64,000 bases of DNA from Apostichopus japonicus (taxonomy: Eukaryota > Echinodermata > Holothuroidea > Aspidochirotida > Stichopodidae), in contig NC_092564.1 in NCBI RefSeq assembly GCF_037975245.1, positions 13,230,484-13,294,483 of the forward strand, read 5' to 3'. The notes beneath the pieces were generated by a model, which was not told where the DNA came from, searched no databases, and worked only from the letters and a program-made list of their open reading frames with translations. Positions 1 through 64,000 of the stretch are shown piece by piece (position 1 is the first letter of the stretch; every line of letters begins with the position of its first letter). Made by a program: the position numbers and the translations under genes.

Positions 1-1560
1 AGTTTCACTCAACACCCTATGCTCTCTCAAGTTGCCTTTAAAGTAAAAAGATGATTGGTATGGATTACATCAGCATTTGTGCTGTGTCAATACCAATGTA
101 AACCAAGATTAAACTGTGGACATTGACAGAGAAGAAAAGAGTGGGTTTGGGGGGGGGGGGACGTGGAAGAGAGAGTGCCATCATTTCTTCCATTTTGGAG
201 AATTTACGGAAGAAGAAACCTGCAAAATCAGGTTTTGGAAAATCCATTGCAACATTTCACGACAGTTAATGACAACTGCAGGCCTAAGCAATACTATCTT
301 CAATGGTCTGGAAGAAACCAATCCACATATTCAAACTATTATGATAGCAAAATGTGCTGCTGTGTTCTGTTCAAATATTTGAATGGAATGTCAATATATT
401 AATAGAAGGAACTAGTAATTACATTTAAGATTTTGCTAAATATTGAATGGTATGTAAACATAAGTTGGAGGACACTGATTGCAATACAGCTGTGCTACAC
501 ACAATGTCATGACTGCTTTCAGAGCACTTAGCGAATACCCTACACGTATCGTGGCATTTTTTTTTATTGTATTTTTCCTTATTCATGTGATTTGATCACT
601 TGGCAGTTGACTACCATATCAATGAATAAATTACTCCCTAGATCATAGCTAGCAGGTAGAAAAAATGTTGTGTTAGCTCTCACAGCATCACAGCTGAAAA
701 ATTGATATACATGATTAAAAGCAAAGTTAACGATAAAAATTGAGTCAATTAATAATTTATATGCCAACATCAAATATTTCCAACATGATAGTAGGAACTC
801 ACTTGGTGTCAAGTCTGTTTTTTCTGCTCCAAATGAGAGATGAGGCAAGTTTACTGTCTTCAAATATAACACTGAATCATTTCACTGCTAAAAATAGGGG
901 GACTTGGAATCATTTAACTTGAGACTAATTGGATCATATCGTTGTCATTAGCAAGACTGAGAATGACCTTAATATAGGTGCACAAATTATTTTCAATATA
1001 TGAACTCTCAGCTGCTGAAGTGTGTTGAACTGTTAAATTTTTTAGCATATGATGACAATCTATAAAGGAAGTCTGGAAATTCTCTTGACAGAAAAAAGGC
1101 AAGTGAAGAGGGGGTGAAAAAAGTAAAGGAAAGGAGTTAATTGACAAGGAATTTTATACAACTGTTCAACAGTAGATGGAGCTCTTGTGTAAACTGCACC
1201 ATGTTCCTTCTTAATGTCCAAGAGAACTTGAGAATTTGAAGTTTTAACTCTGGCGATTCTGGGACACTAATAGTGTTACTTTTTGATGTTATAAGATTCA
1301 TCAACCCCGCCCTTCAGTTTTTCTAACTTTTTGAAAATGTACGTTATTTCTACTCTGATTGTAGTTTTTACCGACTGAATCCAGGAGGAAAGTTAGTAAA
1401 TACATAGTGATTGTTTCCCAGCAGTAGACTTGGTCAGCACTCACCAGAAAATTAACAGTAGCTGCAACACTTTTATCGCAGTAAATTAAATACACAATTC
1501 ATCAGAAAAAGTGAAATGCAAACAGCGGGGTTGAAATGTTCTCTAGTAACATGGCTTTTA
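1..1560. other. Intergenic, no gene recognised
   Basis: AT-rich sequence with a G-run at about 150-160 and only short open frames with no family resemblance, found on both strands. I see no exon with convincing splice sites. Confidence 0.5.
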
Positions 1561-1918
1561 CTTCTTTGCTCTGTCCATTGTACAGTACAACGCAGATGCA
1601 CCACCTGCTGTGATCTGTCCAGGGGACAGAGCACCACATAAGCACCATCTGTGGTGCTCTGTCCGGGGTACAGAGCACCACACTTGCACAATCTGTGTAG
1701 CTCTGTTCAGGTACAGAGCATCACATTTGCACCATCTGTGTAGCTCTGTTCAGGGTACAGAACACCACATATGCACCATCTATGGTGCTCTGTTCAGGGA
1801 ACAGAGCATCACATTTGCACCATCTGTGTAGCTCTGTTCAGGTACAGAGCATCACATTTGCACCATCTGTGGTGCTCTGTTCAGGGTACAGAGCTTCACA
1901 TTTGCACCATCTGTGGTC
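1561..1918. repeat. 43-44 bp minisatellite, about 7 units
   Basis: A unit beginning GCACCATCTGTGG is repeated head to tail from about 1598 to 1918, with a degenerate partial unit before it. Each unit carries the arms GCTCTGT and ACAGAGC, so it can fold into a hairpin. Units differ by a few substitutions and by one-base indels (43 versus 44 bp). The period is not a multiple of three, so the Cys/His-rich open frames that run through it on the plus strand are by-products of the repeat. Confidence 0.85.
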
Positions 1919-2874
1919 TACCAATTTACAGGACACTGAAGACACATGTGGAAAAACTTCAAAGAGCAATAATGCTAATTTTTCGTCCGGAACTAGTATT
2001 CCAGAAACAGAATTAATGATAAGCGATGCCAGAAGTAAACTTAAGGTGTCCTAGTGTATCTCATATGTAATTCAATTCTTTATTTGATATCGTACAGATT
2101 CCTAGACTAGAGCTTACAATATTCTTTATTCTTTATTCATTGGAAATATGTATGATATCAGGTTTTGATTGCCTGAATAGCAAGGGCAACCATTTCTCAA
2201 GCAGAAGGCATCGTGAGATATTTCTGTAAAAATTTTAAATGGAGTACACCAATGTCGCTGCCATCCATTTTGCTGAGCCCTGATACTGGTGACTTTTACA
2301 AGCTCTGACTTTAACCTAGCTGACTGCACAATAAACACAAATACTACAACAACGAACAGAACCACAACATGGGTTTAACTTCTAATGAGTGATTTTCAAA
2401 GTCACGTTTGGTAAAATGCCTCATTATACCTCAACAATACAATATCAAGGGGGATGAAAGGGTAGCAAACTCCAAAGACTTGCAAATCAATTCATACAAC
2501 ATTATATCAATTCATGCTTAGAGTTTCAATTGAGGGGTTTCTGATTACATGTGGAGATTTGGCATTGATCCTTTAGTTTTTAGAATGAGGGGTGTCAGAT
2601 TAAGAATTGATACTTCTGCATATAGTTTTTAGATTGGGGGGTATCCGGATATGTGTGGAGATCCCGCATAGATCTTTTAGTTCTTTAATAGAGGGATGTT
2701 TGACTATGTATGGAGATTTGGCATTGATCCTAAAGTTGTTAGACTAAGGGCTATCTGATTAAGAATATCTCAAAGCCTCAAAGCACTTTACATCGGACTA
2801 AAGTAAAATGTTTAGAATCCAAAGGTTATTAAAATTACTGTAAATAATACATGCAGAGATATAAAGGAATAAAG

Positions 2875-2914
<40 letters not shown>

Positions 2915-5900
2915 GTATATATACAGTATATATATATATATCTGATTACGTGTGGAAAATTACTATAAATTTGGAAATGTTTGTGACATTCATTAGTTTG
3001 TTTTAATCTAAGAGGACAGACAAATTTATTACATCTTCATGCTCTCAAAACATGGATAAGTAGGTTCCTTACCCCCTCCCCCTTCCATTATCTACAAAGC
3101 ACTTGGAACGTTACAATATATGACCTAGTTGTGGACTTGAATATTCAATGGACTGATTCTGTGATCTTCAAACAGAATGGACCAAGGCTCTTCTACCACT
3201 TCCTCATCAAGTCTTACGACAGTCAGTGGTTGCTCTTACTACGTACAGTGCAATAAATTTCACGGTGATTAACCATGTAGGTACGATCCTGCTCGCCTAA
3301 TAAATTTCTATTCTTTTGTATCCTTTCAGACGGAAATGAAGAGACCTTGGAAAGAAAAACCAATCTCAAATCAATATTGCATTTAAGCCAACAGTGGGAG
3401 TATAAAGGGGAGTTATTAGTCTTTATACTGATATTAAACGACTGAGCGAGCAAAGTTTTTCATTAATATTTGATACATTTATAACCCTCTCTCTTCCTTT
3501 CTTCATGTACTAAATCACTGTTATAGAGAACCGATAATTCTCTTGTCAGTGAACTAAGCCATCAATCTGCTGAAAGGCTAATTGTAACCTAACTATGTCC
3601 CGATGTAATATTATTCATTTATTCAGGAACAAAGTAACAATAGATAATCAAACAGACAGTTATTGCAAAAGCTAGAAAAGCAGGAAGGCAAGGGGAAAGA
3701 TTTCATAAAAAATAAATTGTAAATATGCTATAAAATTGAAAACAAATAGTAGTAGCAAGGTTGAGTTGTAAGTTATTATTTTTTCTGATAAAATAGGATC
3801 AATATTAATGATTTTTTTTTCTCTTGTATTTTTGGTTCATGTTTTTAATATATATTTTGGTAAAGACTTCAGTCTTAATAGTGAAACTTATCACTCTCGT
3901 TGTGATAACCATCACTATATTTTTGACAAAAAATTGACAAAACAGATGGGAGTCAAACAAAATGACTGATAAAAAATATTGAAATGGAAAAAACACAAAA
4001 AGTATAAAAACAATTTATGAGATGTGAGGGTGTCTCCTTCAAACACTTAATTGACTAATATCTTATACTGTATAAGATCAACCTGTTTATGTTTTGAACA
4101 CCCAATGCCCCACCCCCTCCCCCAATCTTCCCTCACCCTGATGCAGCCTTCTTCATTTCAAAAGTATCAAAATGAAGTTGTCTGTTCATCATACTGATTG
4201 AACACTAGCAAACTAGCTGATTAATCAACTGTTGTTGTACATTTTTGTACGTTGTGCACATAAATGGTACATTCCTGCCATCACGGTAAACATGTTTGAC
4301 AACAGCATGCCAGCTCGACTCAGTGAATTTTGCCTTGCGCCCCTCCCCCCCCCCCCCAACATAGAAAACAGGTGGGCAAAAGTGTGGCCTGTAGACCACA
4401 TTCAGCCTCAAGCAAACTTTCTGCTGCCACAAGAAAGGTTTTCAAATCATTATTAATTTGGCCTGCAGAATCATATATGACAAAGGAAAAACTTAAAAGC
4501 TATGTTCCCTTTGGGTAGACCATATAAGAAGTTTGAGGCTTACTAAAGCTGTATACCGTTTTTTATATTTGTTATGCTGCAACATTAAACAGATGGACAA
4601 TATGCATGAAGAATAGTTTGATTGATTATTTGACCATATATGGTAATCATGGCATTTTACTAGAGTAGCTACAGTATATCAAGAAGTGTTGCCAGCAGAT
4701 TGGGTATACATTTTACTGTGGCCTTAAAGATCCATGTCCACCCACTCCTACTGTATGACAAATACACAATATATATTACGCTACATGCATACCTCCCTCC
4801 CTACAGGCTGTTCATGCTTCTCCTATTGCAATATATACTGTAGACTGACCTATGTCACAGACAAATGGACAAATTTCTATTTTAACAATATAGCTGTAAT
4901 ATTTATGATCTGTGCAATTATATCAATACAGAAGACTCTTGCAACAACATTTCTTGACCGATGACAGGGGGCTACAGTAGAACCATCGAAGGGAGAGGGA
5001 GAGCAAAAAGTATCCTTGAATGAACGTTAGTCGCTGGCACTCCATGCAGTGTACATAAACAGGACTGACTTAATATTTTAGCTTTCAGAGATGTCTTTTA
5101 TACAAACATGGCACGATATACCACTACTGTTTGTCAAATAAGTATGACAAAACGTCCCAGAATTGTCAACTAGCAGCTATAGACAGAACTGAGGAAAATG
5201 TAAAATGTATGCAAAACCATCTCCAATGTCTTAGTTCTAACATTTTATGCTCCAAAAGGCCTTGACCGCAAGCCAAAATTGTGTGCTCTAAATATTCCTA
5301 AATATACTTTACTTTTCATTTTTGGTAGATTTACCATAAAAGTTGTCCTACTAACTAGTAAAATAATTTAATTTCCGATCAATATCTATATATGGCAGTC
5401 GTTTCATCAAATTCTTGCTTGGATGAAACGAACCTGTTTTTTCTCTTTTTATTTTGCTGCTGTTGCGTAAATCTCCTCCTATTCCTCTTACACTACAGAC
5501 TACTGAGGCAGCTTAACTATTAATGCAGCCATCTTTACATACAATAAATTGGAAAATTACACAGATGATACATGGAAGACCTACTTGACAGTGTTATTAA
5601 AAGTGTTGAATGATCATCAATGTAAGCTCATGAAAGCATGAAATGATCCAAATACAATGGGCATACACATAATCCACTCCTTCAATTATTTACATATCAA
5701 CTGAAAGAGGAAGAAGAAACAAAATTGTGCATTGTGATGACACTGCACTAATTAGCAGACGTTGTTAACACAAAGTCAGCAGAATGTTGTCTTATGAACA
5801 GTACATTATGTCACTTATGAATATCGATTTAATACTTTAAAATGTCATATTTACAGCCTTTCTTCCATGAAAGTAGAACATAATAAACAGATTTAGTAGT

Positions 5901-6160
5901 ACCCAGAGTTTTTTTTTCAGTTTTTTTTGTTTACTAGCTGTTTGTTTTTGCATTTTCTCATGTCTATTAGGAGCTTTAATGCACAGGGTTTAAATGGCAC
6001 TTAAAGTAGGTCCAAAGTTTTTTTTTTTTGGTTACACAACCAAACTTTTCAAGTTCACTTATACAAGTAACTCATTGTATTATATCCCCCATAAAATTCT
6101 GGTCTAATGAATGGGGATGAAAGTCAATTTTTTCTTGTGGCTCATCTTTAGCCACCTTTC
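1919..6160. other. Intergenic, no gene recognised
   Basis: About 4.2 kb without a supportable gene. It contains an AT dinucleotide tract near 2879-2945, C-runs near 4110 and 4345, and a stretch at 4371-4480 with the look of a decayed transposable element. The open frames are short and overlap on both strands. Confidence 0.45.
2879..2945. repeat. (AT)n microsatellite
   Basis: An almost pure TA dinucleotide run, interrupted by ACGTAT and ACAGTAT. Confidence 0.9.
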
Positions 6161-6235
6161 ATCTTTAGCCTTCTTTAGCCTTTGTCGTCATCTTTAGCCT
6201 TTAGCATCTTTAGTCATCTTTAGCCTTTGTCGTAA
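6140..6235. repeat. Short tandem repeat CATCTTTAGCC
   Basis: About seven degenerate copies of an 11-bp unit close to CATCTTTAGCC, some expanded by TTTGTCGT. It directly precedes a fossil LINE fragment. Confidence 0.7.
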
Positions 6236-6239
6236 AACA

Positions 6240-6610
6240 AACAATTGCTCGATGGTGGGGTTGTTTCAATATTGTTGGTATAGATATTAATGATACCATT
6301 TATACAATAGTTAATGTTTATGCACCAAACTGGGATGGTCCTCACAACACATTTTATTCGAAATGTTCTGCTTGCTTGTTAAACTATGGAGTATCTACAA
6401 GGTTTTTTCTCAGTTGCTCTGTGCAGAAATTCGTTGGTTAACTGATTGGTGATGTTAACATTCAAATCTCAATGTATGCGGATGATGCAGCTATTTTTCT
6501 CCATGATAATAATATCTCATTAAAAGAGAGTTATTGAAATCTTGAACGATTATTACAGACTTTCTGGCCTGAAAGTGAACTTCAGCAAATTTTTTACTCA
6601 CTATAAGAAA
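6240..6610 (+). mobile_element. Fossil L1-like LINE fragment
   Basis: The plus strand carries broken pieces of a non-LTR retrotransposon. One piece reads like an endonuclease motif (TIVNVYAPNWD near 6305-6340). A second, near 6470-6590, reads ISMYADDAAIFLH, the reverse transcriptase YADD core, followed by a GLKVNFSK-like stretch. The pieces lie only about 150 bp apart although in an intact element they are over 1 kb apart, so a large internal deletion is implied. Stops and frameshifts interrupt it. The motifs are visible; the L1-type assignment is an inference from the wording around them. Confidence 0.6.
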
Positions 6611-7120
6611 GTAACAAACCAAATATGAGCTATGTGGGGATCTTGGGATATCATGTTTTCAAGGTTTGTGTGTATAACGCTTTACATAGTGTGACCTTTG
6701 ATGACCCCAAATGACCTTTGACCTTATAGGGAGCCACATGCAAAATATGAGAGCCAATAAAGTTTCTGGAGATATCATGTTTACAAGTGTTTCAAGTTTT
6801 GACTACTGGTGATCTTAAAATGACCTACACCAAATTGTATAAAACTGTACAATACATGCATGATTGAGCTCCTTTGATGTTCAGGTTCTGGAGATACAGA
6901 TTTTTATATTTTGCACTTTGCTGACCGAAAATGACCTTTGACCTCCACTCAATACATAGAGTGCTTGTACTCATATATAAAGAAGCCACATGCTAAATAT
7001 GAGAACTGCAGAGGTTACCCATCTTGAGATATCGTGATTACAAGCTAAGGTGTCAGATCCACACAAACAGGCCAACTTGACTGAATCTGGTTACTTGCCT
7101 GCGTATGGCAAGTAACCAGA
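6610..7120 (+). repeat. Interspersed repeat with TGACCT motifs and terminal hairpin
   Basis: The body repeats phrases such as 'ATGACCTTTGACCT' (6711-6724 and 6931-6945) and 'GAGATATCATG' (about 6645, 6770). It ends in a perfect 14-bp inverted repeat: arms 7086-7099 and 7107-7120, loop 7 nt. Related sequences occur at 19.1-19.5 kb and, inverted, at 57.0-58.1 kb, each with its own terminal hairpin. The class is uncertain; a hairpin near the 3' end is also a feature of Helitrons. Confidence 0.6.
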
Positions 7121-7199
7121 AAGAATAAGCATAGAAGGATAATTACTTATTAATTGATGGGACAATAGGAAAAACAAGAACAAAGGAATGCCTGAACAC

Positions 7200-7660
7200 A
7201 TTAACAGGTTATTCTAGCATTGTTGGTATTAGCTCATAGTTTGGTTGAAGGCTATACAAGTATAACATTAACAATTTTGGCCCCGGGTACTTGCCTAAAG
7301 TGGCATAGATCAGGGGTGGGCACATAATGGATCTTGTTGACAATAATGAAATTGTGTACCCCCATCCACGGGCCACAGCTCTTAAGGATGTACCAACTGC
7401 CATGATGTAGAAAAATTACCTCATGAGGTCAACAAAAGCCAAAACAGTCTCACATGCTCATTTTCCATCTTTTTATGTTGAAATATCCTATCAAACGTAG
7501 GCAATATGCCCAAAAGTATACATATTTCATGTTGCGCCCTACCATACGTGTTTTCAAAACCGTCTCGTTGGCTGCAATAAAACTGTCCAAGGGCCGCATG
7601 TGGCCCACTGTCGGCCCTTTGCAGCCCAGCTGTGGTATGGAACGGTAACTACAGTAGTAG
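7200..7660. repeat. Probable decayed DNA-transposon copy
   Basis: Contains GGCCGCATGTGGCCC and CGGGCCACAG-type words that look like remnants of a dispersed repeat. Short frames on both strands have no recognised domain. Called on overall look only, without terminal repeats. Confidence 0.3.
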
Positions 7661-7823
7661 AAACTATGTTTTTTTTAGTTTTTTTTATTTATTTACATCG
7701 CACTACATGTTATACTGCTACATAGCACAGCACATGCCTAATCATCCATAGCTCTTCACAACCATAACCTGTCGTTAAAAACCGTACAATCAAAGCCTTT
7801 TCAGTGGATCTAAAATTCAAACA

Positions 7824-7895
7824 TCACTTTGGACTTGTCAGATGTTCCAGTGATAATATCGTCTCCCTGCGACATAATTTACAGAGTCGCCCCGA
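7824..7895 (-). other. Proposed terminal RING exon lacking an AG acceptor
   Basis: The preceding exon ends at 7978 with AACAAG|GTGAG in phase 0 after WLNK. In that phase 7895-7824 reads SGRLCKLCRRETILS and ends in TGA after 23 residues. It supplies exactly the missing Cys-x2-Cys-Arg of the RING at the spacing found in Praja (WLQK then SGTCPVCR). The base pair before it is AA (TTCTCACATTAA), not AG, although the upstream sequence is otherwise acceptor-like. The alternative acceptor at TCTTAAAG (after 7919) gives a tail without the Cys pair. Confidence 0.5.
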
Positions 7896-10800
7896 TTAAT
7901 GTGAGAACAGCATATATGCTTTAAGACAGTCCAAACTGAAATGCTTTTTGCAAAGCATTTTTTTTTTTTTGACTCACCTTGTTTAACCAGACAGAGATGC
8001 AGGTAGAGTGAAAGAAGTGACAACATGATAACTCGGTAACAGTCTCTTGTAACTCATACTCCACATGGCATATGGCACATTTAAATTCCTTCTCTGCTAA
8101 GACCAAAACAAGAGGAGAGAGGGAGAAGAAAAGAAGCAAATATTATCTAAGTGTCATCAAAACATTTTACAAAGAAATATCTTTGCAAAAATACTTCCAA
8201 AAAGTCTCTCTTCACTTATGTTCACAGCAGGCATTAATAGTAACCATGGCATTCTAAGAGTACAAAACACAATGTCAACTTTTTCAAGACAGACCTACAG
8301 GCAATTTACCATCATTGAAATGTTTGAGCTACAAATGGATCAAAAAGCAGCAAAAGTTAAATGCATTCAACATGAACTTACGATACTAGTTGACTTCAGT
8401 AAACCATTCTTCAAGCACTAACATAGCTTTTATTAAGAACAAAATTTCAGCTGCCTGTTTTGGAATCCCTAGGTAATGTTGCATTTAAAGTCTCAGTACT
8501 TGTTTGCCAAATTTAAACTTCGACCTTTCCAGCTCACTGCGCTAAAAGCTCAGTGAAAATGTGACACCCTTCTATGCAGTTTTCATATCATATACTCATT
8601 ATTTTTATTGCGTTATCTGTCATTAAAAATTTTGATCTGAATAAAATTCGCCAGAATTATTAACGAGTCCGTATTTTCTACAAACTTCAATCAAAAGTTG
8701 CAAGCCCCGCTCAACAGATCATGAGCCAATCAAATCTCTCTGTTTTGTTTACGACCGTTAAGCCTAGGAATACTTTCACTTTCGTGGCTAGTCTGTCTTA
8801 GGTCCCTTCTCTTGAATAGTATCTTTCTCTCAGTCTTACTGATGAAGCTTGCAAAATTCCTTCCATTGCAACGAATAAACAGGTGTTTTCAGATGTTTCC
8901 TCCGTGGAATTATAAAAAGTGGACGATATGAGTATAGAACTGCTTTAAAATCTTGATCGGGCCGCATGTGTAGACTATTTTGTTTACATTTGTGTAATGA
9001 ACATGGGCGCCGGTCGCAGTGATTTACGGTAAATCGTTCGTGCCATCAGGGCAACAGAAAATAGATTTCTTTCTTTCCATTGCAACAGCTTTTCTCCATT
9101 AAACCCACCCTGGTCAGAGTGCATTTAGAATAAGAAACATTGAATCTACTTTGGAAGTTTGTTTTCCGAAATTCATCAGCAAACAGGTATTGAGACTTTA
9201 GAGTCAATAAATCCAACAAACAAGAGCACTAGCTTCTACAATCCTGAAAAGACTGCTCCTGTTCACTAATACATTATTTCAAAGAAATATGCATCACCTA
9301 AATCAGTCCTTTGAGATCTGAGATTTTCAAATATTCCAGTAAACCCAAAGGAAAAAGAAGCAAATTAAATACAAATATTGAAAATACCTATTTAACTATT
9401 AAAACTTTTTTGAGCTTTTAAACTCATAACAATAATTGATACAACACTCAAATATTGAACATATGACCTGGAGAGAATGAACAGACAGCTCATCTGTCAC
9501 TGCAACTGCACTCAGTTATTAATTTTCAAAAGACAGAAAAACTGTTAACAAACTTCTTTTCTACTGCAAAAGGCCTGTCTAGGCGAAATATGTACAAGTT
9601 AAAAGGGCCTGACATTTGGATCCTAGCAGGATCTTCTTCAGAGGCTAACTGACACAAAGTAAAACTAAAAACACATTAAGAGACAGAAATGGACAGAGAG
9701 ACTAGACTGGTAGGTCTAACTTTATTCGGTAAATCAGTTTGAATTCAGTACCTTTCATCTCAGCTGTTATTTTTCTCTTCGTTAGGTTCTCTATCAACTC
9801 CTCTGTTGCGGGTGGTGGTCTACTTCCTACCAAATCTCCAGTATCTGAGGTTAACCCTGCATCATGCATCTGCTGCGCAAGAAGGCTAAGAACAATGTTC
9901 TGCAAGGAATGCAAAAGTGAGACAAATATAGCTTCAAATTTGACAAAACATACTAAAAAAACATGACCACTAGAGAATACATATTTGGAAAGTGTAGGGA
10001 AAACATACATTGTCCTGTTTTGCATGAGGGCATGTTAAAGTAAAACTGAGGCATTGTTTTTGAAGTAAAACTGAGGCATTGTTTTCTTAAGTTGAAATAT
10101 GATCACCAAATAACAAACTGCAAACTGTGGACTGCAAAGTGAAAAAGTTCTTGGGTGCTTGTATTTCATATCCAGATCTACTTAACTATGATTACAGAGA
10201 TCTGCTTAGGCATTTATTATAACAATCCCTGTTTGTTTAAAAAGTAAGTAAAAAAATAAATGCAACACACATTGATTGGGAAAGCTGGTTTGACATTACC
10301 ACTAAATATGTCAAAAAGGACATGACGGAAAACTCCTGAAAAGTCTATTAGGTCTGACATCATTAGTACCACATAAACGTATATGTAAGAAGCATGGGGC
10401 TACTACTGTGGCTCTGTATAACCAGTTTGCAGTTTGTTACAACCACATCCATGAGACGGGTGGGATATCATCTATAAGAAGAATGAGACATTTTCTAAAA
10501 AGCAAAGATGACATTATTATTACAATATATGTACATGTTAAAAGCACGTTACAATTCCTGACAAAGCCTTTGGTTTGACATAACTATTACCACATATATA
10601 TATAACTGAATTATGCAAGGGCAGGAAATGCCATTTGTGATACTTAATTCATATAGATGGTTGAAATGACCTCTATCGCCATCCATAATATTTAAATTAT
10701 CAATACATAGATCCATGTGTTCATTTACTGAGCAATCCAAAACTCCTTTCAAAGTTTTCACAGAGAGACTCTAATGAGACTGGGAGAGGTGACAAACGCA

Positions 10801-13429
10801 TTAATGATTTTGGAGGGAAGTTTTGTTCTTTTAACAGACTCAGTTTAGAAAGTATCATGCAAAATAGAAAGCTTCATTTGCCAATTTGCTCTGCCCATTA
10901 CAGTACCTCTATGAGAAGCTGAACAAACTCATCACCAAGTTCCTGTCTGGCTGAGGTTAGCATCTGAATCATGATGGCTGGGGGTAGTTCGAAGAGGAGC
11001 GGTGCAAACAGAGGGCACGCCATGAGAGCCAGATGGTTGGTTACGTTCTCTCCGTCACGTCTGCTTGGAAGGAAGAAAACAAAAGGAATACTATACAACC
11101 TGTAATGGAGGTTACATTGAAGTGGCTGATCTGCATGCAGGATGCATGTTATTATGTTAATATCCATTCAGCCCTGGTAGAAGGCATCTAATAAGAGTAA
11201 CTATAACAGATTGGTGGATGGGTGGGGTGGGGTGGGGGTGAGGGTGGGGGACACATTCTACTACTAATGGACACAGCTGCTACCTTGATCTGAATGTCTC
11301 CTGGGTAGGAGGAGGCGGAGTTTCCAATGATCTGAAGCTGGGGGTGGGGTGGGGGTGGGGGACACATTCTTTTACTAATGGACACAGCTGCTACCTTGAT
11401 CTGAATGTCTCCTGGGTAGGAGAAGGAGGCGGAGTTTCCGATGATCTGAAGCTGGGGGTGGGGTGGGGGTGGGTTGGGGTGGGTTGGGGTGGGGGACACA
11501 TTCTTTTACTAATGGACAAAGCTGCTACCTTGATCTGAATGTCTCCTGGGTAGGAGAAGGAGGCGGAGTTTCCGATGATCGAGTTGCACCCAACAAGCTA
11601 TCTCTAGTTGGTGACTGATGGGACAAAGCCTCCCCATGACGTAACGGTGTTAACGATGGTAGTCTACTGCTGGCAGTGCTGTAAATCGATTGGCGAGGCG
11701 AGTGCGATGACTGCGGCTGTAGCAAGGTTCCATCGGACGCTGTGTTCACCAATCTTTGTCTAACCCTTTCTCTATCCCTCTGAATCTGACGATTCCTAAA
11801 CGCGGTGTAATCGTCTCTATTTGTCTGTCGTGACAGCAAACGAGCAGGCGGTTCCTGCACCAGCGGAGAGATGCTTCTCATGCCACGCAGTTCACGACCG
11901 CCAAACAAATTTGGCTCGTTTTCGTCAGATATAGGGGATGAGTTCAAATCCTGACCAACTCTGTTTGAAAGACTTGAAAACGGTGAAACATTTCGGCTAG
12001 CACGCACGACCCGTGGTCTCTCTGAAAAGGAACTAGATGCATTTGTCCTGATCTCAGGGCTACCTAATCTGAATAATTCATAGCTCAAGAGATCATCATC
12101 ATGTTCGTCAGAAGAAGACTCCGAATCCACTTCATCCCTTGTTCCTAATGATACAGTTCTCTCAGTTGTTAATCGTTCTAAATTGTCTCTTTGAAACCTG
12201 CCATATGCATTCTGTTCAGCAGGTGTAATTCTGTTTTGAAGTCTACTAAAGTTAAGGTTCCTCTGCCTATCTACAACTCTATCTCCATCCAAAGCTGGAT
12301 AAGTTCTGGATAGGGGTGAACTCGAATCCAGAGAAATCCTATCCCTCGGTGAAAAAGTTTCCAATGAATTAGAATTGGACATTGGACTGGTCAAGCCAGA
12401 GGCCAAAGAATGACCGTCTGATTGCTGCTCTTGTGTTGCCATTAATAATGGTGATGAGTTCATCACTCCACCCTCTGATGCCTGACTCCCAACTTGATTA
12501 CTTCTCAAGCTACGTACGGAACTGTTGGGGATTCTTTCGTCCATGTCACTTCGGTTTATCAGTTCACTTGAAAGTGGATTGCAATTTTCCCTGAAGATAT
12601 GTAAACTTCCTACTGGACTGGAACTCTCTGTTTGCTTTTCTGAATGTTTTACAATTCTTGAATCATTACTGGTTCCCTGAGAATTAATATTTCCATCTGG
12701 AGGCAGAGAGCCATGACTTTCTCCACCAACAGACTGTACTGTTTTACTATCTTTCACACGAACTCCCACTGCCGGTGGTCTTGTCGTCGACGATTTGTCA
12801 TGTGATTGACCACGTGAGAAGTTCGACGAAGGTTCATTACCACCGTCCGAGCTTTGCCGTTTCACAGGTAAACTGTTCGGTGCAGTCTCACATACCTCCC
12901 GAGTAGCTTTCTGTCCTATTTTGTTCTCCCTCGTCGATTTCTGTTGCCGAAAGTGCTTCCGAGTAATTTTGTTTAAATTCCCATGATTTGGCGTATTTCT
13001 GTTTGGGGCATCCCATACTCTGCCTTGGTCTTTCCCCAGGTCAGTAAAACCTGAGGTGTTTACCTTGGGGACGTGTTGATCTCTTTCTTTCTTACGACTG
13101 ACGTCGCTGGTAACTCTTCTCTTTACGTGTCGTTTCTGTTTTGCCGATGATTCATCGTCTTTATTCTCTACTTCGTGACTCTCCTTCTTCTCCTTTCTTT
13201 TCGGAATAGCCCCAGCATGGTGAAGCGACTGCGCTGACGGTTTGGTGTTCTGTGCGACGACTAGTCCAGGTTTCCGCCATCCTCTCTGAAATGGTATAGG
13301 CTCACCAGATGTTGACATTGAATGTGTCCTTAGGTGCGGTGTCCTGCCACTAGTTCCAACTTGAAGTTCCTTCCCCCGATCTGTAGGACCCTCCCGTCTT
13401 GAGTTGGTGAAGTTCGGTGATGGCTTCAT
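7824..13429 (-). CDS. Praja-like RING-H2 E3 ubiquitin ligase
   Basis: Likely an E3 ubiquitin ligase. Coding exons on the minus strand are 13429-11529, 11063-10907, 9899-9752, 8093-7978 and a proposed last exon 7895-7824, all phase-compatible (797 aa without the optional mini-exons). Residues 1-634 are low-complexity, Ser/Arg/Asn/Pro-rich and probably disordered. A PPPATEELIENL segment then leads into the RING-H2: CAIC (741-744), SCCHFFHSTC, ISVWLNK and finally CKLCRR (779-784). This order matches Praja1/2, where PPASKESID precedes the RING. The start is the first ATG after an in-frame TGA at about 13518. A splice acceptor at 13521/13522 suggests a 5' UTR exon upstream, perhaps near 16.2 kb. 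AATAAA signals lie at about 7684-7693. Odd points: the last exon has TTAA instead of an AG acceptor, the usual CPxCR proline is missing, and the large exon's donor sits in a tandem repeat. The family assignment rests on the RING and its lead-in; the N-terminal part resembles nothing I recognise. Confidence 0.72.
9600..9650 (-). ncRNA. Possible degenerate hammerhead-type motif
   Basis: On the minus strand the sequence reads CTGAAGA, then a palindromic stem GATCC-TGCTA-GGATC, then CAAA and TGTC. This resembles the CUGANGA / stem II / GAAA layout of hammerhead ribozymes carried by Penelope-like elements and similar repeats. The G12 position is C here, so an active ribozyme is unlikely. Whether stems I and III can form is not clear. 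Confidence 0.3.
11284..11337 (-). other. Candidate mini-exon (54 nt), copy 3 of exon tail
   Basis: Third copy of the 3' end of the Praja-like gene's large exon. It is preceded by a C-rich tract ending CAG and followed by AAG|GTAGCAGC. It has lost 3 nt relative to copy 2, so the frame is kept; it would encode SFRSLETPPPPTQETFRS. Whether it is spliced in is unknown. Confidence 0.4.
11395..11451 (-). other. Candidate mini-exon (57 nt), copy 2 of exon tail
   Basis: Second copy of the last part of the large exon, bounded by CCCCCAG and AAG|GTAGCAGC. The flanking introns would be 77 nt and 57 nt, very short. It would add a 19-residue in-frame repeat containing SSETPPPSPTQETFRS, the same peptide as the exon end. 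Confidence 0.45.
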
Positions 13430-13520
13430 ATTAATACGTGTACAGTACACACTTTTCTTCAAACCAGAGGAACTCTTGTGAGATGAAAATGACTTTGTTC
13501 TACCTCTTCCATGTTTTCAG

Positions 13521-14250
13521 TCTAGAAAGGAAGAAAAATAGTCTCAGTTTCAATGTGAAGCGCCTTGTTGGCTAATGTCAGTAACAATATTTTATTAAGT
13601 ACCAGAATCTATGTGCCCAATTTTTAATCAATTTTAATGAAGGCAACATTGATTTTGCCTTAACAGGTTCATGTACAGTTTTGCATTAGACAATTAGTGT
13701 AAACTACATCGTGACATCAAGTTACAACATGTACAACTAAAACATGAATTTAAGATTTAGTGAAGGTTCATGAAAAAATCTGACAACAAAGTTTCTTTTC
13801 TTTCTTTCATAGTTGGGGCTGTTTTGTGTACTGTCTTTGTTAATCTTACATTACTTTTTCCAATCCCCCCCCCCCCCCCACCCTACTTTATTACCTCCGT
13901 TTTGCATTAGTGGCTCTCAGCTGCTCCTGCTTCTTTGGCAACTTAGCAAGTACCATTTAATGTTAACTCATTATACAAGTTAGCAAGTGACTTCGATTTA
14001 TACCATAAACAGAGTAAAATAAATGTCACATGTCTAGTTCAGAAGCTGAAATGATTTCTCTCTCTCGATACAAATAATTATTAAAATTTGAATTTTGATG
14101 AAACTTTCACATCATTAGGTCAGCAATCTCTAACAATTTAATGCATGTATGAGTAACAGAGTGCACTTCCTCTAGTTATCAAACTATGCAACGACCAAAA
14201 CATTGGTCAAGTTAGACAGGTAGCTTTGTTAATAATCTTAAACATATTAG
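13521..14250. other. Non-coding stretch upstream of the Praja-like coding region
   Basis: No exon recognised. Contains a C-run at about 13866-13880. It probably lies in the first intron if the 5' UTR exon is near 16.2 kb. Confidence 0.4.
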
Positions 14251-15210
14251 TCAACTTTATATACGGAACAGGAAGCCAGTTTAAAAGTTTGAAATCCCGA
14301 GGAAGTATAGTATCACATATTTTCAGACTTGAAGTAAACCTGATCAAGTTATTTTGAAATGTTTAAAAATTTTTACATTTCTTACTGAGACTACTTTACC
14401 AAACACAGCACGCATAATCAATATACTGTAACACTGTATAAGGGCACTGGCAAGAAGTTTCTTTGCCAAAAGACTGAGAAACGGCTCTTTTCTGTAAAGA
14501 AATTTGAGCCGGCCATTTATCCTCTTCATAAGACTCACCACGTGTTTTCACCGGTAAGGAAGGCATGAAGTTCGGCACCTAGATACTTAATATTATTAGA
14601 ATTCTTGATAAGAACACCATTACATATTACACTAAGGAGATTCGCATTCTGTATCATACTAGGTCTACCAAACAAAATAGTTTGTCTTCCTGAGATGCAG
14701 GGTGAACAAATTGTCAGAAAACCAACTACAAAGGGATGTTAATTCTCTACTAAAAATAGTTTCAATGGTTTTAAAATCCCTGCCAGAAACCAATAGTGCT
14801 GTGTCATCAGTATAAAGTAGCACTCTGCTGGAAACAACATTATGTCACTGACATACAAGGAGAATAATAATGGGCCAATAATAGACCCCTGGGAACACCA
14901 TTAACAAGTTTAGCTTGACTGGACATGTGACCATTAATGTCAATCATCTGCTGCCTACCAGTTTAATTGGAAGTGAACCAATTAATACAAGAGACATGGC
15001 TGCACCCATATACCACACACCTTTAGGCTTCAGTTTAGCCAAAAGGAAGTTATGGTTTACAATGTCAAATGCCTTTTAAGATCAAGTAACACCATCCCAA
15101 CAAGATTGCCTTTAGCTGTCATTGACCTAATAAAATTGGTAAGATATATTATAGTTGTATCAGTAGAATAAACGTCTGAACCGCATTGAAAATCATTCAG
15201 TGTCTTATAC
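14250..15210 (-). mobile_element. Fossil non-LTR retrotransposon (reverse transcriptase)
   Basis: Read on the minus strand from 15210 downward, broken frames give STDTTIIYLTNFI, LLDLKKAFDIVNHN, GSIIGPLLFSLYVSDI, LYTDDTALLVSG and then the RT-distal stretch INGRLKFLYRKEPFL with YIDYACCVW. These are the finger, palm and thumb motifs of a Jockey/CR1/RTE-type reverse transcriptase in the correct order. YTDD replaces YADD, and several frameshifts are needed, so it is dead. It sits upstream of the Praja-like coding exons. It differs in sequence from the better-preserved LINE at 39.3-41.4 kb. Confidence 0.8.
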
Positions 15211-16372
15211 TGTATTTACTGAAGTACACACTAGGCCTAATTTGGTTGAACACAACCACACAAAGTACTAAGTAGTGTCTGACCAACCAACAACAATCAT
15301 GTCAAGTGCAAACGGAATTGTATTGCACTACGACACATTTGTACCCCTACGCAACAGTTAAATACATAATCTGTGTATTGGCCCCTGAAGTTTCAGTAGG
15401 CCTACTCGTGCTAGCATAGAACTACGTATATTATTAGCCTAAGTTTGTCTAGTGCTAGGCCTAGGCTGAGTTAATACATGTATGATGTATTACAAGAACT
15501 TTAAAGTTGAACGATGACACACTGGTAAGTGGTAACTAAGTTGCTAAGTTAGACTCAGCCCTAGCCTACCGTCTGCATTGCTTGAGGACTTTATTTTTAC
15601 ACCCATGATCACCCTGTAGCATGTACATCATTCATCTTTTGCGATGTGCGAGCTTCATTATTGGTATTCCCGATGTCATTTCACTGTGATGTTACTTTCA
15701 TTAGTGCTTACACTAGTTACATACGACGGATCATCCTGTCACTAGCCAGGCCTGATTCGGCTACGTAACTACGTAAATTTCATGCTGTGTGTTCGTACAG
15801 TACATACAATAACAAGTTGTAAGTGTTAATTGTGACTACGATTGTTTAATGCGTAACATGAACCCTTGATGTGTGGTCTCTCTCTCTGTCATAAAAAAAT
15901 ATACGTAAAAAACAATAATACTTGAGGGCAAGAAATTTTACTTAAGCTTAACTGTATTTTTCATAAGTTTATTTAATCCTACTTAAAATAGAGTAGAATA
16001 GAGAAGTTAATGTTAAAACGGCTTGAAATAAGTCCGTAATATGGCGAGAAGGCCTAGATCGATGGGTGACCAAATTGTAAGCCCCAAACCATGGTCGTGT
16101 TGGTTTGGATATTTGAAATTTGCATAGTGAGTTAATGAACGCCAAATGGAGTCGAGTTTTTGTAATATTGTGGTTCGGCTCAGACTGACTCTTTACTTTG
16201 GCGTTTCTCTCCTCTCCTCCGACCGACCTAATGCTCATTCGTCAAATAACACTATTGAAGCTGAACATACGAAAGCGTAGAAAAGCCATGAATGCGGCAA
16301 ACATCATACTTAAAGAAAAGTCACCTAATACAGAGCACTAAAACCAAACAATCAACAATCTGCATATCCACT
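15210..16372. other. Non-coding; possible 5' UTR exon or promoter near 16.2 kb
   Basis: No coding exon recognised. On the minus strand a G/A-rich segment near 16215-16185 ends at CCAAA|GTAAAG and could be a non-coding first exon for the Praja-like gene, but this is a guess from a donor-like site alone. Confidence 0.25.
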
Positions 16373-17739
16373 CCAGGCGCGTATCCAGGATTTTCTAACC
16401 CGGGGGGCGCGAATTACTATCTAAGCGGAGCGCCACCATCGGTTGGCGTGCAGCGTAGAAGAAAATTTCTGGTTTTGATACCCCCCAGATCACCGGAAAT
16501 GGCACTTCTCGGGCTTGAAAATGACCAACCAGATGTACACTTTTACCTGAGAACCAAGTATTTCCCAATAGTTTTCTTTCCATCCATAACCTTTTTGAAG
16601 ATGTTCACCAGTCACACATCATGTTCGACCTCATCGCATCTCCTGTGGATCATTGCTTTTGTAGGTAATTTCTACGTCGCGGTCCACAATACCCGACAGC
16701 CCCACGTTTCAAGGTTTTCAGCCCATTATTTGTTGAGAATTTGAAAATTCACATTTCTCGTGAATAAACTCACTTCAAAACATACCCATAATGTTGCAAA
16801 AAAATGTCATCTATGGACAACCAATATAGAAAAACCTCCTTGAACCCCTAACAGACCGGTCAAAATTACACTAGTAGAGGGAAGTATGATGAAGAATGTT
16901 GGTGAGGAAATTTTCGAAAATTCAGACACACTAATTTATTGGTGTAGAAATATTGCAACCTCTTATAACGGCTATTATAAAACTTGGTTGAAGGAAATGA
17001 AAAAAATAGCAGATATTTCCTTCAACCGAACAATACACACATAGGCGTAGGAGGCAGGGGCTCCTACTGAAAGAAAAATAAATTGCAATGATGTAGCTAA
17101 AGGAAATGAATAGTTTAAAAAATATCTCCTTGATAATTAAAATAAAGTTGTAAGCTTGGCCGACTAATTCGACATTACTAATGTAAAAGAGAATTTGACA
17201 TAATTGGACCTCCATGCTTTTTCTCCATCTACATAAGACATTTCGTTGTTTACAGCATCCCGCGGTATACTGCGCAATTTCCACGAACCGTACGGTACAC
17301 AATGACATGCGAGGTAATAACCGATGCTTACTTATAAGATATTGATATTAACGTGTTAAACGCGCGAAAAATTTAGGTTATATTTTTCGGGTAAAGTCGT
17401 TACAGTCCCAAAAATCAAATGGGTTACAATGACTACACACATCGACAGTTTTGAGGCTGTTCATCCTGGAACCTCGATTTTCATGCTCACTGACATATGA
17501 TGTGATATCTGCTGTGTGGTTTACAAATTCGAACAGGCGCATAGCGAATTCTTTGCCAAGGGAGGGGCGAAGCCTGTAGGCAAACTATCTAAGCGTAGCG
17601 CCACCACGAGTTGGCGCGAAGCGTACAAGAAAATTTTGGCCGAAAATGCCTCCCAGATCGCTGGATATGACACTTCCACTGCCTTGTAAGTTGCATCTAA
17701 GTTGCCCCCAACGCCCCCCCCCCCTGGATACGCACCTGG
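16373..17739. mobile_element. 1.37-kb element with inverted termini CCAGGYGCGTATCCAGG
   Basis: The left end at 16373-16389 and the right end at 17723-17739 are inverted copies of CCAGGYGCGTATCCAGG (16 of 17 match), with CCACT extending them outward. Inside, two direct subrepeats, each with CTATCTAAGCG then GAGCGCCACCA/TAGCGCCACCA and GTTGGCG, lie near 16419-16500 and 17585-17670. Another repeat (17041-17430) lies between them. No transposase frame is visible, so it is non-autonomous or two nested copies. Confidence 0.6.
17041..17430 (+). mobile_element. Partial GGCGTAGGAG-type MITE
   Basis: Begins ATAGGCGTAGGAGGC and shares CTACTGAAAGAAAAATAAATTGCAATG-like text, GGTTATATTTTTCGGG and AAGTCGTTACAG with the intact element at 21269-21639. 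Its right terminus is decayed. The middle contains unrelated sequence. Confidence 0.6.
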
Positions 17740-17749
17740 TAGTGGTATC

Positions 17750-19080
17750 AAGTCTGAGTTAGTCATTAATGTATTGCTATATAAGAGACCGCCAAAGTGT
17801 TAAGTGTTTTTATAGCTTTGTCTTTTTGTACAGTTAAGAATGAAAACACTCGTCCTTGAAATATGAAATGCATAGTTTCCGGGAGCAAGATTTTGTTCAA
17901 CCCCCCTTCCAGTATTATGTGTCCTCATGTTACTGTTATCGTGCTGTCTGAAATGTCTAGACTGAAAAAGTTTAATTACCGCAATGACAGTCCATGGGGG
18001 AAAACGGCTTACTAAAATAAAGAGAAATACTGATCATGGCTATCAGAGGATATAGTTCATTTGTTTCAAGAACATACATTTACAGCAGAAAAGTATAACA
18101 CGGCATACCCAAAATAACATGACGCAGGCCACGTCGTCGACCATACTTTACAAGTGATATACAATAATAAAAACTTCGCCCCTGATTGTCCTTAAAATAC
18201 AACATGATAAAGTTCAAAATTCTGTATTTGCAGAAGGAAAAAGAAACAAAACGCCTTGTCTGTATAAAAAATCTGAGATAAACATATAATATTAAATTAG
18301 ATCTCGTTAGTTATTCATATACAAATACAGTACTGTATGATAGAAATTATTGGGCTTTACTCGTGAAGGGAAAGACTAGTGTGGATGTGATTAGATACTA
18401 TGGGATTACATTATATTCGAATAACTAGAGAAACTTATCGACATGATAGAACTCGAGAAATGTTAAATTACTTTTAAACTTGAGAAATGATATTTTCGTA
18501 AGCATGCTGAGCCTTGACTAGTGACATTTTGCAGTGTAAGATTTTGAATTATGTAATTCCTCTGTTATTGGGAATTCACTTTTGTTTAACATTAATCAAA
18601 TGGCAATTTAATATTGTGTTATTTTATCATATTTGTTGAAATTATAGGATCCATATTTGATGAGTAATCATGTCCTTATTTGCAATCAAATTTGGTACTC
18701 TTATTACAAGCAAAGAAAAACTAATTAAAAATGTTGGAAACTGCCAACGCATGTATGTAGATATTTCGCAATCTCGACAACGTAACAATTCTGCATTGAC
18801 ACTAATATGGAAGGTGAATGCAGTTATTGGTTTATCAACATGCTTCTGTTTCCCTGATGTCTTTAATATCGAGAATTCAGAGCTGTTGAAGATATTGTGC
18901 AGCATATTTGCACTAAACTTAGATACAAATAACATCTTAAACAGAATCGTGTACCAATTGAGTATGGTGAGAGCATGGATGCATACCAAGACAGTGACAG
19001 CAATGAAATATTACCCTGACATGGCGTAAACTTTCAGGAATTACTTAATAGTTCTTAAGAATGCAAATCATTCTCAGTTT
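17750..19080. other. Intergenic, no gene recognised
   Basis: Long open frames on both strands at about 18640-19030 overlap almost completely and have no recognisable domain, so I treat them as chance. Confidence 0.4.
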
Positions 19081-19500
19081 CATAACAACAATAACTATTA
19101 AGATGTGACCAATTTAAGTTGTGCTTTCCTGTACACTATGTCCTTGCACAAAATTTCATGCCAAAACTTGTTCAAAACTTAGAACTGACCACATCCCTAT
19201 AACTAAGAATTACAAGCCTCTGTTGGAAACAAAATGATCCGGCTACAGTCTAGGGCTTTCAAGGGTTTTAAACTTTACCCTTTGCTGACCTCACTAACCT
19301 CTGACCTTTCACAAAGAATTTCTGGACGTTTGTGCTCATTATAGGGGAACCTACATACCAAATACGAAATGCACCCCAGTCAAGCTCTTCTGAAGTTGAA
19401 GCATTTACGACCAAGTGTCACATCCACATACACACACCCATACACACGCAATGCATTGCATAGATTCCTTCTTTCTTCAGCAAGGAATCATAAAGGTCAC
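19080..19500 (+). repeat. Copy of the TGACCT/hairpin repeat family
   Basis: Shares phrases with 6.6-7.1 kb (CTCACTAACCTCTGACCTTTCAC, CATACCAAATACGAAATG, AAGTGTCACATCCACA). It ends in a perfect 8-bp inverted repeat GATTCCTT / AAGGAATC at 19463-19470 and 19482-19489. Confidence 0.5.
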
Positions 19501-19960
19501 AAACGTTTCACGAACAAAATTACTTTGTTTCTTTGAAAGTTGTTATCCTACACCCCATGCATCCACTCCTACCATTGACCATTCGCTGATGAGGATACAC
19601 AAGAACGTCATGGAAACTACTATAACTGTTATGTACTGCTGTATATTTATTATATTGTAGTGATGCATACCACATATGTAACTGTAGTGTTAACCCTGAC
19701 AGATATGAATATAGTGTGATGTATACAGCTCTATGGTTTTGTACAAACAGGAGTGCCACCGAGCATGACATTTTTAAAATATGCTTTCTAATTTATGTGT
19801 GATCACGTGATTATCTCTATAGTAACATACACCATAACGTTGATTGTGTTCTCTTGATTGTGACAAGGATTAAGATTAACCGCCTTGTTATCTTGGTGCT
19901 GTATTACGATAATAAGATAACAGCCTGTACACCGATGGCATATACAGTATGTATCCATGG

Positions 19961-22900
19961 TTACTTCTTCCGTCCGGGGAGGGTCCCCATGTATTTGCAG
20001 ATGATACTCAACATTACCTCATCTGCTCCACCTCCAATAGAACCTAGCCTAAATTAAAAAGAGGAAAATACAGAAAAGTGTTTGAACCATTCAAGAAACC
20101 AGCATGCAACTATGATATGGCGAGGAGGCCAGATGTGGCAACCCTTCCTCACTTTGAAACCTTTCACATTTTAATGAATCCAAACTGGTGTTTGTAAACG
20201 TGGGTTATAAGAAAGCAATTGTTATAAGTGGCATATGTATGTGGAGTAGGAAATGTGGTCCCCTCAGGGGCAATTTTGATGGAAAGAAAATAATTGGGGA
20301 TGTATTCTGTACCTGCCGTCACGGAACGTTCTGCTAACAGGATTGTGAGTAAACCCAGAACCACCTAAATATTGTAGACAAGAGTCGCTCACTTCACGGC
20401 AGAGACGACCGCCTTTAAGTTTCGCCATCGACGCACGCTTTGTGACATCCTGACCGTCTAAAAATTTGCCTAAAGTAAAAGTAAGATCATGTTTAATTGC
20501 ATAAAAAAACTGACTTATTGAAAGTGATAGCTGGAGGTCAATTATTTTCTAAATGTAAACCCAATCGAATTTAAGCAAACTCCAATATACCCAAATTTTC
20601 TCCCCTCAGACCCTTCCCGTGGACAACAAAAATCCCCCACCCTCTGTATGTAAGTGTCGGTTGCTCCCCCTCCATGGCGTGCAGAATTCTGGTGAAACAG
20701 ACAACACCTCAGGAAAAATATCGCCCTGGCCCATAGACCAGATCGAATATGGAACTGTAGGTTGGAAATTTACAACCATCTGTTACAAAATAAATACTGA
20801 AACGTACCGACAGTTCTGTAGAGCACGGATCTAAGCAGTTCAATTTCCGTTGCCAGCTCAGCCATTCTGAAATGGACCACCTGATTATCCAGTATTGGTT
20901 TCCCAAAGATCTTCCTCTCTCGACAGTAGTCAATCGTGTAAGCAATACACTTCTCTAAGCCAAGAAGGACTACAAGTGAATAATTTCAATATTAAAATTA
21001 TACCCATTTCGAAGCATGCGACTGTCAGTTAGATCAAATATTTAGAGTCGATAATATTCTGGACAATGAATAAATAACCAAAATGAAAACTTTTCATGGT
21101 TCCTTGCTGCTGCTCATTGATTTGATAAACAGGGAACACTCCAAATATGTAATGATGATGGGTTTGGATATTATGCTAAACTTTCACCTCTTCTAGCTAG
21201 AAAAACTAAACACACATGATGAATCTTTGAATGTGTAATGATAGTTCAAGCCATTATGTACATATCATCATAGGCGAAGGAGGCGGGGGCTGGGGGCTGC
21301 AGCACCCCCCCTAAAAAAAAAACAATTGTGAAAATTCGGGCAATATGCTGAGAATTTTTCGGGCACCTACTGAAAGAAAAATAAATTGCAATGTGTTTTT
21401 CAATGGTTAAACTTCTATTATGATTATCGTTATGATTGTAACGACCTCCCCAAAATTATAACCAATATGGAAGGGTAATAAAACGGCAAATGATTGTATG
21501 TAATTGGCATGCGATGTAATAACCGATGCATGCCTATATTATATGCACATTAAGGTGTTGAACGCGCACATTTTGGTTATATTTTTCGGGCAAGTCGTTA
21601 CAGCCCCCCAAAATCAAATTGGGCTCCTACGCCTATATGCATATCATACGGTGGGTAGGATATATGTCAGTTGAACCTTTCTCTATAACGCGCCTTGGAA
21701 AGTGACGAATTCAACCGAAAGTCAATCGAACAATTAGTTGAGATGCGACAACTATACCTTCAGTCTTTACCACACCAACTGTGATGATATGGAAATTCCT
21801 GTCGTTTTGTGAACTTGGTAAACATGAAATGGTTAATAAATTTATGTAATGATCAGTAGTTTTTTCCAGCCAACAAATCAGTTAAGTGGTACTGCGGTAG
21901 CCTGAATCAATAACTATAAAAATCACGAATCTATCAGTTACACCCACCCGATGCAACTCCAAATAATCTTTCTTCTTGGAACTGAAGCATCTGGTAGGTA
22001 AATCCCTGACCCTCGTCTCCGATGAGATACTTTTGAGGGATTCGGACATCTTCGAAGAAGACTTGAGCAGTGTCTGATGAGTGCATACCAATCTTTTCTA
22101 TCTTCGTAGTTCTGTCAACTCCTATAAGAGAAGAAAATATAGGACATTAAAAGTAAATATTAACTCTACAATTATTTCTCTTTGTAGAGCAATTTCCTTG
22201 TATGAAAGAAGCCTAGGTACTTTTAATGATATGGCAGTTATATATGGGAAAGACAATTTAGCATCCAAAGGTTAGCCTGAATTTTTGTGGAGTTTTAATA
22301 AACCTTTAGTATCCAAGGGCAGGCAGATCAGGGATTTGTTGAAAAAGGCTTTCTCTCCTCCAGTGTTTGCTAGCAGACACATCCAGTCAGCCTGTGTGCC
22401 TGATGTAATCCACATTTTAGCTCCATTGATGATGAAGTCGTCGCCATCTTTGACCGCGGTAGTTGTGATATCTTTTAATGAAGAAAGCATTCTCATTATC
22501 AAACAAAATCAAACCATCGGAATCATTTATGTTTTACAAAATCTATCATCATGTTCGGGAGGCCCGTTTTCAAATCAAGGGCTTGCCTTTGATTTAGCAA
22601 AAAGGAAAGAATTACGAATTTCTGACATGTCCCCTCCCGCCGCACCCACCCATCCCCACCCTCCACTTCGGTACCAACGAGCCTGTAGATTATGACAACT
22701 CTATTTTATTTATTTATTATAGATGAACGGATGGATGGATGAATGGATGGGGGTGGGTGGGTGTTTGGGTGGGGGCATGTTCCTTACATCAAACAGGTAA
22801 ATGAAACGCTGAGTCATGGATCTCACTTACTTTGTCTCATGTATTTTGACCTATACCATTTTTGTTCGCCTACCCCCCCCCCCTTCACCAACCTGCTGAG

Positions 22901-25315
22901 CCAACTCCACCTCCCAACCATCACCAGCATCTTTCCTAACAATCCTTCATTGATGTGTGATAAACTGGTGCACAAAATTCTGGATTACTTTATAGCGGAT
23001 TGAAATCTGCATACTTAATTAAGACTTACTAGCTACATCAGATCCGGCACCTGGTTCACTAACACCAAGACAAGCAACATAATCTCCTGAAATTGTGGGG
23101 GCTAAGAAATGTTTTCTTAATTCATCAGAACCAAATCTGTCATGAAAATTAAAATTTGAAAAAAAAACGTTACCGGGATTAATTTATCACTTGAAAGCTC
23201 AGAGAGCTGTCCAATTGTGTGGGAGCGGGATGTGATGTTTGGGAAGAGCTGACGCGTTTGTAAACTCCATATATGTGTAATGGGATATGTTTTTTAACAA
23301 GTTTGGATCTTGGCTCTCTTGGGGTGTTTCATCATCCACAATAACTAAATACAATACATTCTAACAGTGTCCCTAAACACATTTAAGTCCAATGGATGCA
23401 AAACATTATGACTTTTGTTTAGTCTTTACCTTAATCTAGCTTCAAGCTGGTATTTGTCTCCGCGTAAGTACTCGCCCCTCCCTCTCCTCCTCAAGAATCC
23501 ATCCTTTTCATCATCCCTATCCTCCTTATACGCTCAACTTCCTCCGCAAGATTCCATCCTCCATTAACCATATCTCCCTTACCCTCCTCTCCCCTCATCC
23601 TCTTCGCTTTTCTGCTTATAACGATTTAAGCACTGCATGCTTGCGTAAATTCTCAACATGCTCGTAAGCCATGAGCTATTTGGTATATAACTCGACAAGG
23701 CTTATATGCAAAATATTAATTTGAATTGACAATTGCGAATTCTCGCACGAATAACCCAAATATCATGATGACGAGAGAACTGACCTAGCCAGAGCTGGTG
23801 TAGCCATATCTGTTTGTACTCCTATAGCCATGGGTATACCACCACAGTCTATGTTTCCTAGTTCTTCTGCTACTGCAATGCTGTAACTAAAATCTAATCC
23901 AAGTCCCCCATACTCTATAGAAAAGAAGATCAGGAAATAACTGAGTAGTTATTTATTATAAGTAATAAGTGTTATAACCTCTGCACTGATTCAGTATAAT
24001 ATTCAATGATACTGCAGTGCAACATCGTATCTATAATTACAATTATGTGGTATAGTCTATCCTGAGTCTGTAGAACTGATTAAAATGTCCGAACAAAGTG
24101 TACTTGCACCTCTGTGCATTCCGTACCAGAACTTCAAGAATTTGAATGGTTTTCGACTAATGAGCAACCTTAATTAATGGCATTTCTTTTCATTGTAGGT
24201 GTAAGTTCTAAGTGTTAAGAAAATACAGAACTCTATAGCTCCTTACTTATCCTTACAAGGTCTACGCATTGACTCATTGAAATGGTTGTGTGAGGATATG
24301 TGGAGCTATACTGCAAGTTATATGGTAAATAACATAGTATATAAGATGCAATATTGATCCCTATAATCTTAAGCGTTGACTAACCTTCTGATCACGATAA
24401 TTGAGTGGTTCAAATGTTACAAAAGCTACAAACACCATAATGAGATCTACGTCGAAAAAAACAAACTTGAATTCAGCCTCAGTTTGGGTCAATTTGAATA
24501 TCATGTGAACACATGCACGGTTATTAAGGCTTTCATTCAACAAATTCCATCCATATGAATGCTGCTCTTACCGACTGGTTTATTTACTCCAAGGAATCCA
24601 TTAGAGCCAAGTATTTTCATCACTCTATGTGCTGGGAACATCTTCTCGTTTTCCCACTGCTCAACATGTGGGTTGATCTCATTTTCAATTATCTGCAAGG
24701 TGATTATTATACAGTATGGTCATTTCAATACCCATTTAAAACAGCTTCTGCATGTTGCGTCTCTCTACGCAATTAACCGACAATGAATTGACCAAAAGTA
24801 CCGAGAATTATTCAAAATAGGATTTCAATTTCCAAACTAAATAACCGTTTTACAGGCTATAGTTCACATTGTCTTTATTAATAACAAGTGAGTACTTTAA
24901 ATATTCTTTCAAAGTAACTAATTCTTTGAGTTTCATAGAGGCCAAGTCTAACCATTTTTCGTTTTTGTTTTCTTCAATGGTAACCTAATTATCACTATAA
25001 GTAGAACGAAATACGAGGGCGAACTTTGTCTCTGTACCAGCTATCTGTGAGGAATACATTCTGGAATTCCGTGAAACAGCCTACCCAATCATCCATCACA
25101 GGAACAAACATGATATTCGGTGTTAATTAACTTTAATCCGTAATTAATACCTTGCGTAGTGATTGTCTCAAAGCAATGTGTTCTTCGGTGAATATGTTCT
25201 CTTCTCTCATCGACTCAATTGAACTCTCTGCTAGTCTAGCCTGTGCGGACTGAAATCTTCTAAAGACATTCTGACTTGTAACTCGGCAACTCTGAGAAAT
25301 CCTTGAAGTCAACAT
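19961..25315 (-). CDS. Mitochondrial acyl-CoA dehydrogenase, AtuD/ACDH-6-like (minus copy)
   Basis: FAD-dependent acyl-CoA dehydrogenase, expected to oxidise an acyl-CoA in mitochondria and pass electrons to ETF. Nine exons on the minus strand: 25315-25151, 24692-24572, 23914-23785, 23136-23030, 22471-22304, 22121-21948, 20969-20808, 20469-20313 and 20048-19961. All have GT-AG borders and add up to 1272 nt, 423 aa. The N-terminus (about residues 1-25) is Arg/Ser-rich with FRRFQSAQ, like a mitochondrial presequence. [10 protein letters not shown] (163-172) is the flavin-site signature. CLQYLGGSGF carries the QxxGGxG motif. The MCAD-type catalytic Glu region reads [10 protein letters not shown] without it, so the base is probably Glu281 in QEERL, as in LCAD and IVD. 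The sequence closely resembles bacterial citronellyl-CoA dehydrogenase AtuD (from memory of the family); the substrate here is unknown. It lies head to head with a paralogue. An AATAAA about 310 nt past the stop may end the transcript. Confidence 0.95.
20470..20807. other. Intron 7 of the minus ACAD copy
   Basis: Only 338 bp. I read it for a counterpart of the plus copy's exon 8A and found none, so this paralogue has a single, 8B-like exon 8. Confidence 0.75.
21269..21639. mobile_element. hAT-like MITE with 8-bp target duplication CATATCAT
   Basis: A 371-bp element in intron 6 of the minus ACAD copy. The left end CATAGGCGAAGGAGGC and the inverted right end GGGCTCCTACGCCTATATG are near-complementary. 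It is flanked by perfect CATATCAT repeats at 21261-21268 and 21640-21647. A G-rich stretch followed by a C-rich one near the left end could form a hairpin. No coding capacity. Confidence 0.8.
22690..22780. repeat. GATG / GGGTGG simple repeat
   Basis: A GATG-type tetranucleotide run followed by a G-rich stretch (GGGGGTGGGTGGGTG), inside intron 4 of the minus ACAD copy. It could form a G-quadruplex. Confidence 0.75.
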
Positions 25316-25625
25316 GTTGGTGACTCGGCTCCGAATAGGTTTCTTCGGTGGCGAAACTTGAACTTAAACAATGTAGTTCGTAGAACGTTGATGTATATGC
25401 GACCTCGACATTGTGATGGATATACGCCTATCTTGTAAAGAGCCTGCAGCCAGCAACATAGATGTACATCGTAAATTTAGGTGTTTACTTTGAAATACCG
25501 AAATACACTTTGAACTTATTTATCGTTGAATTTGTCTGTGCAAGCATATTAACCAAAGTTCAAATAATTATTTTAATACAGAGATTACTAATCTATAGTA
25601 AGAATTAATATGAAAAGAGCAAGGC

Positions 25626-25700
25626 AATTATTGGCTTGGATGGGAATTGAACCAGTGATGTCAGGATTACAAGATTATTCAGCCCTTACATTATAGTGGC
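25626..25700 (-). repeat. tRNA-derived SINE fragment (B-box part)
   Basis: On the minus strand the sequence has GGTTCAATTCC, a perfect match to the Pol III B box, and TGTAATCCTGACATCA before it. No intact cloverleaf was found, so it is a fragment or fossil rather than a tRNA gene. Confidence 0.4.
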
Positions 25701-27098
25701 GATCCCTATCTAGCTTTTTTTATTCTTTTTTTGCTTGGGACAACGATCTTTGAGGCAACATATAACACCTCACATACCGGCGTGTAACCAGGGATGACAC
25801 TCACCAATTTATTTCGGCACAACCCAAAACAAGTAAGGAATTCCAAGGGGAAATCGCCTATTATATTACATAGCCTACATTTTTGATGTACGAAGATATA
25901 TATTGTATGCACATGGACCAATTGGTGTGACGTCCAGTGCTTACGGTTTTAGAAATGCTCGCATGAAATTTTTCACACAAATTCTGCCAACGTTGACGTT
26001 TGACCTCCATTGACATTGACATTGTACTTACAACGTAGTGTGTTGTAACCAAGCCTTTGTTTTCAAGTCACAATATCAAATAATTCTCAAGTCAAGTCGC
26101 ATATCATTTGATTTTATTGCAAGTCAAGTCAAACCTTAAATGCCAAATACAACAGCAACTTATCTATAAGGCCATCCTATGTGTTATACAACTTACACAT
26201 GAAGGTCCAACAATTAAGGTATTTTGTGAAGATATGCAGAACCTGTGGATGCTGTGCATACGAGTGTAGTGAGAGGCGAGTACATTTAAAAACAGGCTAA
26301 AAACCTTGCGAGTGGATTCGACAACAACACTGAAGTATATTATACAACAGACAGTTTTCGCTCCCTTTTTCAATAAATATATGAAACTTTGACGATATAT
26401 TAGGCCTACAGTGATTGATATGAAACATGACAATAAATTATTCAGTACGTTATATATAACCAAGACGAGAGGATGCTAAATAAACCAGTCAGTATCTCGT
26501 GGAAAAGTGGTCATTAATTCCCTTTCTCCGAAATCACCAAAACGAAGGCGGGTCGCGATTATTTTTCCAAACAGGTTTTTCTGTTGAATTATATGTATCT
26601 CCATTGGGGTAAATCATATATAGAGGAAACTATTAAATGAACACCATACATATAGGACGGTTATATCTTCGTTGCAACGAATGAATGCAGACATTTTGGT
26701 AACCTCGAAGTGAAGGTTACTATGGTGATGACGTAACTTTTCCGACCAATAATGAGCGACTATATACACATAATTGCAAACCTGTTTAGGAAAAAAAAAA
26801 CGCAGCCGGGTCGCGAATTTTTCAAGTCAAGTCACAAGTCCGAAAATATGATAGAATCTGACTCGAGTCAACAACACTGACCTACAGTTTTGAACTTAAT
26901 TCAAGAATATGACGGTCCTTGTTTCATATTTTGTACGCTAGTAATGGGAAGTAAAGATAACAGGGAAATCGGTGTCAGATTTTCACATTCTACACCGTTG
27001 ACCTCATGACCTTTGATGGTCGGCGTCAATTAATCTAGGGCAATAATGAATGTTTTTTATTTGCATTATGATGTTCATCATTTTGGCATTCTAACATT

Positions 27099-27735
27099 CT
27101 AAGCTAAACTAAGCTAGGCTAAGCTAAGCTAAGCTAAGCTAAACGAAACGAAACGAAACGAAACGAAACGAAACGAAACTAAACTAAACTAAACTAAACT
27201 AAACTAAACTAAACTAAACTAAACTAAACTAAACTAAACTAAACTAAACTAAACTAAACTAAACTAAACTAAACTAAACTAAATTATACTAAACTAAACT
27301 AAACTAAACTAAACTAAACTGAACTAAACTAAACTAAACTAAACTAAACTAAACTAAACTAAACTAAACTAAACTAAACTAAACTAAACTAAACTAAACT
27401 AAACTAAACTAAACTAAACTAAACTAAACTAAACTAAACTAAACTAAACTAAACTAAACTAAACTAAACTAAACTAAACTAAACTAAACTAAACTAAACT
27501 AAACTAAACTAAACTAAACTAAACTAAACTAAACTAAACTAAACTAAACTAAACTAAACTAAACTAAACTAAACTAAACTAAACTAAACTAAACTAAACT
27601 AAACTAAACTAAACTAAACTAAACTAAACTAAACTAAACTAAACTAAACTAAACTAAACTAAACTAAACTAAACTAAACTAAACTAAACTAAACTAAACT
27701 AAACTAAACTAAACCAAAACAAACTAAACTGAACT
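27099..27735. repeat. Pentanucleotide array (AAGCT)n-(AAACG)7-(AAACT)~105
   Basis: Starts with several AAGCT units, then exactly seven AAACG units (27141-27175), then about 105 AAACT units with rare variants (near 27283, 27321 and 27711-27731). The ordered change of unit type suggests successive expansions from a single motif. It lies about 200 bp upstream of the plus ACAD start codon. Confidence 0.97.
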
Positions 27736-27932
27736 AAAAGCAGACGTCCCTGATCATGTGGCTAACATGGCGTTCCAGGGTTGTAGTAGTTGTACGAAAA
27801 GTAAACAGAGTTAGCAGTCATTGCGTAATTTGGCTAGGGCCTAAGCGATCGTACTGTACATGCAAGCAGTGTATAATTGGTTGTCTATAACTGCCAAACC
27901 CCTCACACTGAAGAACGAACTAAGAACCGAAA

Positions 27933-30900
27933 ATGTTGGCTTCCAGAGTTTCTCAGAGCTACCGATTTACAGTTCAGAATGTTTTTAAAAGATTTCAATC
28001 CGCACAGGCTAGCTTAGCAACGAGTTCAATTGAGTCGATGAGAGAAGAAAGCATATTCACCGAAGAACACATTGCTCTGAGACAGTCTCTTCGCAAGGTA
28101 GCCTAATGTGGTTGTGTAACATTACTTAGGATACGGCACAACCTTGTTTTTAGGAGCTCGTAAAAATTCCAGTTTCAGTGCTCCGAATCGAAAACATAAT
28201 GACCATGTATCAGTGCCATTCGAAAATATATGTTCCGATTGGCTGTCCATTCAACGTGTTTTCAAATTTCTTTTGTGTGTTTTGTACCCTGACATTGGTA
28301 AAAGATTTAGGCCTAGCGTTAGGGCCCGGGCCTAGTATTACTATTAGCCATTGTCATTGGCCTAAATTAGCAATATAGCCTGAACGTCTGACAATACCTC
28401 AATAGGGCGACCTAACGATTGTAGACGGTAGCTTCTTGATGCTGTGAGCTCAAATATTCTTAAGGAAAATAGTGTCGATCTCACACTGTCACAGAAACTG
28501 TTCTGTGTTTTAGTTCTCTCCAGTCAACTAGGGCTAACTTCTAACTAAGGCCTATTGCTATGTGGTTCCATTAAGACTAGTAGAGTTTGGTTTCATTAGA
28601 TTCTGGCACAATGAAAGATTTAGTAATCAGGATATCCCAAATTTATGTTACCAGGTATCAAAGTTGCTACCAGCTTCAAAGACTTTCTTTTCTTTTGCAG
28701 TTAGCCTATTTATTTCATTGTGAAAGTGACTTTCAGAGTTCCAAGGAACTGAAAATATTCAATTTTGCACAGTGTCAAACTGGGTACCTTTTATTGCATT
28801 TGTAGATAATTGAAAATGAGATCAACCCACATGTTGAGCAATGGGAAAATGAGAAGATGTTTCCAGCGCACAGAGTGATGAAAACACTCGGCTCCAATGG
28901 ATTCCTTGGAGTAAATAAACCAGTTGGTAAGAATAATGCCAATTAATAAAACTAGTATTAAGCTGAATCAGTTCATAGTATGTTCACAGTGACACTTTTT
29001 AGAGTGGTTTAAGTCTCCAGGGTTGGTACATCATAGCTATATTGCCAGTTCCCAATTATGCTATATTAGAGCCTCAACGTGCATTTCATCTCAATGGTCT
29101 GAAAATCTTCTTTGGTACTATTGTGTAGTATATATATACTCACACTTTCATGACAATGAACATATTTGGTGGGGGGGGGGGGGCTCATTCTCATAGATCA
29201 TTCTTAAGTGAAAATCCAAATAATGCCATATTGTGTCCTGTGTTTGTTTACAAATGTTCCCATTTGAAAATATTAATTGATCGTATGCATGAATTTATGC
29301 TTTGAGGTTGCAGTACTACTACTTCTACTATACACTGTAGAATTGTATGGCAGAGACTCAAGGATTCCTTTGAATATACTGTATACACAAAGTGTTAGTA
29401 ACGTTTGACACAGGATATGGATCTGTATGTTAGTAATGATGTGCAGGTTCTTTGTAGGGACTTTTGAAGGTCTCAAGGCTGGATGTGTTCCAAATGGTAG
29501 AAAGTAGGATTAAACGTAACGTTTAGGCAAACTAGGAAGAATTTGTAACTTGTTTACGTCGCGGCGTCAATCGATTTGGGAATACGAAATTGCAATAGTG
29601 ACATACACCCTTGCTTCATATACTTGTGTAACAAAGTGTTTGTGAAGAAAGTATGGCTCTTTTTCCGAAAAGATCGTTTCTAAAAGGAGCATTTAATGGT
29701 GTATGTCTTTCTTTTCCATAACATGGAATGTTGCAAATAACTGAAATAGGACACATTGCCAATGTCTGCAAAATTCTAAACACGAAAACTTAAAAATCAC
29801 AGCTTGGATGAATTTTTCATCCTTGGTATGTTGATCCAACTTAGAGATAGAGATTTTGAGAAGCTATTTGGTTTAAGTGAAGCCATATGGACAAATACTA
29901 TCAAACAGCTTCTTGTCTTCTAACCTTCATGAATTTTCTTTCAGATGATACTGTATCTTCATAAAGTTCAATGGGCATTGCAGTCTCAACCAACATCTGA
30001 AAATAAACATTTTGCATTTGGAAAGACTTCCCAAGTCCTCAAATTAGGGCATAAGATCAGTCTTGAATAGTTCAAATTAGACTTTTGTTTTTGTTTTTTT
30101 GTACCCTGTACAACAGCACGGTCTATAATATTTGTCTCTACAAGCTCATTGTACAGCAGTTGAACACTGTCTTGAAAGTGTTCAGTTATTTTATTTCCTG
30201 ATCTTCTTTTCTATAGAGTATGGGGGACTTGGATTAGATTTTAGTTACAGCATTGCAGTAGCAGAAGAACTAGGAAACATAAACTGTGGTGGTATACCCA
30301 TGGCTATAGGAGTGCAAACAGATATGGCTACACCAGCTCTGGCTAGGTAAGCACCCACAGTAGTGATAAAATGGAGTTATCTGTTTTCAGTTCACTGTTT
30401 GAGTAAACATTACGGTGGAAGATTTGTGTTTATCTTATTTTAAATCTTTTACTCTTAGCAGCAGCAAGTGCTCCACCCAGTGGGGCTGAGCAGTAACTAG
30501 ATGGGAGGGGGAACTGGTAAAGAAGTATTAGTGTATGAGATGAGATTAAGGCTGTTTTCTGTACCAAGAAATTTCTTTAGTGTATATGATGTAGCAAACA
30601 TTGACAAGAGTAGGAAGATTTTATCCGGTGACATGTGCACAGGGCTGGAAAACCTTCCGAACCAGGTTCGCGGGAGAAAATCCTGGCTGGAGAAAATAAA
30701 TCGGGAAGAAAATAGAGGAAAAAAAAGGGGACGAAAAATATTTAAAAACCATGAAGGAAAAATAAATTTCAGAAGAAAAGTTTCAGAAACAAAAGAGAAA
30801 TGTTCAGAGAGTGTGCTCGCAATTTTAGTCACAATGTAGCAGGTAATGATGTGTCCCCAACCCACTCACATGGGCAATGTCAATGGCTAGTTTCGCACAC

Positions 30901-33900
30901 TTCAGGGTATATGGGTCACACGGACACCCACGGCCCAGCGCGGGAAGATTGCTGTAATAAATCAGCCTCACGGGAAATGTTTTGAACAATATTGCTATTC
31001 CACATTTTTTGATATTTATATGGTATGTTAGTTAGTAAACGTTTTCTTTCGTATGAATTTGACTTCAGTTCAGGTGCGGGATTCCCTTCAACAGACTCAG
31101 TAATCCTGCAAAGAAAACATTTGTCTGCTGGAAGTCCCTGCATCGTTTTCTTGCATTCGCGATGAGTTTACTGATCTGCCGTTTTTTAATTCCTTTTCTT
31201 ATAGATTTGGATCTGATGAATTAAGAACGCAGTTCTTAGTTCCAACAATCGCCGGAGATTTCGTTGCTTGCCTGGGTGTTAGTGAACCGGGTGCTGGATC
31301 TGATGTAGCTAGTAAGTCATGCATGCCACCTATAATTATGTAATCCTTCCAGCGAGTTAGAAAATCCAGGTTAGCTGTTCCTCTTTTTGTCATTTAGTCG
31401 GGAGACAAAATTTTCAATGAAGGGATATGAGGAACAGTGGTATTCTTTGGTAGGAAGGGTAATCAAGTAGGTTTGTTGGTGTTAAAGGTTTCAGTGTTAC
31501 TGCTTTAAATGGCAAATTAAGTGTTGATAGATTGTGGACCCTCTAGAAACATTGTTTGGCCCTTTAAGCATCTGAGGCTCCTCAATTAAAAGTAGCTGGA
31601 CTAGTTAGTGTCACACACAGACCATTAGCTCAATTCCCAATGTGCAAAACATAACTCAAATCAGAAAACAATAACCATAATTTTATCACCAATATTAGTT
31701 CAAATCGGTATCATCTAACATAGAGATAACATCTTTTAATTCTAAAGTATTCTAAGGCCTGCTTTAATAGCCATTTGACATAAACTTCTACAGTGTATTG
31801 TATTAACAAAGTGTGCAATATCAGGGAAATTTGTCATTTTCCAAGGTTTTGGCAGCAAATCTTTCAAGATATTGCATATGGTGAAGGAGGAATGTAAACC
31901 ATCTATAGGGCAAAATTAGAAAGGTTATAAGTTATCATTTAATACCCACGTAAAGGAGCATGGCAGGATGTTAGACGATATTATTTTTATCTTATTTTAA
32001 GACATCACTACTACTGCCGTCAAAGATGGTGATGACTTTGTGATCAATGGAGCCAAAATGTGGACTACATCAGGTATGCAGGCTGACTGGATGTGTCTGC
32101 TAGCAAACACTGGAGGAGAGAACGCCCACTCCAACAAATCACTTATCTGTCTACCCTTGGATACGAAAGGTTTGTCAATTATTCAATCTGGGATTAAGTT
32201 TGACCTTTGCATTAAGTAGTTGGTCAGGTACTATACTTCAGGACAGAGGAGCATCATCTACAAACATATAGTGTGATTTGTGGAGCATTATCTACAAACA
32301 TATAGTGTGATTTGTGGAGCATCTTCTACAAACATATAGTGTGATTTGGAGCATCATCTACAAACATATAGTGTGATTTGTGGAGCAGCTTCTACAAACA
32401 TATAGTGAGATTTGTGGAGCATTATGTACAAACATAAAGTGTGATTTGGAACATCATCTATAAACACATAGTGTAATTTGGAGCATCATCTACAAAGATA
32501 TAGTGTGATTTGTGGAGCATCTTCTACAAAGATATAGTGCGATTTGGAACATCATCTATAAACACATAGTGTAATTTGGAACATCATCTATAAATGCATA
32601 GTGTGATTTGGAGCATCATCTACAAACATATAGTGTGATTTGGAGCATCATCTACAAACATATAGTGTGATTTGGAGCATCATCTACAAACATATAGTGT
32701 GATTTGGAGCATCATCTACAAACATATAGTGTAATTTGGAGCATCATCTACAAACATATAGTGTGATTTGTGGAGCATTATCTACAAACATAAAGTGTGA
32801 TTTGCGTGATACTCTCTATCAGTCATGAAGTCCTTATTCATATGGTCTTTCTCTGCTTTTATTTATTATTAATATACATATATATATTTATATATATATA
32901 TAAATATATCTGTGATAGTATATATATATGTCAATCTGTTTATATGTAAATCTGTACCACTTGGCGACTGTTCATAGGGGTTAAATGCGGTCAAGCATTA
33001 TTTTACTCAAATTGCTCAGAGTCGTGGTATGAACCACAATCATAGTATGTGTGTTCACAGCTTGTACTGTACAAGCTTGTACTGTACTCACAAGCTTGTA
33101 CTGTACAAGCTGATGGACATAATATGTTTTTGCCATGAACAGTGGTCGAAACTTAAAAATATCAACAAACTGTAGCGTGAGAACTATATGAAACATATTT
33201 GGGTTTATGATATACATAATTCACATAAATTAGTATGAGAAATATGCTCATAAGTCAGCAACATATGATGAAATAGCATGACAAACTTGACCATAAGTCA
33301 ATGTTATGTTCTTGTATTGGCAAGAAAGGATCACTGATATGCTTTCTTGTTCTGAGGTTGTAGGCTGTATTTCTGTACTTATTTCTCCAAGGTGTCCATC
33401 GAGCTAAGAAGATAGAAAAGATTGGTATGCACTCATCAGACACAGCTCAAATCTTCCTGGAAGATGTCCGAATCCCTCAAAGGTATCTCATCGGAGACGA
33501 GGGTCAGGGATTTACCTACCAGATGCTTCAGTTCCAAGAAGAAAGGTTATTTGCAGCTGCTGGGAGTGAGTTGTTTGTTTCATAAACATTTTACGGTCAA
33601 CGTCCGGACATAAACATGAATGGATCAGTAGAAAGTTTCAAATACCACACCTTGAATATCCCTTCATTCATCTACAATGAATATTCATATGAAACCACTA
33701 TGGAAGCTTGCCTCATTTGCATATCGTCGATCATTCCTCCAATCATAGCAAAGATAGTTATAGAGAGTCATTGAACAACTTGCCTTGTTGAACTTGTAAG
33801 AAGATTTGAAAATGTTTCTGAAAGCAATGAATATCATTGAAAAAATTGTTTAAAAAACACTGGAAAAATTGTGAATAGTGTGTTGTCATTTTTAAAAGCC

Positions 33901-36900
33901 CTATGGCCATATAAACATATTTAGCAATTCTTTATCACTTAAAAACTGTTATAGCTATTATTGTGCCTGATAAAATGGAATATAATGAAACTAAACCTAG
34001 GACATTCAAGTAGAATGGCAATATAATTATACAATGGTTGACAGTACACATTTGTGTTGATTTGTCACTGGGCTATAAACTAGCCAATCTAGCTAGCTGT
34101 AGTTTACGTGGTTCAAATGTATAAATGTAATACTTTAATGATCTTATTGCAGTCCTTGCTCCATTGGAAAAGTGTATTGCTTACACGATTGACTACTGTC
34201 GAGAGAGGAAGATCTTTGGGAAACCAATACTGGATAATCAGGTGGTCCATTTCAGAATGGCTGAGCTGGCAACGGAAATTGAACTGGTTCGTTCTATGCT
34301 GTATAGATCTGTGGGTAAGTTTTAAGATTGTCAAATATTGTGTGGACCTGAATGAAGTATTTATAGCGTTGGCCTACTACTAATAAAGTAGAAGTTCATG
34401 ACTACTCTCTGCCAGTAAACTTTGCGCAGATGTGATTTGCAAGTATGCCATGTGAAACTCTGATTATATTTCTAGATTATTGTAAACTTAATAACATGTT
34501 TGTTAGCCTCTATATAGCTGTTGCACAAGGTGATAGGGTAAGGCTTTCGTTGCTGTAAATGTTACAACAGTTTTCATGGAAAGCACCTCACAGTGCTACT
34601 GGTTTAGTTTAGCCTATAAATTTCTCATAAGCCTTTCATGTCATTTCTTCAAGTTATGGGAAGTCTTATATCCAAGCCAATTGAGAAAAAAATATTAAAG
34701 AGTAAAATGAAGTGTTATTTGTATCAAAATTGATCAAGAAATTAATTTTCTTATATCATTTTAAATTCACCTTACAAAATCCACAACTTTGAATAACTTT
34801 CAGGTCACTTTGGCTTTCATTGGATGTGGGTTGTATCGTTGGTATCCAATTTGTCAAAATCAAAGTGAATAATTTATCGCTAGTTTAAGGCCAAGATCCA
34901 AGTGTTCGACAGATATTAACCTGCAGATCATCTGTGGTTGTCTTGCCTTAAATTACATCCCCCAGTTACAGTTACAATCTTGGAGAATGAAATTCTTATA
35001 TCATCAATAAGATATATAATAGTAATGGTTGTGATGAGCAAATCCCTGAAACAGGTGTGAAACTCTGTATTTAATTTGGAAGATATTTGGGACGTCATTA
35101 TACTTTGAAACACCTGTGGAAGTCTGAAAAAAGACTCTGTTATTACATTAGCCAATATTTGTACTGCCTATGTTAACTTTTAATTTGTTTGTATTCTTTG
35201 ATGAGTTTTCCAAATGTAGTAAGTTTTGAAATAAGGTAGCAGTTTGCACCATCAACAACTAGAATCGGACCACTTTATTCCTGTTGTGGTTTCTTTGGGA
35301 CCACACTATTCTGTTGCTGTTGCTGTTGGACCTCTATATTTCCTGTTGTGGTTGCTGTTGGACCACTATTTTCCTGTTGTGGTTGCTGTTCACACTTAAC
35401 ATGTTGTTTTTCAGGTTCTGAGTCTTTTCAGTAATGCACTTTAATTTGCTCCCTACAATAGCTCTTTACCTAAAAGGACAAGACGTGACCAAACTTGCAT
35501 CCATGAATAAACTTAAATCTGGCCGATTGGCTAGAGAAGTAGCTGACTCATGTTTGCAGTACTGGGGTGGCATGGGGTATACCGATGAGGTGCCTGTCAG
35601 CAGATATTATAGAGACTGTCGGTAATGCATCATTATTATTTCAATTCTTTCTTTCACTAAAAGTTTAATTAAGTAAGTGACACACCATCAGTGAGGATAT
35701 GGGGAATGAGTTCAAAAGCTGATGCGCAGATATTATTAAATACATCTTCAGTATCGGGCCTAATACTAGCCTCTCATGAATTAAAGACCTACTAATTTCT
35801 GGGCACAATCTGGAACCAATAGAGACAATTTTGCGCCCCGATTGGAGATCATGATCGAACATGATATCAATATGAACAAAATGATACTGTTGACCTGTTA
35901 TATCCAGGCAATTTATAAATAGGAAAAATTCAAAATATGCTCAAAATGCAAAGCTTCAGTGTCGGTTAAAAGCTATTCTTTCCTGTCTTAGGTGATGGTG
36001 TTTCTACTTATTACTTTTATTATTCTGTTCCGACATCACTACTTGTGGTGATGTAAAAATAATTTCTGTTTTTCTTCCACGCTAGCCAAGTATTTAGACG
36101 GAAATGATGTGACAAAGCTCGCAGCAATGGCGAAACTTAAAGGCGGTCGTCTCTGCCGTGAAGTGAGCGACTCTTGCGTGCAATATTTAGGTGGTTTCGG
36201 GTTCACTGAGAATCTTGTTAGTAGAATGTTCTTGGATGGCAGGTATGAAGAACAATTTATACGTTCATGTGCTTTGCTTACCAGCCATGCAGTGCAAGCA
36301 CTACGGATGACGCAAAATTAAGCGGCTTAAAAAATATTTCACCAGCGCAAGGAATCATTGCTTTAGACATTGTTCATTGTCCCATCACCTTTTTGCCTTC
36401 ATCATGTACTCATATCAAAGTAAATGGTTTGGTCTTTGGTTAATTTTTAGCAGTAAGTATCTTAGCATGAAGTCCCTCAAATGTTGACTGGCAGTGTGTC
36501 ATGATGATGGTGATAAGCACTCAATTTTTCAACCCATGACCCATTTGACTTGTTACTTGCCTTCAAGGACTTGACTTGAGGCTTGCCTTCAGAGGCTTGA
36601 GAGACTTAACTTGAGGCTTGCCTTTAAAGACTTGTATTGTATGTATTTTAGATCCTTCTGCAAGCAGGAACTCTCGAAGAAGCCATCATCGGCTTATCAA
36701 AGCCGCAAGCTGACCGAAGTCAGTCTCTTTGATTCATATTTAACGTTCATGATTATGAATTGTCAATTGTCAACAACTCTGTAACTAGACTACACATTAA
36801 TCTTGGAGTGACCTTATAATTGGAAGGCACCGGCGTTAACCACTGAGCTAACACTCCATCATAGATTGCCCTCATAGATTTGAGACTTGCCTTCAGAGGC

Positions 36901-38053
36901 TTGAGACTTGACTTGAGGTCTTGATGACAATGTAAGGAAATGTTCCTTGTTAAAAAAAACCTTTCCTCTGTGTTATTATGTGAAAGATGAAGGTGTATAT
37001 ATACATAATGATAGTTTCAAATTATCTTGAATATACTTTCGGTTAAATTCTTGAAATTAACATCCTGTGGATTCACAATAAGTATCCTATTTAGTGAGCT
37101 ACTAATTTAATTCTGCTGTCTGCTTGACGACCAACTACATCATAAAGGTTCTCGCATATTTCCATGATCACACCGAAAATTGTTTCCAAAAAAAAGGTTA
37201 GAAACTGTTCATTCTGTCAGTATAAGTGCTCTCAAACATGATATGTGAGGACAGTGTAGAGTGCTATTAGCAATAGAAAATTGTCCCAATTAGCTGAAGC
37301 ATTCACTTTATTATCAAAATGACTTTCCAAATATGATGTATTCATTCTTTCAAAAAGAAGGACATTTATTGTGAATATTTTGTGGGTGAAGAATTTGTTA
37401 GATGTCATATGTTAGTTATCGACTGCTAGGGGTGGATTTTGTTTACCCTAGTTTTGACCTATATGTCAAGTAGAGGATAAACTGTACTTCTTGAAATAAT
37501 TAGTCATCAGCTTTGCTAAAATGCAAGAAAATACAATTCATGATATCATCAATATTATTTTTTTAAGCTGTTCAAATTTATGCACAATTTTTGGAAGAAG
37601 ATGATTAAGTTATGTGACCTGATGTTTTTTTAACTTTTTGATTATTCTTCTTCTTCGCTCTATTAAATTTCCGAAATAAATCCAAGGTGATCTTATCACT
37701 ATTAGTTGGATAGCCACCAGATGTTAATTGTAACTATTTATACTTTGTCCTTCATGTGAATGTGTAGCTGCCTAACGTGTTAAAAGCAGTCTACCTTTCA
37801 AGCAGATTGTTAAATATTCAAATCATTTTACATCCTGTTTTGCATTAACCTAGAAATGCCGCAAATGCGGTGTCAGTAACAGCATCTTTGGTAAGGTGAT
37901 GTTGGACTGGAGAACACATAGTACTAGAAACCTCTTCTGTAATATCTTTCTGGTTTCTGTTTCAGGCTTCTTTCCATCGGAGGTGGAGCAGATGAGGTTA
38001 TGTTGAGTATCATCTGCAAATATATGGGATCCCTGCCCAAACAGAAGAAGTAA
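27933..38053 (+). CDS. Mitochondrial acyl-CoA dehydrogenase, AtuD/ACDH-6-like (plus copy, two exon 8 variants)
   Basis: Paralogue of the minus-strand ACAD. Exons: 27933-28097, 28806-28926, 30217-30346, 31205-31311, 32002-32169, 33392-33565, 34153-34314, then 8A 35462-35621 or 8B 36086-36242, and 37966-38053. Exons 1-7 and 9 have the same lengths as in the other copy, and all borders are GT-AG. Using 8A gives 424 aa, using 8B 423 aa; including both would break the frame. The protein keeps the presequence-like start, [15 protein letters not shown] as probable catalytic-base site, and [10 protein letters not shown] near the C-terminus. Exon 8A encodes [10 protein letters not shown] and [10 protein letters not shown], closer to the bacterial AtuD-type sequence; 8B encodes [10 protein letters not shown] and resembles exon 8 of the minus copy. 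Intron 5 holds a 32-bp minisatellite. If 8B is not spliced out at its donor, it reads through to a stop at 36321. Confidence 0.95.
29168..29183. repeat. G-run in ACAD intron 2
   Basis: A homopolymeric G tract, one of several in the window (also near 55066, 59588 and 60713). Confidence 0.9.
32241..32805. repeat. About 32-bp minisatellite in ACAD intron 5
   Basis: About 17-18 head-to-tail copies of a unit near GATTTGGAGCATCATCTACA followed by AACATATAGTGT. Some units have a TG insertion. All lie within the intron between exons 5 and 6 of the plus copy. Confidence 0.95.
32868..32935. repeat. (AT)n-rich tract
   Basis: TATATA runs with interruptions, immediately downstream of the intronic minisatellite. 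Confidence 0.8.
33060..33110. repeat. Two perfect 17-nt palindromes
   Basis: GCTTGTACTGTACAAGC occurs at 33060-33076 and again at 33094-33110. Each is a perfect inverted repeat around a central T, and the first overlaps a further GCTTGTACTGTAC. Confidence 0.9.
35272..35400. repeat. Short tandem repeat TTCCTGTTGTGGTTGCTGTTGGACCAC
   Basis: Three to four degenerate units of about 33 bp just upstream of exon 8A, within the plus ACAD intron 7. Their position could affect recognition of the following acceptor, but that is speculation. Confidence 0.7.
35462..35621 (+). other. Alternative exon 8A of the plus ACAD
   Basis: 160 nt, acceptor AATAG, donor TGTCG|GTAATG. It encodes [19 protein letters not shown] and on to SRYYRDCR, including the QxxGGxG flavin-contact motif. 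Same entry and exit phase as 8B. Confidence 0.9.
36086..36242 (+). other. Alternative exon 8B of the plus ACAD
   Basis: 157 nt, acceptor GCTAG, donor GGCAG|GTATG. It encodes [19 protein letters not shown] through SRMFLDGR. A 50-bp stretch inside it is identical to exon 8 of the minus copy. Confidence 0.88.
36653..36858 (-). mobile_element. tRNA-derived SINE
   Basis: Read on the minus strand from 36858: GGAGTGTTAGCTCAGTGGTT, an excellent Pol III A box, then an anticodon-arm-like inverted repeat (GTGCCTT / AAGGTCAC). The B box is poor. The body ends with a hairpin GCGGCTTTGATAAGCCG. It lies in the last intron of the plus ACAD. Confidence 0.6.
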
Positions 38054-39329
38054 ATCACAAGGTAACACATCTCCACCCGTCAGTTCAATGCCTTGGATGA
38101 TGATTCACTGTAACATCTGCTTTGGAAGGCAAAGTAATTGTAACAAAACAAAATTCAACTCAGTTTCAGGTCAAGTTGATCTCTAGTCATTAACTGAAGC
38201 CACCATATTATCTCTAAACATGGAGGTGGGGGGCTGTGGGCAATTTTACAAACTCATTCCAGTAGCTTCACTTTGAAAGTTTGTGATTTGAGTCATCACT
38301 TTTGACAACACTGGCTGGTCAGTTGTTTTACAAAAGTTCTGACAGTAGTGCAACTCTTGTAGTAAACCAAAAGTGAAAGTGTTACAAACATAAACGCCCA
38401 AGGAACAATGCCATAATCGTAATCATTCAGTCTGTCACAGAATGTACATACCCTCTGTAGAAACCAGCATGCACCATATGCCTATTGTGAAATAATATAT
38501 CTCTCTTATAGATGTTAAGGAGAGCAGGGAAGTGCAATGAAGAATATTTGAAATGGGAACCAATTTCATATTAGTGATCGTATGTTTGGGCTCAAGTTGT
38601 AGTTTACAAAAGAATGAATTGGTTCCCAGTCAACTCCACAGACCAACCCAATGGTTTGATGTTGGCATTCCCAATGACAGTGGGGAGGGGGTGGAATACA
38701 CCATCTCCATGTGTGTGTGCAGGGAGGGGTGGGGTGAGGGGTTGGACACTCTTATGTGAACTTGACACATGTCCACATGTTTTGTCCTCACAATTTCTGT
38801 CACCTTTTTATTTGAGAGGACCACCACCATTGGACAAGAATGGCCAAAGAATTGGTGAGAACATTGCCTTCATTATTACAGTCAAGTGTTATGCCTGAAG
38901 AGAGATCTCAGACAATAAACCAAATAATCCTTAAATCAGACGAATTTCTTTCACTGTTATTTTCTTCTCCTTCTTGTTAAATTGACCATCAATCTAATTT
39001 GTAATCTAAATTATCAATGATCATAAGAAAATATTAGTAACTTTAAAATCACAAATTTTGTTTCTGATTTTACAGATTGCACCATCGATAATGTCATGTG
39101 ATCATATCATCGTCATCTCAGAAAATTTATAGAAGAGAAAACTGTCAAACTAAAATTGCTGGAACTGGTGTATGAAGAGAAGATTTGTTTTGGTAACTGA
39201 TGAATTGAAATCTAGGATCGTGCTAGATACCAGCCTTTTGCCCTATTCCGGAATGCTTGAAGTTTTACAAGCTTCATGAATTATATGTGATGAATGACAA
39301 ATTTCATTTATACAAATGGAATGGGATGA
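38054..39329. other. 3' flank of the plus ACAD; no further gene
   Basis: An AATAAA at about 38913 may serve as a poly(A) signal. Short open frames on both strands at 38550-38900 have no recognisable domain. Confidence 0.45.
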
Positions 39330-41449
39330 GGATATAATAATAATAATAAATGAGACTTATATAGCGCCAAATCAGTAAACAAAAGTTACTGCTCAAAGCG
39401 CTTTACAAAGAAAGTAAATTAATTTACAAAAGAACAAGTGAAAAAATGGGTCTTAAGTAGACTTTTGAAAGTAGAAAGTTTATAGCATGTTCGAATGTGA
39501 TCTGGTAACTTGTTCCAGAGATAAGACCCAGAGTATTGGAAGCTTCTGTAACCATAGTTCTTCAATCGTGGTTTTGGAACAGTTAAAAACAGTTTGTTGG
39601 AGGAACGAAGTGTGCGAGTTGGAGTATATGGCAAGAGAAGTTGTGACAGGTACACAGGCCGTTCAAGATGATGAGCACAGAAGGTGAGAAGAAGTATTTT
39701 ATACTGGATTCTGTAGCTGATAGGTAGCCAATGAAGTTCCTTCAGAAGTGGGGTGGTGCGGCACTTTCTTCCTTTCCTTTTCACAATACGGGCAGCGGTG
39801 TTTTGGATCTTTTGGAGTTTCTTGATGGTCGAATCAGGAAGGCCAAATAAAAGTGAATTAAGAAAATCAAGCTTTGATGTCACAAACGCATGGACCAGTA
39901 TCTCGCAAGTCTTATTATCGAGGTAATTCCTCATCAAACTGATTTTCCTAAGTTGCCAATTTGCAGAACGACAGAGATTAGTAACGTGATTTTCAAGTGA
40001 CATGGTCTGGTCAAAATATGCACCAAGGTTTCTAACAGTTGAGGAGATATTAATAGAGTCTTTACCAACAGTAAGTGGTGGAAAATTAGGTGTAACTTCA
40101 GAGAAACGTGATCGAAAAACAATAAACTCTGTTTTATCACAGTTTAGTTTCAACTGATTAGTTGTAAGCCAAGTGTTTACAGCACTTATACAGGTTTCCA
40201 TTTTATGAAAAGCATTTGGCACATCATCCTTATCGAAAGCAAGAAGTAATTGAGTATCATCCGCATAATGATGGAAATGAACACCATGGTGCCGAATAAT
40301 ATCACTCAACTCCGCAAGATATAAAGAAAAAAGAACAGGTCCAAGTACAGAGCCCTGTGGAACACCAGTAACTAATGGACGAGGAGACGAGAGAACATCT
40401 TCAATTTTCACCTGTTGATAACGCTCAGTAATATAAGAATTGAACCAGGATAGAACAGTACCACCTAATCGATACTTTGACTGCAGTCTTTCTAACAAAA
40501 TGGAATGATTAACTGTATCAAAAGCTGTTGATAAGTCTAAAAGAACTAAAAGGACAAAGCAGTCTTCATCAAGCTTGGATGTAATAAAATTATGAACTGC
40601 ATTGAGGGCAGTTTCCGTACTGTGACCAGACTTATAAGCTGACTGGTATGGTTCGAGAAGATTCTCCTGTGTAAGATAATCCATTAAGCGAGATAAAACT
40701 GTCTTTTCCAAAACCTTTGAAACGAAACTCAAGTTCGAAATAGGGCGATAATTTTTTAAACAGTTTCTATCTAAGCTGGTCTTTTTAAGTACAGGAGTCA
40801 CATGAGCAACCTTAAAGGAATCGGGTACGGTTCCTGTTGACATAGAAGTATTGACAATATTCGTGATGAGAAGAATGAGTTCTGCTGAACAACCTTTAGC
40901 TAACCATGTTGGCAGCGGATCAAGCATACACGATTTTGATGGAGAGTTTTTGATAATTTTAAGTATTTCATCTTCAGTAGCTTCAGAGAAACTGTCGAAC
41001 GAAGATGCAGGCGATGGCTCAGTCAAACAATTTGCAGAAAGATGAAGGCCTTGACGATTTAACATAGTACAAAGTTCCAAGATCTTGGAAAAATAAAGGG
41101 AGAATCTCTCAGATAACTCTGTATGGCAGGAATAGTTCGGCAGGATGGCACACTTCTGTTTATTTGAAAGAAAATCAACAGTCTTGAAAAGATCTTTAGG
41201 AGATGATGTATCCGCAATAATAGTGGCGTAATAATTTCTCCTTGCAATACAAATTTTGTTCCGCACAACTTTACAATGTTCCTTAAAAAGTTCTCTATGA
41301 ACAGATAAACCTGTTTTGCGCCACTGACGCTCGTGCTGTCTCCTAACTTTCTTAGCTTGGACAATATCATGACTAAACCAAGGTTCAATATTCTTGTCAG
41401 GTTTGACATGCAAAATATGCAGCAGCTGTTTGCACTGAGTATTCAATGT
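39330..41449 (-). mobile_element. 5'-truncated CR1/L2-like LINE with ATT tail
   Basis: A non-LTR retrotransposon copy on the minus strand. After the ORF stop the 3' UTR carries GCGCTTTGAGCAGTAAC and GGCGCTATATAAGTC and ends in (ATT)n at about 39330-39350, a common ending of CR1/L2-clade elements. The endonuclease domain is absent: the frame stops at TAA just upstream of 41446 and resemblance ends there, so it is a typical 5' truncation. Confidence 0.9.
39419..41446 (-). pseudogene. LINE reverse transcriptase, partial
   Basis: A 675-codon open frame with no stops. In order it holds a linker (EPWFSHDIVQAKK), the RT fingers (LKNYRPISNLSF), LLDLSTAFDTVNHS, GVPQGSVLGPVLF, and the catalytic HYADDTQL (YADD at 394-397). 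The thumb/C-terminal part (LHWLPISYRIQYK, SRSFQYSGSYLW-like) matches Jockey/CR1/L2-group elements. The upstream endonuclease is missing and the frame begins without an ATG, so the copy cannot move on its own. Full conservation of the frame suggests recent insertion. It lies 1.3 kb beyond the ACAD gene and is not part of it. Confidence 0.92.
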
Positions 41450-42318
41450 TTATGCAAAACCCCTCCTTTGTGTTGCTCAATAGTAAAAGGACTGTTCAGT
41501 TAAATGTTTTCACAGTTTTAAGACTTTTCTGTTTAATTTAAAATCAAAGTAGCTAATGTGTTCATAAGGAACTGCTTGTGAAAGGGATTTAGGATGTATA
41601 CATGCAGTGGCATAGCTAGAGGGAGGGAGAAGAGTGCTCCCCCACCCAAACCCCCATCACAGAAATTTATCCTCCCCTCAAATTTGAATCTGTAGCAGAG
41701 GGTAGGCTCCATATGATCTCATGAAAACTCATATCGATACAAGTGCTATTTAAGTAAATTTAAATTCATCAATAAAACAGGGACATAAATTTGGCTTAGC
41801 CCGCTCACCCCAGGGAGGTTTGTACACAATATAACAGTTTTATATCAAAAGAAACGGGGAAAAAAAACGCTTTTGAAAGGTTATTTTGTAACAATGATAT
41901 TAGAATATCGTCTGCAAATGCAGTAAGTAAAAGATATCTGAAAAAGTATGATGTCCGCTAAAGCACAAATATTAAAAAAAAGAAAGAATTTTATTGAATA
42001 GTGCAGCTTAATATTCGAGTTACAAGAATAGCTGTGTAATCAATCCAAGGAATAATTAATCAGCTATTACATTTGTAAATGTACACAAATGTAAATATGT
42101 ATAGCAGTCTTAATACACTGAGAAGGCTACTATTTTCAGAAACCCTCTCAAAAACCTGTCTTGCCAGAACGAAAGGAAGTAAAATTCAGCTGTGTTACTT
42201 CCATAATTATAATAACAGGGTCCGAGTAGTTCTTTGAGCTTTAGAAACTTAATATATAGTTGTGGTGTAGCTGCTATGAAATGTCCAAGTTGTTATATAG
42301 CTGCATGATATTGACTTA
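41450..42318. other. Intergenic, no gene recognised
   Basis: Contains a fragment starting GCAGTGGCATAGCTAGAGGG at about 41603, probably the end of a decayed hAT-type repeat. Confidence 0.4.
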
Positions 42319-42723
42319 AGGCCTGGTCACACTATACCGATTTTTTATCGGAATACTATCCGATTTTCCCGAAGGAATCGAAACTGCCAAGTTTTCGTTC
42401 GGGTCTTCCAGCCACAGTGATAAAGGACCTGATTTGCTATCTGTTGAGCCATTCCGATGTGGAAAAGCCCTCTCCTAACTTTTGATATTGACTCCGTTTC
42501 CTTTTATCGGATAGCTATCCGATTTCTCTTACGATCTTTATCGTTTTTCGATGTGACGTCACTTCAGAATGTAGTCCGTTCCAGAACCCCTCAGATTTGG
42601 AGTAGGTATTCGAATATTCCACTGCACCCATTACATTCACTACCACAAACCTCACTGTTCTGTCTAAAATCGGATAAATCGGACCGTATTTCGATAAAAT
42701 ATCGCTGTAGTGTGACCGGGCCT
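42319..42723. mobile_element. Harbinger-type MITE, TSD TTA
   Basis: 405 bp. The ends AGGCCTGGTCACACTA and (inverted) AGGCCCGGTCACACTA match at 15 of 16 positions. It is flanked by TTA at 42316-42318 and 42724-42726. The 3-bp TWA duplication and GGCC-like ends are typical of PIF/Harbinger elements. Inside are three palindromic ATCGGATA..TATCCGAT words. No coding capacity. Confidence 0.8.
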
Positions 42724-45090
42724 TTACCCTCTTTATTGACAGATATCAAAACATGCTGATACACATAATTTAATATAGGCAAACTAAAAGGTGAACTAAT
42801 AATGTTATATTTAAAACATAAAAGTCATTATGATATCTGAAAGGGCGTTTAAATAGTCTTTTGAAGTTATTGAAGTCGGCATCCAAGTCAAAAGTAACCT
42901 TGTTATTTATCAAAGTTAGTGCCGATCAGACCTGACACTCTTGCAATGAAGGGAAATATGATCAGCACATGTCAATATAACTTCAAAAAGTCTACGGTGT
43001 TAGGCGTTGATAAGATGTATATTTAGGGCTTGATTTTCTACATCTTGAATATTTAAATGATCATTATTCTGTCAAAACTAAATGGAAATTTCAAGATCTG
43101 TCAAAAATCGGTTGAACCAGTTGAGGAATTTTCAATTCTTACCGGTTTAATTTGTCTGATGTCAGTGAAGTTACTGTTACAAATAATCTGCTTTGCTGAT
43201 GTTACTTTCTGATATGATAGTCACTGAGTATAACACATCGATTTATTACACGGCACGTAAACTTCTAAAACCTGCTAAGACAGATATCCTGAATGAGTAC
43301 AATATTCCTAAAAACAACAATATTGGTTAATGTTATTAATACCTATTGTAGGTTACTAGCTAGCTGTTTGACCAACTACGTCTGTATACGCTCTAATATA
43401 TTCTACTGCTTATTTAGAGAATGTCGAAGAAAAGTGTAAAAAAGTATTTCATAACATTACATATTTTATGATACTCATTTTCACTAGCTTTGTAAAAATT
43501 ATTTTCAAGAATGTCTTTCTTTTAGAGAGAAAATATTTTTGTAACAAATGTAAGATCAAATCTTTAAATATGAATGAGCAATGATGCAGAACTGGAAATG
43601 ATTGTTATGCACAGGGATGTTAGGCTCTTGGTACAGTATCGATCTTAAATAGAGTATTAATTAAATTAAATTAAATTTGTTTTTATTTAATAAAATTTAA
43701 TTTAATTAAATTGAAGGGACTGGTAACAATAACATGGCAAGTGTTCTCCAGTATCTGCTTTCTTTATTTTTTATAGCATTTGATTGTTTTTTGTTTAAAT
43801 TTTTGGTGTGTTTGTGAAAGGAGCGGGGGAAGGGGGTAGGGAAGGGGAGGAGGAGACACTTCCTTCATAATATCTCTTGATATTTTATGACTTAATGAAA
43901 AGGGTATTGCTTATCAGTGTGTTGCTGGTATGTAGATAATTCTGAATCAAAATGAGACAATGGTGAAAAGCTTGAGAAAATGTAAATAATAAATTCATTG
44001 CAAATTTAATCAGATTGACATGTCTACCTGTAATTTTGTTGTTTATTGTAAACATTTACACACATTGGACTCTCTTTCCTTCACATAGTTAAATCCAGAC
44101 AGTCTGTATTGCCCAAGCACCTCCTTCAGATGAAAAATGCAGCTATGAGCTACATCACATGAGCTCAAAATAATAAATTGCCTTATAATATCAAACAAAA
44201 CTTGTCAGATATGTTAAAGTAGTAGCCACAATGTTTCAAAAACTTCAACAAACCTAAAAATATCCTTTTAATAGTTTTGGAAATCTTTGGTCAAGTGTTG
44301 ATGGTCGCATACAGTGAGTCAACTTAAGGCTTATCTCTGTCTTATCTTAAAGACTTAAAGTCTTATCTTAAATTTGGGGTTTGATGATAATCTTAACCTA
44401 CCCAATCATGGTAGTGTATGTGTGTTTGTGATACCTTACATCCCTGGGGATCAAGAACTAAAAGGAAAGAATAGAGGAAAGAAACATTAAATATTTAAGC
44501 ACTTGTGGCTCAATTTAAGGCTTATCTCTGTCTTATCTTAAAGACTTAAAGTCTTATCTTAAATTTTGGTTTTGATGACAATCTTAACCTATGCAATCAT
44601 GGTGGTGTATGTGTGTTTGTGGTACAGGTAGTTCAGGGGGTTGGGGGCCCCAAAGATTTGGTTCCTAATGTTTGAGTCAAGAGATCACACGACTGCTAGT
44701 TATGTTTTGCATGAGTATCCAGTCCACATGCATATGCCTTCGTTTTATTTTGTTAACAACTTCTTGTAGTTGACAAATTGATTGCCAAGTTCACTACCAG
44801 ATCTCTCATGGTGCCTGTTTTCTATAATATTACATTATGGCTTGGGAGCAGGTGCAGTCTAGATGAAATAAAGGTGATCAGCTCCAGGTAACTCTCTCTC
44901 TCTTGAACGGGACCCCCTGAAACCCTAGCTCTGCTACTATTTCCAGTGTGGCCAGAAAGTTGGCATGTCTGAGAAGAGGGAACTCATTATAAATGGAATC
45001 AAACAACTATTCTTAGCTGTTATGGGGAGGTTTATTTAATGATCAGCTCTACCAAATAGGTTAAATGATGATAGGATAAGTTTGCTTCTT
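42724..45090. other. Intergenic, no gene recognised
   Basis: Holds an AT palindrome of ATTAA units near 43652-43712, a G-rich quadruplex-type run at 43825-43847 and a 189-bp-period duplication at 44321-44625. Confidence 0.45.
44321..44625. repeat. Duplicated segment, two copies about 189 bp apart
   Basis: The stretch starting TTAAGGCTTATCTCTGTC and running to GTGTATGTGTGTTTGTG appears at 44324-44434 and 44514-44624 with few differences. Within it AAGACTTAAAGTCTT is palindromic. Confidence 0.85.
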
Positions 45091-45094
45091 ATAT

Positions 45095-45345
45095 TATAGT
45101 AAATTTGATGCTGCATATTCATGTTCAACATGACCTTTGCTCCTATTATAGTCAAACTGATGCTGCATATTCATGGCCAACATGACCCTATGCTCCTTCT
45201 ATTATAGTCAAACTGATGCTGCATATTCATGGCACCATGACCTTTGCTCCTATTATAGTCAAACTGATGCTGCATATTCATGGCACCATGACCTTTGCTT
45301 CTATTATAGTCAAACTGATGCTGCATATTCATGGCAACATGACCT
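45095..45345. repeat. 51-bp tandem repeat, about 4.5 units
   Basis: The unit ATTATAGTCAAACTGATGCT then GCATATTCATGGCACCATGA and CCTTTGCTCCT repeats at a 51-bp period. Because 51 is divisible by three, repetitive open frames appear on both strands; they are not genes. Confidence 0.9.
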
Positions 45346-45750
45346 TGACACACTACGCAGTAAATCAACAACAAACCATCGCAGATATCTCTAAATCCTT
45401 CTGTAAATCTTGGAGATCTTAGTTCAAGAGTACACTGTTAGAACCTGACATCTCGGATGTCAAAAGGTTGGTAAGGAAACAACAGACGGCTTCCGATAAA
45501 CCAATGGTACTAGCAACGTCAACTTCAACACGCACACACTTTCTTTACTATTGAATCTTCACTCAAGGACTTAATAAGAGTCAAGAGTACAATCCCAGTA
45601 CCAATCAAGCACTGGATAATAACATGTATTTAGCTGGCTGAACTATCTATGTTGAGCGTTCATAAATAAGCCACGATGTCATCCTTCTGATGCGAGACTA
45701 CTGTGGTCCCCTCTTCAGCGGTTTCCCGGCGTGGTAGGGATAAATAGCGG

Positions 45751-48700
45751 TCAGGTCTTGGCTGCTTTCTTCTGTTTCTTACGCCGATCCATCATGGCGT
45801 TCTCAATCTCGGTTGAATAGGTCTCCCGGATTATCTTGAAGGCCTTCTTAGTGGCATATGGGATGCTTGTCACAGGGTCAATGTACTTTGCAGGCATCCT
45901 TGTAACAGGGCAATACAGTTTAGTTGGAGGTCTACCCGACTTCTTGGGGAAAATCACAGGGTACAGTTTTTCGTCACTTAACGTTATGAAATTTCGACTG
46001 CACTTCTTCTTTGAAACAGGCTTTTCCTCAGTTGTTCTATAAGATTGTGAGAATGAAAACAAACTTTTTGCAAGGATTAAAATAAAGAAAACAAAACAAA
46101 AGAATAAGAAGAACACTTTACACTTCTGCACAGGGTTCAGCAGCAGTACAGATTAAAGAACTATTTATTACATCAGAACTGCTAAAGATAAGGTATTTCA
46201 CTACCTTGACTTTTACATATTGAAAAATTAAGAGCACATCACAGAGCTACATCATGGACCCTGCTGCTGGTGATTTTCAATGACAATAATTACATATACA
46301 TTTAATTGATTGATGCAACTTTATTATATGCCTAAAGGGGTTAATCACTTAATACATACATGGAAGTATAAACATAAATTTTGATCAACAAATAAACAGA
46401 TACGAAGAGAGTAAATGTAGCTCATTCAAGAGAAAGCGAAAATAGAAAAATGAAAACTGTAGTACAAAGCAAATTTAGACATCCAGAAACAGCATAAAAG
46501 AACAGGAAACAATAGCAACCAAGCCTGGGGTAACAGCAGTCTAAATAACTTGAAAGAATGAATTTAAGGCAAAATTTTAGTCTTGATATGTCATAGTCCA
46601 TGATAAAAACAAATATTTGAGTGCTAGTAAAGTTTTTGTAGCTAGTTCGGTTTTCACCAACATATTAAGAAACTTTGTGCCTAAAGTTATCCAATAAATA
46701 AATAGGCACTTGGATTTTCAGCTTAAAATGCACTTTCACTGACCCGTAATCCAGGAATGTATATTAGTTCCCCATTGACCTTGCCCATATTAGTTGATAT
46801 TGACTGAAAATCATTCTTGATGGATTTTTTTCCCCTTTTAATTACCTATTCTTTTTTTTTTTTACAAGCTGCTAATATACTGCAAATATCCTGTATCTAG
46901 GTTAACGTATCGAAATCTCGAGGGCTGGATATTTAAATTCTTAGTAGGAATCTCCTGAGGTTGACCTGTCTTTTGCATGATCAACAAAAATGTCAATTGT
47001 AATGACATTTGACAATAAAGATGAATAATGACCTCAACATAAACATTTGAGCTTATTCCCAGTGTTCACTTTACTCAAAGGAAATTGCACGTATACTCAC
47101 CCTGTGGAGACCACATTGACAATATTATCTGCCGTGGGACTTGGTAGCTCTACTATAAGGGGCATCGTAAGGGAATGGAAACGTATCTTGGGTCCCACGT
47201 GGACTCGTTTGGGTATTTTGACTTTCTTCTTTTCGGCCTCCATCTGTTGGTACACCTCTGTTGGTATAAAGCGGACAATTTTATTCTAACTAGATTCAAA
47301 CATTTGTTATTCAACAATAGAAGTAGGTCTTTAATTCATGATATAATGAGTAAATGATGATCAAAGCATTACAAAGTAAGTAAAACTGAGTAAAACCACA
47401 GATGTGGATCCATGGTGGTTGTCGGGTGGTTGCCAACCTCAAACAAATAAAAATGCCTTGGAATGCATCATTTTCACATCTAACATTTGTTTTTCTGGAA
47501 TAGGACCCCCAGATCCCCTTTCATAGTTATCAGCTTCCACAACCCTAGGGCCAAATCCTATTCTTTTTAAAATACTAGATCAACTACTGCAAGATTAAAT
47601 ACAAAATAAGCCCATGGATTTTCACAATGCCAATGGGCTTCCTTCTTTGTAGTTTGAGAACTGTCTGGTCCTCATTATAATCTCATCCAAGATGGCCAAC
47701 TGCCTTCTGATATTACGTACAATATGAACTTAATTTTATATCACATATACCATATATATACTACATGGTGTTTCCGCTATGGATATAAGCAGAGTGACTT
47801 CTCTGAAGCTATTGAACTAGAGATACTGTAGAATCTCAATCCTATTGCTGTACTTGTACTTTGACGCATTGTGTATTATATTAGTTAAGACAGTTTATCG
47901 CAAGGTGTCGTAGGCGAAAGTTATGACAGTTATTTTTGTTAACAGGCAAAAACTGATACAAAATAACACAGAGTAACTTTGCCAAGGTCAAAATTTAGTT
48001 ACCTTTAACATCAATGGCAAACAAGAAAAAATTGGTAGGTAAAACTTGAAAATGTGCTATGATTTCACAATGGTATACTATTATATGATATTCAAGAAAC
48101 CATTTACTTTTCAAGAGTGCAATGTGGTTACCATTTGGATACGGCTCCAAGAAGTCGAGACCATCAAATTAAGACCTTACTGGCAAGTAAGGAATCTATA
48201 AGTCACTTGCAGACCAGTGGTATTACTGTCACATTACCCCAGTCTGTTATATAATTGTTCACTCAAGTGTGTTAGTAACTCCTTGGTCAGTTCTGAAGTT
48301 TTACCTGATACTAGTACTTGGGATGATTCATATCCTTTGTTTACCTCCTACTCTAGAAATGCTAGAGGGCATTTCAGAAGGTAGATACTCCAAGACTGTG
48401 TGTAGACATAGCTTCAGATGATAGATATTTGCTTTGTGCATCAATGTAAGACAAATATCTCTCAGAATTTGTCTCTGTTATGATTTTACGCTGCCAAAAA
48501 TAAGCAATTTCTGGAAACAATGCCATAAAGTAACCAGTGACAAAATTTTGAGAGAATTGCCCAAGGGCAGCAGAAATGACAAAGAAGCACAGTAACTTGA
48601 CAAATAGTCTACCTATTGAGATAAAACTGGTGGAAAGAAAACATCAGGACCAAAACAAGGATGCATCATTCATGGGAAACCTTCTCTCTTAATAGTATCC

Positions 48701-51700
48701 CTCCTCTATTAATGACATCATATCAAAGGAAATACGACAGTGTTGGGTTGTTACTTACTTAATGACGCTAGATTATGCTTCTCGGTTATCCTAGCTTCTC
48801 TAAGGAGTTCTTCCTGAGTCAGCCTTCTCATACCAGGAGGGGCTTTCTTGGCCAATGATGCTCGGTTGTGGCGTGACTTCTCCTCCCTCTCCTTTATTCG
48901 CCTCTGAAATTCATTCACTCGTTGCACAGTTGATCTCCTCGACGATTTACGGACTGTCAAATAAAAACAGACAGAAACACATCGGGGGTCTCAATCTACA
49001 ATCATCGGGCAAGGTTCTAGAAATCAGAGACATTAGTATGAATGTCTCACTTCATCAATGTATGTTTGTTTATTTCCTTTATTTCATTGTTTACAGATTT
49101 TATGATGGAGATTTAAAGATCCCGTCTCTTTCCTCAACATTTTAAGCCTGTAATACCTCCCTCTTCCTTGTGGACCAATAGATAAAAAATTACATGCCAC
49201 CGATTAGCTTGAACAGTGAATTAATCAAAAGTAGTTTCTCCAAGGTTTGAGGAAAATTGACTATATCCAGCTGTTGCCAATTTCATTTAAATTTTCATTC
49301 TTTGACACACAACTTAATCACTATATGACATCAAATCTACTAAAATATTGCTCTCATTTAAGAATTATATCAAGGAACCACGACACTGTAGTCATAACTA
49401 TTATGAATAGCAAAAGGCATTGAACCATGTAAGGTAAGTTTCTTGAAGCACACAGAAGTTGCTGCTGTCATGAAATGTTCTTGACAGCAATGTCATGATC
49501 TGTAATTCATGTAATTTAGTTTTATACAGAAAATGCTTTACACAGTAATTGTTCTTAATTTTTATCTGCATTTGCTTGCTTCGGTAGGTGTCTGATTTCT
49601 GCCTTGAAAGTTTTTTTTCTCCATTTTATCTGCTTTTACCCTTTTTCCATCATCTATTTTACCAGTCAGGTTCTGGTCTGATCAGGATTTGTTCCTTGTT
49701 TGTTTTTCCATTTTTACTGTTTCCACAAATCATCTGTACAGTAATTGCTATAGACAACCACCTACTGAAGTGACACCCCACAGTCAACACCAGGGACATG
49801 TCTTATACTGTCCTGTCGTCTTCATCTACCAGGCCTCTAGGTCAGGACAAAAATGAGATGGCTAACCTTGAGAATCAACACCACCTGCTGCCTGTCTCCG
49901 TCTAGAAGTAGTGGTTTGCTTTGATGATTCCTGTCGAACTGTAGCAGCCTTGTTCACCTCCTGTTGTTTCACTGGCTCCTGGGAAGAGGACCAATCAGAT
50001 TGTATTTTCCATTTAAATACTGCAATTTACAGTTCAAGTTTGAAAGATGTGTTTCAATACTTTGAAAATCAGGTAATGTTAGTTCCAGTTTCAACTTTCC
50101 TTCACCAAGTACTAGAAACTACCACCTTAAATGTTCATTTGAATGCGGTCCCTCTACAAATCATAATTACTGACGTTTCATCAGGATAAAAATTTTTAAT
50201 TATCAAAGGCACGAAGAATTCGTCTCCATCTTCTCAGATGTAAAATTTGTATTACAAGAAAACAGAAATTTTAAACAACTTTGAGGCAAAAAGGTGTTAT
50301 GGCTTACTATTGATTTATTGAGTTACATCTGAGGAACTGATCTAATGAACTATGTGTTAGACTGTAGTCCAGCCACTTTTACTGATGAACCTCAGATGTT
50401 CGAAGGGAAATTTCTCAAAAAGAGAAAGTGGTATAGCAACCCATTGTAACAGTCTAGAACATATATCAAAATGAGTTTTGTGCCAGTCATCCTTTAAGAA
50501 GACCCAAGAACAAGAAAAAAGATCCAATCTAGAAAAAAATCAATGTCTGGAGACTTCTTCAACTGGAACACATCAGAGCTCTGTTGCTCCTGGACCACAC
50601 CAAAGACCCATCTTATTATTTTAACCTAATGACCAATTAGCATCCACAATAGGTCTGCCATCTTTGTTCTACCTCAAGCACTCCTTGAAATCTCATATGA
50701 ATCACACATATAATATTATGCTATTGTTTGACCTGCACCTCATACACACACCTTGTAGGCTTTTGTTACAACTCTCTTGGCTCTCTTTGGTGCATCATCG
50801 TCTTCCTCACTAATTACTTCATCATCTTCGGATGCGCTAATGTCACTATCTGAAGAGCTCTCATCACCAGGCTTTTCTTCTTCCCCAGATGAAAATTCTT
50901 CATCACCAGATTCCTTGGGAGTGAAGAACAGTGTTGAAAGGAAACTCGTGCAACTCAATGTGAAACATTATGGTTGATGCAACACTCATCAAAGCCGATA
51001 ACTTGTATGGTCAATGAAGATTATTAATTTACTGCACACCTTCCCAGGCAACTCAAATCTATAGTCCCCCTCTAAGTTGTCCAAATCACAACCAAACTAT
51101 CTTCAGAAAATTAATTGTACTTACTGTTTGGCATTATGCAAGCTGTAATGATTTCATTGTTGTACAAAACCAAACTTGACTGATTGAATATGGTGGCAAA
51201 TGTCCAAATTGTCAAAACTGTTTTAAAAACTAAAAATCTTCCATGAAACTTCAAAAGCTTAAGATATCAGCAATGGCCTTCATGTTAGCTTCTTTAGTTT
51301 CCACCTAAGCACTGGGTACACAGCCATTATTGATATGACTTGGGCATACAGACTGGCTAAACCCTTCATTCTTCCAGGAAACACATAAAGTGGTCTTTAT
51401 TGTTATCATCACAAATGTTCTTCAAGAGCCTCAATTTCATAAGCCTTTCTTATCTTCTCGTTGAATTCTCAGTTAAGTAGGCTGCATGTTTGGAATGTTG
51501 ATTAATAGCTGGCAAAGTTCAAAGTGCAATAATTTAACAAAATATCACTAAATTTGAAAAATTCATTTCTACACCAAACATAATGCTATGAAGATGTGAT
51601 TATGACCTAAAGAGGCAGAAAAAAATCCAGCATTTTTGTTAAGCAAGTTTGTTCAGCCACAAAAAAGTTCCTTAAATATTTATGTTTTTTTCGTTAGCAA

Positions 51701-51825
51701 TACTGTACCTCTTGAAACCCCCCATAGGTGGTCTTATAGAAGTCATCTTCTTGTTCTTCATCAAGCATCCTCTGCATGCGGTTTCCCGCGGTTCCTCTCT
51801 TCTCTCGTGTCGCAGCTAGAGACAT
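45751..51825 (-). CDS. VPS72: VPS72 / YL1, SRCAP and TIP60-p400 complex subunit
   Basis: Histone-variant handling subunit: YL1 binds H2A.Z-H2B and acts in the SRCAP and p400/TIP60 remodelling complexes in the nucleus. Minus-strand exons: 51825-51709, 50913-50752, 49978-49867, 48953-48759, 47257-47101 and 46036-45751. They total 1029 nt, 342 aa (human VPS72 is 364). The start MSLAATREKRGTAGNRMQRM and FYKTTYGGFQE match the YL1 N-terminus. An acidic Ser/Asp/Glu block (about 40-80) precedes RRKR-like basic residues and VVTKAYK. LTQEELLREARITEKHNLASL is the conserved central motif. The C-terminus (FITLSDEKLYPVIFP, CPVTRMPAKYIDPVTSIPYA) is the YL1_C domain. All introns are GT-AG. An acceptor at about 51873 implies a non-coding first exon, possibly ending at the donor GAACAG|GTAATT near 53892. 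Nothing looks broken. Confidence 0.96.
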
Positions 51826-52337
51826 GGTTACATCGGACAAGTTAACCTTCTCCTTAGAATTCTTTGATTAGCTTCTAGGAGATAAATAACACAAATTCTA
51901 TTTTTTTGTCAAATCTTAACTGTGAATCAAGAAGAAAGATACTGTTCTTATCCTCACCAACAAAAGATGATACCTATAACATTTTCTGAAATTTCAATAA
52001 AATTCTGTCCTGAGGAAAACACAAACAAATCCCAGTTGAAATTGGATTTTTGGAGATATGTAGTGCAAAAGCTACATGCTGAGAGTCAAATGCCTGAACA
52101 ATTAACAAAATATTCAAAATCATTTGAAATGCTTGGAACTCCAGTAATAACTATTTGACAAAATGACTGAAAACAAGTGATCTAACGTGACTTAGTTGGA
52201 CAATATTGTAGCCAATAACCTGAGCTTATCTTTAGAATAGGCCTATTTAGACTAGTAAAGGCTAGCTACTAGTATAGTAAAGGCTTCATAATTGACGCAC
52301 CCCCGTAATTGGCGCACCTTAAATTATTACTAGCAAC

Positions 52338-53047
52338 GGTTTCAGTTGTTTTCCGCATACGTTACTTTCCGCTGATTACTTTCCGCTGAAAAAATTCTTC
52401 TGCGGAAAACACCTTTTTTTCACCTTCCTGTATACTATATTTTTCGCATATTTTAGGATACCAAATTCAGGCAGGATGATTAAAATAACATGAGAAAGTA
52501 TCAAAGAACGTCGATAAAGGATGGTTAGACTGAGTTCATGTCAGAAAAGTTAAGCTGCTTATAATACAGAGGAGGCTTGGGGGTGTGTAATTAGGGATTA
52601 TTAAAGAAGTATGTGGTGGTCGGCCGATAAAAGGGCAAAGGGACACCCGCGTTATGAAGGATTGACTATCTAATAAAGTATTAAAACTGCGGTCCGCGTA
52701 ATGATAGTTTAAAAAAAAAAGTTGTAAAGGCGGTATCTTTGATTTTCGCTGGAAATGGCTGTATAAGTAAGGGCTGTTTTAATACTCGAACACGCATTTT
52801 GCACCACCTGTCTTACGAGTTACATCTAAAATCATGGCCGATTTATCCTGTTACAGTTAAATCCTATCTTCTCCACCTTCCTAAATCATTCCATGTGCCT
52901 AATCAATTCAGTAAGTTATTCTGTCCCTCCAAAAAAAAAACGTTACTTTCCGCTGAAAAAAACGTTGTTTTCCGCTGACAAATTTGTTTGCGGAAAACAC
53001 CGTTTTGTTTCAGCGGAAAGTAACGTGTGCGGAAAACAACGGTACCC
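52338..53047. mobile_element. MULE-like foldback element with 9-bp TSD ACTAGCAAC
   Basis: The ends (GGTTTCAGTTGTTTTCCGCA and, inverted, GGGTACCGTTGTTTTCCGCA) continue as long inverted repeats with CGTTACTTTCCGCTG. It is flanked by ACTAGCAAC at 52329-52337 and 53048-53056. Near both ends the words TTTTCCGCTGAA and TGCGGAAAAC repeat in both orientations. The 9-bp duplication fits Mutator-like elements. No transposase. Confidence 0.75.
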
Positions 53048-53164
53048 ACTAGCAACGACACAGCAGGCCACCTAAACTTTTGCAGTCAAGCAGAATAACA
53101 TATTTCATGAGTATGAATCCATTTCAGCTATTTGCTGACCAAATTTTTTATTTTTAAAGCTTTT

Positions 53165-53190
53165 AACACCCTTCCCCCCCCCCCCCCCCC
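53165..53190. repeat. C-run
   Basis: A homopolymeric C tract of about 18 bases, followed by AGTTTTGCACG. Confidence 0.9.
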
Positions 53191-55731
53191 AGTTTTGCAC
53201 GTTTTTGGGCATTTGGAAATCTTACACCCTAAAAATAATCAACATAACCTCAATATGATAACGCTACTCTCTGGGACCTGACCTGTCTGAGCTTAGAGAC
53301 TCAGAGCATAGCAAACAGCATCTAAAGTCAATGGATGTATACTAAGGCCTACACTACAGTTAGCTTATCGACAAATGTGTCAATTTAGGGGTATGAAAGA
53401 ACTTGACACGGCAGACATTTTGTGGTCAAATTCTGCTCAATTGTACGGTGCATAAGCACAGAACCTTAAATATTTTGAGATCAATACTGACTTCGCAATA
53501 CTGACTATATAGGCCATTTTTTCAGTCAAATGCACTGGCTAAACAACTAGAGACATTACACACCCTTGTGTAATTGCATCGTCCAAAATTAAAGGTTAAA
53601 ATTTTACTTGCAGGGACTGATATAGGTTTTGAATAGGAAAAGCCCTAATTTGAAAATCGTTCCTAGCCTAGGCAATTTCACTGAATACCGCAGTACACGA
53701 ATCGTGTGGCATACACTGCAGTACAGACTGCAGTAGCCTACAGAGCTAGGCCTAACACTGGTAACAGTAACAAGTTGGTCTAGGCCTATCTGCAATGTTG
53801 ATTAGGCCTACATTATGCCAGGCGAATCAACACTTTTGTGACAAAAGGGCATAGAAATTTGAAAGAAATGAATTTTTATCTTCTCAATTACCTGTTCCTA
53901 CACTAGTAAGCAGCTACACGTATACCTAGGCTATAGAAGTTTCGAACGGATCACTGTCAATTAAACTGACATTTAGCCAAGATCCAGATCCGCGACATTT
54001 CTGTTGGCACTATACTGTATACATAAATTATGTATATTTCTATTGCGCGTACTGTGTGTATCTCAAGTTAATGGAGCGCCAAATGGTAAAAAAATCACCG
54101 TTGTTACGTTGGAATTTAGCTTTGTGTGAGAAACAATGGAGTTGAACCACAGCTAACGCTGTGTCAAATTTAACATAATAAAGATTGATGACTCGTAGCG
54201 TCACATTCATTCACGGTCATAAAAAATTAGTAGTATATCAGATATATTAAACAAACTCTTTGTGCCAAATGAGTAGCAACACCAAATACATTTGTTTTGC
54301 ATGAAATAAATCGCAACATCAAAGCATGTGTATCTAACCATGGAGGTTAAAACAGACCTCCATGATCTAACAAAGGTCTCCATGGTGAAGGGGTTTTCGG
54401 AAAACCAATGTGTATAGCTATGTAAGCGAAATTTCTCTAACAAGTTAACTTTGATTTAGTTATTGACACTTTATTCAAAGTAGTCCTAGCGTCGTATGGA
54501 ATTTATAGTCGTCTTTAATAAATACACAACATCTCCATTTCAAGTGAGTCAATATCATGTAATAAAATAATAAACATTTGTACATGACACACACGTACTA
54601 TTACATGTTTGTAAATGTATGTGATATCGTTGAATCGTTAATATAAACAGAGCCTTCCCCACTCCCCGAACTTTCTTTCAAATGACTTACATTTTTTGAC
54701 CTACGTACAGAAAGTGTTATACGCTGGCAACAGTGAGAGTTGTACGACAAGAATGATGGAATGATACTTGATAGACCATCTAAACTCGGAAACTCAAAGT
54801 TTTCAAAGGGAAGAGGGGAAATGCAAAACGTACTTGTTTTAAGTGCACACCATGGGAATAATAGGAGGAAGTTGAGCACGCCCTATATCCCCCTCCACCC
54901 ACGCTTCATCGATGAACCAATAATATGAGAAGTTGAAAACTTACTGTGACTTTGTAGTATATAGCTCACACCGGTGAAGCATCTTATTAGCTCAGTTAAT
55001 ATTACCCAAATAAGGACATTAATGTGACGTAATGGTGAGTTGGTTTTGTTTAACCGAAACCGACTGGGGGGGGGGGGGGGACTGGGGAAAGCATCACGAT
55101 TGAGTGATTCCCTCGACCCTTTTGGCGCAGCCCTTGGTCAATATTACTGTTCATTTTTTTTTTTTTTTTTGTAAACAGAGAAATGGTTTGTTTTAGAGAA
55201 CTCAGGGTAAGAGTAGTGTGTTAACTCACGATTTACTTACGTAGGACCTACATTAACAGCTTTTAGAATGAAAAAATATATATCTTCAGTGATTTCTGGG
55301 ATGTATGATGTGCATGATAGTGCATTTTTAACTTATTTTACTTTACAACTCCATCAGCACGGTAATAATAGCCAGAGTATATACACCTACCCCTATCCCC
55401 CTTTCAACCTCAAGCTTTTGAAGAACACGTGTCTCACTGACGATGGTAACTGAACACCAACGTACCATCAATTTAAAAAAGAAACGTGGTGTTTATTTCC
55501 TGCAATTGATACCTTCTTTCCAGAGTTAGGAATAAGATCCTGAATTGATAGCTTATTTTACTGGTTGTGTTGAATATATTTGACCTCGTTAGTGATATTT
55601 TCCACGATCACGCCAGGGACTATCAGGTTCATCACACGATTCATATTCATTTGCAATGAATTTTCTCTAATCAGAAGGACAAGAACAAGGTTTGCAGTCG
55701 TAAGGAACATGTGAAACGAAGTCATAGAAAG
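53191..55731. other. Intergenic; possible VPS72 first exon near 53.9 kb
   Basis: No coding exon recognised. A donor-like GAACAG|GTAATT on the minus strand at about 53892 could end a non-coding first exon of VPS72. The segment near 54716-54770 shares words with 59190-59250, so both are copies of one decayed repeat. Confidence 0.35.
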
Positions 55732-56097
55732 CAAGGGCGTAGGAACCGGGGGGCTGGGGGCGCCAGCCCCCCCCCCAGTGAAAAATGTGGTGGGCGGAAG
55801 TATCATTCCGCCCCCCCCCGCTTCACAAGTCATAAAACCCCTTTTTCATTTCCAAATGAGAAAAAAAATCTCATTTGGAGCACCAAATTGCATCTAAGGC
55901 CAGGTGAAAATGCAAAATTATTTACAAAATGGAGTGGGTGTTGAAGTGTGCTATATTGCACCAAATTGCATCTGAGGCCACCTGAAAATGAAAAAAATTT
56001 CCAAAGGGGAGGGGGACACCCCCTCCCCTTAGACCCCTCCCCCAGGCCGGCCATCAGTCTTCAGCCCCCCACTCAAAAGTACCTTCCTACGCCACTG
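55732..56097. mobile_element. hAT MITE copy 1, TSD ATAGAAAG
   Basis: 366 bp. It begins CAAGGGCGTAGGAACC and ends GGTACCTTCCTACGCCACTG-like in inverted orientation. Perfect 8-bp duplications ATAGAAAG lie at 55724-55731 and 56098-56105. It has GC-rich hairpin ends and twin internal words GCACCAAATTGCATCT. It is an inverted, closely similar copy of 60435-60799. Confidence 0.9.
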
Positions 56098-56569
56098 ATA
56101 GAAAGAGTGTAGTTTTAGTTGGTGCTTTTGATGAATTTGGACACAAAATAAAGTTTAATCTGTCAGAGAACTTCGGAAGAATATCTATCATATTATAGTG
56201 TCATTTTACATTTCTGAACCCAAATTAGTTATTTTCGTTAAAATATCATTTAAATATTATCATAAAGAGTGTTCTCCTTAAAAGAATTAAAGCCGGGTTA
56301 CAGAAAGATGTAATGCATATTCGAGAAAAAATTGAAATTGAAATGATGTTTTGTCTGATAATTGAAAAACATATTGTAAGCATCCTAGTAAAATTTGCAA
56401 GCAATACCTACCTAGCGTTATCGAGATATTGACAAATGGTCACAGTTTGTATTAAGTGAATTTGGACGCAAACAGACGTGATGCAATACTTGCGCACGGA
56501 CTGCAAAGTGTTTTTATTTTTCTTTCTTTTTTCACTATTGTACGAAGCTATAGAGAGGACATGGTACAA

Positions 56570-56900
56570 CATTTTTTTCATTACGTACGTACGTAATAAT
56601 AATACGCAAGTACGTAATAAGACTACGAACGCACGTAATAATGTCACGTACGTAAGTGATATTTATTACGTACGTACATGGTATGTATTACGTACGCACG
56701 TGATACTTACTACGTACGTACGTAATAATTATCACGTGCGTACGTGATAATATTACGTACGTACTTAGTATTATCACGTACGTACGTGCTAATTATAACG
56801 TACATATTAATTACTACTTACGTACGTAATAATTAATCACTAAGTACGTAATAATTATAACGATTGTATAGGCCTACGTACGTGGTTTTATTACGTGATA
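56570..56900. repeat. ACGT-rich palindromic block
   Basis: About 300 bp dominated by TACGTACGTAATAAT-type words in both orientations, with CACGTG, CACGTACG and TACGTACG variants. The whole block is largely self-complementary. Confidence 0.9.
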
Positions 56901-57002
56901 TAGCCTTTGTTAACACTTTTCTAACGTAAGCGAGACTACGTGATATACTGCCCGATACATTTCCATTTCAAAGATGGAGAAGGATGAAGTTGTCCGGCAC
57001 AT

Positions 57003-58100
57003 TTTGGTTCCTTGCTTTTTGCAAAGCAAGTAACCTATGCGTTCAACTTGGCGTGTGTGTGTATGTATGTGTGTGTGTGTGCGTGTGTGTGTGTGTGTGT
57101 GACGCTTGGCTTGTGTACACTATATCTCAATAAGGAAATGATGTATCATGATCAAACTTGTTGGGTGGATAGCCCATAGTAAGAGGAAGATCCCTATTGT
57201 TTTTGGTGCCCGCAAAGGTCACCAAAGGTCAGTTAGATGCCAAAAACCAATATATTAAAAACAGCAATAACTCCCATTGACAGGGTCCGACATGGTTGAT
57301 ATTTTGGGAGTAGTTGTGAATGGGGTAAGGGATCGTTTCCAAACATAACGGTAATGTGATCGAATGTCAACAAAGGTCATTTAATGATAAAAAAACTAGT
57401 ATTTTTGCGATAACTTGAGAACAAAATGTCTGTTAGGGTTGGGAGTTGCTTGAATGTTTTCCAATTGTCGACCCGCATCTGGGTGACCCTTGACCTCAAT
57501 TTGACCTCTGGTGACCTTTACGTGTTTTTGGGGATTTTTACAGTTTTGATGCTATTTTCAGATGTCAAAGGTACCTTCTGATCATAAATGTCAGTAGGTT
57601 GACCCTGTGTGACCTTTATGTGCGAAGTTATATGGGGTCAAAGTTTTTCGGTAGGAGTTAGGATGGTTGTACAGACTTGTCGTTTTGTTTTTTGGAATCA
57701 GGAGATTAAACTATATCTGAAACCAAGGTCAAAAGGTCAAAGGTCACATTAGAAAAAATGTGCTTATTTTGGGAGGAAACGAGCAAAGAAGAAAATTTTT
57801 GGTTTCGATGCTAGATTTGGATATCAAAGGTACCTTCCGATCAAAAATGTCAATTGGTTGACACCCGTGTGACCTTCGTGTGCGAAGTTATACGAGGTCA
57901 AAGTTAATTTTCACACATTTGATGCAACAACTCCCAGTTCCAAGGTGTGACATGGTTGATATTTTTGCACAAGTTGCAAATGGCATACGGGAATATTTTC
58001 AAACTTAACGGTCATGTGATCCGAGGTCACCAAAGGTCAATTAATGTTAAAAAACTAGTATTTTGGGGGTAGAAAACGGGCAAAGAAAAAAATGTTTGAA
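57003..58100 (-). repeat. Large copy of the TGACCT/hairpin repeat
   Basis: Starts with an imperfect hairpin (arms 57006-57018 and 57023-57035, loop TTGC, one mismatch), then a GT run (57055-57100). About 1 kb follows in which phrases such as GTGACCTTTATGTGCGAAGT (about 57605-57640) recur in diverged form (about 57860-57900). AGGTCA words are frequent: DR1 at 57734-57746 and DR4 at 57216-57231. It is inverted relative to the copies at 7 and 19 kb. Confidence 0.65.
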
Positions 58101-58289
58101 TTTGAATAGTTTGATGCTCTATTTAGGTCTCATGCATAGGTGTGTATGCATGTGTATGAAAACGTGCAAAAGCATTCAATCTATCGACGGTGTCATTAAA
58201 CAGTGGTAGTTTACGCACAGGTTCCATCTAATTTTAATTTTCTTTCTCCTGTCTCCTTAATTCTTTATCGTGTGCTCCCGAGGCGTGCG

Positions 58290-58400
58290 GGCTGTATTCA
58301 TCATTTTCTCTCTATCTCTCTCGCTGTCGGTCGGTATGTCTGTCTGTCTCTCTCTCCACCCACCCACATATATCTCTCTTACCTCTCTCACCACCGCTCT
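58290..58400. repeat. TCTC-rich simple repeat
   Basis: Runs of TCTC/GTCT, then CCACCCACC. The open frames across it are low complexity. Confidence 0.85.
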
Positions 58401-58728
58401 CTGTTGTTGGCTTACAAAAAGGAAACTTAATCAAAACATCCTGGCGAAGTTTCAATCATCTTGTTCGCAAAGAGGACTGACATAAAAATAGATTTACTTT
58501 TGTTTATTTTTCACTTTATTATTGTGACCTTTTGCAGAAATTTGGAGAAATCAGAATGGCTACTTCGGCCAGCTTACACTAATGTATAGATAGAGGAGAT
58601 ACTAACAAATTAAACCAAAGTGTTAAAATGAGCTTTTGGATTCCAGTATTTTCAACACTATCAACCACTGCTTATAAACTGTGCTACAACCTGGCGGTGG
58701 TAAGAAACTTTATCGATCCAAAGGAACA

Positions 58729-61188
58729 CTAATGATTAATAAACACAGGCACCACTTTGCACATGAATGGCAAACTGCTTGAACAGGTTCCATCATCCCA
58801 AGCACCAAAATAACGCCCAGTACCACTGGTATCAAGAGCACCGCAATCTTGGTCACCACCGCTGTTGTTAGGTTGACCACTGCCCCATTTTTCATACTTA
58901 GATGGAGACTGATCCGTCCAAACCCAGCTGCCTTCCTCTGCTATTTCATTATAACCTATCCAGCAAAACTGTCAAGAAAGAATAAAAGACTGATAGATAA
59001 AATAGAGCCAATTCCATTCTTTTTTCAGGATGCACAACACAAGTGAGTTTTCTGTATTTTGTGACGTCATATATATCGTTAATATATATAGGGGCGTACA
59101 AAGGGGCATTTGGACGTGTTCCGCCTCCATCTCCAATCTTTCTAGCAAAAGGGTTACATCTTTTTAACCCACGCACCCACGCAAAGTCGTATACACTGGC
59201 AACATTTCAAGTTGTACTACACAAATGAAGTATACATGATGGAATGATAGCACCACTGCGGCAACTAATTAAGCCCACTAACCGAAACAAAAAATTCAAA
59301 GGGGGGGGGAGGAGACCCCTCCTGGGTTAGACGTCAGCCAAATTTTGTCCCCCTCCCCCACTCTACAATTCTCCGGCTACGGACCTCAAAAAACACCGTA
59401 CTATAGTACTGTTAAGTAACCAACGAAGTCATTTGGGGTATCAACTGGTTTGCTATACTTGTGTTCATATACGATGTTGGTAGACAGGAAAATGTTTGTT
59501 CTTGACAAACATCAGTAATGTAAGAGTGGTATTTTAATCCGGTCGGGCTAATTTCTGAGGTATATAGGCAGGGTTGTTAATACAAATTGAAAATATTGGG
59601 GGGGGGGGGAGCATAAATGACTGAACATTGGATAAAACTGAAGGAATGTGAGCGTAGCGCTCACCGCGAGCCCGTTGGCGCAAAGCCTTTGTCTGGTGGC
59701 ATCCAGGGACCGGCCTTAGGGCTCCTGATGGGGTCCAGGGCGACGCCCCGGCGGGGATCCAGGGAGTGGATTCACAACTTTAAATATTCACGATTCTTTC
59801 TGTTTGGTCCCTGAATTGATATTAAAGCTTTATAGGAAGCCTTATCTATTTAACATCCGGGTGTGACTTAGGACCTTTATCATGATTAATAAATTGTGAC
59901 TTAAAGCAAAAACGGAAACATTCTTAAAGTTTGCACCCAAAAATAAAATCATCTTCATACAGAGATGTCTACAACATGCACACTTATTGTATCATAAGTA
60001 TATTTAATTTACTATTGGGTAAATTGGCACTCATTAAAGGAAACATAAAAACCATAAATGTCACTTTCCAAGCCTAGAAAGTTGCATCTGAACATCGTTA
60101 GTTTGAAATCTGATTTTTTTTAGAAATTTACACTTCCAAAGAAAAAGTGAACTGAGAAAAATTGTATTCGGTAAAATAACTTTGTATGGTAAAACAGAAC
60201 TTAACGTTACTTTATAAGCTCAGGTGCAGAATTCATTGTTTGACTCAGGTAATTCACCGTATTTGATATATAAACGCATGCTAGGGCATTCTGATGGAAA
60301 GCCAAAACAAACGCACTGTCATCGCATCCGCGATCGGGCATGTACGTGATGAGCGGTTAAAATAAACCTTGTGTTCTTTATGAACGCCATTCCTACAATA
60401 CGTGCCAAGAATGTTGAGGTTGTACACACTACTGCAGTGGCGTAGGAAGGTACTTTTGAGTGGGGGAGCTGAAGACTGATGGCCGGCCTGGGGGAGGGGG
60501 TCTAAGGGGAGGGGGTGCCCCCCTCCCCCTTTGGATTTTTTTGGAATTTCCAGGTGGCCTCAGATGCAATTTGGTGCAATATAGCACACTTCAACACCCA
60601 CTCCATTTTGTAAAGAATTTTGCATTTTCACCTGGCCTTAGATGCAATTTGGTGCTTCAAATGAGATTTTTTTCTCATTTGAAATGAAAAAGGGGTTTTC
60701 TGACTTGCGGAGCGGGGGGGGGGGCGGAACGATACTTCCGCCCCCCATATTTTTCACTGGGGGCTGGCGCCCCCCAGCCCCCCGGTTCCTACGCCCTTGC
60801 ACTACTGACTAATTAAATCAGAAGAAATTATATGATCATTGCGCTAAAACTAACTGAAATAACCCATGCTGTCCAGACGTTCACATTATCGTAGGCCTTC
60901 TTTTATTTAGGAAGTGGAAATATCACGGGGACAGCTTCCCCCGTCTTCACCATCCCGCCCCCTCCCCTCACCCCTACCGCAGACTACGGCCCTGTACTTG
61001 GAATTGGTCAACTTAATCACAATTAAAATATTTTGTGAACAAATGTACATAACTACTAAACTAAATATTGAGATACAATGACAAACAACAATTAACACCC
61101 AGGATTAGCAAACTATGTGAATCTGTCTCAAACTACTATATGAAATATATAATTATCTCAAAAACACTCAAAACTATCACGAGTGGCA

Positions 61189-61273
<85 letters not shown>

Positions 61274-61943
61274 TCAAACTGTCACGGTCACGTGATCGTG
61301 TTTACTCACCTTTCTGGCGGTAGAGGGTTCTCGGAGACTCTCCCACAAAGCTCGAACAAAGGTGTTTTCAAGTTCCGAATGGATTGATACAAGATGAGCT
61401 AACTGATCCTCTCCCCCGTCGTGGACGGTTCCAAACTGGTTGCAGTATTGCTCGGCTGATACCCAGTCCAATTGAGGGTTGTTAAAAAACCTTTAACGTG
61501 TGAAAAAAAATATCGTGCACAATTAGCTACAAAATAAACTAAAACAAACCTGTATGATGTTAATCATGACTTACTCAGTATAGCCAGCCAACAAGACACA
61601 GTAATTTCTTTTTCTTCCTTAGGGTAGGCTAATCAAGTTCTGGCAGCGACTACGGTACAAACGCACTAGGAAATGAGGTTCCATACCGTCAGCATTTATA
61701 CACTTCCGATTGAAGAAGAGCCAAGACGGGGTCTACTGACGTGGATACCTATATATTAAAATATGTAATACATCTAATTACATCACGATTCGATATGTCT
61801 CACCTGTAACAATGCTGACCCCAAAATGTCCAGTGAGGGGGGCAGTGAGCTTCGATACCACTCCCTTCCAGGTGAGCGACACAGAGTTGTCCGAAGCCGC
61901 AGATAATCAGAAATATCGTTGCCAGTCCTCCTCCGCGAATCAT
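58729..61943 (-). CDS. Secreted C-type lectin-domain protein
   Basis: Probable secreted carbohydrate-binding protein, possibly in innate immunity, as many echinoderm lectins are (inference). Exons on the minus strand: 61943-61804, 61490-61310 and 58968-58729; 561 nt, 186 aa. Residues 1-23 form a signal peptide (ATIFLIICGFGQLCVA). One C-type lectin domain fills the rest: the HCPPHW..HCYR start (Cys34, Cys45), C63, WIGYNE (110-115), SWVWTDQ, QPN (139-141) at the Ca2+/sugar motif, WDD (164-166) and Cys149, 169 and 177. QPN lies between the EPN (mannose) and QPD (galactose) types, so specificity cannot be predicted. Cys109 in FCWIG is an extra cysteine. Intron 2 is 2.3 kb and contains a hAT MITE and an AT tract. 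AATAAA about 210 nt past the stop may end the transcript. The start ATG is followed directly by the signal peptide. Confidence 0.92.
59080..59400. repeat. Decayed G-rich repeat in lectin intron 2
   Basis: Starts near AGGGGCGTACAAAGGGG and ends near CTCCGGCTACGGACCT, with words (ACACTGGCAACA, ATGGAATGATA) shared with 54716-54770. It looks like a distant hAT-type MITE, but no clear target duplication was found. Confidence 0.4.
59588..59800. repeat. GAGCGTAGCGCTC-type dispersed repeat fragment
   Basis: After a G-run comes GAGCGTAGCGCTCACCGCGA, then GGGTCCAGGGCGACGCCCCG and GGATCCAGGGA. The GC content is far above the surroundings. Words resemble the 16.4 and 17.6 kb subrepeats (GAGCGYAGCGC, GTTGGCG). 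Confidence 0.55.
60435..60799. mobile_element. hAT MITE copy 2, TSD CACTACTG
   Basis: 365 bp in lectin intron 2, beginning CAGTGGCGTAGGAAGG and ending GGTTCCTACGCCCTTG. It has perfect 8-bp duplications CACTACTG at 60427-60434 and 60800-60807. It is the reverse complement, with minor differences, of 55732-56097. Confidence 0.9.
61190..61271. repeat. (AT)n microsatellite, about 40 units
   Basis: A pure AT dinucleotide run of about 80 bp, about 40 bp from the donor of lectin exon 2. Confidence 0.97.
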
Positions 61944-62110
61944 TTTGGAAGTTTACTGTAACCGAAGGTGATGAAGGTGGAAATGAAATTCACTGAAAGG
62001 CGACGAGTGTACAATCAGATGACATAATAGTATATTTGCTCAAAACCAACTTCCCGAAGCCACCCCCCCCCCCTTCCCCCTCCTCTCACCCTGCAACATT
62101 TACAACTGCT
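61944..62110 (-). promoter_or_regulatory. Possible lectin promoter
   Basis: On the minus strand an AAATATACTATTATG stretch lies about 85 nt upstream of the start codon and could serve as a TATA-like element. This is suggested by position only. Confidence 0.25.
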
Positions 62111-62439
62111 TCTTTATTTTAACAAACAAAACTTACCGGCAAAATGTGCCATCAGCAAAATTAGGAAAGAGTTGTTATCTCAAAATTGTTGTAAACTAAC
62201 GTCCTTTATTAATTTCAAGAGTCCTGGGGATATATTTTTTCTCCAGCATGAAGGCAGTATGGCGATGGTAAAAGGCCCTTTATTGAGGTAGGTGAAAGGG
62301 GAAGGTGGAGCTTGGAGTCGAGTACACCCACTTATATTTAATCCGGCGTGACGGTGAACTGCTTTGTAAAAGCGTATATTATGAAACTATACTATACTAT
62401 ACGGGGGGTGTCCATCTAACATTTGTTTTTATAGGATTT

Positions 62440-63270
62440 TCACTGGTGGTACGGTGGCCAAATGGAATTTCAACCTCTGGTATTAAAAGTTACTACTAGA
62501 CGACTAATATTTTACCTCCAAAATTCTTCTTCTTTTTTGGATGAATTTTATCTATTTTCTCAAAACTTTAGAATTTTTTCCCCTAACTTTTCGAAGTTAT
62601 GTACGGACTATTTCGACTTTCACACCACAAATTGTGACTTTTTATCGCAATATTACGACTATTTCATATCACACATTGGAATATGCCTGATATGAATATT
62701 CGATACAATTAAAAAAAAATGACTATTCTGGCAATATCGATTATTTTATGACAAAGCTTCAGAAATTACAATATTTATATTGATTCTTCGACTATTAAAT
62801 TTGGACAATTTTCTCCAATTTCTGTATCAACTTTTGACCTTCATCAGTAAATATTGACTCCATTAGCAGAATGTAGACCTCATTGTTACTGATTTATTGT
62901 GTGTTTTATTTTAGGTCGAAGCTTTCACACTTTTGTATCGTAAGTTTGGAGCATTTGTATCAAAATTTCGACTTATTTTGCCAAAGTTCTAACTATTTTA
63001 TTTGAAAATTTCGACTTTTTGATCATAACTGCGTTGTCAAAACTACGACTTCCTTTTAATCGAAATTTTAACTATATTTCCTCAAAGTTTCAAATATATA
63101 TCAAATCTTCGACTTCTTGGACCCAACTTTTACCGGAAATGGTAACTTTTCTGGAAATGTTAATATATTTTCCTTACATTTCAAACCTTTGTTTGCAATT
63201 TCGGAAGTTGTATGTCAAAATTTTAATTGTTTAACCTGAAAATTGCCACCTTTTACAAGTAAATTTCGAA
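62440..63270. repeat. Degenerate TTTCGAC-type repeat tract
   Basis: Words such as TTTCGACTTT, TACGACTATTT and TTCGACTATT, separated by AT-rich spacers of 20-40 bp, run for about 800 bp. The spacing is irregular and the copies strongly diverged. No gene. Confidence 0.6.
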
Positions 63271-64000
63271 ATATACAACGAATTGTGAGATATATGAAAC
63301 GAATAATTTTACAGCTTGGGTACCTGACACCATTTGTTTTTTATGTTGTTGTTTTCGCTAATGCAAAGGATCCAGCTGAATGACAAAACGAAACATTGAA
63401 GTGCATCACTAGTTGATATATATTGTAAATATCTATTGAAATCATTAGTTAAGGCCTCAGGCCTACAACAAAATAGCATTTGGAGTGGTGTTTAATGGTA
63501 ACGAAAATGACTTCCAAGCAACAGGCCAAAAAGTTTGTAATATTAATATCTCACCTGATTGAGCTCGTTACAATAAGAATCTTGAAGGCAGCTTGTAGTC
63601 AGTTGAACAATAGAACGGGAATGAACACGAAATATCAATATATATCACATGTCGATGTAATTGTAGGTGGGGCATTAATGTACGCATGCGCGAATAACGA
63701 AATGGGTTGCATCGAGCGACGGGCGAGTATATCTGTTTTTATGTGATTGTGCTTCGCTAATCGTCTCATAATTCAGTGACATTTGACACCAATGTTTTCT
63801 ATTCTCTGGAAGTTTCTGGAAACAATACATTCTCTAGTTAAGAAAAATCCTTCCAAGGTCACCTGTATCATGATGTGGAAACATTAATGTACCAGCAATT
63901 CCCTGACTGAACATAGACAACTTTTCCAAGGAAAAAAGAGAGAACAAGAAAAGTGTCTATTATATTGGAGGAAAAACTTAGTATCCCCCGTAGGACCTCC
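63271..64000. other. Intergenic to window end, no gene recognised
   Basis: One open frame of 88 codons (63480-63746, plus strand) has no domain or splice support. Confidence 0.4.

Follow-up and report, generated by a model that had tools for sequence, protein, structure and literature searches.

Tandem duplication across an exon boundary of a Praja-like gene in Apostichopus japonicus and its candidate proto-exons

The Praja-like gene and its surroundings

We examined a stretch of 64,000 nucleotides of Apostichopus japonicus DNA (hereafter the window), which lies on contig C4 of the 671.6-Mb genome and carries on its minus strand a gene predicted to encode a Praja-like RING-H2 E3 ligase, an assignment made by its C-terminal RING-H2 domain. 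The first part of that domain (CAICHVEYELQETVTELSCCHFFHSTCISVWLNK; 7978..8096, minus strand, as are all exons of the gene) was identified by both profile and structure matches, with the part of the RING inside the window scoring 35.3 bits for zf-RING_2 versus a cut-off of 27.3. The last RING exon (TATCPVCRFNLQEK, then a stop; L045:7287-7331) lies ~2.65 kb outside the window and completes the domain. When this exon was included, the best PDB match of the whole RING was Praja-1 (2l0b, E 7.7e-16), its closeness to Praja being judged against solved structures only.

The large coding exon of the gene (11529..13429) has an open frame from its first in-frame ATG at 13429 to its donor and comprises 633 complete codons in an S/R-rich sequence, the frame itself being open from 13516. 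No Pfam match was found in 11531-13429, that is, in this long S/R-rich N-terminal exon. It is followed by an exon at 10907..11060 (RRDGENVTNHLALMACPLF...LLIE) and by a third at 9752..9899 (NIVLSLLAQQMHDAG...TAEMK). The preliminary description of this DNA had placed the start of the first of these two exons at 11063; position 11060 scores higher, the two positions together forming a NAGNAG acceptor. Tandem acceptors of this type are present at two exons of the gene (11060-11063 and 8093-8096, minus strand), each allowing a gain or loss of one residue.

Searches of the whole genome at the DNA level with the large exon, in which the best candidates were scored, detected no retrocopies or paralogues recording a spliced form, and whole-genome DNA searches of the same scope detected no second locus of the array described below and no copy of the large exon elsewhere. 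A protein search of the genome returned the gene's own exons and three other places with 37-40% identity, all of them at the RING end of the query. The mitochondrial COI of this genome makes sense under code 9 (AAA as asparagine), of the codes 5 and 9 compared, and is followed by frames that look by eye like nad4L and cox2, a code and gene order in keeping with an echinoderm. On contig C29 we also noted further COI pieces (G000:C29:14745-16086 and 30842-31219), which may be nuclear copies of mitochondrial DNA or belong to a mitochondrial concatemer. Within the window, a 676-aa open frame at 39419-41449 (minus strand) has by eye the look of a LINE-type reverse transcriptase, and the end of an open frame at 45751-46152 (minus strand) presumably resembles the YL1/VPS72 C-terminus. 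Tandem arrays are also found elsewhere in the window: (CTAAA)128 at 27099-27738, a 32-nt unit repeated 17 times at 32248-32804, a 51-nt unit repeated 4.9 times at 45092-45346 and a TACGTACG-rich array at 56578-56862. No RNA families were found in the window at gathering scores.

The array at the end of the large exon

A unit present in three copies, as the preliminary description had stated, comprises the final ~50 nt of the large exon, its donor AAG/GTAGCA (the slash marking the splice junction), the beginning of the intron and a C-rich tract. Tandem Repeats Finder reported the array as 11229-11473 (period 111, 94% matches) and 11341-11611 (period 134, 82% matches), and a direct search of 9500-14500 located the donor GATCAAG/GTAGCAG three times, with last exon bases at 11529, 11395 and 11284 and thus donor-to-donor spacings of 134 and 111 nt. 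The same search located CAG/CTTCAGATCAT twice, with first exon bases at 11451 and 11337. The earlier observation that a C tract and CAG precede exon-like units of 57 and 54 nt that end in the same donor was therefore borne out.

Copy 1 consists of the exon end itself (11529..11580, GATCATCGG...GATCAAG) and of its donor, intron start and C-rich tract (11452..11528), which together would make an intron of 77 nt; retention of that part leads to an immediate in-frame TAG. Copy 2 has a 57-nt exon-like stretch (11395..11451, or 51 nt when counted from a second CAG, with first base 11445) and then the same donor, intron start and C tract (11338..11394), a would-be intron of 57 nt. Copy 3 has a 54-nt exon-like stretch (11284..11337, or 48 nt from 11331), after which its donor and C tract and the unique remainder of the intron occupy 223 nt (11061..11283). 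The shorter 51- and 48-nt forms are due to the further CAG lying 6 nt downstream (CAGCTTCAG), and they are likewise in frame. Copy 3 differs from copy 2 in its exon-like stretch by one substitution, which changes S to L, and by the loss of 3 nt in a CCT/TCT run; it encodes SLETPPPPTQETF and not SSETPPPSPTQETF, the peptide given for it previously.

Several features bear on how the copies are related. The sequence CCCCCAGCTTCA precedes copies 2 and 3 and is absent from copy 1, which also lacks the junction CAGCTTCA and the CTGTG variant that copies 2 and 3 have in common. Because they share this junction and variant, one of copies 2 and 3 derives from the other. The junction filler CAGCTTCA resembles the nearby CAGCTT and TTCAGATCA and is possibly a templated insertion, a suggestion to be read in light of its being very short. 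Between copies, the exon-like stretches differ by one substitution in addition to the 3-nt loss, and the first ~40 nt of the intron copies by one substitution (copies 1 and 2) or two (copies 2 and 3), so the exon copies were not seen to be better conserved than the intron copies within the array.

Each C tract is faced on the plus strand by a G-run (G4-type) motif identified by a pattern scan (11454..11495 for copy 1, 11340..11361 for copy 2 and 11220..11250 for copy 3). Such a motif is unremarkable taken alone, since the window has 15 other clusters of this kind. The three stretches of the G-rich strand gave no indication of a hairpin compared to shuffled sequences (z -0.4 to -0.6), with a tool that we take not to model G-quadruplexes. 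On the minus strand a second frame is open for 105 codons across most of the array (11188-11505); the 111-nt spacing is a multiple of three. Lastly, the repeat peptide was considered as an FBXW7-type phosphodegron, and this was rejected as the hydrophobic residue before T-P is missing.

Splice signals and reading frames of the array

Spliced alignment of conserved proteins to the genome gave 56 introns, on which donor and acceptor weight matrices were based. These introns comprise a set of 24, 30 of another 33 (three with near-equal alternative placements were left out) and two of the Praja-like gene that lie outside the array. They include introns of paralogous ATPase and HSP90-family genes found via the VCP and HSP90 queries; one EEF2 interval with an 82-residue gap was skipped, and the lowest calibrating acceptor (-6.4) was kept, and may be misplaced.

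Against this set the array donor, at 5.91 bits, is weak but ordinary, with 11 of the 56 real donors scoring the same or lower. The C-tract acceptors at 11451 and 11337 reach 1.04 bits, a score as low as which is found in one of 56 real acceptors and which 29% of the AGs in the window equal or exceed, although a simple 56-intron matrix drawn mostly from housekeeping genes and their relatives could under-rate C-rich tracts. The acceptor at 11060, in comparison, scores 9.8 bits, a value that 40 of the 56 real acceptors do not exceed. At positions -20 to -4 the C-tract acceptors lack T altogether, which puts them outside the range of the real acceptors (minimum four, n=56), whereas their pyrimidine count is ordinary (14 of 17 versus a real median of 12, with 13 of 56 real acceptors equalling or exceeding the C tracts). 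Real introns measure 134-2488 nt (median 583, n=56); the inter-unit introns, at 77 and 57 nt, fall below this range, and the direct intron from 11529 to 11060, at 468 nt, is of ordinary length. Branch points do not separate the possible readings of the array because the best match is 7/9 both in the array and in the true intron (47 of the 56 real introns have 8-9).

A second kind of acceptor lies inside the exon copies, each of which contains CCTCCTTCTCCTACCCAG/GAG or a shortened form of it, and in copies 2 and 3 this sequence is downstream of a donor. At 11411 in copy 2 (9.65 bits) and at 11300 in copy 3 (CCTCCTCCTACCCAG/GAG, 9.75 bits) it scores as well as 11060, at a level that 39-40 of the 56 real acceptors do not exceed. 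The stretches that follow, 11395..11411 and 11284..11300, are each 17 nt long and would shift the frame if included.

At 57 and 54 nt, or 51 and 48 nt in their shorter forms, the exon-like stretches are phase-2 symmetric and free of stops, and whichever of the four combinations of skipping and including copies 2 and 3 is chosen, the frame runs on without a stop into the next exon. Enumeration of 48 splice paths from three donors and eight acceptors showed 18 to be open. Both direct paths from 11529 are open, as are 16 of the 20 that leave 11529 and use C-tract acceptors only, whereas stops or frameshifts close all 18 paths through an intra-exon acceptor, as well as the eight others whose first donor is 11395 or 11284. 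The units are consequently not harmless under every splice choice, and the earlier statement that each could be included or skipped without damage was too strong, holding for most C-tract paths and failing for the intra-exon and later-donor ones. That the 3-nt loss in copy 3 keeps the frame needs no selection to explain it, since the loss falls in a CCT/TCT run, where slippage by 3 nt would be expected. The two in-frame lengths would not be independent of one another either, given the derivation of one of copies 2 and 3 from the other, and the coincidence of frame would amount to about 1 in 3.

Summed path scores were 15.6 for the direct path, 18.2-18.4 for a single cassette entered at 11337 or 11331, and up to 32.7 for paths through the intra-exon acceptors. 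We gave these sums little weight because they are unnormalised and every added splice adds bits. The lower sum of the direct path does nonetheless weigh against asserting with confidence that splicing just passes over the array.

Origin of the array and fate of its units

The explanation that we favour, and hold to be probably correct, is that the array arose by tandem duplication across the boundary of the large exon and that its units are proto-exons which for the most part leave with the intron, the main splice running from 11529 to 11060. A direct tandem duplication spanning a splice boundary is indeed what the array contains. The first event would have been a duplication across the 3' boundary of the large exon that took in the exon end, the donor and the G-run/C-rich start of the intron, and its new junction would have put CAGCTTCA between a C tract and an exon copy. 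A second duplication, of a unit of ~111-114 nt, would then have followed, leaving the extra units intronic, as proto-exons. In the main transcript 11529 would be joined directly to 11060 with the whole array leaving as part of the 468-nt intron, and the 57/54-nt (or 51/48-nt) stretches would be included at a low level at most. Inclusion is expected to be low because the acceptors are without a T-rich tract and the inter-unit introns are very short; the poor C-tract acceptors, the short introns and the frameshifts that follow the better intra-exon acceptors likewise make the direct splice the likeliest main one. The order of the duplications, the splices used and any contribution of the G-run tract to instability are all inferred. 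Birth of exons by the array units, as had been suggested, is possible: the frames and the tandem duplication agree with it, and the 1.04-bit acceptors and the shortness of the inter-unit introns do not.

An alternative that we consider unlikely, and nevertheless take seriously, is that the units are working cassette exons whose weak C-tract acceptors are made usable by poly(C)-binding proteins (PCBP). Transcripts would then gain one or two S/P/T-rich repeats of 16-19 residues, and repeat number would alter the length of the protein. A length of 57 nt is a usable exon size, and 16 of the 20 C-tract paths are open. The motif of PCBP-enhanced exons adjoins both C-tract acceptors, with two exact matches per acceptor starting 18-44 nt before it, and is present in the last 60 nt of only one of the 56 calibrating introns. 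PCBP-like exons are present in the genome (C4:16149142-16180102; identity to human PCBP2, the query, 50-71%), and mammalian cassette exons with C-rich tracts are PCBP-enhanced (PMC4797308). Low-level or regulated inclusion is therefore a live possibility. On the other hand, the T content of these acceptors lies beyond all 56 calibrating sites, the inter-unit introns are only 77 and 57 nt, the motif is common in the window (46 matches on both strands, seven of them in the array), and the sole calibrating intron that has it belongs to the Praja-like gene itself. The same source indicates that C-rich tracts can act as acceptors with PCBPs in mammals and that its data suggest U-rich tracts to be intrinsically stronger (PMC4797308).

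The array might instead be a splicing hazard, with the intra-exon acceptors at 11411 and 11300 or the extra donors used in part, leading to frameshift or a premature stop and to loss of the RING, such that repeat number would tune the output of the gene downward. We regard this as quite unlikely, despite intra-exon acceptors that equal the true one in score and also receive the highest unnormalised path sums, and despite the closure of all 18 intra-exon-acceptor and eight later-donor paths, which is what such a hazard would entail. Exons of 17 nt are hard to recognise, and selection should act against harm of this kind. The modest branch-point matches of the array could be held against the hazard too, except that the true intron has the same best match and so they do not discriminate. 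There is a human precedent in IFI6, where a minisatellite is reported to give several donors.

A more far-reaching and distinctly doubtful proposal is that each ~111-bp unit is a complete self-copying cassette, made up of a PCBP-read C-rich acceptor, an in-frame exon and a donor, with the G-run strand unstable so that exons would be added or lost singly.

That the array is inert, its in-frame appearance being due to chance and to the triplet nature of a Pro/Ser codon run, is very improbable in our judgement; the frame agreement of about 1 in 3, the position of the 3-nt loss in a CCT/TCT run and the lack of any excess conservation seen in the exon copies would all suit such an array, which sequence alone cannot separate from the favoured boundary-crossing duplication. 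That one copy was turned into three by an error of sequencing or assembly is hardly credible, for while G-run tracts are hard to sequence and the array is known from one assembly, the copies differ in substitutions, in the 3-nt loss and in C-tract length, which argues against an assembly duplicate.

Comparison with known systems places the duplication that we favour in a wider context. In the potato RdRp gene, a short tandem duplication across an intron-exon boundary gave a new intron/exon pair whose use is supported by 106 RNA-seq reads (Ma et al. 2016, PMC4974935). The array resembles it in being a boundary-spanning tandem duplication, and in potato the parent boundary supplied most of the splice signals. 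The potato duplication copied the acceptor side and drew its new donor from a cryptic site in the exon, whereas here the donor side was duplicated, a mirror image in which the candidate acceptor comes from a C-rich intron tract and two units were added. The array also resembles PCBP (alphaCP)-enhanced cassette exons in having a C-rich tract with the exact motif directly before the acceptor (PMC4797308). Those exons are mammalian and were shown experimentally; the array described here is from an echinoderm and is characterised at the sequence level. As in the AGGT tandem genomic duplication model (PMC3443670), the duplicated segment contains AGGT. There the copied segment is exonic and need not alter the coding sequence (PMC3443670), whereas here real intron is included and the AG/GT of each copy works by score only as a donor. 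A Rogers-type AGGT-to-AGGT intron was rejected, as AG/GT scores -5.9 bits as an acceptor and each AG/GT leads into intron sequence with an in-frame TAG. Recursive splicing was rejected as well, because on reading the sequence no array splice re-creates a donor at its junction. The LPA KIV-2 coding VNTR is alike in that its unit is an exon plus intron and its copy number alters protein length; that unit is in the kb range with established exons, in contrast to the ~111-bp unit with weak acceptors here. In the IFI6 (6-16) minisatellite (Turri et al. 1995), tandem repeats at an exon end also carry repeated donors, and these give alternative donors, whereas the units here add a candidate acceptor and an in-frame stretch, with a stop resulting when an extra donor is used by itself. 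Among the literature matches listed, considered by title and abstract opening, none described a repeat unit of ~100 bp that holds an acceptor, an exon and a donor, which is weak evidence.

If the units are not spliced in, the array would be a useful negative, in which frame-perfect and donor-complete units are kept intronic by the lack of a U-rich tract. If they are spliced in, it would represent an exon-bearing tandem repeat of very small size and would show the birth of exons in progress, with one tract supplying both the instability of the DNA and the splice acceptor. Should the units prove to be self-copying cassettes, repeat mutation would alter the S/R-rich part of this E3 ligase exon by exon.
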